A DNA stretch of 64,000 nucleotides from Isoetes taiwanensis. Its lineage: Eukaryota; Streptophyta; Lycopodiopsida; Isoetales; Isoetaceae. The stretch is from positions 7,859,013 through 7,923,012 of the forward strand of contig JAJEKV010000061.1 of NCBI GenBank assembly GCA_021234155.1, read 5' to 3'. Below are positions 1-64,000 of the stretch, in pieces (position 1 is the stretch's first letter; each line of letters starts with the position of its first letter). Under the pieces are notes generated by a model. That model was not told the DNA's origin, did no database searches, and saw only the letters and a list, made by a program, of their open reading frames with translations. The translations under genes were made by a program, and so were the position numbers.

Positions 1-1079
1 TCATTTGAACAGTGATCCTGACATCACACCATCTGAGAGCCACTATGTTTGTCCACGCATGGCACATACATGTGGCAGAGGAACTCATCTGGATGGTGCC
101 ATTCACACTAAATGCTGCTAAATGGACTTTGCTTGTTGATGCATGCATATTAAATCAATTATGCATATTAAAAAGCCCTGGAAGAATCACATTTATACAC
201 TTCAAGGATATTACATCTAATGAAACTGCAATGGAATTAGGCACGAGCACTACATCTTATACTATCATGTTAATGGGAGAGCGGATGTTTTTCACTTGAT
301 ATACAGATATCAACATGGGCCTTCAAAAGAATGTCTGGTGACCCGTATAGGTTCGTGGCTCAAGCAATTAAAGCTTCACATGAACTATCATCGGAAGGGA
401 AGTTATGTTGGTTCTCTACGATAAAAAACCATTCTATTGTATTATAAGTTTGACTTCTTAGTTCAAAGAGTTTGTAGTGCATCTATTTTGGAGAAGGCTA
501 TTTCAGAAGATAGCCTTTGTACACCATCTTACCTGAGGGGTTTAAGTATGACTTCAATACTATGTAGACAAATGTAATTCTAAAATTGAGCATAAGAGGC
601 GACTGGAAAAATAAAAAGTCCTTAAAAGTTTCAATCTTTATTGAAGACTTCAGTCATTTTCTTCAACACACACATCTCTTGTATAATACATGTGATCTTT
701 TATACAATATATGTATCATAAAAAGCCAATTTAGAGTTGCGCTATGTTTTTGATTGAGGGACTTAGTCATTTTCTTCGTCATGCACATCTCTTGTACAAT
801 TATAATGTGACTAGTGACGGTGCCCAGCGTTGCTGGGCATAAGTTGAAAGCCTTCAAATGTTTTGACCGCAATGAGAAAAGCATACAGTAAATAACAATG
901 TTGAGCATTGTTGGGCTTTACTTAGAAACATGTAATTGATGCACAGTTGGGCCCTACACTAAACTTAATCTCGACCCTCCATTGCACCAGTTAATCTCGA
1001 CCCTCTATTGCACCACTTAATCTTGGCCTTTTAAAAAGGCCTCCACCACCTCTTCATCTCAAGTCGTTTTTCTTGAGAA
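1..1079. other. Background sequence without a supported gene
   Basis: No reading frame here has recognisable protein features; the open frames are short and AT-rich. Bases about 690-745 (a motif around tcttttatacaatatatg followed by agccaattt) recur in diverged form at about 6950-7003, so a small dispersed repeat family is present. Confidence 0.5.
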
Positions 1080-1146
1080 CTTGAAAAACGACTTGAGAAG
1101 TAGGTTACACAGAGGTAGGTTGTACACAGAATAATGTCTAAGGTGG

Positions 1147-1260
1147 CATACTGTAATAGAGCGTCCATATCTGGCATCTCTAATGGGAAGTTCTTTTCAT
1201 GTTTTCTATTGCATAATGTAATAGAGCGTCCATATCTGGCATCTCTAATGGGAAGTTCTT
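1147..1260 (+). repeat. Tandem duplication, 65-bp spacing
   Basis: The segment at 1147-1195 is repeated at 1212-1260 (49 bp with one mismatch, sharing gcgtccatatctggcatctc). It is a local duplication within the 5' part of the LINE. Confidence 0.9.
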
Positions 1261-1265
1261 GCAGG

Positions 1266-1690
1266 GTTATGTTGCTTGGCGACTTTAATGCACGCACATG
1301 AGCCGAGCAGGTTCCAAAATTTGAGCCCCTGGCAGAGAACATCTTGCAGTTGAACCCCGCAGAGGTGACTTGGTCAAGGATATCAGACGACAGCCATATT
1401 TTGCGCTATGGCATGCAGTTGTTGTTGCTGGGTAGTCTCTTTGACCTGGTTATTTGTAATGGGCTGGTACAATGGCCGTCTTCCATTTCTTTGCATTTGT
1501 AGACGGGGAGAACCAAGGGGGCTCCGGTGTGGTGGATTATCTGGCGGTTGAGGAGCAGGATGCGCACGATTACTCATTTTTCCATCGGGATAGACACTCG
1601 GGACGAGGAAGTAGACTCGGACCACCGGCCCCTGTTCATGCATCTCCATTGGGAGGCTCCCCGTTCATCTACTGCCTCAACACACCAGGT
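1266..1690 (+). pseudogene. LINE endonuclease (APE-like) remnant
   Basis: The frame at 1266 reads MLLGDFNARTHEPSRF, the conserved GDFNA metal-binding strand of the apurinic-type endonuclease. Further on, a shifted frame reads SDHRPLFMHLHWEAP, the terminal SDH motif with its catalytic-type His. At least two frameshifts and several stops lie between them. The target-nicking function is lost. It is the 5' coding part of the decayed LINE and is followed by the RT remnant. Confidence 0.8.
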
Positions 1691-2379
1691 GCCCCATTGC
1701 GCTGGACTACGACCGTGTGAGGACCTATGCCGGGCTTGAGCATGATCGGCGGGGATGTTGCAACTCCCCACACTTCAAGAGCAACTGCTCGGTGACTCAC
1801 ACCGCCCGGCGGCTGCGGAAATATGCTTTGGGAGAGGCGGCTCATGGCGAGTCTCGGGCACTACCACCTTCCCCCACCTTGAGAGAGGTTTGATGATGAG
1901 TGTCGGGAGCTCAAACGCACACTCAGGCAAGTCAGCTGATCCCATCTCCGCCCACAGGCCGTCGATCAATACCGCTCCTTTCTCAAGAACAAGAAAGCGG
2001 ATACCTCACGAGCATCAACAGCGGATGTTTGGTCTCTGGTGGCACCCGGGACGATACGGAGATGGGTCTTGAGCAAGCTGCGCACGACCCACAGGGGAAC
2101 ATCACCTCGGAGCAATGGGTACGGTACTTGCAGCGGTATGCGACCGGCTCGGGGGCGGGCACAAGTCCCTCCACCAGATAGGCATGGCTCGGTTATCCAC
2201 GGAGGGGATGTCATCATGGGCCCTACTGGCGTCTAGCTAATGGGAAGGCGGCCAGATTTAGATGGCATGCGGGTAGAACTTCCACGAAATGGATTGGGCC
2301 TCCACTGGTGCTGTTCTTCTCGGCGTTGTTCAATAAAGCATTGAGAAGGCTTCTCACGCTTAATGGACCACTAGTAGAG

Positions 2380-3270
2380 TAGTGCCCATATACAAAGCGA
2401 GGGGACCCTCAATGCCCGACCAACTACCGCATACTATTATGGTCACTCTCTCTTCTTCTTCTTCTTCTTCTTCTTTGCAAACTTGTTGGTGGCATCCTTG
2501 AGCAAAACGTGGTGACAATATGGGCGGAGGAAAGCGGAGGTCGCGAGCTCTTACAGGCGGGGTTTTCGGCCCGGACATTCCACCATTGATCATATCTTCA
2601 CTCACGCATTGATTGAGGATAGCAGGAATCGCCGGCAGAACCTGTACTGTTGTTTCGTGGATTTTGCAAAAGCATTCGACCGCGATTACCCGCAACAAGC
2701 TATGGGACGGTTTAGCGCGGTACCGGGGACCCCGGACTTGCGAGAATGCGATATATAGGTTGTGCGAGGCATGCTCGGGCCGTATCACATTTGACACCTG
2801 ACCCGGTGACTAGTAGCATTGGGTCGCGTCGGGGTTGCCCTCTCCCCACACTCTTTGGCCTATACATTGATCGGTTGGAAGATTGTCTCTCGAGCATGGA
2901 GGTGCTGGCGCACATCTCATGCATCACACAATCCGGCAACTCATATATCTTGGCGATGTCAACCTCATGGCCTATACTCGAGGAGGACATGCAAGCGCCA
3001 CTGGATGCTCTTGACACTTTTGCGGTTCAGCGGCATGCGAAGTTAACTTTGGCCAAAACTAGGGGTCTTTGCTAGTTGCATCATCCGTCGGCCAAGGCTT
3101 CCCACATTCACTTACCAGGGGCAAGAGGTAGAGGTGGCTCCGACCTACAAGTACTTGGGGGATTGAGTTCTCAACTACCACCCATTGGGATGCGGCTATC
3201 AGGTTTGCGGGTCACGGCGGGTTGGAAAGCACTATATGCTATGCGGAGAACAATGACCACAAGGCAAAGT
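2380..3270 (+). pseudogene. LINE reverse transcriptase remnant
   Basis: Successive frames contain canonical non-LTR RT blocks: GFRPGHSTIDHIFTHALIED, LYCCFVDFAKAFDRD, GCPLPTLFGLYIDRLED, LDALDTFAVQRHAKLTLAKT and the thumb-like YKYLG...GWKALYAMRRTM. A (CTT)n expansion at 2451-2475 interrupts the early fingers region, and the catalytic YADD block cannot be read intact near 2950. Multiple indels show there is no function left. Confidence 0.85.
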
Positions 3271-4326
3271 TGTATGCACAGGGTCACCGGTCACATTTGT
3301 TTGGGGCCTTGGTTGAGCGGTCCTTTTGTATGGGGCGAAGTGTGGGGTCGGTGATATCCCTCAACACTGGAATGACCTCGAAAGGTGCGAAGGCCTTCTT
3401 GGCACGGGCCACGGGGGTGAAGTCCATAGTTAAAATTACCGGATCCTACTCCAGGGAGGCGGGCTTTCTACCCCTTCAACCATTTGCATTGGAGCGCCAT
3501 ATCGTTTACTTCAAAAGTGGTCACTATGGCTGATACACGCTTGCCCCACCTTGCTTTGGCCCGCGGCGATGGGTCTTCAATGCCGAAATCTGGCTGGAAA
3601 GACAAGCAAGCTCGATGGTTCTCACAGCGGGGTGTGCAAACAGATCGCCCGTGTCGGGACAAAGAAAGATCGTGGGAGGCACTTAAACTATACCTTGATG
3701 CTAGTTTCCCGCAATCTCGGGATGCAGAGGCTCACGCGCCGCGTTAAGCTGGCACACTATCAGCAGCAAGTCAATCCTAGGCTCACAAGAGGCCCACACC
3801 GATACTTGTACACCCGGCTACCCATGAAGAAGCCTTGAGACTTATAGCTTCCATTCAGACGGGGCACATCGCCTCGCATTGAAACATGGCGTTGGGCTCG
3901 GGGAAGCCGCGAGCAAAGGCTTTGCGGTGTTGTCACCGGGCGATTGAGGATGAATGTCATGCCCTCGGATCGCCCGGCATTTGCCCATATCGAGGCGATA
4001 TGTTCGATTACTAGTGCAGCGGCCCGTTGCATCGGTTATTGACTACGGCGTCCGGTGGGTTTGTTGAGTCATTACCTCCGGAGGTTATGGATGCCGCGGA
4101 CTCATTTGTGTCCCTACGGGATGGTATTGAACTATCCTATGCAATTTATGCGGTGTGCCCGGCATGCTTATTGCTTGCTAAGGTTTTTCCCTCGAAAACC
4201 CTTCGGTGTGGGGTTTTTAATCCCGGTCGAGAATATGCTTCCGCGCTCTCTTTGTTTGGGTCCCATAGGCCAATTGGTCTCCGTGGACGCTAAAAACCTA
4301 TTCTATTCTTCTATTCTATTTGAATT

Positions 4327-4477
4327 GTGATGAAAGGCCTCATATCATATCGACATTTCTTGTTTTCAACTTGAAGTTCAAAATGTGATGAAAGGCCTCA
4401 TCTCATGTCTACATTGCTTGTTTTCAACTTGAAGTTCAGAGTGTGATGAAAGGCCTCATATCATGTCTAGAATGTCT
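4327..4477 (+). repeat. Three-copy tandem repeat, 57-59 bp unit
   Basis: Units starting gtgatgaaaggcctcat begin at 4327, 4386 and 4443. The third is cut short. The array lies immediately downstream of the LINE tail. Confidence 0.9.
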
Positions 4478-4500
4478 AACATACAACAACATTGTTTAAT

Positions 4501-4625
4501 TCCCATGCATTGAATATTTCCTTGGGGCATTGCAAATTATAAACAACATTCAAAAATTAGAATCCATGCATTGAATATTTCCTGGGGCATTGCAAATTAT
4601 AAGCAGCAGTCGAAAATTAGAATCC
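4501..4625 (+). repeat. Two-copy tandem duplication, about 60 bp
   Basis: The segment ccatgcattgaatatttcc...gcaaattataa...aaaattagaat occurs twice in a row, with a few substitutions and one indel. Confidence 0.9.
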
Positions 4626-5362
4626 ATTGTTATTCAGTGAGTGAGGATTAAGCAAGAGTTTGCAACCTCCATCTCTTATAGTACGTCTATGGAGAAATAG
4701 CTTCATAATTAACGTGGCTTATTACTTCATTTATCCCCTATAGAAACTTGATGCATCCCCATTATTTGAACATCAAATGGCACTACTTGTTAGTATGAGA
4801 ACATTCTAGATTGTTGTTCACTCTTATCTTAACATTTGAACACACAACGAATAAGGCACTTGAGGAGAAAGAGGTATAAGAAAAATAAAAAAGGTAATCA
4901 TCGTGCTATAAATCTCAAAATAAAAGGATTAAACTTCAACGTTGGCATAGAGGAACCAAAGCAGTACCACCTCAGAATTGATATAGGCCTAGCTTATCTG
5001 CTACCAATTTATATCTTGGCATTTGTTAGCCATTTGAGTACTCAAAGGCAGTAGAACAGCAAGTACTGGAAGAATATCAAATGTCTTGCAAGACCATACT
5101 CAATTGCAAAGACAATATAGCATCAGCAAGCTTCTAGACCATGAGGGTTCATTCGTCCGATCCTTAGAATGAGAATAGGAAACTGGAACAATGGGATCAA
5201 TTTGAATTGCATATCTTCTATAAAATAATACAGTCAAAGCTTTAGACATTATCACAACAAAACATTCTTGAATGTGCAGAATGGCTAATAATGTTTATCT
5301 TTTAGAAACAAAGGATAAAGATATTCAATCTCAGTCAATATTTTCTTTCTAAATTACACAAT

Positions 5363-5420
5363 ACATTGAGATTGACATCTCGTGTGCATTTACATTGAGA
5401 TTGACATCTCGTGTGCATTT
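5363..5420 (+). repeat. Perfect 29-bp tandem duplication
   Basis: Bases 5363-5391 are repeated exactly at 5392-5420 (acattgagattgacatctcg and onward). This indicates recent replication slippage. Confidence 0.95.
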
Positions 5421-8168
5421 ATACAATTTTAGAGACTTTCTTTAAATGCCTGCATCAGAACAAATAATGCACATCTTGTAATGAATGAAGAAAGTACAAA
5501 ACGATTGGTCTAAAGACACACCATAGAATATAGAAGCTTTGCAGCTGCCAGAAAACCTTATGTCTTCCCTCTGGTGCAAGAACCAATATATACTCTCTAG
5601 CCAATCCAAGACAATAGAAAAGAAACAATAATGCAAATCAGACATAATACATGCAGCATTGGGAACATAAGTCATATCATAAAAGCGGTGAATATGGATT
5701 GTTAAAAATAGTCCTAGACAGCCTAAAAACATATCTCAATCTTTCATAGTGAGAAATCTCGTTATCCATATGCTTCACTTTTGAACATTACGTATTAGGA
5801 TGAAGGGAGGGGGCGTGATACGTGAATTATGCTTGAAGGAACCGGATCTTAAAACCCAAAAAGCTGCCAGATCCAATGGCTGTTTAGGAAAGCTTTGAAG
5901 TACAAAATTGAATACCATGATACTAACGAAAAATGTGAATACCTTGGAATCATCCAAGCCTTTTCCCCTGCCTGCTCTTTCGTCCATACCTTTGGATGAT
6001 GCAAACTTTGAAAGAAATGGGAAACACCTTACTTCTAGGCTTGTTTACGGTGTCCAGCTAAGCGCGCCCCTTTGTAAACACCCTGCATGGTAGGTGCAGT
6101 GATAATCATAGAAAAGGTCAAGTGCATTGATCAAGTCTACCTATGCAAAACCCAGCCTTCAGACCTGCTCCACGCTTCATCCTTATATACCCCTTTTCTC
6201 CCCATCTGCCCCCCCATGAATTCCACACAATCTAATATCCCACTCCTCCCTTTGTCCCATCAGGGCAAAGGATAAGCAAGCATAAATGCACAAAACGGCC
6301 CCATATATTTGTTTGCGTTTAGAAAATAATTTGCAACTCGAATAAAGCTTTCTTGCTTCATGTGCTTTAGCTTAAAGTCTTGAGGTTTTCAATTTGTATC
6401 CAAGGCCAACATTGTTCCCAATCCAAGAAAATCGCCATATCTTAAAAGTCTTCTTGAATTGAGGTCAAGGGCTACTACCCTCACGCCAATCATAGCAAGG
6501 AATATACTACCTCTTGCCGGCCTTTGCATATTCAAACTCAAAATTCATAACTACGCTTTTCCTGGGTATCCTACTCATAGCTTAAAGTAACCATGCAAGA
6601 GTTGAAGCATCCGGAACGACATAGGCGCTGGCGACTTCTGAGAAACCAAAAAGATTCTTTAGTTGCTATCATCTGCAGAGGCATAAGAAGCAGAGACCAA
6701 ATTATGATTGTTGCTATGTTTTTCCTTCATAAACGGTTTCCTACCGTAACTCAAATTGAGTCAAAGTTCCTTTTAAAGTGCGCCTTGTCTATCTGAGATG
6801 GTAAGCCTTTGCTTTCTAAAAAGGCCGTCCAACGCCATAGCCCTAAACGCCGCCACATTAAATCTCAAATCATAGAATGGAGTGTTCAAATCTAAGCCGC
6901 CCAATTTAGGGCGCGATGCACTACTTACTTACACCAAAACATTATAATATAAGATCTTTTGTACAATACATATATCACATGAAGCCAATCTAGAGTTGCT
7001 CCATGTGATTATAGATTACATATGGCCAATCTTGAACTTGTGACCTCCGAGTAATGGATTTTCTAGAGTTGTTGAATGTGCTTATAGATCACATATGGCC
7101 AATATTGAATCTGTGGCTTTGGGTGTGGAAGGTTTAAAGTCCTACCACTGGACCATGCCCCAAAAGGATGGGTCATTTAAGTTGACTAGTAGACATAAAA
7201 TTTCCTACTCCTCCTCCATGGATCTCCATATGCTTTAGCACAAATAAGAATGAGCCATCATTTATACATGGAAACTGACAGATGAAACAATTGCAAATTT
7301 TACAGTGGCATTCAGAGATATAATACTCGATTTTGAATTGGGAGCTTGGCGAGCTTCACGAATGGTACCACCCAACAAACTACAAAATACATTGATGTTA
7401 TTCAAGAGCATAGAAGGGAGTGGATGCGTTGCAGCTCAATTCTATAGATCAACACTGTATGCTTGTCCAATAGACCTTTTGGACTTCATGGACGTTAAAA
7501 TACCATTCATTCATTTATTGATTTCATTGACGAATCTCAAGAGACCTGACCAACACTATAGCTGAAAACAACGATTCGTAGATAAAATACTAGCTTCTTC
7601 ATGAGTAATGAGTACAATTTACTTGCTCACACAAATAACCTGCATATGGGTACTTTCAGCTCTCATTATTGTACCATGTACTCTTTCTTTTTGCAACAAT
7701 AATACCTAAAAAATTATAGGCAACTTGCAGATGACCTCTTTTGCAGAACAGAAGTAATGCAAGCATTTGGTCTCTTGGGGTTATACAAGGCAGATGCTCA
7801 GAGAGCAATTAGGAGCACTGGGATGGGTATAAAATTAACCTTATCAACGAGCAGAGGAGAGAGCTATGGTTGTAAGTTCTTACAAGTTGAAGGAACAAAT
7901 CCAATATTATAATGTGGGTGGATAATATTTCTACATTGGCATGTGATGTTGGGTAAGTTTTGTGTGCCAATTATATTGGAGAGTAAAAAAAGAACTATGA
8001 TGTACAACCTCGACTTTATGAAGGGATACCTAGACACTATTGGAACAGATACAAGTGGCTCTGACGTGGGTAAATCTGAAGCCGTACACCTTGTAATAAA
8101 AACACATAGTCCAGAAAATTTACCATTATTTAAGAATTTACGATTTTAGTGGAGTCCGGCCTTTAGCC

Positions 8169-8188
8169 TAGTAGAAGACATCGTGTCT
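8169..8188 (+). promoter_or_regulatory. Short hairpin upstream of the SnRK1 beta gene
   Basis: AGAAGACA-TCG-TGTCTTCT is a perfect 8-bp inverted repeat about 270 bp upstream of the start codon, probably in the promoter or 5' UTR. No function can be assigned. Confidence 0.4.
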
Positions 8189-8457
8189 TCTGCTGCCCAT
8201 ACAACACAATACTCTGTTCTATGTCTTTGCCGGATTTCATTCTCAGCTGATCCCCTTTTTCTCAGCTCCAAGATCATACACTATGGCCCCTGATTTCTTC
8301 CTCTAGATTCGAAGCTAAGAAGGATTTCGCCGGAACCCAGCTTCCGCAGCTTCCACAGCTTCGCTTTCTCTCTGGGTTATAATTTTGCATGGGTATGGAA
8401 GTAGACGATTAGGGTTTGTGAGCTCTCTGTTAGTTGAAACTCGGCTTCAGCTGAACT

Positions 8458-10558
8458 ATGGGGAATGTAAATGGAAGGGTCAATGATGATGATGATGTGA
8501 GGGGAGATGATGGCAGGATTATTCCGGAGGGCTCTAGTTTGAGGAGCCATCACCCAGTTCCTGGACATGTGCAGACCCATCATATTGATCCGATGAGGGG
8601 AGGAACTGGGATGGTGGGTGATGGCCAGGAGTCTGGCGATGGAAGGCTTGGCCATGCAGGCTCTTCTGAATCTATTGAGCACTTGTCCGACAGCCCTGGA
8701 AGCACGGCACGCTCTCCACTTATGTTTACTCCTCAGGTTCGTTGACTTCTTTTCCTAATTGATGCATACCTATTAGAAATGATATGGCTTGAATTTGTTG
8801 CATCATATTAATCCCGTGCCCCATATTAACTTCAGCACTAATTAATATCATGATGCACTTCTAACATATGGTCTGTCAATAGGCAGTAAGCTAAAGCTAC
8901 CTGGACCAACTTTTTAACTAACATATGATCTGTCAATGAGCAGTAAGATTTAGCAGCTTTTTTGCAAACTTTTCGATATGTTAGCTGGTTAACTGCCTAA
9001 CATCTCAATACCTGGGAGAGCTTTATCTCCTTCAGGACTAGCTAGTAATAATCATCCATGCAATATGGTATTTGCAAGCACCAAACTAGAAAGTACTGTT
9101 ATTTGACAACCGTTTGGTAAAATAAACTGAAGGTTTTGTGTTTACTAATACCCATTAGCATCTTTCTTTGATAGAGTAATGGCACTGGTTTAAAAATTAC
9201 TGAAAATGTTAATTTTTAGAAGACACTATTATTTACCATATTTTGAACATTTTGGACAGATACCAACCAATCCAATTCATAAGGCTGATGAATTTGCAAT
9301 GGGACCCTTTAACTCAGGGATGTACGATACACATCCCTATGATGATAATGGCTCAGAGAAAGGGATTCCAACGATGATAGTTTGGAGCCATGGTGGCAAT
9401 AGCGTTTTTGTAGAAGGCTCTTGGGATAATTGGAGCACAAGGTTCTAGCACACTGGTTTCTCTAACCTTAACTGCTCTTTCCTTTATTTATTTCTGCGTA
9501 TATTTTATGGACTTGATAAATGCATTAAATGCATGTAAGTTACGCATTTCTTTATGCCAGAGGTGTTTCTTTCTTGTTTCTTATGGTCTCTGCATGATAG
9601 AGTAATACCCCGGGATGTTATAATCGACGTGGTTAAATACTAAGGCTATGAATTTGATGAAGTTATATGATGGAGTATGTTAATGATTGACTTGTTAAGA
9701 ATTAGACACATACGCTTTATAGGCAATCAATAATAGAATGAAATTGGTTATGATGTTTAATTTATTTGGTATTTAAATGGAATGCAGGCAGCCACTTCAA
9801 AAATCTGGGAAGGACTTCACTATTTTGAAAATACTTCCATCTGGTGTTTATCAATATAAATACCTTGTTGATGGAGAATGGAGATACGCACCAGATTTAC
9901 CTTCCAGCAAGGATGAAACAGGGAATATAAATAATGTCCTGGATGTCCAAGTAAGTTTGCACTTATAAACACACATGCATGTTCATGTTGGTTTGGAACG
10001 ACGGTGTTTTAAATGATGCTTCAAAATGCGATTGGAGGGTCTGTAAATAAGATATAAAAGAAAGTTTTGATGATGTTTCACGTGAATTGTCAAAAAAGAA
10101 AATTATTTTCATCAGAGATGGGCAGCATCATATGTTAATGTTTATGAACATTAATTTTGCAGCTATTAGTTGAACATTTTTTTCCTAGTTAAGTGTTCTG
10201 CAAAATATTACCTGAATGTGCTATTAATGTGCAGGATTATGTCCCAGAAAACCTGGATAATGTTGTTGGGTTTGAGCCTCCATTATCCCCCGAATCAAGT
10301 TACGATGATGCTTTCCCTGGGCCGGAAGATTTTGCAAAGGAGCCTCCTGTCTTACCCCCACATCTGCATCTTACACTACTTAATGTTCCCTCTGTTGTAG
10401 AAACTCCTGGTGCTTTGCCTCGCCCCCAACATGTGATCTTGAATCATCTGTATGTTGAGAAGGGGAAAAGCGCAAAGCCAGTTCTTGCTCTTGGTTCGAC
10501 ACATCGATTCAGGTCAAAGTATGTGACAGTTGTATTATACAAGCCAATTCACAAATAA
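8458..10558 (+). CDS. KINB: SnRK1 (SNF1-related kinase) regulatory beta subunit
   Basis: This is a scaffold subunit of the plant SnRK1 energy-sensing kinase, bridging the alpha kinase and gamma subunit. The four exons are 8458-8736, 9260-9441, 9788-9950 and 10235-10558, giving 315 aa with every junction GT-AG and in frame. The protein begins MGNVNGR, a classic N-myristoylation start, which supports this ATG and suggests membrane tethering. Residues 1-93 are a low-complexity Asp/Gly/His/Ser-rich leader ending SPLMFTPQ. Residues about 128-208 form the AMPK carbohydrate-binding module (CBM48): [18 protein letters not shown] (W135, W148, W151), [16 protein letters not shown] and [10 protein letters not shown]. 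Residues about 209-315 are the ASC domain, with [11 protein letters not shown] and YVTVVLYKP. Length and order match angiosperm KINbeta1/2. No frameshift or stop is seen, so it is probably functional. I cannot say which paralogue it is. Confidence 0.93.
8855..8952 (+). repeat. Diverged duplication inside intron 1
   Basis: The motif ctaacatatg-tctgtcaat-gcagtaag occurs twice within the first intron of the SnRK1 beta gene, about 60 bp apart. Confidence 0.6.
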
Positions 10559-11740
10559 AATGGTGCCTGGTACTGCTCGTTTAGCATGCCTTCCAGTTTT
10601 TACATGACTGCAAAATTATACGGCTTTATCCTCGAGTTCAGCTGTGCTTGTGAGTTTATGATGTCTAGACTGAAGTGCAAGATTTTAATCACCAAAGAAG
10701 GCTGAAGCTATTTATTTACTGGTCTATATATTCCCTTATCTTGTGCTTGTATATACACATGCTCTGAAATGAAAAATGTGCTGCTTTGTCTATGTCAAAG
10801 CTCAAGGTCATCAGTTCATGTTAAATGCACATGTTTGTGGTCACTATGATCCTACAGAAACCAGCCAAACTGGTAGTAGGCTTTTCTAGATGATTGCAGA
10901 AATAGCTGAGGAATATCTGGGCATTGCAAGAAATACTGAGCAGTGACACGGAAACTTTTAGATCAGAAAAATTTCTGAAATGGATAATATTATGGCCAAA
11001 GTTGGACATGCTTTGGGACAACAGATAAAGCACAAGGAAATCATGTGAGGATCATCCGGAGAAGGATAGCGTTTAGGATTATGATCAACACATGCATTAG
11101 AAACAAAAGGATAATGCCATAGGGCCAGGCTCTAAACAGCATATCTTTAGCAGGCTTGGCTAACTCCCCTTCAACAATTCTTGGAATTCTAGCATGTCCA
11201 CTTTGCCATGTAACCCCAAATGAATATTATCCATTGATTTTTTTTTTTTTTTTTTTTTTTTTTCCTTCCTCCGCATGTTCTCGGCTGAAATAAAAAGCAT
11301 AGTTTTGGCTGGGATATGGGATGAATAGGAGCTAGTGAAAAAATAAAGTTTAAGAATGTAAAGGATATTTTAGCTTACCAAGGGGAACAATATTGCTTCC
11401 TTTTCCAACTGTCTTCTAATTGAAGATTGCTGATTACTTCCACATTGCTGAGCTTGATAAATGAATTGGGCCACTTAGTGTTTTGCTGAACAATAGTGAC
11501 TATATTTTGAATAATAATGAATGCGCCTGTTTATTGCTCGATTAAGAAATACTGCTGATAGTGATTCATTGAACCATAGAACTATGTGAACTTTGAACGA
11601 ATTGTAACTAGTTTTAACTGCTAGAACTACAATCTAACATCTCAGAATCTTCACCAGCTTCAAACTAAGAAAAATAGAAGGTGGTGGTATATTTAGACTG
11701 CTACACATGTTGCCCCAGCATGCGAGCCAACATTAGGCCC
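10559..11740. other. 3' flank of the SnRK1 beta gene and intergenic DNA
   Basis: The first 200 bases are probably 3' UTR, with an aataaa at the stop codon. A 26-base T tract lies at 11238-11263, which could be the tail of a reverse-strand retroposed sequence or simple slippage. No gene is supported. Confidence 0.5.
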
Positions 11741-11754
11741 TGAAAAGGAAGGAT

Positions 11755-11935
11755 GGCCCCATCAGCCTTTTACACAAAGTTCACAGTTCATATTCAAATC
11801 ACACAAAGTTCACAAAAGCGATTTTTACACAAAGTTCACAGTTCATATTCACAGTTCATGTTCAAATCACAGTTCACAGTACACAAAGTTTTTACACAAA
11901 GTTCAAAGTTCATATTCAAATCACACAAAATTTGG
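11755..11935 (+). repeat. Imperfect tandem repeat (acacaaagttcacagttcat)
   Basis: Multiple copies of acacaaagttca and agttcatattcaaatcac are interleaved over about 180 bp. This is a local AT-rich satellite-like patch. Confidence 0.8.
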
Positions 11936-11970
11936 CCATTGAACCAATAGTTTGCCATAAAAAAAAGTTC

Positions 11971-12214
11971 ACACATTGAAAAGATTGGACCAGTTTCTGA
12001 TTGAGTTCACAAAATTGAAGATCACATCATCACAATTGAAGAAAATTGCCATGGAAATCACTAACATCTTGCATTGCAGCCAATCAAGTGTCTGAACAGA
12101 AACCTGCAATTCAAAACATATATCAAATAAACCTACATATATCAAAACACCTACATGAAAACTTACATGAAATTCAGTCCTTACTCGTAATCCCCTGCAC
12201 ATTATCACCACAAA
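11971..12214 (-). other. Possible 3' exons of the tyrosine recombinase gene
   Basis: If the donor at 12294-12286 is used, a short exon (GLRVRTEFH frame) preceded by tgtgcag and followed by gtaag, and then an exon preceded by ttttgaattgcag, keep the frame open to a TGA near 11971. The resulting hydrophobic tail shows no family similarity, so this may be chance. Confidence 0.3.
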
Positions 12215-12289
12215 CTGCGCCATCCACACGTCGAAACAAAAACAAAAATAAGAAAAAAGCAGAACATCAAGCAAACAAAAAACACATAC

Positions 12290-13709
12290 TTACAATTTCT
12301 TTGTGAAATCTCTTGCATCAGACGTATTACTAACTGAAAATGATATATTGCCACCACCAGAACTTCTAAGACGACGATCCACACCAGTAGAACAATCTGG
12401 AAAGTACTGCTTCAGCGCTGGACTTCGATCTAACAGAATGTCTAAATCCTTACAATACTTGTCATCAATTTCAACAGGAAGATTTACACTTCCAACATTA
12501 GTAATGTCAACCAATGACTTTTCATCCGATCTGCCAGCCAATCCAGCAGCCTTTCCTGCACTCGATCCAGCCAATCCAACATTTAAATTTTCCACATTAC
12601 TGCGGAACGCATCTCTATAACCTGTACCAGACTGCAGAACATCCATTGCGGCTGCCTTCGCAACAATACCAGACTGATCATACCGCTTGTAAGATTCTGG
12701 ATTCTTGTGACCTGTAATCGCCATTCCAACTTCAATTGGAACACCAGAAACGGACATCTGAGTGATCGCTGTAGACCTGCAACTTTTATTAGTGAAATTA
12801 CCCTTAATTCCACACACTTCTGTCATCTCACGCAGCCATAACGAAATACTCTTAGTGCTTGTATGGTTCGTATTATACCATACCCAAGTCCTGAACTTGT
12901 TAATAGCCTGCAGAAATACAAATCTTCCCCCAATCTTATCCTTCACTTCATAACACGGAAGATGGCCCTTAAGATGTCTCCATGTCTCAATAACGTCAGC
13001 CTCATAGCATCTTATTGGTTCCCTAAAATCCTCTGGCCTAAACTTGTTTATCCCACCATGCCAATTTTTGCTTGTCGTCTCACAGTACTCTATATATTCT
13101 CTAACAAAATCCCTGCCAATATTAATTTGGAAGTCTCGCACCTTCCGTAACTCTCCAACACCTCGTATCAGAAATCGAGCCATGCAATAAAAAGCAAAAC
13201 GTTTTTGAAGACGTGTAGCAGTGTTGACCTGATGCATAGGATGTGCCAAGATTCTATTCTGATCTTCCCTACTCAGAATATCGCTTTTTTTCCGTGTCAG
13301 AAGTGCACTCGCAGTAGCAGACTGTTCCATGGCAATTTCTAATGCTTTTCATGCCCTAAAGAAATTCACATCATGGTAAATGTCTATCAATTTCTCCTCC
13401 TGCCTAGTTTGCAGAACTCTCGAATCTTGTGCTCTCCTCAATATTCTATTGAAGGTACGAAATAGATTCTGCAAACTGCAAAATCTGGAATTCAGAACAA
13501 TGGAAAAAAAATCAAAAGAAATACAACAAAAACAAATGCAAAATACTTACGAATCTGGAGGATATCTCTGACCATCTTGCCGATGCACACAAAGTATAAA
13601 CTTTTCAAGCATATCAGCTAATTCATTGAGAGGAATCTCCTCAATTGGAGTTTGAATTAAAATATTGTTCAGAACTCTCCATGCGTGAAAACGACCCCTT
13701 GCCTCATTA
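12290..13709 (-). pseudogene. Crypton/DUF3504-type tyrosine recombinase, one in-frame stop
   Basis: The family (Crypton transposases and their KIAA1958/ZMYM/QRICH1-like relatives) catalyses tyrosine-mediated DNA strand exchange. Exon 1 ends at 13551 (codons ending RYPPDS). A 75-bp GT-AG intron (13476-13550) joins it to LQNLFRTFNRIL in exon 2, recreating the N-terminal block EL..L..F...V...DG..YPP.SL. Exon 2 carries a TGA at 13349-13351, then an open frame of 346 codons from an ATG at 13330. Numbered from that Met, the catalytic set is R56 (FLIRGVGEL), K182 where His is usual, R185 (TNKSCRST), H208 (ITGHKNPES) and Y217. The stop at 12290-12292 overlaps a good donor (gtaagtatgt), so the message may continue into exons at about 12187-12214 and 11974-12110. 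Exon 1 is cut at its 5' side by the 7-kb TIR segment. It could be a Crypton remnant or a host gene derived from one. Confidence 0.75.
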
Positions 13710-15223
13710 GGGCGGATTTGGGGTCTCAAAATGGCCTCCTATCAGCCATTCCACGTCATATTTCCGCTCCTTTTTTCCCATGCCAACTAGGATACCAAAT
13801 CTCATCATTCTGATTTACTTGGAATATTCTCGGGAATAAGGGGGATTAGCATTCATGGCGCCATATGTATTTAATGTGTTGGTTGTCGACGGTGATGCAA
13901 CATGTGGCGCTTCTAAAAGCCACTTGCATTATAGCATCTTGGCAACTCATGGCCGGTAATCGTTGGTTTGTCAGATACCAAGCGTGCATGTCACCGATTC
14001 TTGCGCTATTTTCATTTAGAGGCCATGGCCATACAAGCTTCCCGCCTTCCACATTTCAAAATTTGAATGTGTAGGTTGAAGCTTTGTATCAGACTTTCAT
14101 TTCGAGGCGCTATTTTGCGGCTGCGCCTTATGGGTGGTTCACATGGAGAAGTTTAGGCTCTCCGCTGAGTTCTGGTGGAGTCAAAGCGATTAAAAAATTC
14201 GATGCATCATCAGCTCACGCAAGTTGGATCTTGCAAGGGCTGATTTTCCAAAACGGAGCTGATTTTTTGCCTGCTGCCCAAGTTCCCATTGATTTTTAAG
14301 CGGTAACCCAGCGGTTCGTCCATGTGAACCCAAAGATTAACGGGATCTTTACTTCATCCCAATACAGGCTTCCTGCCCCCTACAATTCGAAATTTGAATT
14401 TGCTTAATGTATAAAAGCATGGATTGTAGGAGAATGGACTTTTCAATTTCCATATGCACGTTGCAAATTTCAAAAACGAGGTTAGTACGGACGTTCGCTC
14501 ACCACGAAGGTTTAATTGTCTTTGGGGCATACAAATTGTACACCTTCATTTGGCGTCGATGCGATCCACGCGATATGGAAGCTCCAAATGATGTGTGGAA
14601 CTGACTCACGAATATGCTCCAGTCTTCAATCGCAAAAAAAGAGGTCTAAAAAATAAGAACTTAGACCTCGACGTGTTGTGTCTTGCAGGCTCAAAAAGTG
14701 TCGACATCTGGGCGGATGGCAGTTTATATCCATTGGATCCGTTGATTGGCAAGAAACCGTCATTTCAGGACGTTTCAAGTTTAGTCCGATTTTGTGGTGA
14801 TGGTAACTCGGCCTCCTAGGATATTGTGAGACCGAGAGGATGAAGGCATTCGGAATCGAATACAGTTCCTTGAGATAAGCTGCTTCCGATAAGGAAGGGG
14901 AAATGTCCGTGAAGATGCTAAGAAATGACATTATACTTTGCAATGCGAAGGGTTTATACATTCTTGAAGTACAAAGGTTATGGTGTTTATGTTTAGATAC
15001 CTCTAATACAAGAAGCTTTTAACAATAGATTCCTTTAAAAATCTATTGCTATTTAAATTATAGCAAAAATGAGTCTTGAAACTCTTCAAGTAGTAGAAGA
15101 ACTCTTTGACTAGTTATCCATTTGATGACCATTTTTTAAGAAAATATGATATGTGACATTCTTATATGCAAACATTCATAAAATTTATGAACATTGAAGG
15201 TCAAAGCCATCCTTGTTTAAAGA

Positions 15224-16875
15224 GGATCATATGATGCGAAATCTTCATGCGCAGAAGTAATTGCATATAAGAAATTCGCCTGGTGTGATCCTTGCGTAAA
15301 AAAGTAAATAGAAACACAAATATTGAACTTACAACTTAGCGTAAACAAATAGTATTTTAATAAACCAACACTTTATATACTAACACTTTACACTTTAAAT
15401 AAGATATTTCTTTCTTTCGTTTTACTTGAAAGCTATTTTTTTTTCAAGATGGATCACACCAAGCGAATACTACATATGCAAAAAAAAGGGACACACTAAA
15501 TTCGCATGGTGTGATCCACTTTCTTATTTGTTGTCAAATTAAAATTATACAAGTACTCATTCCTATTTGTATCTAAAATGCTTTACCACTCTTAAGTACA
15601 TAAGTCATTATCCCTTTTCAAAGAGCATATTATTTTTCAAGAAGGATCACACCAAGTTTAATAGTACATATGCAACAAAATGGAACACACTAAATTCGCA
15701 TCGTGTGATCCACTTTCTTATTTGTTGTCAAATTAAAATTAAACACAAGTACCCCTTCTCATTTAATGCTTTACCACCCCAAGTGCATAAAGTTATTAGT
15801 CCTTTTCAAATAGCATATCTTTTTTTTAAGAAGGATCACATCAAGCATCCTATTTGCATCTAAAATACTTTACCAACTCTAGTAGTACATAAAGTTATTA
15901 GCCCTTTTCAAAAAGCAAACACTTTATCAATAAATGAGCACGTCACATATCCACACTTAACTTCAAATAAGACACATATATATTTCTTTTATTAAAAGAT
16001 AATCAAAGTAATTTTACTATAGGAAGTCATCTTTTTCCAAAAGATCACACCAAGCTGAATTTTTGTATAAGCTAAAATGTTGGAATATACTAAATTTCAA
16101 GATGGTGTGATCCACTTTCTTGTTTGTTGTCAATAGATAATAACACCAAGTCCCTCATCAATAGTCTCCCATTTGCATATAAAATATGTATCATTCCAAG
16201 TTATATTATGTTTTATGAACTAAACTTTTTCAAAGAGGGTCCCAAAGCAAAATACAAACACTTAATCAATAAGCCAACACTTTACCAACAACCAAAGCTT
16301 TATTAAATAAGATTTTTATGTTATTTTATCAAACCTAACAATGTTTCCATATGTGACACTTTGAGTTAACTGATCCAAAGGCTCATGAAAGTGACATTTT
16401 ATACAATATGTCTTTGGAGCTTTTGTGTCGTGGCGTTAGTAAACACCTCTAATGGAGCAAATATCTTGTAACTCATTTTTTCAACAACCCTGGATGCACG
16501 TCTTATCAAACATTTCTTCATTGCAAGGACACCATTCTCATAACTTTGAGGCTTGCACAACCGCTAAATGAGGTCATGGGGCGCTTTCAAGCTCGGCTCC
16601 CACAACTTTACAACGTAAAACTAGATGCCCATTGCCCTGAATGTATATCTTGGAAAAGCATGTCTCTTATGTCCATATGTTAGACAACAACGATGCTAGT
16701 AATGCTTTTCCCTAGTCTCAAATCCCCAACATCTGATAAATATAGCCCAAAGAAAAATATTTGATTCAGTGAGTGAATATAAATCAAGAAAAGGGAAAAA
16801 AAAGCAAGGATCACATGATTTGAAATCTCACTACACATTTACAAAGTGCATATGCATTTTCACATGGTGTGATCC
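15224..16875 (+). repeat. Array of GGATCACACCA/TGGTGTGATCC hairpins
   Basis: Six partly diverged units each begin ggatcacac(c)a and most end tggtgtgatcc about 65-70 bases later, forming stem-loops at 15224-15291, 15451-15517, 15644-15711, 15833 onward (half only), 16043-16113 and 16808-16875. The first four start 190-227 bp apart. Flanking words (ctttcttatttgttgtcaaattaaaatt, ccttttcaaa) repeat too, so the true unit is about 195 bp with the hairpin as its core. Confidence 0.85.
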
Positions 16876-16899
16876 ATGTATTATTGAGGGTGAAAATTT

Positions 16900-18598
16900 G
16901 CAAATATCCTCCTCTTCAAATCCCTTCCCACCCTCCCTTCCCTTTTTTTTGCAATATACTATCCATAACATTTATTTTGAACCCTATAGTTCTACCTATT
17001 CATTGCGTATGAATGTCGCTCCGGCGATGTAACTCCATAGTCACCCTTCGTTAAGGATAGCATTCTCACCCACAAGCCTATGGATAGATATCCTTCCACC
17101 GTCATGCCTTTATTATTTTGTAAGTGATGAACTGCAGAAGCAATGTAGAAGTACTAGGAGCAATGATGGATGCAATTAGAGATACAGATCGGTCGTTGAA
17201 TTGTAAGATGAATGGCAGGGAGCAATACGATGAATGGCAAGAGCTGAAAAGTAGGAAAATTTCAGAATGAAAATTTGGGTAGTAAAAACATGGCATGTAA
17301 CATACGTTTGCTTGTCCGCACATCGCCTCGCCGTTGTTGCTTAACTATATGCTCGCCCCGCAAAAACACAGATACTATTGGAGACTTGGATTCCAAATGA
17401 AGAGCGAAGGCGGAGAGGATGCACGTAGCGGCGCTAATGTGAACAATGGAAATCTTGGTGCCAATATGTAGCATAATAACAGGGGGTTACTTTTATAGTT
17501 TTATACGCTTTTTTACATGGTTTTTCTATGATTTCAGTGTTGTATTCGTGTTGACATACTAAATAGTATTTCTAGAGTGCGCACTTTTTGGGCCGTTGAT
17601 TTCGATTGGCTTAAACAATCCGACGGTTGTTGCTGCGAACACTGCATACATATGCATCAAACCCCATAACTTTTGCCCGGATTCTTCGATTCTTCTTGGC
17701 CGGGCGGAGCGGATTCTTTGTCAAAGTGGATTCTTAAAGTATTGTATGATGTCATAGCTTCTGTTGTGGTAGATAATAGTCTTTTATTCTTGTTTGGGTT
17801 AGCATAATGATTTTCTATTGTTCCTTTACTTTTGTAAGCAAAAGGTAAGCATCGATCTTTGCAACGTAGGACCCTAGGCGGCGATTTTTTATTCTTGTTT
17901 TGGGTTTTGCTAGGGATTGTATACAAAAGGTTGAGTAGAAGCGAAAAGTTTGACTAAGATGTCTGAGTGAAAATTCTGAGTATGAAGCATCTGGCAGGGG
18001 TTTCGCAGGAGCTTCTTTGCCGACCTGGCCGCAAACAGATCTCAGGAACAAATGCCAATGATCTTCAGAAACAAATCTCGAAAACAAATGGCGAGATCCT
18101 CGGAAATGCATCCGCATGCGGCTCCCTACGCATTCATTTTTTTTGGTTGCCCTAGAATCAACCTAAAATGGCAAGCATCGAGAACCTTTGTGGATGAAAA
18201 CGGGCTGTTTGTTAGCAGAGTCTAGGAAGAGCATGTCACACTAGAACGCATTATCAAAAACATTTGTTCCTTGCCCTATTTCCGCCCCCGCGACGCTTTT
18301 GGAATAGATGTATTTCAAAATGATTCATTGCCCTCAACCAAACTCCGAGACTCGATTACAAAACCGTAAGTCATTTTTTTGCTTTATTTCAGATTTGCTC
18401 AATGCCCCGCAATAGAATAGGTTCGAATAGGTTTTTTTTGCGGAAGCAGCAATCGAATAGGTTCGTTTCCCTTTGAAATGATGTCTTAGAAGCCACATAT
18501 ATTTCCAGGTGATGCCGGCATTCAGCAACCTGCTTAGACCATTCGAAACCATTTACCACGTAACTTTCAAAGATAAACCGAACATGGACCCTTTGAAA
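16900..18598. other. AT-rich interior of the 7-kb TIR segment, no gene recognised
   Basis: Scattered short frames occur (for example 17815-18117 minus and 17967-18155 plus), but none shows a protein signature. Confidence 0.45.
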
Positions 18599-19265
18599 AT
18601 AGGTCCGCGAAGATCTGTGGAAAATCTATGTATGTTATGCAGGAAAAAATTTGTACCTTTGGATGCAGAGCTTTCTTTAATTTGCAAACTCCTGCAAGAT
18701 TAATCTCTTTCAATGTGTTGGCCTAGATGTAGGTGCTAGATTTAACCCTAATGCAGGTTCCATACATTTCTATCTTCTTCTTGGATTCCTGCAAGCAGAG
18801 TCGATGTATGAAAAGCATTTGTGTTTGCACAAGTAATCAACAGATTGTTGGTTCATTGGCATTTGCTGGTCCTCCTTTAAATCATTCATGGCCCTATTTT
18901 TATGTACCACGAAAATGATAATGAGTGAAGATAGGTGCGTGAAGATCTGTGGAAAATCTATGTATGTTATGCAGGAAAAAATTTGTACCTTTGGATGCAG
19001 AGCTTCCTTTAATTTGCAAACCTCTGCAAGATTAATCTCTTTCAATGGGCTGGTCCAGATGTAGGTGCTAGATTTAGCCCTAATGCAGGTTCCATACATT
19101 TCTATCTTCTTCTTGAATTCTTGTAAGAGAGAGGTCCATGTATGAAAAGCATTTGTGTTTGCACAAGTAATCAACAGTTGTTGGTTCATTGGCATTTTCT
19201 TGGTCCTCCTTTACATCATTCATGGCCCTATTTTTACGTACGTACTTAAGATGATAATGAAAGCA
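18599..19265 (+). repeat. 332-bp tandem duplication
   Basis: The unit at 18599-18930 (starting ataggtccgcgaagatctg) is repeated at 18931-19265 with about 90 per cent identity by eye, including the words tgtatgttatgcaggaaaaa and tcattcatggccctattttt. Confidence 0.92.
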
Positions 19266-20049
19266 CATTCATAGCGCCACTGTATATTAGTTAGACTTGC
19301 TGCTAACATTCTTTTGTGTCCTGGCCTTGCTTGTTGTCTTCAAACTTAGCACACAAGCTGCAGCCAATGGGTATTACTTATTGCATTATTAAATTTATTT
19401 GATTGCTAAATGGAAGAAGACATCTATAAATTTTGAGTTGGTGGCACGATCTATTCGTTAGCTCGGCTCAAGATGTTGGGTTATAGACTTCACATGGACA
19501 CCACAAACACAGTTAGGTTATTTTCTTTTTTCTTGGTGGCCATGCCTAGGTTCAAATCCTAGGGACACTTTCAAAGCTATTTGTTTTAATAAACTATACG
19601 TCCACTCATTATTCTTAATGTATATTTTAATAACGAGAATCTAGTGTTCCAGTGTTCCCTGGGCTATAAGCATGGTATGGTGCCTGTTTTGTGGTTCTGG
19701 TTAGAATTTGAATATAAATTATTATGGCTTTTTGGATGGATTTTCGAATAGGTCTTTAAAGAGATTCTAAGATTCTCCCAGCTCAATTGACAAGGATGAT
19801 ATTTTATCTTGTCTTGGTCTACATTGACGGTTGGATCCATATTACATCAATATGGCAATATCATTATGAGAGGCTTTTTTTTTCTATCCTCATCACATTT
19901 ATCCTTTTATCAATATAACACATATAATAACATATAATAACACATATAATATAATAACACATATGACACATATAATACCATTACGAATTTTTTCTAGTTT
20001 GTTCGTCAATTCTTAAGGCCCCGAAGGGGCCAAATTTTTTTTGGGTTAA

Positions 20050-20431
20050 CACACAAACCATTATATCCAACACTCTAAAATTAAACCCCTTCAAACCCCT
20101 TTGGTTTGGGTGCATATTCACACGGAGGTGACGAGGGGGCCGAGAGCCCCTAAAATTATGTTTTGCATGTACAAAATCAACACCATGTAGTATATTACCA
20201 CAAATCTTATAGTATTTTGCAAAACTTGTTATACAGTATCGCAAATTTTGTACATGCATACCCCACAAACAAGGAACTTTACGTACGGTGTAGATTAAGG
20301 AATAACGGGTGAATATGCCTATCCAACAGCTCTCGATGCCCGGAGTCACCCCCCGTGTGAATATGCACCCAAACCAAAGGGGGTTTGAAGGGGGGTTTAA
20401 TTTTAGAGTGTTGGATATAATGGTTTGTGTG
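20050..20431. mobile_element. Foldback MITE with about 85-bp inverted arms
   Basis: The left arm from 20050 (cacacaaaccattatatcc through gcatattcacacgg) is repeated in inverse orientation ending at 20431, with only small C-run length differences. About 210 bp of loop lies between. The element is 382 bp and carries no coding capacity. The flanks gttaa and gataa are only a weak 5-bp TSD candidate. It is nested in the right end of the 7-kb TIR segment. Confidence 0.85.
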
Positions 20432-20726
20432 GATAAGACGGTTGGTGCATGTGGGCATGTGCACAGTAGGCGGGAAAAGTAGCCATTATTTTGGTCCGCG
20501 ATACGATTTTCGAAAAATGCAGGCCATTAATGTGGTTGCAATGAATGCACAAACATGTCCTATGAAATTTCGCCATGTGGATGCCAAGTAAGCCTGCTCC
20601 TCTTTCTACTTGCCAACTAATACTGACTTTGGAAAAAAATGCGCAAACATCATTGGTCGCGAGCAACATGACGTGGAATTCTGGCATCCAAGATATGGGC
20701 CATTTTCAGACCCCAAATCCGCCCTA

Positions 20727-21601
20727 ATGAATCATCCTTTCCTTCTGAAGCATTCGGACCAGCTGCATTAACCTTCTCAACCAATTCTGGGTCAATCTTT
20801 AATTCCAGACAAATTTAAGGGCCTCTTTCCATTCTGTTCCAAATCAGCGATCTTCTCCATAGGACTAGCAAGATCAGCAATCTTCTTTATAGGACTAGCA
20901 AGATCCCCAAGACTGAATGAAGGACAATCATTGACTTCATTTTCTTTCCCAATAGACGAATCTCCTAAATAACAAACAACAGAAAAATGATTAGAAACAA
21001 AAGGAAAAACAAGGTAAAATACCAAAGAACGAAAATGCTTCTACAGATATTACCTTCATTTGACCTCGGATCCACCAGAATAGGTCCAACAGCTACATCC
21101 CGAGCTGCATGCAAGAAAGATTAGACAAATACATAACAAAAAATAGACATGCAAGATAAAATTACTAATTTACCTAGATTTAAAGAGGAATCCAGCACAC
21201 AACATGGTAACTGAGTCGCCACAGTCCGCTGAGATGACTCTACAGCTGCGCTAACCAAGTTCTTACCTGCATGCACACAAAATTATAACCTATAACAAAA
21301 AAAACAGCAAAATCTAAGACCTAAACCATCAAGACCTAGGTTCAGGCACGTCAAATCGCCATAAGAGCTTGAATCCGCGACCAGACTTCCATTTGCACCT
21401 GCATTTATGAAGAAAACAAGTTATATTCAACAAATTCAAGAAAGATCGAATAAAAACAGCATTATTACCTAAAGGATATCGAGAAGAGTCGATAGAAGGC
21501 TCAGCGCCTTGCGAAACTGAAGAAAATACCAAGAACATAAGAAAACTTCCCAAATAACAAGCGTGCAAAGCTAAAAATGCAGCACTGCCTCCTTGCGCCA
21601 T
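20727..21601 (-). pseudogene. Five-exon gene of unknown function, frameshifted last exon
   Basis: The exons on the minus strand are 21601-21469, 21398-21336, 21266-21174, 21104-21054 and 20964 down to the TIR boundary. Every intron is GT-AG and phase 1, so each internal exon (63, 93 and 51 nt) can be skipped without a frame change. The product starts MAQGGSAAFLALHACYLG with a hydrophobic stretch at residues about 8-30 (signal peptide or anchor). Ser/Asn-rich segments follow, then a repeat LASPIKKIADLASPMEKIADL. In exon 5 the frame reaches a TGA near 20792. A one-base shift would instead continue through LELKIDPELVEKVNAAGPN to the edge of the 7-kb TIR segment. I recognise no family. It may be the 5' part of the gene whose other half is the tyrosine recombinase, or a separate gene. 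Confidence 0.55.
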
Positions 21602-21755
21602 TGCTTTTATATTTTGCCTTGCTATGGCTTTGCCTCGACGCACGCCAAAGGAAGGAGCAGGGGGCGAGGAGGACGTTCCGTCGGCGCCATAGCTGCTGGA
21701 TCGAAGAAAGAAGAAAAAAAATGGGACGAAAATTCTTGCTCCCAATTACCATATT

Positions 21756-21876
21756 GTGCTAGCACGCCAGCTGGTCCCGCATTCCGGCGGGACCGGTGAC
21801 CCGCTCCCGGCTACCCCCGGTCGCGGGACCCCACGGGTCCACGCCGGAATGCGGTCCCAGCTGGCGTGCCAGCATA
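21756..21876. repeat. GC-rich long palindrome upstream of the five-exon gene
   Basis: The arm gcacgccagctggtcccgca...ttccggcg near 21761-21789 is mirrored by cgccggaatgcggtcccagc...tggcgtgcc at 21842-21870, leaving a loop of about 50 bases with further GC palindromes. Composition is far richer in GC than its surroundings. It lies about 160 bp upstream of the minus-strand ATG at 21601. Confidence 0.85.
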
Positions 21877-22016
21877 TATGATGTCAAGGCAATCTTCCCA
21901 TGCCTAGACTGTTGGCAGATCTTCTGGCGTCTCCGGCATGGAGGTGCTAAATGGCCCGAATCCAGCGACAAATCTTGTTGCTACACCAAATCCAGTGACG
22001 AGTTCCTTCTTTTCAG

Positions 22017-22342
22017 GTCCTAAACCGCGTCATCTACCATTGGGATTTGATTTGCAGCCCCGAAGAATGCCCTGAAGCTGAACTGATGGTGAAGCTGAAG
22101 AATCGAATAAGGAGTCTCAACAACTATCATCTCTTCATGAAACCATTGAGCTTCTCAGATCTGTCGTTAGAATCCTCAAACTATTGAAAGGATTAAGGGA
22201 ACTACTAGAAGTTGAAGGGGCAAAGTCAGATTTATCAAAGGATGCTCAACTTCATAATGAAGTAGAAACGTTGAGAAAGGAATCAGATCTTTCTGGAATT
22301 GAAAGTATAGATGAGGAGACTCCTAGGATGGAAGTCACATAA
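22017..22342 (+). pseudogene. COG5-like (conserved oligomeric Golgi complex) exon fragment
   Basis: From 22085 an 85-codon frame without Met ends at TAA 22340-22342. It contains LHETIELLRSVVRILKLLKG, LRELLEV, DLSKDAQLHNEVETL and ESDLSGIESIDEE. From memory of the family this matches the N-terminal coiled-coil region of COG5, a tethering-complex subunit of intra-Golgi retrograde transport (pattern LLR..R.L.L.K.LR.L...DL.KAAQ.H.E...L..E.DL.GI..IDEE). The frame upstream has two TGA codons near 22070-22081, and a plausible acceptor (tttcag) lies at 22016. No further COG5 exons were seen nearby, so this is a relic or a captured piece. Confidence 0.55.
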
Positions 22343-24880
22343 AGAAATTTCTGAGATGTTTAACTTCATTCTCTGTATTGCTTCTTGAACATGATGATGG
22401 CCACAATTTTCCTCGTGCAAGTTGTATAGGTAGTTTTATACGAGAGGCTGTAATTCGGGCAATTGTTGTTTATGTTGAATGAATAGCTCTACTGGAAATG
22501 CATTTCGGGGAGCAGGTTTCATCATATTGTTGGAAAAAGTTGTTTTCTTGGTCATCCAGCAACTCCTTTGTGAGATAAAAGAACAAGTCAAGTCAAGTCT
22601 AGCATGAAATTTAAATTACAATCGCTATTTAACACTACTTTCATGGTGTAGATATCTGGCATGCCTTTAAGAATCAAAGGAAGTGTCATGTGCCCAACAT
22701 AAAGTGTATGTCAATAAAATACCTTGTCTGATGAGTAGCATCTAGAAAAATCTCAAAGGAATGTTTCGAGAAGGCATCAAAAAGTAAGAAAGCATCAAGA
22801 AGACATCAAAAAATAAGAATGCAACAATCACTCGCCTCTGGAAAAACCTCAAAAGGAATATTTTAACTTGTTTAATTTATCATTTACTTAAGTGTCTTTT
22901 TTTTTTTTTTTTTTTTTTGCTTTTGTCTCTGTGCATGGAGAATGCAATAATCTTCAACAAAAACAAGGGTTATGCAAAACCACTTATATAGGGCATAGTT
23001 TAATGACTTAACATAATAGAGTACGACACGATGTCATTTCTATATTTTGTCATCCGAGGGGAACTTCACACACACACACAAGTTCCTCCTCTTGGCCTAC
23101 TTTGTCTGCCATTGAGATTCTCTCAAATTGTGTTGTCCGAACCACTTTGAAGATTTGCACGCTATTTTTTTACAAGCTTGAAGGCGGCTTTTTGCAGCAT
23201 CTCCATTGTGCCCTTTGGGGTCTCAATTCCTTAGTTAATCATATGCCTCATGAAATTTCTAAAGGCATGTGAAAACCCTTCCTTATCTTATCGCTTGTTT
23301 TCTATTATCGTGAAATTATGGCCATTGATTTGCATAATATTCCAATTAATATTCCCTATGCCACATTCTCCACCGTCTACACAATTTGTGATGGGGTCAA
23401 ACACCCTTTTCCACGTCACCATATGATTCCTAAACCATTGCACGAAGTCAGCATACAAGTCAACACAACACAGACATGCTCATATTACTATTCACTAATA
23501 ATAGAACTAACTTCACAGATTGCATCCTAAGAGGATTTGAACCTCCTGCCAGAATAGGCAGCACCATTTTCCTTCAAACCAATATGGAAAACTGAAGTTC
23601 TACATATATTTAATGGGCGTGGCCCAAACCTCGCCGCAAAGCAAAGATGTTCATGGAAAACTAGTCTAATGCAAGCTCATCACAGTAGGCTTCAAATGGC
23701 TGCTGCGTTTAGGGTTTTTTGAAGCGGCATTGCAGCTGCAACCAAGCATCACCGAAACCCAAACCCATGTGAGCATAACTCAAAGAAAAAGCAAGCGGCC
23801 CGGCGCGTGGTTGCGATTCGCGTAATGTATCAGGATATTCAAGTAAGCCCACAGCGTCTTACTTGTCATGGCTACCAACACTCTCCAAAGACCGCCATGA
23901 ATCCAAAGATTATCATGCCATCGTAGAATTTAACAAGAACAAACAAAAACCGGCGCCCAATCTCATTTGAAAAATTTACGTCAGCCCAAAAGACAAGGAT
24001 CGAATCAAAGCAAGCCCAAGATCGAGCTTCAAATGTTAAAAATCAAATCGGAAAAAGAAATAAAAACTGGAAAGATTGCTTAGAATGCTCGAATTTCGTA
24101 CAGAGAAATACAAAGAAGGCTTCATTGGCCTCAGCTCTGCACAGAGAAATACAAAGAAGGCTTCATTGGCTTCAAAGAAATTCCCTCCATTGGCTTCGTC
24201 TCATTTAAAAGGGCCCAAAGATCATGCCGCCCAAAGAAAAGCCCCAAAGATCATGCCGCCTTTGCCGCCCTCGTCTTGCTCCTTGTTCCTTGCTCTACGC
24301 TCATATCTTCCCTAAATAGCAAGATGCCACGTTATCCTTTTTTTTAAGCATGTCCATGTCACGTTCTTCTAACATCTAAAATAGCGATTTTGATGAAGAC
24401 GGATTTTGGGTCAAACCAGCCCATCCACCATCAGCATCATACGGAAATATCTACAAATACACCTCCATAACCATTCACAATCTTATGTAATACTATACTC
24501 TTTTCACATTTTTTACACCTTATATGGAAACCCTTCCTAATTTTCATCTTGTGAGGAAATCACGAAGGGTTTTCCTAGCATTGGAAAATAGGGAGTGTTT
24601 CCATTGAAATTTTGAATTTTAGGGTGATGTATACTTGATGGACGTGCCGCCTTAATGGAAGGCGCGTGATCCATAAAGGCTCACGCATGTAAATATTCTA
24701 AAAATAAAATAATATGGTGGAAACCCTTCCCATTTTCCAAAAAGGAAACCCTTTCTTTTTTTCTTGAAAACCCTTCCTAATTTCAAAAGTCAGAAGGGTT
24801 TCCACGAAAATGGAAAGGTTTCGTAAGTTTAGCTAGAAGGGTTTCTGTGAAAAATCAGAAGGATTTCCACGGAAAATCGG
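22343..24880. other. Intergenic region without a supported gene
   Basis: It contains a 22-base T tract (22897-22918) and a direct duplication of 30 identical bases at 24100-24129 and 24141-24170. At 24515-24890 there are interspersed inverted words (ggaaaccctTcc and gaagggtttcc) that could fold. No protein family was seen. Confidence 0.5.
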
Positions 24881-24890
24881 AAGGGTCATG
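24515..24890 (+). repeat. Cluster of aaacccttcc / gaagggttt inverted words
   Basis: At least four copies of aaacccttcc or its reverse complement gaagggtttcc lie within 375 bp just upstream of the three-exon gene. They give alternative stem-loops. They could be remnants of a small foldback element. Confidence 0.55.
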
Positions 24891-25153
24891 AGTACCATCG
24901 TGAATGGTCAAGGTAAAGGTATTCGATTAATAGAGATACAAGGTAAAATATCAAGACAAAAGGAGTATATTCTCTTAAATGCAGAAGAATATTCTCCATC
25001 GAAGGTTCGCGAACGTTTTGGGCTATGGCGTCGCTCCTTACAGTTGGGGTTGGATTGGAACAGTGTATGGCTTCAAGTTACTCCAAAAACATAGCCATCT
25101 GAACTAGGAATGTGCAGACACAAGTGTCTTTTTTGGAGATATTCTGCTGACTA

Positions 25154-26039
25154 ATGGAGGTTGAGAACTGCCATAAGCGCAAGGAGCCGGATGATTCTTT
25201 AATCAGCTTGCTTAGCGACTTTAATTTGTCATCTCCTACCAAGAAAATTCGTCCGGTATGGTTTTCTCCTTGTAATTAGATTTACGCGCTTAGCTATATG
25301 CTGGGACCATATAGTAATGAAATAGGGTTTTCTGATTTTAGAATTGGAATTCAGTTAATGCTTTGGAGGTTGGAAATCCAAGTTGTGGAGATTTGACATC
25401 TTCAGAAATAGTATCAGAGCTTGTGCCTGCATTGCCAAGAGATTCCTCGGAAATAATCTTGCCGGCAAATGACGAGAAAGCTATTGTTTTGTACAAGCCT
25501 GTTAGCGAACCCTTGTTTCCTGGTGGTCCGACAATGGGATCTTTGGAGCTACCTATATGGATTAATTCCAATATTTTTCCCAAAGGTGAGTGCCTTTTTA
25601 TTTGCTTAACATGCTCCGAGTTTTGAAGGATAGATCCTATGGTTATGCATTATTCACAGGTCCCAAGCTTCAGGAGCTTCTGAAAAACTTCCCAATCATA
25701 TCAGGCAGTGGTTATTTTGAAAAACAGAGTACTTGTCAACAGCACAGTACTTCAGACATTGATTTTGAGGTAAAAAAAGAGGATAAAGATCGTGCTGTAG
25801 TAGCATGGCAACCAATGAATTCAAGTGCAAATGTTAGGCTTAATACAGTTGCAGAGAATCCTACAGATCAGTTGATGGAAGAAGATGACAATATGCTGAT
25901 GGAAGAGGAGGATGAAATGGATGTGGTTGATGAGAATGTACAGCCTCAGATGTGTCAAACAGACGTGGATGCTCATAACCTGACACAACCTCTGGTTTTT
26001 GCTCAAGCACATGGTTGGCATGGTGGGATTTCAACATAA
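25154..26039 (+). CDS. Acidic plant protein of unknown function (three exons)
   Basis: The exons are 25154-25255, 25342-25585 and 25660-26039. Junctions are GT-AG and in frame, giving 241 aa. It starts MEVENCHKRKEPDD, followed by SLLSDFNLSSPTKKIRP, a short basic patch suggestive of nuclear localisation. The middle has EIILPANDEKAIVLYKP and PLELPIWINSN-like motifs. The C-terminal third is strongly acidic (MEEDDNMLMEEEDEMDVVDEN, about residues 185-205). It resembles small uncharacterised plant proteins with an AIVLYKP-like box and an acidic tail. I know no function for them, and no enzymatic domain is visible. The clean splicing and lack of stops argue for a live gene. Confidence 0.72.
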
Positions 26040-27951
26040 TTTGCACAGAACTTCAGTTGCTTTGTGGATATTGAAGTTTTGGAATTTGGTTTTAGAGGTT
26101 GGAAAATGTACAGATCCTTTCATTGTGTCCGAAGTGGTCTCAATGTGAAATGTATTGTTGTTGGTGGTGTAATATAGTTGTTTTAGAAGTACTTGTTGCA
26201 GCGACATGCTCAAGCTCAAATGTGATTTAACCGGACAAATTCACAATGGTTAATTTGGACATCTGGAATCAGCCACCCCATCCCCATGCCGCAGCCCATG
26301 GCATGCTGGATCCTCAAGCATGCCCCATTCGAGCTCGTCCATGGCATCTTGCATGGATCCATGACTGATCCATGGCAGTTTTGCCAACTTTCGTTCTTCC
26401 AGACCGTACCTGGTATTCTCTTATTCCTGCCAAAGGTACCTAAAGGTACTTGCTTCACCCCACTCGAAGTAGGTCCATAAAGACAGAAAGAGTTTCATGT
26501 CACATGGATCTGCACGAAATTTTCATGCCGGATTGGATCCATTTTAACTTACGAAATTTGTATTTTCCTTTGGGTGATACCTTGTTCAAATGCCCCAAGA
26601 AGACCAGAGATGTTTACCTTCCAAGTGGACGGGCGATGGAGTTGGACTGCGTGGATCCGAATCTGTTCCAGGGAGTAGATCATTTCAGTTTTTACAGAGT
26701 TCAAGCTTTGATCATCCGAGCAATGTAATTAGCATCCTCAACTAATGTAATTAGCATCCTCAACTATGGCCTTTTTCATTTGAAATGTATACTAAAAATA
26801 CCGTTTGTTACTTTAGAGGCTCTGGCTAATCCGCGTCCAAGAACCTCCCACCGGTGCATTTTTAAGCAAGGACTTGGATTGGGAAACTGGAGATCACCAC
26901 ATTGTGGTAAAGAATCAATCTTGGCCCATTTTCAAGGAAGGACTTGGATTAGAAAATAGGAAATCACCACAATCTCTTAAATGAGTCTAGACAATCCGCA
27001 ATCACTTGGTGTTCAATGCTCCTATATCCCCACATAGAGAGTAGCAGAATTTATCAACGGGGAGCAGAATTTTCTCAATTGTAATACTACTTCCTACAAG
27101 CGTCAAGCGAAGAAGAAGGTCGACGAACACACCCATTTAGAGAGGGTCAAATGAGTGATTTACTTTCCTGCTGGCAAGATATGCCATGGGATCCAGGATC
27201 CTCAATGCGAAGGCATTGCATGAAGTTGCCCCTTGGTTCTCTATAGGGAAGAGGGCTTGGACTAGGAACCTATTACTTTAGAAGCATACCCCCCCATTGA
27301 GTTGTACCAGCAACATGAAGAGCAATGGGCCCCGAAAAAGAGAATGAATCCCAATTGTGAAAAGACTAGGGACCAATTCCTAGACATAGATGACCTACAC
27401 AACCTGTTTCGCAAGATTGCTATGGGTACTTAGATGATCCATTAAGATGTTTCCCTAAGTATGAGGATGTGGGTGGAGCTACATTCAGAGAGTGTGTTTA
27501 TTTACCAGGAAGAATTTCCTTTTGTCTTGATCATGACTCCTGTCCAAATGAAGGTCAACTCCAAGATGATATATGCATTCATTACCTGATGATTTTGCGA
27601 ATAAGAGGACTTACAATATCAAAATTCCATGACTCTCGTACAGGTCTTTCATTTAAACTGCTCTGGATCATTATTACAAGTTCTGATGCATGGTATAGTA
27701 TATTCATAGTTTGTGATGCCTATTATTTTAAGAGGCCACCCCAATGATGATCCACTACATGCAATTTGCCTTTTATCTGAGTCCGCCAGGTTTAAAGTAT
27801 CTTCTCATATTCTTTCCTTGTTATAACATATAGGCGGATTTCAAGGAAGGAGATACCAAAAACAGAGATTTCTGGCATGTAGATTAACACTAGAATTGTC
27901 ACTTGATGGATCATAAATGATTCATTTGTACAGCTCACTTTAAAATTCATA
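26040..27951. other. Intergenic region, possibly degenerate genic sequence
   Basis: A perfect 22-bp tandem duplication occurs at 26722-26743 and 26744-26765. A diverged direct repeat around aaggacttggatt lies at about 26865 and 26937. Frames at 26450-26728 and 27469-27747 show no recognised family. Confidence 0.45.
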
Positions 27952-27956
27952 TAAAA

Positions 27957-28383
27957 TGAAGGAAATTCATGCTAATTATTGGAGAGTAATACAGTTAAGT
28001 GCATGGTTGAATAACACCGATATATAGAGATAAACCATCATTGTTCATATCAGGGTTGAATTATTCGGTGCAATGGTTTCAAGCCATATGTTATTTGAAA
28101 TATAGAAATCTCCAAAGAAGGTGGAGACTGATACACAGATGCACGAAGTGGTCGGATCTAGCCTTGTCAGCCGGATCCATACCCTATAAAATCAAGTAGA
28201 ATTGTACAGTAAACGATATGTGTGATCGAAGCTGTTCAGCAGAACAAGCTTGGGCTCTCGATGATTTTAACTTATATTTTCAAGTCATATTGTCATTTGT
28301 GTTTTACATGGTATGACTTGCAATTCAAATATGTTATGGTAATGAAAGCACTCTAAATTGTTCTATTGCTATTCTTTTTTTCA
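27957..28383 (+). repeat. 5' LTR of the copia element
   Basis: It begins TGAAGGAAATTCATGC and ends TTTTTTCA. It is highly similar to 61984-62429 over its length. Relative to the 3' LTR it lacks about 22 bases near 28034 and has three extra bases near 28338. It should contain promoter and R region; a cctataaaat box is at about 28183. Confidence 0.93.
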
Positions 28384-28385
28384 TT

Positions 28386-28397
28386 TGATATCAGAGC
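28386..28397 (+). promoter_or_regulatory. Copia primer-binding site
   Basis: TGATATCAGAGC, one base different from the initiator tRNA-Met complement TGGTATCAGAGC, lies two bases after the 5' LTR. Confidence 0.8.
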
Positions 28398-28401
28398 AAT
28401 T

Positions 28402-28664
28402 ATGTCAACTAGATTAGGTGCTTCCTTACTAATTGCAGTAGATGTTTTCAAAGGCACTGGAGGTTTTCAGGTGTGGAAAGAGAAAACTAAAGAAATCTTG
28501 GTGGTTGAAGGTCTGTGGACCTATGTTAATGGAGATGCTAAAGAATTTGAAAAAGTCAGTGATACAAACATAAAAAATGAGGCTGTCATTCTCAGTGCTG
28601 AGAGCTCAAGTTCAAAGGGAAAAGGTATATCTAGTTCTATTGAGGTAACTAGTTGTGATACAAA
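28402..28664 (+). pseudogene. Copia gag, N-terminal part
   Basis: The frame opens MSTRLGASLLIAVDVFKG and continues with FQVWKEKTKEILVVEGLW, the F..WK.KM..IL pattern of copia nucleocapsid precursors. It ends at the insertion of the 15.4-kb TIR element. Across that insert the frame resumes at 44046 without a shift, which identifies this as the first part of gag. Confidence 0.8.
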
Positions 28665-28669
28665 CACAC

Positions 28670-29880
28670 TGACCCCGAATTTTGGTCCACAGTTGTTTTT
28701 TACTTGTACGGAAGTGTTGTTTTATGCCAAAAACAACACCAAAATGGCCCCAAAAGTCCACGTGGCCCGTTTATCCGGATTTGCACAAAGAGACAGTGGT
28801 TTTTTGGCAAAAAATCCCACGGTGGTTTTTCTGGCACTTTTTTGTTTTTTTGTCAACGTGTCCTTTTTTTCAGTGTTGTTTTTACCGAACTTTTTCGACG
28901 TGTAGTTTTTTCTGTTTTTTGAGGAGCTACGCGTTATTTATCTTCCAAAAAACACATGTAGGTTTAAATATTAGTACACGTGAAAAACCGAAAAAAACAG
29001 TTGTTTTTTCCTTTTCAATATGTGTTGTTTTGTTTTCTCCACTTGTAGTTTTTTAAATTCGACATTGTTTTCCCAAAAAAGGATATGTAATTTTCAAGAA
29101 ATTCATATGTATTATTTTAAAAATAATTGTTGTATTCAAATGTTTCCAATTTTCTATATGTTGATATTTTGTCTCCATATGTAGTTTTGAAAAGGTGCCA
29201 TTGTTTTCCATTATTGTTTTCCTCATAAAAATATAGGTAATTTCCGTTTCTATGTGTATTATTTTTTTCCTCTGCTTGTAGTTTTTCTAAATTGACGTTG
29301 TTTTCCTAAAAAATAATACGTAGTTTTCATGAATCCACATATATTATTTAAAATATATTTGTTGTTTCCAAATGTTGTTTTCCTCGATACAATATGTAGT
29401 TATTAGAAAATAGACACACCATTCCTTTAAAGTGGCTATTATTTCCAAGTGTTGTTGTTGCCAAAAAAAAAATAAAAACACACATGGCCTTTCATTTGTT
29501 GTGTTAAATTTTGAAACACCACACGTTAAAAAAAAAAAATTAAACATGTAAACAAAGCAATACTACACGTAGAGAAACAATGCTACAGATAAAAGCATTG
29601 TGGTTTCTAATGTTTTTATTTAAAAGCACGTGATGTTATGAAATGTTGTTTGGAAAAAGTGTATTGTTTTTTTTCTTTTGCACATGTCTTTCTTGGTATT
29701 GTATTCTTCACACTTTTAGATTCTGTTACATATTTCGTGATGCGACATTTTCATTTAGTGTCCATGCCTTATGAACATACATTCTTAATTATACACAGAG
29801 AGACAATATGATCAAATCTTTAATATTATTTAAAAAAAAGTGAACACAAGATCATATGTTCTTCTTTAATACAATTTATT
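28670..29880. repeat. T-rich left subterminal region
   Basis: About 1.2 kb is dominated by repeated words such as tgttgttttcc, tatgtagttttc and ttcaaattgttg on the plus strand. Short imperfect subterminal repeats are typical of transposase-binding regions of CACTA elements, but no regular unit can be fixed by eye. No gene is supported. Confidence 0.5.
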
Positions 29881-29881
29881 T

Positions 29882-30340
29882 TTGGGTTGCCCCTAGGGGG
29901 GCAAACCCTTGTTTATGTGGGTTTATGGCATATCTTAGGTATATACTAGAATATACCTAGGATATCTTGACCCGCTAAAACCTACTCTCCCTCAGAATTG
30001 GCCGGTCACCGTGATTGTGGGCAGCCCGATGTTCGAACCGGATAACAGGCAATACAACAGAGCATCTGGCTATGGATACTCTCAGTAGCATCGCAGCCAA
30101 AGACCAGCCCACCATGTCCTCTCATTTCTGTTTCGCTTTCTTCTTCTTTCTAATCTAGTCAGCCTTGATGAGATTTTCCTCGCTAACCTGCACCACCATG
30201 GTTGTCCTGTTTGTTTCAAGGAATTCAATGAACTCATTTCGGTTCGTCTATACTTGAATTGGAGCTCAAGCTTCACCGGTCTCGATAAATGTTATACCGT
30301 TTGAAAATTAGTACAAAGAAAAAGATAAGCCACGAGAGGC
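29882..30340 (+). repeat. Dispersed repeat copy A
   Basis: It starts at a palindrome TTGCCCCTAGGGGGGCAA and ends near cagtacaaagaaaaagataagc. A diverged copy in the same orientation lies at 32559-32890. Shared segments include ttggagctcaagcttcac and tgtcctg-tgtttcaaggaatt. Confidence 0.75.
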
Positions 30341-32558
30341 CGGAGTTGGAGGCCCCATGCTTCCGCTTACAGAGGTGGACTTAAATCGCCGGATCTGCTG
30401 CAGAGCGGGCTGTCGAGTTGTAGCTCCAGGGAAAAAAAATGGATCGATTGGAAAATGGATGTCGCCATCGTTGTACATTACCGATTCCGACCTCAAAAAT
30501 CCATGCCCAATTCGCACCACCGACCGTGCTCATTGTGGTTATCTTGCTACTTTTGGACACCTTTGTGAACATATCATTCTCAGGGCGAGCCAAAGCCTTG
30601 GACTTCCCATTTTGCATCATCCTATTCTTCCCCAATTTGCTTTTGTCACAGCGGCGGTTTTAAACCCAAAAATCGACCCTTTTTCGCCCAATTTTGAATT
30701 GGGCAAATTTTGAATCTCTCCAGCAGCTACACCACACCGGTGTTCGGATTTGAGTACTTCGGCAAAGAAGCTGCTCCTACCAAGACAGATTTTAGCCTCG
30801 GTCTGCAAGACCCTCTCGCTCCATCAGAATCTGAAGACAAGTTGCTCCCCAATCAAAAATCAACTCCTCAAATCAACAGTGGCCATCAATTTTTCTGTAC
30901 TTTTCGCTCATGAATCTGGCTTCAAACTTAGCCCAGCTTGATTGATCAAACCTAGCCAAGCCTGCTGGACTTATCCACGGGTAGAAAAAAAGGGCAAAAT
31001 CCCAAATAAATCCAGACCCAAGTGCATACAAAAACTGAATCGTACACTTGAATCGGTACAAGAAATTGATTGGATTAGGCTGAAGGATTAAATTTTCGAA
31101 GAAGGGCGTCGGAGAGGAAGAGGGAGGGAGGAAGAATGAGAAAAAAAAGGGCTAGGATTGAAAATGGAGGGTTTTTTTTTGCCAGAAAGAAGCTCGGCGT
31201 AGAGCTTCTGGCTATGGCGGAGCAGGGGATGCGGCGCCTCGGGATAAGGCGAGAGGTTATATAGTCAGAATAGATAAAGAGGATAAGGAGTTCGGCCATA
31301 GCCATAGCCAGCGCAGAGAGGAAATATCGGATACCACTATAGTACTGTAAGAAATATTAATAAATATTAATCGAATACTATAAGTAGCTCAATTAATGGA
31401 ATCATTTTCCACGTCAACCCGAAAATCGAATAGAAAAGAAAACGATTTCCATGGTCGAATAAAACAATCCATGGTGGGGTTTTTGTTACTTCTTTTTGCA
31501 CCATTGAGCCCCCCCTCCAATCTGCCTCCCACGACTTCCCTATTGTGTATTATTGTCATTTTCTGTGTGGGTTTTGTCATCCAATTATATGCACATCTCA
31601 CCCTATAATGGTCCTTATCTCTATCTCTCGGTGGTTTTCGCAGACGTTAAAATTGTATCTATCTATCTTCTGGTTTGCCCTCTTCCTCAGCATTACAACC
31701 TCATTGTTAAGCTCTTCCCGCTTGTTTTGTTGGCAATTCTACCATGCACCTTCCACTTGCCAAACGACACCTTACATCCTCGCCAATCGGACAATCCCGG
31801 TAGGCGATCTCAACCCCAAAATATCACTCAATCACTTGCTACACTTGATGATGTTCCTTGTCACTTATTGATGTTTCTAATGATGATTCTTGTCTCTGTT
31901 GCTTTCGATTGATGGCATCACGGATGGAACGATGCCACCTAGCATGATTCAATTCCAAAATATCAAGTCTCATGCTCATTCTGGTGGCATTTCTAGTCTC
32001 TCTGAGGACACCATGAGTGATGAGAATGAACGCCTCCATGTGCTCGATTCGGGTTTCAATAGAGTCCATTTACAACTCATCTTACGTTGGTCCCATGTTT
32101 CGCCTTCCGTTCTCCTCCATCTTCTTTATCCCAATATCCCAATATCTGTAGATGATGGATTAGCTTTTATAGATTTCCCCAAATAGAGACGCAACCTCAT
32201 CCGATTCGCCAATGCGTGCACAATCGACCGGGCAACAAGTAAAGGGGAGGTGCATTGCCAAACTCCCCCGATCTTGTTCTTTACAAATATACGACAAAAT
32301 AAGACAAAGTCAGACATGGCAAAAAGGAAATGCTTACTATAAGTGTGATATAATATAGTGTAGCACAAAGGTCTCTATCTATTAAAGTTGTCATGCTCAA
32401 ATAAGATATCCATTTAATTTCAGTCAATTAAACCTAAGGATGGTAGTTTTGCATTCATCTCTAGAGATAATGTGGAAACGTTTGAATCAAGAGGCAAGGG
32501 AAGTTTGTGGTTTTGGGTGGGCTTGTGTAACTTCTATATTTAGTTTCTTTTTAGTTGT
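30341..32558. other. DNA between the dispersed repeats, no gene recognised
   Basis: Frames of 60-119 codons occur on both strands (for example 30357-30713 plus and 31545-31912 plus) without family motifs. The minus-strand hydrophobic frame at 31075-31305 is not supported by splice or composition evidence. Captured host sequence is possible. Confidence 0.4.
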
Positions 32559-32890
32559 TTTTTGGGTTGCCCCTAGGGGGCAAATGCTTGCTCATGTGGG
32601 TTTTTGGCATATCCTAAGTATATGCTGGAATATGCCTAGGATATGTCGGGAACTACTCCAAACTTATTGTTGCTCAGAATGGCGGTCGCCCGGTGAAATT
32701 TGGCCGGCCAAATCAGTAAACCGGCTAACCGCACCACCCACAGGTTGTCCTGCTGTTTCAAGGAATTGACGAGAGCCCAATTCACTCAACTCAGCTCGAC
32801 TCGCCTACGCTTTGAATTGGAGCTCAAGCTTCACGGTCTTGATAAATGTTCTACCCGTTGAAAATCAGTACAAAGAAAAGATAAGCACAT
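32559..32890 (+). repeat. Dispersed repeat copy B
   Basis: It is similar to 29882-30340 from the palindrome TTGCCCCTAGGGGGCAA to agtacaaagaaaagataagc. The copies are direct repeats 2.7 kb apart. They lack TG...CA ends and a PBS, so LTRs are not supported; a MITE family is more likely. Confidence 0.7.
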
Positions 32891-32899
32891 GTCCGTTAA

Positions 32900-35800
32900 G
32901 GGTTCTAGCTCTTCTGCACCCGACAAGCGCTCCGGCTTCTTGCCCATTCGGAGCTTTAGATCCCTTAGCTCAAATATGCTTGAGGTAAAACATAAAACTA
33001 TATGTTGAAAGTCCTCCTATAAAAGAAAACACGAGCTTTACCTACTGAGCTCTACAGATGCTTCTCTGACCTAGGTACGGATTTTGGCACTATCGCTCTC
33101 AAGATTAATGGTCAGCGCGATTGAGCATTGCGGTAGAAGATCAACTCATTGTCATGGTGCACTTTTCGGCACGTCCATTCAATATAAATTGATTAACATG
33201 GGATTTCTTGAACTTTTCCAAATGTATTGCAAATTAACATTGACTACATTGGCTTATGATTTTATTATTCTATGTTCTATATAGTATTTGTACATATCAA
33301 TAAGGCTAGAATTACAGGAATCACAAGCGCAAAATCATTATGGTGCAAAGCAGGTACTAATAGAGGCTATAATCGGATCCTAGATTGCGGGCCCAAGGAT
33401 ATTATGAGGTATATTCTCGGATAGACAATCTTTCACTTTCACCGCATTGCACAAATTGGCACTTTTCTCAAATGCTAATCTTCTTGCTTTTGCCTTTCAG
33501 ATTTTCCTTGAGCCTACCGTTTGCATTTGACCTCATTACTACCGTAGCTCTTGTGCGTGTAGATAATACTTCTTGAGTATTTCTATGTACAAGCACCGGA
33601 TCATATTTCAAACCTAACACTATTGAAGTTTTGGATGTTATGGTATGCAATACTTTGTCTACATTTCGCTTCTACTTTAACAATCCCTCCTACTTAATGG
33701 GAGAACTTTCCCCCATCTTGAGGAATATTATCCTTTGCATAAATGATGCAATGTATAGCATTTGTGTTGGAAGTATTGCTTGTTTGTTATGTTAATAATT
33801 GTAGAGGGTTTTGCAAAGTTAGTGCTTTTCATGCATGTCTCACAATTTCACTTGGGCACTTTGTGCCATTTACGGAAGATAATTCGACATATGCTAATAA
33901 GATCAACTAAATAGCCAATAAGGTTGTCATTATGAGGTAAAATTCAAGAATGTGAGGTGAAATGCAAGAATGTCGGCGTAAAAAAACTAATAACAATGTC
34001 AACGCCTAAATTTATCTTAACTTGCTTTTTATGTATCTTAAATCATAATGCAACACTTTGTTCATCAGGCCGTTCTATATCTCAAGTACCCGTAAATCAT
34101 AGAGTTATTCGTTAATGCAATTATCAATTATGTAAATTAGTTTGAAGTATTATTCTTTTCTCCCTCAGTTCTATAAATTGACCTTCATAGCTTCATAAAC
34201 AAAACTCATGCTTTAAGAAAATGACACTCTATGAACAAACAAAAAGGACCGACACGAAATGATGAAACAAAAACCATGAAAACACACTTTTGCGGCACTG
34301 GAGGGCAACCCCTCGTGCGCAGCACCTTGTTTATTTTGCATCATAAACGGCAGTGTGACAATATTTGATGACTTGGAACTGGATCTTCTATTTGCGGCAT
34401 AACCTTGTAAGACCTGAGAAACAAAAAAAAAGTTAAGAACAAGAACATAAATTACTCGTAATTGAAGATGATGTTCATATAGGCACCATGGGAGTAACAA
34501 TGTACTAAAAACATGGGCTAGGCAATTCCACCGCTTGCTTATCCTCTACCTTTATCAAGCACAATGATGTTGGACCAAATGCAAGACGAGTAGAGCAAGA
34601 AGCTTTATGGTTTTTGAACTACCCTGACACATAAATGAGATAGTATAAGAGTCAAATTAAAGCTAAATAACTGGGTATAGGAACTAGGCATATGGGAAGA
34701 GGGAGAAGGAAAGATCAACAGAAAGTCATAGAAGCAACAAATCTAGACGAACTGAAATAGGAGTAGAAATCCCTTATCGAAGCCTGAACTATAGCAAAAA
34801 CCTCGGCAAAAAAACAAGAATAGAGATATATAATATAATCTGGAAAACTGAAGTTTATAGTTTCTTACTCTGCTTGAAAACAGCAGCATTTGATATGTGC
34901 CCGGCCTTGCAGAAGGCTAAAGTTCATACTTCCTAAATATAAAAAAAATCAAGGTGGAGATGAGCAAATAATTTCAAGCTTGCAAATACTTATTTGACAG
35001 AGTGCAGTTTTCTTACTTTGCCTGCTTAAAAACAGCAACATCTAATATTCTTCTGGATCGTCCCATACAGAGATTTTAAATCCGTGGAGGAATGAAGCTC
35101 TGGCCATTGCTACTGTTCAGAGGAACCCTGTAAATGAAAATGTCGGTCAGATAGAAAAAAAAAACAGAAATAATGATTCAACCAGGGCCCCAAAAGATCT
35201 TATCTGCCACTAGTTTCATGCTATAGCTGGATCCTAGAAGCAACGCCTTCAAACACCGCAAAAGAGTGCTTTAAAACTCAAGCTGGACAAGAAAAATAAG
35301 GGATCAATGTTCCCTTGGCTTGCGTTCAAGAGCACTGCCGGATTTGCGTCATCGTCACCATAGCTAGAGAACAAAAGCAAGAACAGAATGTTGAACAAGA
35401 AAAAGCTTTGCAGAAGAATAAATAATATAACCTTACCTCAAGCCTTATCAGCAGCAGATGATCCATGGCCGATTTCGGGTTGTAAAAATGCGAGGGGAGG
35501 TGGCATTGGTGAGGCCACTCGGCGGAGGTTCAATTCTCCAGCTCTTCCAAAAAACATTTGCTACGCTTTTTACGTGAATTTCTTCCATCAGGCCGCCATA
35601 GCCAGCGGCGAAACCCTTCCCATCGCCATAGCCATACAAAAAGCTTCTTGGCGAAACCCTTCCCATCGCCATAGCCATCTGATTTCCTCCAAAACTAAGT
35701 AGCGAAAACTCATTCTAAGCCTTCAATCATGCTGTGCGTTGATCTCAGCCCTCAATCTCAACCATTAAGTTTCAGAACCAATAAGAGCATAGGACATGGA

Positions 35801-36400
35801 TCAAGATCTTTACCGTTCATTTTGGCCATTGAGTAAAATGCAGTTCATCTTGGCCATTGAGTAAAATGCAGTCATTTTGGCCATTGAGTAAAATGCAGTT
35901 TACCACGCGTGCATAAAAATATTATTTTTTGATTAATGGGTGCTTTTATTCTAAGGAAAATAGAGACCCCCTATTAGTTTTTCTTGTTTTTTGTTTTAAT
36001 TTTATTTATTTATTTATTTAGCAGGCCCAAGGTGCTAGATTTTTTGGAATTCTAAGGTGTCCACATTGCCTGCCATGTCACTTGATATTGTTTCCAACCG
36101 TTGGATCTGTAAAATTTTGCATCAACGGTCCACGAAATTAGAAAAGCCATGAAATTAGCCTCCCCATCTCCTTCAACCATGGCTCTCCAATATCAATGCA
36201 CAATCGATCCATGTTTTGTGTTGTGCAAACTGAGAAGAATGAAGTTTGGAATGAGAAGCATAAAGGAGGGCAAAGAAGGCACGGCCCGAGCTTAAGTCAT
36301 TTATATTCTAGCAGCCTTATGCCTCATCCAAAAAGCAATGCATAGGCATGCATGCTTGGTGTCGTGTTTGCATTGCGGGCATTTTTCTAAAGAAGGTGGA
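32900..36400. other. Non-coding interior of the CACTA-like element
   Basis: No recognisable protein. A short duplicated segment (cgaaacccttcccatcgcca followed by tagccat) occurs at 35608-35636 and 35653-35681. The phrase ttggccattgagtaaaatgcagt is repeated three times at about 35820-35900. Confidence 0.45.
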
Positions 36401-36419
36401 GGCGACAGAGTGCCCGCGT

Positions 36420-38890
36420 GGCATATTTGAGCCTAGGTGCATGTTGGAGCCTAGGTGGCGTGTACACGTGGCATGTTTGAGCCTAGGTGGCATGTTGGAA
36501 CCTAGGTGGCGTGTTTGAGCCATCTTGGCATGTTTGTGCCACCTTGGCATGTTGAAGCCCATGTGGCATGTTTGAGCCAACTTGGCATGCTTGAGCCTAG
36601 GTGGCATGTTGGAATCTAGGTGGCATCTTGGAGCCTAGATGGCATGTTAGAGCCCACGTAGCATGTTTGAGCCCACGTGGCATGTTTGAGCCACCTTGGC
36701 ATGTTTGAGCCAACGTGGCATGTTTGAGCCTAGGTGGCATGTTTGAGCCACCTTGGCATGTTTGACCCTAGGTGGCATGTTGGAGCCTAGATGGCATGTT
36801 TTAGCACGGGTGGCATGATGGAGTTTAGGTGGCATGTTGGAGCGAAGGTGGCGTGTTTGAGCCACCTTGGCATGTTAGAGCCTAGGTGGCATGTTGGGGC
36901 CCGCGTTGCATGTTTGAACCACCTTGGCATACTTGGGCCTAGGTGGCATGTTGGAGTCTATGTGGCATGTTGGAGCCTAGGTGGCATGTTTGAGCCACCT
37001 TGCCATGTTGGAGCATAGGTGGCATGTTTGAGCCACCTTGGCATGTTTGAGTTTGCGGCAAGTTGGAAGCCAGGGTGGCATGTTTGAGCCACCTTGGCAT
37101 ACTAAGTGGCATGTTGGAGCCCATGTGACATGTTTGAGCCACCTTGGCATGTTAGGTGGCATGTTGGAGCCTAGGTGGCATGTTGGATCCATCCTGCCAT
37201 GTTTGCTCCACCTTGGCATGTTTGAGCCTAGGTGGCATGTTGGAGCATAGGTGTCATGTTGGCATGTTTGGGCCTAGATGGCATGTTGGCATATTTGAGC
37301 CTAGGTGGCATGTTGGAGCCTAGGTGGCACATTGGATTCGGTGGCATCTTGGAGCCTAGGTGGCATGTTTGAGCCACCTTGGCATGTTGGACCCTAGGTG
37401 GCATGTTGGAACCTGGGTGTCAGGCTTGAGCCACCTTGGCATGTTTGAGCCTAAGTGGCATGTTGGAGCCCCATGGCATGTTTGAGCCACATTGGCATGT
37501 TTGAGCCTAGGTGGCATGTTGGAGCACACGTGGCATGTTTGAGCCACCTTGGCATGTTGGAGCCTAGGTGGCGTGACCTTGGCATGTTTGAGCCTAGGTG
37601 GCATGTTGGAGCCTAGGTGGCATGTTTGAGCCTAGGTGGCATGTTGGAGCCTAGTTGGCATGTTGGAATCCACGTGGCATCTTTGAGCCTAGGTGGCATG
37701 CCATCTTGGCATGTTTGAGACACCCTTTTCCCCTTTCCCTTTCCCTTTCCCTTTTCCTTCCCATTTCCCTTTTTCTGATAGGCTTTTTCTCTTCCCTTTT
37801 CATCTTTTTCTCGCCCTTCCTATTTTTTCTTTCCCTGTTTCCATGCCCTTTTTTCTTCTCTCTTCCCCACATTTTTGTGTGGCCCATTTCTTCCTTTTCC
37901 CAGCGTGGCATGTTTGAGCCACATTGGCATGCTTGAGCCTAGGTGGCATTTGGAGCCTAGTTGGCATGTTGGATCCACGTGGCATCTTTGAGCCCTGGGT
38001 GGCATGCCATCTTGGCATGTTTGAGACACCTTGGCATGTTAGAGTGTAGGTGGCATGTTGGAGCCTGCGTGGCATGTTTGAGCCACCTTGGCATTTGGAG
38101 CCTAGGTGGCATTTGGCATGTTTGAGCCTAGGTGGAATGTTGGCATGTTTGAGCCTAGGTGGCATATTGGAGCCTAGGTGGCATGTCAGAGCCACCTTGG
38201 CATGTTGGCATGTTTGAGCCTAGATGGCATATTGGAGCCTAGATGGCATTTGGAGCCTAGGTGGCATTTGGCATGTTTGAGCCTAGGTGGCATTTGGCAT
38301 GTTTGAGCCTAGGTGGAATGTTGGCATGTTTGAGCCTAGGTGGCATATTGGAGCCTAGGTGGCACATTGGATTCTAGGTGGCATCTTGGAGCCTAGATGG
38401 CATGTTTGAGCCACCTTGGCATGTTGGAGGCTAGGTGGCATGTTGGAACCTAGGTGTCATGCTTGAGCCACCTTGGTGTGTTTGAGCCTAAGTGGCATGT
38501 TGGAGCCCGCATGGCATGTTTGAGCCACAGTGGCATGATGGACCCTAGGTGGCAATCTTGGAGCCGACATGGCATGTTTGAGCCACCTTGGCATGTTGGA
38601 GCCTAGGCGGCATGTTGGAGCCCATGTGGCATGTTTGAGCCACCTTGGCATGCTTGAGCCTAGGTGGCATTTGGAGCCTAGTTGGCATGTTGGATCCAAG
38701 TGGCATCTTTGAGCCTAGGTGGCATGCCATCTTGGCATGTTTGAGACATCTTGGCATGTTAGAGTGTAGGTGGCATGTTGGAGCTGCAAGGCAGATGTGT
38801 TTGAGCCACCTTGGCATGCTTGAGCCTAGGTGGCATTTGGAGCCTAGATGGCATTTGGCATGTTTGAGCCTAGGTGGCATTTGGGATCAT
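36420..38890 (+). repeat. GGCATG 21-bp-type tandem array, block 1
   Basis: About 2.5 kb of units such as ggcatgttggagcctaggt and ggcatgtttgagccacctt, mostly 19-22 bp, alternates between Tag-GTGGC and CACCTTGGC versions that can pair with each other. Because the common unit is 21 bp (seven codons), long frames stay open on both strands (LEPRWHVG-like on plus, GSNMPPRLKHA-like on minus). These are not genes. A C/T-rich insert lies at 37718-37900. Confidence 0.93.
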
Positions 38891-39310
38891 TCGGGATCCA
38901 AGAAAACGACCATGTTTTGGCCTCCGAAATGTAAACCCTGTGTGTTGCTAGGTTATTGTAGGGTTTATGTTTTGGAGGCCAAAACGTGGTCGTTTTCTTA
39001 GATAATTAGGTGCACCTTTTCTAAACATGCATACGGAGCCATGTCAACTGAAATAACAGAGTTTGGATCTATTAGCCATCCCGAATGATCCCAAACAATT
39101 TTGTTACTGCAAAAGGTGCTCTTGATTTCTAATTGCCACATTGGGAGCAGGATAAATCCAAACCCCATTCCGTCACTTCCTATTGCTTCGATTTTTCAAC
39201 TGCAGCTTCTTGGCCATGTCTCAAGTGCAACTGAATAAAACTCGACCTCCATAACGTAAACCCTACAATAACCTGGCAACGCACAGGGTTTACGTTTTGG
39301 AGGCCATACC
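38880..39310 (+). repeat. Palindromic spacers with tttggaggcc / aaacccta words
   Basis: The segment aagaaaacgaccatgttttg at 38901 is inverted at about 38977-39000 (gtggtcgttttctta), forming an approximately 100-bp hairpin. A related inverted pair, ctccataacgtaaacccta and agggtttacgttttggagg, lies at 39247-39305. A third, around gtaaaccctagcaaaccctagggtttgatagggttta, lies at about 40671-40710. Confidence 0.8.
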
Positions 39311-39459
39311 CTAGTCAAATTGGACCAGGATCTTGCACAATGTCATGAGGTAGTGGGAGGGCATTGATGCCAGAAGATGGAGCCCTAAAACCTTCCAGAA
39401 GAAGTTGGACCCAAAGGTCCTCTCTGGAAGGTCCCTGGCCACGGACGGGCAACTCTCCC

Positions 39460-39740
39460 ACCCCGGAACTGTGATCTGACTCTGCCAACAGACTCGAAAC
39501 ACCGACATTACCTTGGAGACCAAATTTCGTGGGCATAAGACCACCCCTGCTCCCGGAAGCGCCAAAGTAGCTCATGTCCAACACGTTCGTAGTGAATTGG
39601 CCTTAGCGGAGGGTGCGGAATACTGCCATGTAGAGGGTTCGTGTTTCTTTTGCTGCAAAAAATGACCATGTAACCTGGTCCCCAGGGTAATTTCGCTGTT
39701 TTGGACGACATGGCGAAGTCAAATCTCCATTCCAGAGCCT
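39460..39740 (-). repeat. Dispersed repeat, copy 1 (related to 41070-41350)
   Basis: It shares long words with 41070-41350 in the same orientation, for example gaccaa-tttcgtgggca and agggtaatttcg-gtt. Translated on the minus strand both give related frames with LLWRF motifs (HELLWRFREQGW and NDLLWRFLEKGW), so an old coding element may underlie them. The family is not recognised. Confidence 0.6.
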
Positions 39741-39999
39741 TTGTACTGCCCGAACGACACAACACTTGGGTTTCTACACGGTCGACTGCAGGACACTTTG
39801 CGCTTTAATGTGTTCTCCCGGACAGATCTTGAATTTTTTTGAGCCTGCTCGAAGCAAGTTACTTGAATGGAGAATTCAACGGTCGGATAGGGAAACCGGG
39901 TTCCGGGAAGGGAGGCATTGGCATTTGCCCTCCCAGAGGAGCACTGGTAGGAAAGCCTGCCTCGGTAACCTTTGTGATGTCCGTCTCCTGGGGTCTGGC

Positions 40000-40300
40000 C
40001 ACCTAGGCTATAACATGCCACCTGGGCTGCAACATGCCACGCGAGCTCCAACATGCCAAGTTGGCTCCAACATGCCACCTAGGCTCAAGCATGCCAAGGT
40101 GGCTCAAATATGCCACCTAGGCTCCAACATGCCACCTGGGCTTCAACATGCCACGTAGGCTCCAACATGCCAACTAGGCTCCAACATGCCTCGTGAGCTC
40201 TAGCATGCCACCTAGGCTCCAACATGCCACCTAGGCTCCAACATGCCAAGGTGGCTCCAACATGCCACCTAGGCTCAAGCATGCCACCTAGGCACTCCAA
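40000..40300 (-). repeat. GGCATG array, block 2, inverted orientation
   Basis: The plus strand here reads aacatgccacctaggctcc, the reverse complement of the unit in blocks 1 and 3. It faces block 3 across a 1.6-kb spacer. Confidence 0.9.
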
Positions 40301-41890
40301 GTGGTGACATGGCATGTCAAGTAAGCAAGGCCAAGTTTTGACTAGGCCAAAAATGAAAAGATGTCCATCTTTGGTCTTTTCATTGGGTGATGTTGGCAAA
40401 TTTTGGGTGACATGGCTAGATGGTGGTGACGTGACTAGGACTTTATGCAAGAAATATGATAACCTTTGAAATTTTTGTAGAGGAGTTTGGCAAGGGATAG
40501 AATAGAAGGATCTTGGAGAACTCACAAGCCCCTTTCCAGTGAAGGGGAGTCTGGATCAGCATGTTGCGCAGGGGGATTCGACCCCATCTCCGGGCATGGT
40601 CCCCAGAGCATACACAGAGAACTCCATGCAAAGTTTCGGATGTGTGAGTCTCCGTCTTGACGCTCGAGATGTAAACCCTAGCAAACCCTAGGGTTTGATA
40701 GGGTTTACATTCTGGGGATGCTCCGATGACCCAGAGGGCCCAGGATCTGACGTGGAATACCCGTGCTGGATTACCCTCATGGCACTGGGATGTGCAGCAT
40801 GACGCTGCACACGCAAGAGAAAATGCACTGGCAATAGAAGCACAAGCAGAGGCATGAGACGAAGCCGAGAGCCAACCCCTTCCTGAGGCCACCTGCGTAA
40901 CGTTCTCTCGGGCGGTGGAGCTAGCTTTGCTTCTCTGTGGTCACATGTATACCACCTAGCAGTCCTAGTGCTGCTATTCTCACTTCGATCTTCTACCAGG
41001 GCCTCAGGGTGACCCCAAGTGTCTTGTTCTCGCAGCTAGTCCAAGCCGGGGCTGAGGGCCGGGCTGGACCCCCACTCGGACCGAACCGGCTCGCCAATGG
41101 ACCCGGAACATCCCATTACCTGGGGACCAAGTTTCGTGGGCAAAGACCACCCCTTCTCCAAGAAACGCCAAAGTAGGTCGTTTACTACACACTTGTAGTC
41201 AATTGGCATGGAGGTGGATGCTGAATACCTCCTAGTGGGGGGTAAGTGATTGATCCCCTGGGAAAACTGGTAGTGGAACTTGTCCTCTAGGGTAATTTCG
41301 GCGTTCCAGACGATGTGGAGAGGTCGGATCGCCAATCCGGGGCCTCCTCCATGCCCCAAAATCGAAAACGTGGTCTAAACCTTGTCAGGGCCAACGGCGG
41401 CCATCCCAATAAAAAATCGAGGGTCTAAAACTCATCCGGAAATACCGGGGATTTTCCTATACTCTCGGGGCCACTTGGCAAGCCAGCTGGCTGAAAACCA
41501 GGATTTTTCCCTGCCCCATGCATTAATTATGAATTTCCGGAGCATAAACACAAAGAAAAGCACAGATAAAAATCCGGGTCTCGAAAAAAGGTGAAATCTT
41601 GGCAGGATGTTTAAAGATGACGCTGCATACGCAAGAGAAAATGCACCAGCATATATACCTTTCGGAGACTCCCCTTCACAAGAAAGGGGCCGCCGTCGAG
41701 GTGCCTGCCCGGTGTTTGCAGCACATCCAAGGTCCATGTCACCATCATCTAGCCATGTCACCTAAAATTTGCCAACATCACCCAATGAAAAGACCAAAGA
41801 TGGACATCTTTGGTTTTTTGGCCTAGTCAAAACTTGACCTTGCTTACTTGGCATGCCATGTCACTACTTGGGGTGCCTAGGTGGCATGCT
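40280..41890. repeat. Long inverted repeat linking blocks 2 and 3
   Basis: Bases about 40280-40560 are repeated in inverse orientation at about 41655-41890. Shared pieces are the word agatgtccatctttggtctt, tgggtgatgttggcaaattt, gacatggctagatggtg, and cccctttc--gtgaaggggag. With the opposed GGCATG arrays outside, this makes a stem of several hundred bases around a 1.1-kb loop. Confidence 0.88.
41070..41350 (-). repeat. Dispersed repeat, copy 2 (related to 39460-39740)
   Basis: It is the diverged second copy of the repeat at 39460-39740, with the minus-strand motif NDLLWRFLEKGWSLPTK. Neither copy has an intact frame. Confidence 0.6.
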
Positions 41891-43276
41891 TGAGACTAGG
41901 TGGCATGCCTGAGCCACCTTGGCATGTTGGAGCCTGCATGGCATGTTGGAGCCACCTTGGCATGTTGGAGCCCACGTGGCATTATGGAGCCACCTTGGCA
42001 TGTTGGAGCCTAGGTGGCATGTTTGAGCCCACCTTGGCATGTTTGAGCCACCTGGCATGTTTGAGCCTGGGTGGCATGTTGGAGCCTAGATGGCATGTTT
42101 GAGCCACCTAGGAATGTTGGAGCCTAGGTGGCATGTTGGAGCCCACGTGGCATATTTGAGCCACCTTGGCAAGTTGGAGCATAGGTGGTATGTTGGAGCC
42201 CGCGTGGCATGTTTGAGCACGTTGGAGCCTAGGTGGCATGTTTGAGCCATTTTGTCATGTTGCAGCCTAGGTGGCATGTTTGAGCCACCTTGGCATGTTT
42301 TGAGCCTAGGTGGCATGTTGGAGCCACCTTGGCATGTGGGAACCACCTTGGCATGTTTGAGCCTAGGTGGCATGTTTGAGCCACCTTGGCATGTTGGAGC
42401 CACGTGGCATGTTTGAGCCACCTTGGCATGTTTTGAGCACGTTGGAGCCTAGGTGGCATGTTTGAGCCACCTTGGCATGTTGGAGCCACCTTGGCATGTT
42501 GGAGCCTAGGTGGCATGTTGGAGACCACGTGGCATGTTTGAGCCACCTTGCCATGTTAGAGCCTAGGTGGCATGTTGGAGCCTGTGGTGGCATGTTTGAG
42601 CCACCTTGGCAAGTTGGAGCCCGCGTGGCATGTTTGAGCATGTTGGAGCCTAGGTGGCATGTTGGAGCCACCTTGGCACGTGGCATGTTGGAGCCCACGT
42701 GGCATGTTTGAGCCAGTGTGGCGGTTAGAGCCACGGTGGCATGTTGGAGCCTAGGTGGCATGTTTGAGCCAACTTGGCATATTTAAGCCTAGGTGGCATG
42801 TTGTGAGCCACCTTGGCATGTTGGAGGCTAGGTGGCATGGTGGAGCCCACGTGGCATGTTTGAGCCACCTTGGCATGTTTGAGCCTAGGTGGCATGTTGG
42901 AGCCTAGGTGGCATATTTGAGCCCACCTTGGCATGTTTGAGCCACGGCATGTTTGAGCCTAGGTGGCATGTTGGGAGCCTAGGTGGCATGTTTGAGCCAC
43001 CTTGGCATGTTTGAGCCTAGGTGGCATGTTGGAGCCACCTTGGCATGTTGGAGCCTAAGTGAGCCTGCATGGCATGTTTGAGCCTATGTGGCATGTTTGA
43101 GCCACCTAGGAATGTTGGAGCCTAGGTGGCATGTTGGAGCCCACGTGGCATATTTGAGCCACCTTGGCAAGTTGGAGCATAGGTGGCATGTTGGAGCCTA
43201 GGTGGCATGTTGGAGGCACCTTGGCATGTTTGAGCCTAGGTGGCATGTTAGAGCCACCTTGGCATGTTGGTGCCCA
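41875..43276 (+). repeat. GGCATG tandem array, block 3
   Basis: It has the same unit and orientation as block 1 (ggcatgttggagcctaggt and ggcatgtttgagccacctt), over about 1.4 kb. Long open frames here again come from the 21-bp periodicity. Confidence 0.93.
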
Positions 43277-43387
43277 CGTTATGCAAAAATAGGTGTTAAG
43301 TAATTGAAGTAGTTGAAGTAACTTGTGTTACATGGAATACTAGTATAAGAACATGTGATCGTGCACGTGCATCACATGTAGCAAATC

Positions 43388-43858
43388 AAGTACTCTGTCC
43401 TACCACTATAAAGACCCGTGATATGGAAGGATAGGACATGTAGAGAATCAAGTACTCTTTCCTACTTCTATAAAGACATGTGAGAATAGAAGTATTACAC
43501 ATGTCGTAATTCATGTATTCTTTCCTACAATGCCTTAGCAAATAAAGTACTCTGTCCTACTACTATAAAGACATGTGACATGGAAGCATATGACATGTAG
43601 AGAATCAAGTATTCTTTCCGACTTCTATAAAGACATGTGACAATAGAAGTATTACACATGTCGTAATTCATGTATTCTTTCCTACAATGCCTTAGCAAAT
43701 AAAGTACTCTGTCCTACTACTATAAAGACATGTGAATGGAAGTATAGGACATGTAGAGAATCAAATATTCTTTCCTACATCTATAAAGACATGTGACAAT
43801 AGAATTATTAGACATGTAGAAATTCAAGTACTCTTTCCTACAGTGGATTGTATTATAA
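43388..43858 (+). repeat. Three 157-bp subterminal tandem repeats
   Basis: Units start at 43388, 43545 and 43702 with aagtactctgtcctac-actataaagac, and contain acatgtagagaatcaa and tattctttcctac. They lie near the right TIR of the 15.4-kb element and carry repeated acatgt words that could be protein-binding sites. Confidence 0.9.
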
Positions 43859-44085
43859 AATGACATGTCACAATAGAAGAAACTACAAAACAACAGTGGA
43901 AGTTTTAGTCCACTGAAAAAAGAACACCATTATCGAACAAAACCATACCTTCACAAATCCACATGTAGGATTCTTTGAAAACAGGACATGTAGACCTACC
44001 AAAACTGATGTTTTCAACAGTGGACCAAAAACCGGGGTGAGTGTGAAATGTTGTTGCTAAATTGATTGAAGCAAAGAGCATTATT

Positions 44086-44222
44086 ATAGTTAAGTTAGAC
44101 TCAAGCATACTCTTAAAGGTAACAGGAATGAGCCCAAGGGGTATTTGGAAATATTACAGTTAAGTTAGACTCAAGCATACTCTTAAAGGTAACAGGAATG
44201 AGCCCAAGGGGTATTTGGAAAT
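44086..44222 (+). repeat. 68-bp tandem duplication inside copia gag
   Basis: The stretch agttaagttagactcaagca...gggtatttggaaata is present at about 44089-44152 and 44158-44222. The second copy continues into gag (MSPRGIWKYLIKTYENK). The duplication post-dates the ancestral gag and shifts its length. Confidence 0.92.
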
Positions 44223-44458
44223 ACCTGATAAAAACATATGAAAACAAAACATCCTCTCAGTTGGATGTTCTGGATAGAGAGTTAAGGAATTTAAAATATC
44301 ATGACAATGATGATCTTACTAAGTTTTTCCAGAAGTTGAATAATTTAGTTGCAGATCTGGAGGCAGCAGGAACAAGTGTTACTCAAGATCATCAGGTAAT
44401 GATCATAGCACGAGCATTTTCAAATTTTGAGCACTTGTCTACTCTAGTGAGAAATGTA

Positions 44459-44729
44459 GGGTGTAAATTCTTTGGTGGTGTACAACTTTCCGCGACAGCA
44501 CTTAGCACATAAAGCACTTAGCTAATACAAAATTTGATGTTACGAAATAATTATATTAGTTGGTACCTCATTTTTCCTACTTTAATGTTTTAAAGACACG
44601 TTTATTATTTGTAATACTCAATTTTCAAACACAATATGCATGTCAAATTCACGTTGGATGTGAGATTTTTAGCAGTTAAAGCACTTGTCTGGACAGTGCT
44701 TTTTGACCACCAGTAAAGAATTTACACCC
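44459..44729. mobile_element. 271-bp MITE in copia gag
   Basis: The ends GGGTGTAAATTCTTT...GGTGGT and ACCACC...AAAGAATTTACACCC are inverted repeats. The flanking direct repeat TGTA (44455-44458 and 44730-44733) is a plausible 4-bp TSD. It has no coding capacity. Ignoring insert and one TSD copy, gag reads from LVRN into VAKNRD in frame. Confidence 0.85.
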
Positions 44730-44989
44730 TGTAGCCAAAAACAGAGATTAGACAGAGATAATGGTCAAAACAGAATTGGAACAAAAATCTTTAACTAGTG
44801 TAATGATGATCATTCTGAAATATATTTGCTGGGAAAGGGAAAGGCAAGTCTTCAGATAAAAGCAGATTAGGGCCATGCTACAATTGCAATCAGTATAGAC
44901 ATTTAACGAATAATTGTCCAAAAAATGCCAGTGCTTTAGAAAATAAATGTTATAACTGCAGTGGCTTTGGCACATGGTAGCAAACTGCT

Positions 44990-45678
44990 CAAGTCCAAAG
45001 GATTTTAATAAAGGAAGAGGTCGAGGCATTGATAACCCTAGGGGTAACACTGGAAGAGGAAGAGGTCAAAATTTTAGAGGGAGAGGCAGAGGGAAAAACC
45101 CTGCAGTAAACATGGCAAAAAATGTGACATTTGAGGAAGAAGAAGTTGAAGACGAGAATATAGAGGTATGCATGAATTCTGATATTAGCAAATCTTTATC
45201 TATTGGTGAACTAGATTCTAAAGATAACCTGTATGTCCTAGATTCAGGAGCTGAAAGATCAGTAATTAAGAACACAAAAAAACTCAAGAAAAAAGTAATA
45301 AAAGGGTCGAGTTATGTACAAATGGGAGATCGCAATTTACAAAAAGTTGAAGTGGCTGGAATTCTTGAGATATTTGATCTATCTAGAAAGCCAGTAGAAT
45401 TGAAAAATGTTTTATGTGTACCATCAATTATTAGAAATCTAATTTCCATCAGTCAGGTTGTTGATCTTGGCTCTAAAATATGCTTTGAGAAAACACAATG
45501 TAAAATCTGTTTAGATAATACATTGAAATTCTTAGCAAAAAGAGTTGGGAATCTGTTTGCATTGAATGCCATGAAGGTTGATGGTACAATAAATGCTGTA
45601 TCAACAGCAAAAATCAGAAGATGGCATGAAAGATTAGGGCATACAAACCTAGGTAATTTCAAATTTATGGGAAAGTAA
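44990..45678 (+). pseudogene. Copia protease and GAG-pre-integrase domain
   Basis: A 234-codon frame includes an RG-rich linker (GRGRGIDNPRG, FRGRGRG), then YVLDSGAERSVI at about 45229-45264. This is the aspartic protease active-site loop LDSGA, in which family members normally have Ser-x-His after it. It ends with RRWHERLGHTNLGNF (about 45616-45660), the GAG-pre-integrase motif with the first His residues of the integrase zinc finger. A stop at 45676-45678 separates it from the integrase. Confidence 0.85.
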
Positions 45679-45681
45679 AAT

Positions 45682-46630
45682 ATGATTGAAGTGGAAGAAG
45701 ATAAAGAAGGAGAATTTATGTGTGAAGGATGTATGATGGGCAAACATACTAGACTAAAATTTGTGAGATCAAACAAAAGGGCAAAAGGTATCCTAGATCT
45801 AATACATACAGACTTGTGTGACCCCATAAACATCACAAGTATAACTGGGAAAAAAATATTTTATTAACATTTATAGATGATTTCTCACGGAAAACTAAAT
45901 GTTATATGTTAAGGCACAAGAACCAAGCCTTCTCAGCATACAACTTATTTGAACAAGAAGTTGAAAGGCAAACTGGAAAAAAGATTAAATGTGTCAGATC
46001 TAACAGTGGTGGTGAATTTTTATCAGGAGCTTTTAACAAACACTGCAGGGAACATGGAATCAGGAGACAACTCACTTGTAGGTTCACAACTCAGCAAAAT
46101 GGTGTAGCAGAGAGGAAAAACAGAACTATTCTTAATGCAGTTCGATCCATGCTCAAGCAATTAGGTATGCCTAATTTCTTATGGGAAGAAACTGTTAAAA
46201 CAACTGTACTATTGCAAAACAAACTGCCATCATGAAGCACTCAGGAAAAAATACTAGAAGAAATGTGGAATGGAAATGTTCCTACTTATGAAATGTTTAA
46301 AACTTATGGTTGCCTAGGATATGCTCATGTGCCTAAGGAATTAAGGAGAAAACTAGATGATAGAGCCATCTAGATGGCTTATAAGATGTATGATCCAGAC
46401 AAGAGACAAATAATTATCAGCAGGGACGTAGTGTTTAATGAGGATGTGGTTTACGAAAACAAAAATAAAGTAATGCACAGGGACATCAATTATTCAAGTG
46501 ACGATTTGCCTAAATCAAACAGTTTGAATAATGTTGATGATGATGATGACTCAGTTGTAAATACACAGGAGGACACTGATGTAGAAAATGCAGACCAATA
46601 TAATGCTGATTTGAAACAAGATCAATCAAA
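45682..46630 (+). pseudogene. Copia integrase remnant
   Basis: It contains CEGCMMGKHTRL (the CxxC half of the HHCC zinc finger), LDLIHTDLCDP (first Asp of the DDE core), FIDDFSRKTKCYMLRHK, then VRSNSGGEF where the second catalytic Asp is normally in RSDNGGEF but Asn/Ser are read here, and QNGVAERKNRTILNAVRSML with the catalytic Glu. Frameshifts occur near 45862 and 46235, and a stop near 46370. The frame then runs into the acidic linker before RT, where the gypsy element inserted. Confidence 0.88.
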
Positions 46631-46631
46631 T

Positions 46632-47110
46632 TGTTATGAACATGTTAAAATACATGGGGGCAAGGTAAACTAAACTATAATCACTAGCTATGCAAATAAA
46701 TCCCATGTTAATGGGTGAGGTGGCATGGCCCGATTGGGTGGGCAAGCCAACAGCCAACGGGCTGGGTTGTGGCGCAGGCAGCCTCCCGGATTTGGCTTCT
46801 GAGGCATCGAACAGATCCCAGGAGGGATCTAGAAGCAGGGAAGTTGATCGATTTGGCCAAATCGGCCCCTGGGTTTCAAGGGGAGCTCTTCATATTCCCG
46901 TTTCATGCCCTATATATAAAGCCCATATTTCCCAAAGAGGGCAGCAAACTATAAACCTTAGCCATTCTTGATCAATTCTGTAAGTGCCAACATCAATCTG
47001 AGTCTTAAGAGAGGATTGAAACACTGTGGAGAGATCAGGGATTCTGAGGGCAGAGGCGGAAGGTGTAGATCGATGTGCTTTGTAGCTTTCTGAAGTCAAG
47101 ATCCATTTCA
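46632..47110 (+). repeat. 5' LTR of the gypsy element
   Basis: 479 bp, TG...CA, paired with 48689-49169. A tatatataaagcc promoter-like box lies at about 46912. Confidence 0.92.
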
Positions 47111-47111
47111 T

Positions 47112-47124
47112 TGGTATCAGAGCC
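47112..47124 (+). promoter_or_regulatory. Gypsy primer-binding site
   Basis: TGGTATCAGAGCC complements the 3' end of initiator tRNA-Met and starts a base after the 5' LTR. Confidence 0.9.
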
Positions 47125-47189
47125 TGAGTTTGAGGCTGATATGGATAGTAGAGAATCTTAGGAAGAAGCTTCTTTACGAATTCCATAAT

Positions 47190-48452
47190 ATCCCGCAAGT
47201 AGGGCACGGAGGGAGAGTGGAAGACATACGAATTGGTTAAAAGACAATTCTTTTGGCCGGTATGAAACAAGATGTAAAATCTTATGTATCACAGTGCCAG
47301 GTATGTCAAGCGGTAAAAACAGATCATGGGAAAATGCCAGGATTATTACAACCGTTACCTATACCTTTGGAAAGGTGGGAATGCATAAGCATGGATTTCA
47401 TAGTTGCACTCCCACGATCCAATCGACACCACACCAAGTGCTAGTGATGGTCGATTGTCTGACAAAGTATGCAAAGTTCTTAGCATTACGAGGTGATGCT
47501 ACTGGACAGGATGTGGCCAAGGAGTACCTAAGGGTTGTGTACCCTATGTTTGGTCTGCCACGAAGAATTGTAAGCGACCGAGACTCTAAATTCACGGGGC
47601 ACTTTTGAAAAGATTTCATGAAGGGGCTAGGAGTAAGCCTCAGTATGAGTAGTGGAAATCACCCCCAAACTGATGGACAAACAGAATGAATTAACATGAT
47701 CCTGGAGGATATGTTAAGAAGTTTTGTGTTTGAAAAACAGTCCAAGTGGGAGGAATATTTGCCCTTTGTAGAGTTTGCTTACAACAATGCATACCACATA
47801 GGAACTAAAGTGAGCCCCTTTATGGCAATTAAGAACCCAAGATCATATACTGGGACTAATCAAGCCTTGAAAACTGATGCGGCTATCCATATGTTGGAAG
47901 ATATGCAAGCCATATTATATCAGTGTAGGGCAAACTTAAAGAAGGCTCAAGATTGAGCTAGACTAAATGCCAACAAACATTGTAGGGAGGTAACCTTCAA
48001 GGAAGGTGAGTGTGCATTCTTACAAATAGTTTATCCCTCGTCACTTAAGGTTAGGACCTTGAAGCCATTGGTCAAGGGAAAAATTCCCAAATTGACGCCC
48101 CGATATGCTGGACCCTTCAAAGTGTTAAAAAGGATCAATGAGACAGCATATGAGTTAGAGCTTCCGGATGGAATAGGAGTGCATCCTGTCTTCCATGTAA
48201 GCCAACTCAAGAAAGCGATATTGTCCACGGACAACGTAATTGCTCCAGCGACAATACCCCTAGCCCTTAGCTCAGAGTAACTCCTGAGGCGATTCTAGAC
48301 ACTCGCATTCAGAAGCTACGCAATAGAGATATTACGGAGTACTTGATCTTGTGGCGAGGTCAATCACTCTCGGAGGCCACATGGGAGAGTGAAGAGTACG
48401 TTCAGCAAAACCCTCATTTGATTCAAAATCCGTGGAGGCCACGAAAAGATTA
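47190..48452 (+). pseudogene. Gypsy integrase and chromodomain remnant
   Basis: It begins with the zinc-finger end (VGHGG, MAGMKQDVKSYVSQCQVCQ). The core follows: ISMDFIVALP with the first Asp, VDCLTKYAKFLAL, FGLPRRIVSDRDSKFTGHF with the second Asp, and NHPQTDGQTE with the catalytic Glu. The GPFKV-like C-terminal domain follows (LTPRYAGPFKVLKRINETAY, HPVFHVSQLKKA). A chromodomain-like end reads TEYLILWRGQSLSEATWES (about 48337-48390). A frameshift near 47440 and several stops show it is dead. The chromodomain marks a chromovirus lineage, which targets chromatin marks in plants. Confidence 0.88.
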
Positions 48453-48688
48453 GTTGAGTCAATATGAGGTTAGTTACCTAGTACAATAAAATATGGGCTT
48501 GCATCAGGGATGGCAAGTAGGGACGTCCGCAAACTATGAGCTATGAAACCATGGTCACGAGGTGACCTAGGGAACGTGTTTTCGAAGGGACTAGATGACG
48601 AAACCATGGTCACGAGGTGACCCAGGGAATGGGTTTTGAAATATACTCCCACAATCCTTGGGGACCAAGGATTTGAAAGGGGGATGTA

Positions 48689-49169
48689 TGTTATGAACAT
48701 GTTAAAATACATGGGGCCAAGATAAACTAATTTAAAATCGATAGCTATGCAAATAAATCCCTTGTTAATGGGTGAGGTGGCATAGCCCGATTGGATGGGC
48801 AAGCCAACAACTAAAGGGCTGGGCTATGGCGCAGGCAGCCTCCCGGATCTGCCTTCTGAGGCATCGAACAGATCCCAAGAGGGATCTAGAAGCAGGGAAG
48901 CTGATCGATTTGGCTAAATCGGCCCCTGGGCTTCAAGGGAAGCTCTTCATATTCCCGTTTCATGCCTTGTATATAAAGCCCATATTTTCCAAAGGGGGCA
49001 GCAGACTGTAAACCTTAGCCATTCTTGATAATTTCTGTAAGCGCCAGCATCAATCTGAGTCTTCAGGGAGGACTGAAACATTGTGGGAGGGATCAGGGAT
49101 TCCGAGGGCAGAGGCGAAAGGTGTAGATTGATGCGCTTTGTAGCTTCTCTAAAGCCAAGATCCATTTCA
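48689..49169 (+). repeat. 3' LTR of the gypsy element
   Basis: 481 bp, TG...CA, similar to 46632-47110 with scattered substitutions and small indels. This is consistent with moderate age and insertion after the copia host. Confidence 0.92.
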
Positions 49170-49329
49170 AAAATAAAGGGGAAGTCAATACAGATACTGC
49201 TGAGACAGGTTCATTTGACAATGCAGAACACCAATAAGACAAGAAGAAAAGAAGGACAGAGGTAGAAAAACTAAACGGAAACATTGAATTAGATCCAGAT
49301 TTGTATGACATAATGGATCATGGCAGTGT

Positions 49330-50090
49330 CGCATAATGAAGAACTGGATATATATCAGATTATGGCCGTACTTGATCCTGACATACCAGTCTTATGAAGA
49401 AGCTATGAATTCAAAATATGCAAAACAATGGGAAGATGCAATGATTGAAGAACTGTCAGCATTCAAAAGGACTCAGACATATGATGTGGTTAAACAACCT
49501 GAAGGGAAAAATGTTATAAGAAGCAAATGGTTGTACAAAATTAAAAGGGGCATTAATGGTGAGGAAAAGTTCAAAGCAAGATAGATTGCACAAGGATATA
49601 GTCACCTATAATGAAATTAACAAGCATAAGAATTCTCATGGCATTTGCTAATGCACACAACTTGGATATACACCACATGGATGTAAGCACAACATTTTTA
49701 AATGCTGAATTAAATGATGATGTCTATATGAGGCAAGTTCCAGGATTCGAAATTCAGGAGGAAGGAACCTTGCAGTGTATGGTCTCAAACAATCTCCCAA
49801 GATGTGGTATCAATGCATAGATAAATATCTTCTAGATCAAGGATTTATCAAATTTCTGAATGATGGGAATCTATACATACTTAGCAAGGGAAGTCAGTTC
49901 TGCATATTAGCCTTGTATGTAGATGACAATATCTTAGTACCAAGTGACATTGAAATGCTTAACAAATGTAAACAAATTCTGACCAGAAAGTTCAAAATGA
50001 CAGATCTAGGAAAAATTAAGAAATTCTTGGGCATCGAAGTGTCAAGAGATAGAGACAATAGCATATTGAAAATTACTCAATCGAGTAATA
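49330..50090 (+). pseudogene. Copia reverse transcriptase, N-terminal and palm region
   Basis: It contains SYEEAMNSKYAKQWEDAM, KNVIRSKWLYKIKRG, then after a frameshift HHMDVSTTFLNAELNDDVYM (catalytic Asp), MYGLKQSPKMWYQ and LYVDD (49913-49927; the YVDD catalytic pair), followed by DLGKIKKFLGIEVSRD. These match Ty1/copia RVT_2. The frame stops at the 11-kb DNA transposon and resumes at 61136 as NIEGMLKRFNMHDCN. Confidence 0.9.
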
Positions 50091-50362
50091 AAGCAGAGTT
50101 TCATTAAAGTTGGAAATTTCGTGATTCCATTTTCGCTCGAAATGAAATTGTTCGTTGTTTTTTCACACATTCAGCAATCAAATCTGTGCTATTTACTTAA
50201 AAATGCACAAGGATTAGCCCGAAAACCGCTCTATTTCACACGAAATGGGGCGGAAATCGACGGTCAAAACAACCTGGTTGCGCCATTTGAATAAAAATTG
50301 TGGAAAAAAATCAATAAAGTCGCTGCATTTGAAGTGAATCATAAGGACAATACACGGGAAAA

Positions 50363-50436
50363 AGCAAACAAATAGCGCGGCCGCGCAGTCTGTTGCAATA
50401 TATTCATATTGCAAATGGCGCTGCTGCGCTATTTGC
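50363..50436. repeat. AAATGGCGC palindrome pair downstream of the methylase-like gene
   Basis: CAAATAGCGCGGCCGCGCAG near 50368 and CAAATGGCGCTGCTGCGCTATTTG-type palindrome at 50412-50435. They belong to the same family as those in 52.2, 53.9-54.5 and 55.7 kb. Confidence 0.88.
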
Positions 50437-50799
50437 TTTACAAGTAAGATATACAAAAGGGGCAAATACATTAAGATCGTATGTGTCATCAGTATTCAAA
50501 AGATTAATCAGTACAGTAATCATCAATACCACAGAGGTAAATCTTATATACAAGTATGATATGCAAATCAGTTTTCAATATTCATCACCAAAAACATTAT
50601 CATCTACTTTATCAATATCATCCGGGTTAATCTTACTTCGGTCAATCTGCGTTTCGGGATCTTGTACCACTTTTTCCCCGGATCCTGTGGCCTCTCCTGC
50701 ACCAGCCTGTGACCCATCTCCTCCACCACCATGTGATGTCTCTTCTCCACCACCATGTGATGTCTCTCCCGCTTAGAGGTGTCCGGTGCCAAAACCTTA

Positions 50800-51470
50800 C
50801 GAGTCCATGGTCTTTGGATCAAGCAAGGGATTAATGACGTTGTCAATTCTTCCAAGAATCCCTAGCATACATTGGATCTTTTTTCCATCATGCTCATAGG
50901 CCACACTACTCCTTTTTAACTGCAATGATGCCCTAGCAAAAGCCCCACCAGAAAAAAAGTCCAGAACAAAGTTACCTGGAGGGCAGAGCTTATCGACATG
51001 GTATGCTGTTGTAGCAGGACCAACCTGCTTGTGAACCAAGTATTCCCCTTCCATACCTTGCCAACTGTATTTGAACATGTCCCTCGGGGCTTGGTAGCCG
51101 ATTCTACGGCTCGGCACCTGCGCATCTTTATGGGTCTTAGGAACTTGGTGCTTTCGGGGATGTTCACCATAAAACACGAGATCCGGTGTTCATCAGGCTG
51201 TGCTTGGGCTGAGATCCTGGTGGCTAGAACCACAGCTGTTGGCTCTTTTATGCCACCACCTGGTGCCCACCCACTTTCCTCTTCGTACATGCCTAAGTAA
51301 ACTCTAGATCTGGATTCTAGTCTCTCCAGGGCAGTGCAGAAGAGACTCGTATGTTCCGGCTTAGCAAAACATATTACCCAGTATGTCTCAACGTCTGTCA
51401 TCTTAGAAGCGGCATCAAAGAATTTGGCGAGTGGCGGGATCCCAAATCGAGTAATTTGCTCCTAGCATCC
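50800..51470 (-). other. DNA methyltransferase-like domain segment
   Basis: Starting from a probable acceptor (ggatgctag) at about 51462, the frame gives IPPLAKFFDAASKMTDVETY, WVICFAKPEHTSLFCTALER, then EPTAVVLATRIS, IPESTKFLRPIKMRR, a frameshift near 51085, and PPGNFVLDFFSGGAFARA with SVAYEHDGKK. The spacing and order (catalytic half, variable half, then FxGxG-like SAM-binding loop) follow beta-class amino-MTases. Confidence 0.6.
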
Positions 51471-52192
51471 AAGCAGATCATCTTTGGCAAAAAGACGATC
51501 CGATCTGGACAATCCCATCACTAGAAACGCACTCCACAAAAAATCTTTTGAACTCGCTGCCGGCCTCAGCGGCTTTAGAATCTTACGGATGGATCTGGGC
51601 CTAATGAGAAGGGCACATTACCATGGACGCCCTCTTTTCAATTATTCGTCCCGAGACCCACTTATTATGCACCACACCCCCACGATAGGAGGGTTGAGTC
51701 CGGGAATCTGTCGGACACCTTTCTCAAGTCCTCGAACTTTTCGTACTTGATTCCAAGTTCATCATGGATGTAGTTGAGAATCTCCTTCTTCATGTAGGCA
51801 AGAATCCTCAAGTTCGGGCTCTCGCCTTGAAAAATTATCACCCTTGTAATCCGATGTGACCTTAACGTAAATGTCCCCCGGGATGGCTTCCCACGGAGGA
51901 CAGATTCTGCGATCTTTCGTAATCCAGGCCTCTCATGCATCTGAGGTAGTTCTCGCTAAAATAGTCCTTATCCTTTGCCCAATTGACTGCTATTTGTTGG
52001 CCCTTGTTATCTTTCAGCTCCCCCTTTTTCCATTTATTCCACATTTGGCTTAAAGAGAGCGTAAATGTCGCCCGGCATGAAAACGAACTGTTGACATCCT
52101 TGGCATGCTTTCCCTCGAGAATCTTGTCAACCATTTCAAGGTAATGCTGAAAGGGCAAACCAAATATGTTAGAGCTTGAATGCAAAGCGATT

Positions 52193-52283
52193 GTCAAATG
52201 GCGCCGCCAAGCGCCATTTTGGCATCAAATGGCGCAATGGCCGCTTATTTGACCTCAAATGGCGAAAGTGGCGCCATTTGGCT
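52193..52283. repeat. Three AAATGGCGC palindromes in an intron of the methylase-like gene
   Basis: CAAATGGCGC...GCGCCATTTTG at 52196-52222, CAAATGGCGC...CGCTTATTTG at 52226-52251 and CAAATGGCG...GGCGCCATTTG at 52256-52280 lie head to tail between two putative exons (ending 52307 and starting 52146). Confidence 0.92.
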
Positions 52284-52489
52284 CATCTGATGGTACATAC
52301 CTTGTATTAAATTCGCTTCTTGATTGGCCTTTTCTGCTGGTGCTGGCTTGCCGCACTCCTGGTATTGCCTACGCGGGTGGTGTATCTGATCTGCGTAGGG
52401 TTCCTTAAACACTGTCCTGGCTCATTGACATCCACACTGAGCTGAAGAAGGTCCAAGTCACTCAATGCTCCAGAAAGAACTCTGCACAT

Positions 52490-52790
52490 TCTATAAGTGT
52501 AAATCTTCATGAGTTCTATTTCGCATCTTAAATCCCCAACCGACACCACGTACATGCCGGGAGGAGCGAGTAAATGGTTGCCATTGATAATGTAGAACCT
52601 CATACCAGCCAGGTCTGATTCTTGCGACCAAGGTACTAACCGCCCAGATCGGATCAAAGGGCACCACATCTGCCGGCGTGAAGACTGGATGGGGATCTTC
52701 AGCAAATGACTTGCACAGTTTCCTAACATGTTCAAGATTTACAACTCGTGCTGTCATGTTAGGAGGTGCCTCTTCCATATCCCAGATGGA
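52490..52790 (-). other. ParB/sulfiredoxin-like domain segment
   Basis: The segment reads MTARVVNLEHVRKLCKSFAE, FTPADVVPFDP, then in the next frame GMRFYIINGNHLLAPPG. ParB-type domains end in a strand with (Y/I)xxxxGNHRxxA; here Arg after GNH is replaced by Leu. In bacteria and phages this domain is often fused ahead of a DNA methylase, matching the order here. Confidence 0.55.
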
Positions 52791-53889
52791 TATTTTTCTT
52801 ACATATGTCACACCTAGAGGAAACATGTGACCGTGCTGCTGTATTTTTTTTAGAGTTTCTTCTGCCAACTCCTCCTCGGTATCACGGTCCATCTTCAACT
52901 CCGAGGGCACCTCCAGACTTTCCATTTTCCTCTGCTTTCTGACCCTCATCTCCTTCTTTGTTTCCCTCCTCCTTTTATGCGGAATGCTTTCAGCCGTCGA
53001 TCCAGCGCCTTTACCTCTCAAATGTGGAGAGGATTTAGTATCACTAATGGTTCTCTCGAATCCTCGCTTTATCCAGGGGACTTGATAGGAGAACCGATCC
53101 CGATAGGAGGAGACTTGGGAGTGACTTGGGAGGAGACACCGGGATTTTCTCGCCGTCTTTCTTTTGATTCTCTTCCTCATGCTCCGCCCCTTCCATTTGG
53201 ACTTCCTTTGGTTTGCCTTTTTCTTCCCTTGGCTTGGCTTGCCTAAGGTTTGGCTTGGCTTGCCTTGGCTTTTTCCTTGAAATCTCCTGTCGAAGCCAAG
53301 TGCTGTCCATTAGAGCAGGCATATTACAAGAGGTCTTGGCTCTGACAATATGTGACACTGAGTTCTTTGATCCGTCCATAGCTGAACGGAGAATGCCAAA
53401 TCCTCTAAGTAGCTCGACCGTGCCATTAATAGCATTTTGCCTCTTTGCTTTTCATTATGAAGGCAACGGCCGACCTTTTCTTTTGGCAGAGACTGTCTGG
53501 TCCTTGATGATGGATTCCATCATATGTGGATCGTAAAACTGCCAGTCCATGCAGTACAGATCAATGCTGCAATTCACGGGATCCTCCACTGTGCAACCAA
53601 GGAAGTCTAATCTTCCTGCTTTTTACCTCCGCATGTTGACAATGATGCCAAGCCGCATCCTGGCGTCTTGTTCACCACTTTCGACTTTGTGAGGAGGCAA
53701 ATTTCTCTCCTCTTGTCCCCTTTGTGGGGTCGACCCCCTTCCTCCAAGGGAATTGCCCCGACAATTTCCATGCACCATGGCCTTCCAGCCATGACCCGCG
53801 GTCTTCTCCGTCACAGCGTTTTGGGCCTTGGACAACGGCGCACAAGAAAACAACAAATCAACATTCAAATCATGAAACCCAAACCCAAC

Positions 53890-54510
53890 CCACTCGCCAT
53901 TTGCATGGAAATGGCGCCATGCTGCGCCATTTGCCGGTCGAGAAATGGCGCTAGGCGCGCCATCCATGCAAATGGCGGCAGCTGCGCCATTTCTCGGCAA
54001 ATGGCGCGGGTAAATCTATTTTCGATACAAATAGGATAAATTGGCCATTTCCATGCAAATGGCGTCGCTGCGCCATTTCTCGACCGGGCGGTCGGGAATC
54101 TACGGCCAGCCAACAATCCGCAGTGTACCTCCTATTCCGCGCGTCACGAAGTCGAGGCATTCTCGGCCAGCGAAGTCGATAATAAGGCACGTACTTTCTA
54201 GATTGTTGGCAAGTCGAGGGAGAGGCGACTAGCCGATTGGAGAAATGGCACATTGGCGCCATTTGCATGGAAAATGGCAAAGTGGCTCATTTACATTACA
54301 CTACATCTGATCTAAACAAACTACAAAAGTAACACATCCCAAAAAAATGGCGCGTCCGTGATATTTCTTTCAGACGGAACCACAAAAACTCACTATCCTA
54401 GACACCTGGCTACATGAAACGGCGCGGTCGCGCTATTTCTTTCTCGGGAAAAAACGTAAAACTCACTATCCTAGACACTGGCTACATGAAGCAAGCCATG
54501 GTCGCGGTAT
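53890..54510. repeat. Cluster of AAATGGCGC palindromes upstream of the methylase-like gene
   Basis: At least six copies or half-copies are present (for example gaaatggcgccatgctgcgc near 53908, caaatggcggcagctgcgcc near 53970, caaatggcgtcgctgcgcca near 54055, aaaatggcgcgtccgtgata near 54344, gaaacggcgcggtcgcgcta near 54418). They decay progressively away from the gene. Confidence 0.88.
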
Positions 54511-55411
54511 TTCAATACCCATGACGAAAAACAGGTTAAAAACAATCGAACTAACTCAACCCGACGCCATCAGATATGTAATCGCACAGGGGACCGTAGA
54601 AATTCTACTCCACCTTTTTTCCTCGAGCTCCCGGATCAACAGGCGCTACTCGAAGGCGCTAGAGAGAGAAACACGAAGGCGCTAGAGAGAGAAAGCTAAG
54701 GCGCTAGAGAGAGAAGGCGTATATACTGGCCATTGGGCGCTGGGCGAAGGCGCTTTATATCGGCGGATGAAATGAAATGAAAGAAATGAAATGAGAGAAA
54801 ATAAACCCGGGCCAAATTAATGGCGCCGACAGATTTGGCCCACAGTCCGTCCCCTCGCCAGCCCCTTCCGGTCCCCGGTCACTTGAATTTTAAATTTTGA
54901 ATTTGAATTTCCGCCCGTCCGCCAATTGAATTCTAAAATTTGAATTCCACTGCTTCGCCACTAGAATTTTAAAATTTGAATTCCCGCCACTTTTCAAGAT
55001 ATATTGTGCCACCCCTCGCCTCAAAGCCGCTTATAAAATCTGCGGGTACAGATATGGTAAACGAAGGCGCTTTCGTCCTCAGATTAGCGGGTTGCATTTT
55101 ACGCTCCCGTCCCTCGCTTCAACATCCGAGGTACTTTGTGCCTTAGAGGACTTGGCGCCAAGTCGGCGTCTATTCCGCCTTAGGCATTGGTTGTGAAGCG
55201 CTTCGAGGGCGCTACCAGCGGTTGTAGGCGCTTTAGTTGGTTGCGTGAAGCCGGTTGGTTAGCGCGCTTCTTCATTTCATACGGCTTCTTCATTTCATAG
55301 CCCGCGCTTCACTTGGTTGCGCTTCTTCATTTCATAGCGGTAGCTTCTTCATTTCATAGCGCTTCCTCTATTTTGAAGGCCTACTTGATTCAAGGCTCTT
55401 CCCTTCTTTCA
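54010..55411. promoter_or_regulatory. Shared upstream region between divergent transposon genes
   Basis: About 1.4 kb separates the leftward methylase-like gene from the rightward DUF7869-type gene. It includes repeated aggcgctagagagagaa at 54645-54718, repeated words around gaattttaaaatttgaattc at 54885-54985, and a run of gcttcttcatttcata repeats at 55265-55365 just before the start of the rightward gene. A bidirectional promoter is inferred from position only. Confidence 0.5.
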
Positions 55412-58400
55412 ATGGCGCGATTCTCGATCTACAATGATCCCAAGGTTAGTGATTACTGTTTTTTAGTTTAAGCGTGCAATTTCTCCTATAAGTGCGAATA
55501 ATGTTTCTACCACAGAGTGTCAGAGTAAACTGTAACAATCCGGGAAATAATCTGAGTAGTGTTGTAATAACCGCAAAGATGTCTGTAACAATCGTAATAA
55601 TCTTGTAGTCCGTAGTAATCTCTACTAATGTGTATCTGTAATCTTGATGTCTGTTGTATCCCGTGAAGTTATATGTAGTAAATCGTAGTAACTGCATCGT
55701 GTAACTGGCTGTCCTAAGTTTTCTGCTTTGTTCCTAAAGCCAAATGGCGCTGGTGCGCCATTAAATCAAATAGCGCAGCCGCGCCATTTGTCTCCAAATA
55801 AGCAGCCGTATTTGTTTACTCAAATGGCGCGGCTGCGCTATTTTGTGGCAAATGGCGCGGCTGTGCTATTTGAACAAATGGCGCATCCACGCCATTTGCC
55901 CGCTTTTTTATGAATATTTTATGATCATTTCCGCGGGGTTTCTAACAATGTGTGTGTCATTGCATGCTTGCGGGGAAAGGACCTTCGCAGAACTTCCTAC
56001 GTGGGGACGTGGTTGTTGCTAGGGGGCATGAACTGCATAGAGGGCACCTACATGGAAAGAGCATTGACTACTTTAAGAACGTCGTCGTGGAGGTTACTGA
56101 AGCCATAATTCCATCCCATGTGCTTCCCATTCCATGTGCAGGTGCGGATAACGTTGCTGAAGCCGTAGGCACATTTATCGAATGGCCTAGACGTGACGTG
56201 AGAATCTGTCCAGATGCTTCACCTGTATCATCATCTGAGACGAAACCCCCAACCTGCCTAGTAGTTCCTCTACATCGTCATCACCCAGTTCTCCTTCATC
56301 TCAGCCAATGAGCAACACGGAGAACTTGGTGAACTTATGCAGTGACAATGTTGTTGTTGGCAGAGGTCATTGGCTGAATAGAAGTAGCATCCATGGGAAG
56401 GATGTGGATGCACAGAACGTGGTTGTGCAAGTTACCGAGGCTGTGGTGCCAACTCAGGTGCTTCCGATTGCATGTGCGGGTGCAGATAATATTGCAGAGG
56501 CTGTGGGCACATTCATCGAATGGCCTCGAAGCGATATACGTTTTCATGGCATTGATGCAGCCCATGATGAGACACCAAGATCAGACATGGGGACACCTAC
56601 CTCATACAACTCATACATAGAATCTGTGGAGGCGAGATCGATGCGAGATGAAGAGATTGATCCATCAATGGATTTAGCTACTTTCGGTTTTCTTTCGAGA
56701 ATACCATCGATGATGATGAGCCACCACCTAGTTACTCAAGAACGAGAACTCTTGGAAATGCAGTGCCATATTCTCCATTCTTGTACTAGAACTAAACATG
56801 CGTAAGCTATAATTCTATTCAGTGATCCTCAGGATGCTGTTGATGATGAATTCTTAGGAGACACAAAGGTTGGCCTTTGTGTTGGAAAGGTGCTTCCAGA
56901 ACTAATGAAAGAGGATCTGAGATGTCATGCTTGTGCAGAAAGGCCAAGTGAGAATGCACTTGTTCGGTGGGAAAATAGCGATGTGATGCTGCTGGATGGA
57001 AGGACTGTCTCACAACATCTGCAAGCTCGAGAAGCTAAAGAAAATGAGGATATAGAGCTTGAATCATTTGAGGACAACATTCAGGCTCAATTCAAACGAA
57101 AGAAGAAGTATACTTACACACATAGGATTCCAAGAGAGCCCAAGGGAAAAAGCAAAGAGGAAAGGCTATGCTCTACGACTTCAATCAATAAGTTCATGAA
57201 GTCAAGCTGCTGCAAAAATACTTGCAACAAGAAACTTACCAAGCATCAAGTACGTGAATTAAGAAAAGAATTTTTATCCCAACCATACAATGCAAGGGTT
57301 ACGTTTTTTTTTTTTGGCGTCCGAGTGTGACTTACAATGGAGAAGGAGAGGACAGGATAGTGCTCAAGGGGATAGAATTGCAATGCATTTTGGGTGGCGA
57401 TGGCTTTAGGTATCGGTCGACCAACATTTTACAATTGGAGAAACAGATTTGAAGCAGGTGCAAAGGTAGCTGAACATGGTAATACTGGCTCTAAGAAGCC
57501 TAGATCCACTACACTGGCCACCGAATGTGTGCTAGACAGATTCATTCAGGAGAATGCTGAAAGTATTCCCCATAGGAGCAAAAGAGGTAGAGATGATGTA
57601 AGAGAAAACGTCACATAAGCTTCCTTCCATTCTTAATAAGAAGCTTATACATAAAGAAGTTGGTGCAAATCGTTGAAGAGCTTACGGGGAACAATCTGTA
57701 GCCTTGAACTCTTTTTATAGTATATGGAAAAGGGAATTTCCGGATGTTAGCATTGCAAAAATACAGACCTTCTCTAAATGCAACATCTGCGTGGTAATCA
57801 AGCAAAAGCTGGAAAAAACAAAAGATACAAGAGAGAGACGAAATCTTGCAATTCAACGTCGGGCTCATATGTTAGAGCAACGTTCTTGCAGAAGTCAATA
57901 TTGGCATTGTGGAGCATTGTCACAGCGGTCTCCAGAAAATCATCTATGTATAATACATGATAAGATGGATCAGGTTAAGACTTTAGTGCCTAGAAGTCAT
58001 CATCTAGCAAAATCTGTATGGAGAGGTGATCGCTTGAAGAGCAGTTTGACAGGAGCTCTGACTCATGGGCATGGTGGTCGTGCCTATGGTCATTTCTCAC
58101 TTGATTTATGGAAAGATGATTCAAACTTCCACATTGGTTCACTTTCTAGGATATTGCATAACTTGGAATTGGTACAAGAGGACAAGATAGGTGACTTATG
58201 TGGAAGTAAGCCTGCAGATTGCAAATGGATGCAAGCAGTCAAGGATACCAATCCTTTGAAGAACAAACTTGCTTCTATGGCAGAAGTATTGCCAAATGCT
58301 TCAACTACAACGAATCCTGAGGTGTTCAACCCTCTCCCCCGAAATCTCTATTTGCAACTTGATAATGCATCAGGGCAAAACAAAAATTTATTTGACTTGG

Positions 58401-59508
58401 CTTAAGGTCTTTGATGAGATCCAAGTGGGCTTTATGATGGTCGGCCACACCCATGATGATATTGATGCTTTATTTGGAAATTTTTCAACCTTGATGAGTT
58501 CATCTGATGCTTTGACACTACCGAGCTACTTTACTTGTTCAAGCAAGTGCAATGCGAAATCTCCAATTCCATACTTTATTGATGAAGTTCCAAATTGGAA
58601 GGCTTTTTGTGAAGGGATTCATCCCGATAAGGGCCAACGCTGGTTGGGCATCTTGAACCATTGCTCTTCAAATTTAAGATGGCGGAGATTGGCCACGTTA
58701 TGCAATACAAAATGCGCCCCTACACATAAAGAGTGGCTTCCAGCAGATTCTCCGGGAGTTAGAATGTGGAAAGAGGATGAACATGGTCAGCCAATGATAC
58801 CAAGTGGTGTGCCACAAAATATTCCTCCTAGACCAACATTGAAAGATCTTCCGGGGGTTGAAGGATAGCATCAACAAATACATCTCCCTATGGAAGGACA
58901 TATGTAAGAATCAAGAAAGTAGCTTGTTTGCAAGGCAATACACGGCAAGTGTTGAGTATTGGAGCCGACTTCTTATCTCTTTGGAGGATGTTGCTCCGGG
59001 GCGCCCTCAAAATGATGCATTTTGGCCACAAACAAGACAAGCTCCTCTAGAACAAAAAAAGATTTGTTCCAGAGGTCGACGATATCTGCCTTGGTCACAC
59101 GACCTTTACCATCTTATTGTGGCCCGCCGATGGCCGCGCCCCGGTGTTGCCTCTTGAAGAGTTTGATCCTCACGCATACATGTGACAAAGGGTATGTTTG
59201 TTCTAGTCGGAGACTGGAGATGATAACACCGCCACTTGGTTAGGATATCAGAGGAGAATGTTTGTTCTTGATCCGGAATCTACATATTTTGGCCATATTT
59301 TTATATCGTGGTGGAAGCCTCTTTTGGAGGGGACTACAAAGACCGCTTGACTAAGCGTTGGCGGCCTAATCCTTCCGATCCTTCAAGGTATGAAAATTTA
59401 GATGCTATTCATTATGCCTGGGATGCCAATGGCAAGAGGCCGAAAACAGTTCAAATTCCGAAATATATTGTAGACATGTGGAAAGACATAGCACATTGTT
59501 CATCTTAA
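55412..59508 (+). pseudogene. DUF7869-type DDE-like transposase candidate, decayed
   Basis: Exon 1 (55412-55444) encodes MARFSIYNDPK with donor gttagt. Exon 2 probably starts at 55991 after ttcgcag. Two tandem blocks follow, each ending VAEAVGTFIEWP or IAEAVGTFIEWP (about 55991-56200 and 56341-56540), similar to a domain seen in plant transposon proteins. A Cys-rich KSSCCKNTCNKK (57201-57236) precedes an LGIGRPTFYNWRNRF helix-turn-helix-like segment (about 57400). Candidate catalytic acids are in HDKMDQVKTLVPR (57956), LQLDNASGQNKN (58350) and VGHTHDDIDALFG (58440), the hallmark series of the family I know as DUF7869. The C-terminus runs to WKDIAHCSS-stop. Frameshifts near 56305, 56810, 57320, 57620, 58405, 58870 and 59160 show decay. 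Transposition of the 11-kb element is the inferred role. Confidence 0.7.
55740..55900. repeat. Five AAATGGCGC palindromes in intron 1 of the transposase candidate
   Basis: Consecutive copies read aaatggcgctggtgcgccat, caaatagcgcagccgcgcca, caaatggcggg-like variants and caaatggcgcggctgcgcta, each a 20-24-bp near-palindrome, within 160 bp of intron DNA. Confidence 0.92.
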
Positions 59509-59639
59509 TACATGAGATCTTGTAATACATATCTTTCATCTTAATACATAAGATCTTGTACATTACTGTATTTGTGATCATATATAACTGCTTACATCTT
59601 TAATATATAAATGCATACATGATTTATAGATAAGATGGT

Positions 59640-60480
59640 CAGAAGTGCTTACATGTTGAACAGGTGATTCATTCATCTTCAGGATCTGTAGTAGTGATCC
59701 CTGATATCAGGAAGCCAAATCAGATGGATCATAACACGAATTGACGCAGGGCAATGAATCTCAGCGCCCAAAGCTTTTCTTTGCAGGTAGGGATCAAGAA
59801 GAAGATGCCTGTCTAGGCAACCAACAAGATCAGAGAGGCTCATTGAGCACTTGATCGCCTCGATGTGGTGAATAGAAGAAGGTAAATAATCCATGGGAGA
59901 TGAATGACCTCTAGCCCCGAATGGAGCTGTTTTTATAGTGAAGTAAAATTATTCATGTGAATTATTGGGGTGGATCAGAGCGCCATCATTGAGCGTATAC
60001 AAGTATCATGTACCGCATGTGTATGATTCTATCATGTACTCAGATTCTATACATCACCTAATATTCACTATGCTTATATTATATATATCCAATGTGATAC
60101 ACAAATCATAAGTGCTTATATTATTATATCCTTAACAGTATACTGATCATCACCGATTCACTCATCATCAACACTTAATGAGGTAATGGCATTCAGCTCA
60201 TAGATCTCCGATCGGGAAGCCAATATAGGTGGATCACAACACTAGTGAGCTTTCCCGCAAGCACCGCAGGACCATCCGCTTTGGATTGCAGCCATGGATC
60301 CATCTTCACACCCTTTATTGCGCAATCATACCCGGATCATTGTAGCTCATGTAGCACTTGATGGTTTGGATGTTCTCCGGACGATCAGGCAAGGAAGCCA
60401 TGGGAGATGAATGACCTCTACCACCGAATGGAGCTGCTTTTATAGTGAAGTAAAATTATTGATGTGAATTATTGGTGTTC
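59640..60480. repeat. Diverged direct duplication (two units of about 270 bp)
   Basis: 59660-59970 and 60190-60470 share gggagatgaatgacctcta, cgaatggagctg-ttttatag and gtgaagtaaaattatt-atgtgaattattgg. Each unit covers one copy of the small minus-strand ORF and its upstream region. Confidence 0.85.
59679..59894 (-). other. Small ORF repeated at 60.2-60.4 kb
   Basis: A 71-codon minus-strand frame (starting MDYLPSSIHHIEAIKCSMSL) with a promoter-proximal ctataaaaacagctcc-like box upstream on the same strand. A diverged copy with stops lies at about 60195-60405 (MASLPDRPENIQTIKCYMSY), with matching 5' flanks (catgggagatgaatgacctc). The repeated organisation suggests a duplicated small gene or repeat. 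No family is recognised. Confidence 0.4.
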
Positions 60481-60899
60481 ATTGCCATTATACGAGTACC
60501 ATACATGTATATGATCCAATAATCTCTATGTATATACTATCAATAATTTTGGTGAGTATATACCATCAATAATTTTGGTGGGTATAAATATACATCAAAT
60601 TGCCGAGTGCAGCAACATTGGCCTCTGTCTAGCTATGACGTATTCTGGTCTTGAACGTGATTCTATCACTTGCAAGATGAATCATGAGGACTTCAAGCGG
60701 TGTCATGAAAGCGAGATATACCGCTTGAAGACTGGCTCACCACTGTTGCTCTCAATCCTCGCCATTATCCTGATCCCGTCGATGTTATCATACATCTCCT
60801 ATGGAATAGAGAGTATCAAATGTTCATGATCGAAAGGATCTCTGGAGCGCCTTCTGCTAGTTCTGATCATTCAGAGTAATAGTAGAAGAATAATAGTAC

Positions 60900-61090
60900 T
60901 TGTTATCTTATTGTAATCTGGTTGTGTTAGTATACAACAGGTATACATAACCTTTTGTAGTACACATAACCGTAATAAAAGTATTGATGTATACTAGTAT
61001 ACACATGTATACATAACCTTATGTAATACACATAACCATACTATAAGTATTGAGGTATACATAACCCTCCAAGTATACTATATAAAAATT
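60900..61090 (+). repeat. Subterminal GTATACATAACC repeats
   Basis: gtatacataacc occurs three times and the related acacataacc twice in 190 bp, next to the right TIR of the 11-kb transposon. Such repeats are typical sites for transposase binding, though that role is inferred. Confidence 0.75.
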
Positions 61091-61135
61091 ATTCCAACTT
61101 GTCTCCAGAATTCCAACTTTAATGAAACTCTGCTT

Positions 61136-61790
61136 AATATAGAAGGCATGCTTAAAAGATTTAATATGCACGATTGTAATGTTGGAAGAACACCAATTAT
61201 TCAGGGATTAAAATTGTCAAGTGACCACTGTCCTAAAACTCAGGAATAATTACTGGAAATGGAGAAGATCCCATACATGGAGTTTATTGGTTGTTTGCTA
61301 TATATTTCAAATTGTACCAGACCAGAGATAGCTTTTACAGTCAACTTGTTGAGCAGATTTAATAATAATCTAGGGAAGCAACATTGGACCATTGCAAAAC
61401 GAGTTCTAAGGTATCTAAAATATACACAGAATCATGGGTTGACATTTAGCAATAATGACTTGGTGCTCAAAGGATATGCAGATGCTGATTGGGGTCGTGA
61501 CATTGACACGAGAAGTCTACATCTGGATTTGCTTGATGCTAGGAGGACCTGTTAGTACTTGGAAAAGTAAGAAACAATCAAGTGTTCCAATGTCCACAGC
61601 TGAAGCAGAATACAACTCCGCAACACTTGCAGCAAAGGAAATTGCATGGGTCAGAAGGCTACTTAATGAGCTCAAGATTATTCAGAAGTTGCTTACAGTA
61701 CTTTATTCTGATAGTTTGAGCTGCATTGCAATTAACATGAAATCCAGTATTACACTAAAGAACCAAGCACATTGAATTACATGTTCATTT
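61136..61790 (+). pseudogene. Copia RT end and RNase H
   Basis: It has IEGMLKRFNMHDCNVG, PYMEFIGCLLYISNCTRPEI, HWTIAKRVLRYLKYTQNHGL, YADADWG at about 61475-61495 (first RNase H Asp), then GGPVSTWKSKKQSSVPMSTA with EAEY (catalytic Glu) and YSDSLSCI (Asp). Frameshifts lie near 61250, 61535 and 61770. It completes the polyprotein begun at 49330. Confidence 0.9.
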
Positions 61791-61983
61791 TATTAGGGAA
61801 ATGGTTGCAATTTGCAAAAGGTGTGGTGACAGTTGAATACATCTCTACTCATGAGCAAGTGGCAGATATATTAACTAAAGGGTTATCAGAGAGTTCATAA
61901 AAAAAAAAAAGTTTGAGAAATTTAAAGATAAGCTAGGAATACAGGATTTAAATGATGCAAAGGAAATTAGCATGAAAGGGGAA

Positions 61984-62429
61984 TGAAGGAAATTCATGCT
62001 AATTATTAGAGAGTAATACAGTTAAATGCATGGTTGAATAATACAGATATATAGAGATAAGTGCAAATTGAAGGGGGATTACTTATCATTGTTCATATTA
62101 GGGTTGAATTATTCTGTGCAATGGTTTCGAGCCATATGTTATTTGAAATATAGAAATCCCCAAAGAAGGTGGAGGCTCATACACAGATGCACGAAATGAC
62201 CGGACCTAGCCTTGTCGGCCACATCCATACCCTATAAAATCAAGTAGAATTGTACAGTAAGCGATATGTGTGATCGAAGCTGTTCAGCAGAACAGGCTTG
62301 GGTTCTCGAAGATTTTAACTTATATTTTCAAGTCATATTGTCATTTGTGTTTTACATGGTATGGCTTGCAATTCAAATATGTTAGTAATGAAAGCACTCT
62401 AAATTGGTCTATTGCTATTTTATTTTTCA
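61984..62429 (+). repeat. 3' LTR of the copia element
   Basis: It begins TGAAGGAAATTCATGC directly after the polypurine tract and ends ATTTTTCA, followed by the TSD taaaa. It carries about 22 extra bases (gcaaattgaagggggatta) absent from the 5' LTR, so the two have diverged by indels as well as substitutions. Confidence 0.93.
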
Positions 62430-62434
62430 TAAAA

Positions 62435-62890
62435 TCAATGGCGTCAAACCCTTTCTACGCATTAATATATTGCAGTCATGTTGCATAGGAAAAATAGTTA
62501 AAATGCATATACCCCCAAAATTAAAAGTTATGCTTAGATGAATCAGGGGGGTTAAGTTCAATTTCATGTTTACATAATGTGAAACTATCTCAATATTTGT
62601 AGTCATGGCCAAATTTCATGATATTGTCCTCCATTCATCAATAACCATCACTAGCTACATCATCGTTGAGTTTTAGACCTTTAAGGGTGTAATCATTACA
62701 CTTTTGAACCTTTTAATATGTTCATCTTGTTATATTAGATTTTGTTTGGATCTAGATAATGCATGGTTATACCTTAATTACACTATATTTAAGTTGATAG
62801 AGCTATAGAGTGAACTAGAATGCATCAGTTACTATCCTTGTGAGAATTATAGATAGGTTTATTGGAGCACTTTGACCTATATTTTTGTTT
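62435..62890. other. Sequence downstream of the copia insertion, no gene recognised
   Basis: AT-rich, with short frames only. It is the continuation of the pre-insertion locus whose left half ends at 27956. Confidence 0.5.
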
Positions 62891-62891
62891 G

Positions 62892-64000
62892 TTTTTTTTT
62901 TTTTTGAAGAACTATGTCATCAATATATTAAAAGAATGGTAATGTTACAAAGCAAGTGAGGAGGAAGGAGAACTGCCCCAAAGAGACAGCGATACCTCGA
63001 CACTCCACAACAAACTCACAGAAAAATTGCAACTCTACTGATGTACAAACCGACCATCACCATCTACAACACCCAAGAAGTCCCGCCAAATGGCAAACTT
63101 TCGCTCTACTAATCCCGGGAACACCAGAAAGCTTTGAAATAGCTTGTACCTGAGTCGAGGAATCATAGAGGCTGGCCAATCCCCGAAGATCCACAACCGC
63201 CGCCGCCTAAATCAGCCACACCAACCAAGCCACGCGCCGGATGCAAGGCTTGCTGCCGCAAGAGCCGCCAAGCACCGTGATACACATGAAGCAAAAGAAA
63301 GCTGGCGGCTAGTCAATCTCACCAAATGAGAGCCCTAACCCAATCCCGGGCACCGCAAGTGAGGGCATAAAACCGCATAATGCTCCACAGTCTCAACGAT
63401 GAAGGCCACAACAAGGGCGTAGAGGGCTCACACCGCCTAAACCGACTCACAAGGGCATTCACCTTGATACTGGCCCGGTGCACCACCGCCACGAAGCACC
63501 CTAACCTTCGGTGGGGAAAGTGAGCTCCATGTCCACGCCCAAACCGAAGCGCCATTGAGAACCCGGAAGCTCGCGGTGACCACTTGCCCGAAAGGGGCGG
63601 TGTGTCATGAATAGTCAACACGGTAACAAGACCACACAAAACAAGAAGACACAACATCCGGATGAACCTTCCAAACCGCACCACCATATCATCCCGAGGG
63701 ACTATAGGTATGTGTAGCGGAATACTCCCGCCACTTGTTCCCGTGATAGCGGTCCACGCCCCTCAAAGTAAAGCGAAGCTCGAAAAGAACTCCCACGAAG
63801 CTAGCTGACCACCCCAATACCAATCCTCCAAGGTGAGCACAACAGACTAAGCCTCCAACGGGGTCTAGCGTCAGAGCATGCAGTGTGACCAAGGGCAAGT
63901 CTTTGAGGGGTAAACGAACCCACAAGAAAGGAGAAGAGTGGTGATATTATTCCAATATTGCACAAAACATGGGCAGAGCTGCCATGGATTACACATGCCT
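62892..64000 (-). mobile_element. Probable 3' part of a LINE on the minus strand
   Basis: Read on the minus strand, the region ends with aatatattgatgacatagtt, cttc and a run of 14 A (plus-strand T run 62892-62905). An atatattgatga word before poly(A) is characteristic of plant LINE 3' ends. The GC-rich upstream sequence has several overlapping frames (for example 63319-63687 and 63689-63925 minus) but no intact domain that I can name. The element continues beyond the window. Confidence 0.5.

Follow-up and report, generated by a model that had tools for sequence, protein, structure and literature searches.

An 11-kb DNA transposon (positions 50091-61135), bounded by perfect 25-bp terminal inverted repeats (TIRs) and an AATA duplication, lies in the analysed window, a stretch of 64,000 nucleotides from Isoetes taiwanensis (Table 1). 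It carries a predicted DUF7869 transposase gene and, in divergent order on the opposite strand, an accessory gene under strong purifying selection between subfamilies. We propose, with an even chance of being right, that it represents a two-gene, cut-and-paste-type, Sola-like family whose second protein would be a ParB-methyltransferase-derived factor binding the element's own palindromes.

The window element is a genuine TIR transposon, delimited as the first-pass annotation had described it. Its two ends are identical at 25/25 bp on opposite strands (0 expected from 100 shuffles), and the TIR has 493 occurrences in the genome at ≤2 mismatches, compared with 0 for a reversed control. A 148-bp query, made by fusing both flanks over one AATA, matched C1094:2289791-2289938 over its full length at 98% identity (best of 40 matches), and the boundaries and the 4-bp target site duplication (TSD) are therefore exact. 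The target of this insertion was a Copia-type pol frame. Among 100 of the 493 TIR places that were listed, 21 facing pairs were found, 11 of them near 11 kb; no listed pair was shorter than 10,989 bp. Ten further copies, chosen by their TIR spacing of ~11 kb, were fetched, and all ten have 4-bp duplications and both genes. Accessory exon 2 was also present inside both of the two wider facing pairs inspected (10 such pairs were listed, 13.7-34 kb). A second, diverged element family (family 2) has a different TIR and a CATG duplication and again carries both genes, such that the TSD is exactly 4 bp in 12/12 elements checked (window, 10 copies, family 2). The flanks by themselves would also allow a TAA duplication, which the unoccupied site and the 10 further copies led us to reject. 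Short indels that distinguish the copies show a 2.4-3.1-fold enrichment at CWG sites, attributable perhaps to nanopore errors where bases are methylated, to genuine decay, or to both.

Table 1 Features of the transposon, in window coordinates.
Feature	Position	Strand	Basis or remark
Target site duplication AATA, left	50087..50090	.	Sequence; unoccupied site matched
Terminal inverted repeat, left	50091..50115	+	493 ends genome-wide at ≤2 mismatches
Palindrome, subterminal site	50413..50434	.	Sequence
Accessory exon 2: conserved N-terminal region, then methyltransferase-like C-terminus (LDFFSGG)	50575..52146	-	Frameshifted here
Accessory intron GTATGT..CAG	52147..52300	-	Inferred from sequence of 11 copies
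Palindrome half-sites in accessory intron	52196, 52211, 52227, 52271	.	Half-site scan
Accessory exon 1: N-terminal domain, charged/proline linker, ParB-like GNH segment	52301..53792	-	Frameshifted here; start codon inferred
Palindrome sites between divergent genes	54057..54438 (54057, 54243, 54417)	.	Sequence
Transposase gene, several exons	55412..59508	+	DUF7869 match about 58025-58607; start codon from the first-pass annotation
Cluster of 5 palindromes	55742..55897 (55742, 55768, 55822, 55850, 55876)	.	Transposase gene 5' part
Terminal inverted repeat, right	61111..61135	-	25-bp identity with left TIR
Target site duplication AATA, right	61136..61139	.	Sequence; unoccupied site matched

The assignment of the plus-strand gene to the DUF7869 transposases, with HDKMDQ, LDNASGQNKN and GHTHDDID as its motifs, was borne out by profile matches (6e-15 in the window, 1.9e-40 in copy L009L010) and by motifs present in 9-11 of 11 copies. 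With frames ignored, HDKMD was found in 11/11, LDNxSGQNKN in 9/11 and GHTHxxID in 11/11. HDKMDQ stands directly ahead of the profile match, and open transposase copies have a weak HTH upstream of it. In a model built from sequence, the minus-strand gene is split into two large exons, and most of the 11 copies show GT..AG borders for the intron between them; the protein model, assembled from pieces, has 1011 aa. Two divergent genes, predicted to be multi-exon as first annotated, are seen across copies. Both are interrupted by frameshifts and stops in the window copy. The frameshifts were rejected as proof that the accessory gene is dead because other copies are open: the gene keeps open copies elsewhere in the genome, where exon 2 has at least 94 matches.

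The non-coding parts of both families contain a repeated 22-bp palindrome, AAATGGCGC-N4-GCGCCATTT (search string AAATGGCGCNNNNGCGCCATTT); this array is new in this analysis. The motif was picked after the repeats were seen, and it occurs at 9 sites in the window element and 15 in family 2, compared with 0 in 50 shuffles of each and 0 in the 52,955 bp of the window outside the element. Half-sites fall in coding DNA in 1/19 cases where about 60% of the sequence is coding and in 0/29 where 66% is coding, and the cluster of five probably sits in an intron of the transposase gene. A 4-bp gap separates 31 of 43 exact inward half-site pairs. From co-occurrence alone, we consider the palindrome a candidate binding site of the accessory protein. 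It is possible, if somewhat unlikely, that the palindromes are instead a hairpin-prone repeat that spreads by duplication inside elements and is unrelated to that protein. Such spreading would fit the variable number of sites in family-1 copies (from 0, in L017L018, to 18 at ≤2 mismatches), the 26-28 bp period of some arrays and the recurrence of spacers, with AGCT in 9/18 sites of copy L019L020 and only 5 distinct spacers among 15 in family 2. It fits less well with the window copy, which has 7 distinct spacers among 9 sites, or with the observation that, given one half-site, its partner is conserved better than the spacer and flanks. Moreover, both families have the same 9-4-9 layout despite accessory proteins that are about 40-56% identical.

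The accessory gene was present in 11/11 full-length copies examined (the window and the 10 selected by TIR spacing), and both gene regions were present in 12/12 elements once family 2 was included, the co-occurrence that the first-pass annotation had proposed as a check. Pairing was also scored across the genome, with 65 of 73 transposase matches taken in and 8 fragments left out. Among the matches listed, 19 of the 89 accessory-exon copies scored have a divergently oriented transposase no more than 25 kb away, and 1 further pair has another arrangement. An accessory exon lies within 25 kb at 17/28 transposase places of ≥80% identity and at 3/38 of <80% identity, again among the matches listed; at least two places without a listed exon (copy L015L016 and family 2) do carry the gene. 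DNA transposons with two genes are widespread, and the accessory protein could be a second transposition subunit, with no epigenetic role, that binds subterminal or internal sites and helps the DUF7869 transposase. Its gene is in every element examined in full and the sites are repeated within the element, as such a subunit would lead one to expect. We nevertheless regard this as unlikely, as just 1 of 9 window palindromes lies near an end and, among the matches listed, many transposase places have no accessory exon nearby.

Selection was estimated on accessory exon 2. The 18 between-subfamily pairs have dN values of 0.21-0.27; dS is saturated in 12, and the other 6 have dS of 2.5-3.2 and omega of 0.07-0.09. 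Within subfamily 1, omega is 0.30-0.58 in 33 of 36 pairs and 0.61, 0.83 and 1.20 in the remaining three.

Methylase ancestry is weakly supported for the C-terminal half of the accessory protein, as judged by sequence comparison. Its C-terminus aligns with beta-class amino-methyltransferases (hhalign E 3.2e-5, probability 72.5), and the score of 45.3 exceeds those of 20 column shuffles (at most 23.7). The motif X/I/II segment matches gp39 of Corynebacterium phage EmiRose (36% over 64 aa), and the LDFFSGG loop is conserved in other copies and profile-supported. PF01555 matched below the cut-off (best 0.0017, with two subfamily-2 ORFs tested unmatched), a PHROGs methyltransferase family matched at 0.0046-0.017, and RsrI methylase appeared among PDB sequences at E 0.87-1.4. 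For the N-terminal half, the score against phage methyltransferases was reached by 2 and 4 of 50 shuffles.

The LDFFSGG loop reported at first pass is real, but the canonical catalytic motif is absent. A scan of all three minus-strand frames across the gene in 11 copies gave no instance of [DNS]PP[YFW], just less strict variants, for example NPPH and SPPL. At the apparent motif-IV place, assigned by eye, CLDARQ occurs in 11/11 open exon-2 ORFs and VDLRA in family 2. With DPPY missing and LDARQ or VDLRA in its apparent place, the earlier reading of an element that brings its own DNA amino-methyltransferase is not supported as far as a working enzyme is concerned. We therefore consider active DNA methylation by the accessory protein improbable; in that reading, an enzyme with an atypical catalytic motif would mark the element with 6mA, 4mC or another modified base, and this mark would either prevent silencing or license the transposase. 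Its X/I/II region is related to beta-class enzymes, the apparent motif IV keeps its D, the gene is under purifying selection and, according to the description of the Ectocarpus protein, that protein is predicted to make 4mC or 6mA (PMC12477816); against this, both families lack the PP-aromatic part of DPPY, which all 7 aligned phage enzymes possess, and motif I of family 2 is degenerate (LDYFTCGSF).

The GNH motif previously read as ParB-like is conserved in other copies, and it is this motif that points to ParB; a search of the whole genome for Pfam ParB_N (PF02195) at E ≤ 1 gave 0 matches, with controls matching in 11/14. A search for phages carrying the ParB-like part gave no match. Protein homology searches returned nothing at E ≤ 1 for the spliced accessory model or for alignment A6 (each scored over the 8000 candidates with the most words in common), and nothing at E ≤ 10 for exon 2 alone. 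IMG/VR gave 167 pattern matches and 0 relatives, and PADLOC gave no match. Matches of the charged linker to NCBIfam TIGR04526 (0.0019) and to Pfam Herpes_DNAp_acc and Phage-scaffold were rejected as compositional. The best PDB match was a synthetic PPR protein (7.9e-8 with exon 2; 2.8e-5 and 4.3e-4 with profiles), in which one 40-aa stretch (KFEDLRKV..LLSWG) matched three PPR repeats, none significant singly (best 0.34); Pfam gave no PPR match. For exon 1, the matches were limited to an RNA polymerase III subunit (0.22) and MCM3 (2.6).

In our proposed explanation, the accessory protein would descend from a fusion of a ParB-like part and a beta-class methyltransferase; its canonical amino-methylation motif would have been altered or lost, and its main role would now be sequence-specific DNA binding. 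Its targets would be the 22-bp palindromes in subterminal, intronic and divergent promoter regions, and through this binding it would recognize its own element and control the divergent promoters. The palindrome-bound protein would aid assembly of the transposition complex or resist host silencing. More tentatively, the element may be a eukaryotic transposon with its own parS-like system, in which a methylase-altered ParB-fusion protein and its cognate palindrome arrays have been kept across two families; the protein would coat or bridge the element via these sites, serving self-recognition, anti-silencing or transposition control. The families that share the palindrome and the accessory protein have different TIRs, and roughly half of the protein sequence differs between them. 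It is very improbable that the element carries the minus-strand gene as a passenger acquired from the host or a bacterium, as domains typical of prokaryotes might suggest; this reading is strongly disfavoured by purifying selection across subfamilies and by the gene's presence in a second family with a different TIR.

The accessory protein resembles phage beta-class N6/N4 DNA methyltransferases in its motif X/I/II segment but, unlike them, is without DPPY in the Isoetes families and has an N-terminal half without significant alignment. Bacterial ParB-parS systems pair a protein with clustered palindromic sites, whose sequence is unrelated to the Isoetes palindrome. The likeness, put forward as a hypothesis, may lie in a GNH-segment protein and clustered palindromes; unlike ParB, the Isoetes protein has no Pfam ParB_N match, and no partition role is suggested.

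The first-pass annotation knew of no such combination of genes, yet one has been published: by its description, Sola1-1_Ec32 of the brown alga Ectocarpus carries a ParB-like and DNA methyltransferase gene opposite a Sola1 transposase (2025, PMC12477816), and the paper also refers to ParB-methylase proteins, the same reported domain combination, in transposons of green and red algae. The Isoetes element therefore represents, in a land plant, a variant of an already known type. It adds a vascular-plant transposon whose second gene resembles bacterial DNA-recognition and -modification machinery, is held by selection, and has open copies and a candidate binding site. With these copies and this site, the one-sentence algal proposal of binding and modifying the element's own DNA becomes a set of testable questions, namely whether the accessory protein binds the palindrome and whether any methylation remains.

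Retrotransposons with cytosine methyltransferases (PMC5890265) and fungal DNA transposons with TET/JBP genes (PMC12730594) are described as further mobile elements that carry genes of DNA-modification type, with different enzyme classes and element types. The features of the Isoetes element fit Sola, to which we tentatively assign it by these features and the Ectocarpus precedent; as described for that superfamily (PMC10741241), it has a 4-bp TSD, a TIR and DDD-compatible acidic motifs, and occurs in a non-flowering plant. Like Sola1-1_Ec32, it is a large DNA transposon with an accessory gene on the strand opposite the transposase, for a protein of comparable length (1011 aa in our model and 1104 aa in Ectocarpus). 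Compared with the description of that element (PMC12477816), it is shorter (11 kb versus 21.5 kb) and is set apart by the missing DPPY, by its palindrome array and by its vascular-plant host.

The genome searched comprises 1110 contigs and 1,658,258,908 bp; the published Isoetes taiwanensis assembly, from nanopore R9.4.1 reads, is reported as 1658.30 Mb in 204 scaffolds and 909 contigs (PMC8566536, in excerpt). The perfect 25-bp TIRs and AATA duplication that the first-pass annotation had proposed are present and delimit an element of 11,045 bp, inserted in a Copia-type pol frame. On contig C1094 we found the unoccupied site, to which a 148-bp query of both flanks and a single AATA aligned full length with 98% identity; because the joined flanks match elsewhere over their whole length, the insertion was precise. 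The TIR occurs 257 + 236 times in the genome at up to two mismatches, compared with 0 occurrences of the reversed TIR under the same search. Among 100 TIR places listed there were 21 facing pairs, spanning 10,989-33,953 bp. We fetched 10 of the 11 listed pairs with spacing near 11 kb, and all 10 had a 4-bp duplication immediately outside AAGCAG...CTGCTT (TAGG, CTAT, CACA, CATA, TAAT, GAAA, CCTA, TTTA, TTTG and TTTA).

Coordinates of the element, its copies and associated features
Feature	Location	Remark
Window element (family 1)	window 50091-61135	
Copia-type pol pieces	window 49309-50107 and 61250-61775	either side of element; host retrotransposon
121-bp direct repeat	window 56076-56196 / 56414-56534	77% identical
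Palindrome sites, window element	near left end; intergenic; 5' part of transposase gene	
Palindrome half-sites	accessory intron of window element	
Family-2 element	C1066:2339870-2349995	loci L071, L070, L072; 10,126 bp
Full-length copy L019L020	C908:22784007-22796085	
Exon 2 with PPR-like stretch	L024:3862-5295	residues 95-134

The transposase core and both exons of the divergent accessory gene were present in each of these 10 copies. Genome-wide, 89 of 3821 accessory candidates and 66 of 15692 transposase candidates were scored. A divergent listed transposase lay within 25 kb of 19 of the 89 accessory copies listed, with one further pair in another arrangement, in a count that took in 65 of 73 transposase matches. 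Conversely, a listed accessory exon was found near 17 of 28 listed transposase places with at least 80% identity and near 3 of 38 with less than 80%. Some of these apparent misses arise because only matches listed were counted: full-length copy L015L016 and the family-2 element both carry an accessory gene that is absent among them.

Family 2 came to light on contig C1066, around a transposase place with 74% identity and an uninterrupted frame of 1136 codons. Its perfect 25-bp TIR, AAGCACAATTTCATTATAATGAGAA, differs from that of the window family at 6 positions, and its target duplication is CATG. The divergent accessory gene has an exon 1 open over 557 codons and an exon 2 split over two frames, and its protein is 40-56% identical to that of family 1. 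Since a second family with its own TIR has both genes, the pairing predates the window family. A 461-codon open frame straddles the right end of this element into the flank (L070/L072); the insertion may be within or next to a further gene or transposon. In copy L019L020 the accessory gene belongs to the diverged subfamily, with dS either saturated or about 2, and is joined to a window-type transposase that differs from the reference copy by about 6%; the TIR is the same. This copy is a mosaic with recombined accessory and transposase halves, a case of module exchange between element lineages.

The plus-strand gene, previously flagged as a DUF7869-type transposase candidate, indeed matches Pfam DUF7869 (1.9e-40 in copy L009L010; 3.7e-41 for the family-2 open frame), with a weak, below-cut-off HTH upstream. 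Acidic motifs, counted over 11 copies with frames ignored, were HDKMD in 11, LDNxSGQNKN in 9 and GHTHxxID in 11. Through the 121-bp repeat, the N-terminal part of the gene encodes one segment twice (VEVTEA..GTFIEWP); the family-2 open frame has this motif too. The term DUF7869 did not occur in the literature searched.

The accessory gene, on the minus strand, is predicted to consist of two large exons separated by a short GT-AG intron, which is in phase 0 in most copies. Exon 2 has at least 94 genome matches, many of them open over about 520 aa. Both exons are open in 3 of 30 loci (L037, L039 and L042), within 4.4-kb loci lacking the gene start. In the window element and copies L009-L028 (L019L020 excluded for the accessory exons), CWG sites were over-represented 2.4-3.1 times for short indels and 2.1-3.5 times for substitutions between copies. 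This excess may reflect nanopore base-calling errors at methylated CHG, besides deamination and decay; the broken state of the window copy is therefore a poor guide to the family. We estimated selection on 11 exon-2 ORFs, chosen because they were open, which fall into two subfamilies. Between subfamilies, dN was 0.21-0.27 and dS was saturated in 12 of 18 pairs; in the other 6, with dS of 2.5-3.2, omega was 0.07-0.09. Within subfamily 1, omega was 0.30-0.58 in 33 of 36 pairs (0.61, 0.83 and 1.20 in the other three), and the single subfamily-2 pair gave 0.27. A 40-aa stretch of one exon 2 resembles PPR repeats: against a synthetic PPR protein, three repeats together give 7.9e-8, with no single repeat significant.

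Of the ParB-methylase identity first suggested for this gene, a distant methylase relationship of the C-terminal half is weakly supported. Beta-class enzymes have a characteristic order of motifs. Comparison by hhalign aligned a 14-member accessory profile with 7 phage beta-class methylases across the motif X/I/II region (E 3.2e-5, probability 72.5, score 45.3; top score of 20 column shuffles, 23.7). Matches to Pfam PF01555 stayed below cut-off (best E 0.0017), and the two subfamily-2 ORFs examined gave none. Phage EmiRose gp39 (Pfam 6e-29), selected as the top match of a search at E 2, was 36% identical over 64 aa (E 5e-7 as a single comparison). The N-terminal half gave no significant alignment with the phage methylases. 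Placed by eye, SMICLDARQITPIWD of the accessory protein stands at the position of phage SIVTDPPYGLGFMGKKWD, each followed by a comparable strand (YWVICFAKPEH and LLAFGGTRT, respectively). Whereas DPPY is present in 7 of 7 phage enzymes, no [DNS]PP[YFW] was found in the three minus frames of the accessory gene region in 11 copies; family 2 has VDLRAISPMW at this place and LDYFTCGSF as motif I. The ParB likeness is confined to the segment YIINGNHSVSAAQL (family-2 counterpart, YYIVNGNHSVLAAQL), and the Pfam ParB_N profile had no match in the whole genome.

Both families also contain a 22-bp palindrome, AAATGGCGC-N4-GCGCCATTT, first noticed in repeat lists and tested afterwards, with 9 sites in the window element and 15 in family 2 (up to two mismatches) and 0 in 50 shuffles of each element or in the window outside the element. 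Its number ranged from 0 to 18 across 11 family-1 copies. Half-sites avoid coding DNA, with 1 of 19 there in the window element (about 60% coding, from approximate exons) and 0 of 29 in family 2 (66% ORFs). The gap was 4 bp in 31 of 43 exact inward half-site pairs from 12 elements. Given one half, per-position conservation in families 1 and 2, respectively, was 0.53-0.72 and 0.69-0.90 for the partner half and 0.43-0.53 and 0.52-0.79 for the spacer; flanks gave 0.28-0.55. Distinct spacers numbered 7 of 9 in the window element, 7 of 18 in L019L020 (AGCT 9 times) and 5 of 15 in family 2; given this lower variation in the latter two, duplication contributes to the arrays. The simplest reading is that the palindrome is a candidate dimer-binding site, for which the accessory protein would be the natural candidate binder.

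A review describes Sola elements as having DDD transposases and 4-bp TSDs and as known from a moss but uncommon in flowering plants (PMC10741241); the window element likewise has a 4-bp duplication, and by its features we call it Sola-like. The gene combination, earlier thought unreported, is already published: on the strand opposite its transposase, Sola1-1_Ec32 of Ectocarpus encodes a 1104-aa protein described as ParB-like plus methyltransferase, and the same paper cites similar proteins of green and red algae (PMC12477816, in excerpt). No land-plant case was named among the titles and abstract openings listed in the literature searches, at most 20 per search. Like Sola1-1_Ec32, the Isoetes elements pair a transposase with an opposite-strand second gene; what is new is that such families occur in a lycophyte, along with the test of selection, the absence of DPPY and the array of palindromes.
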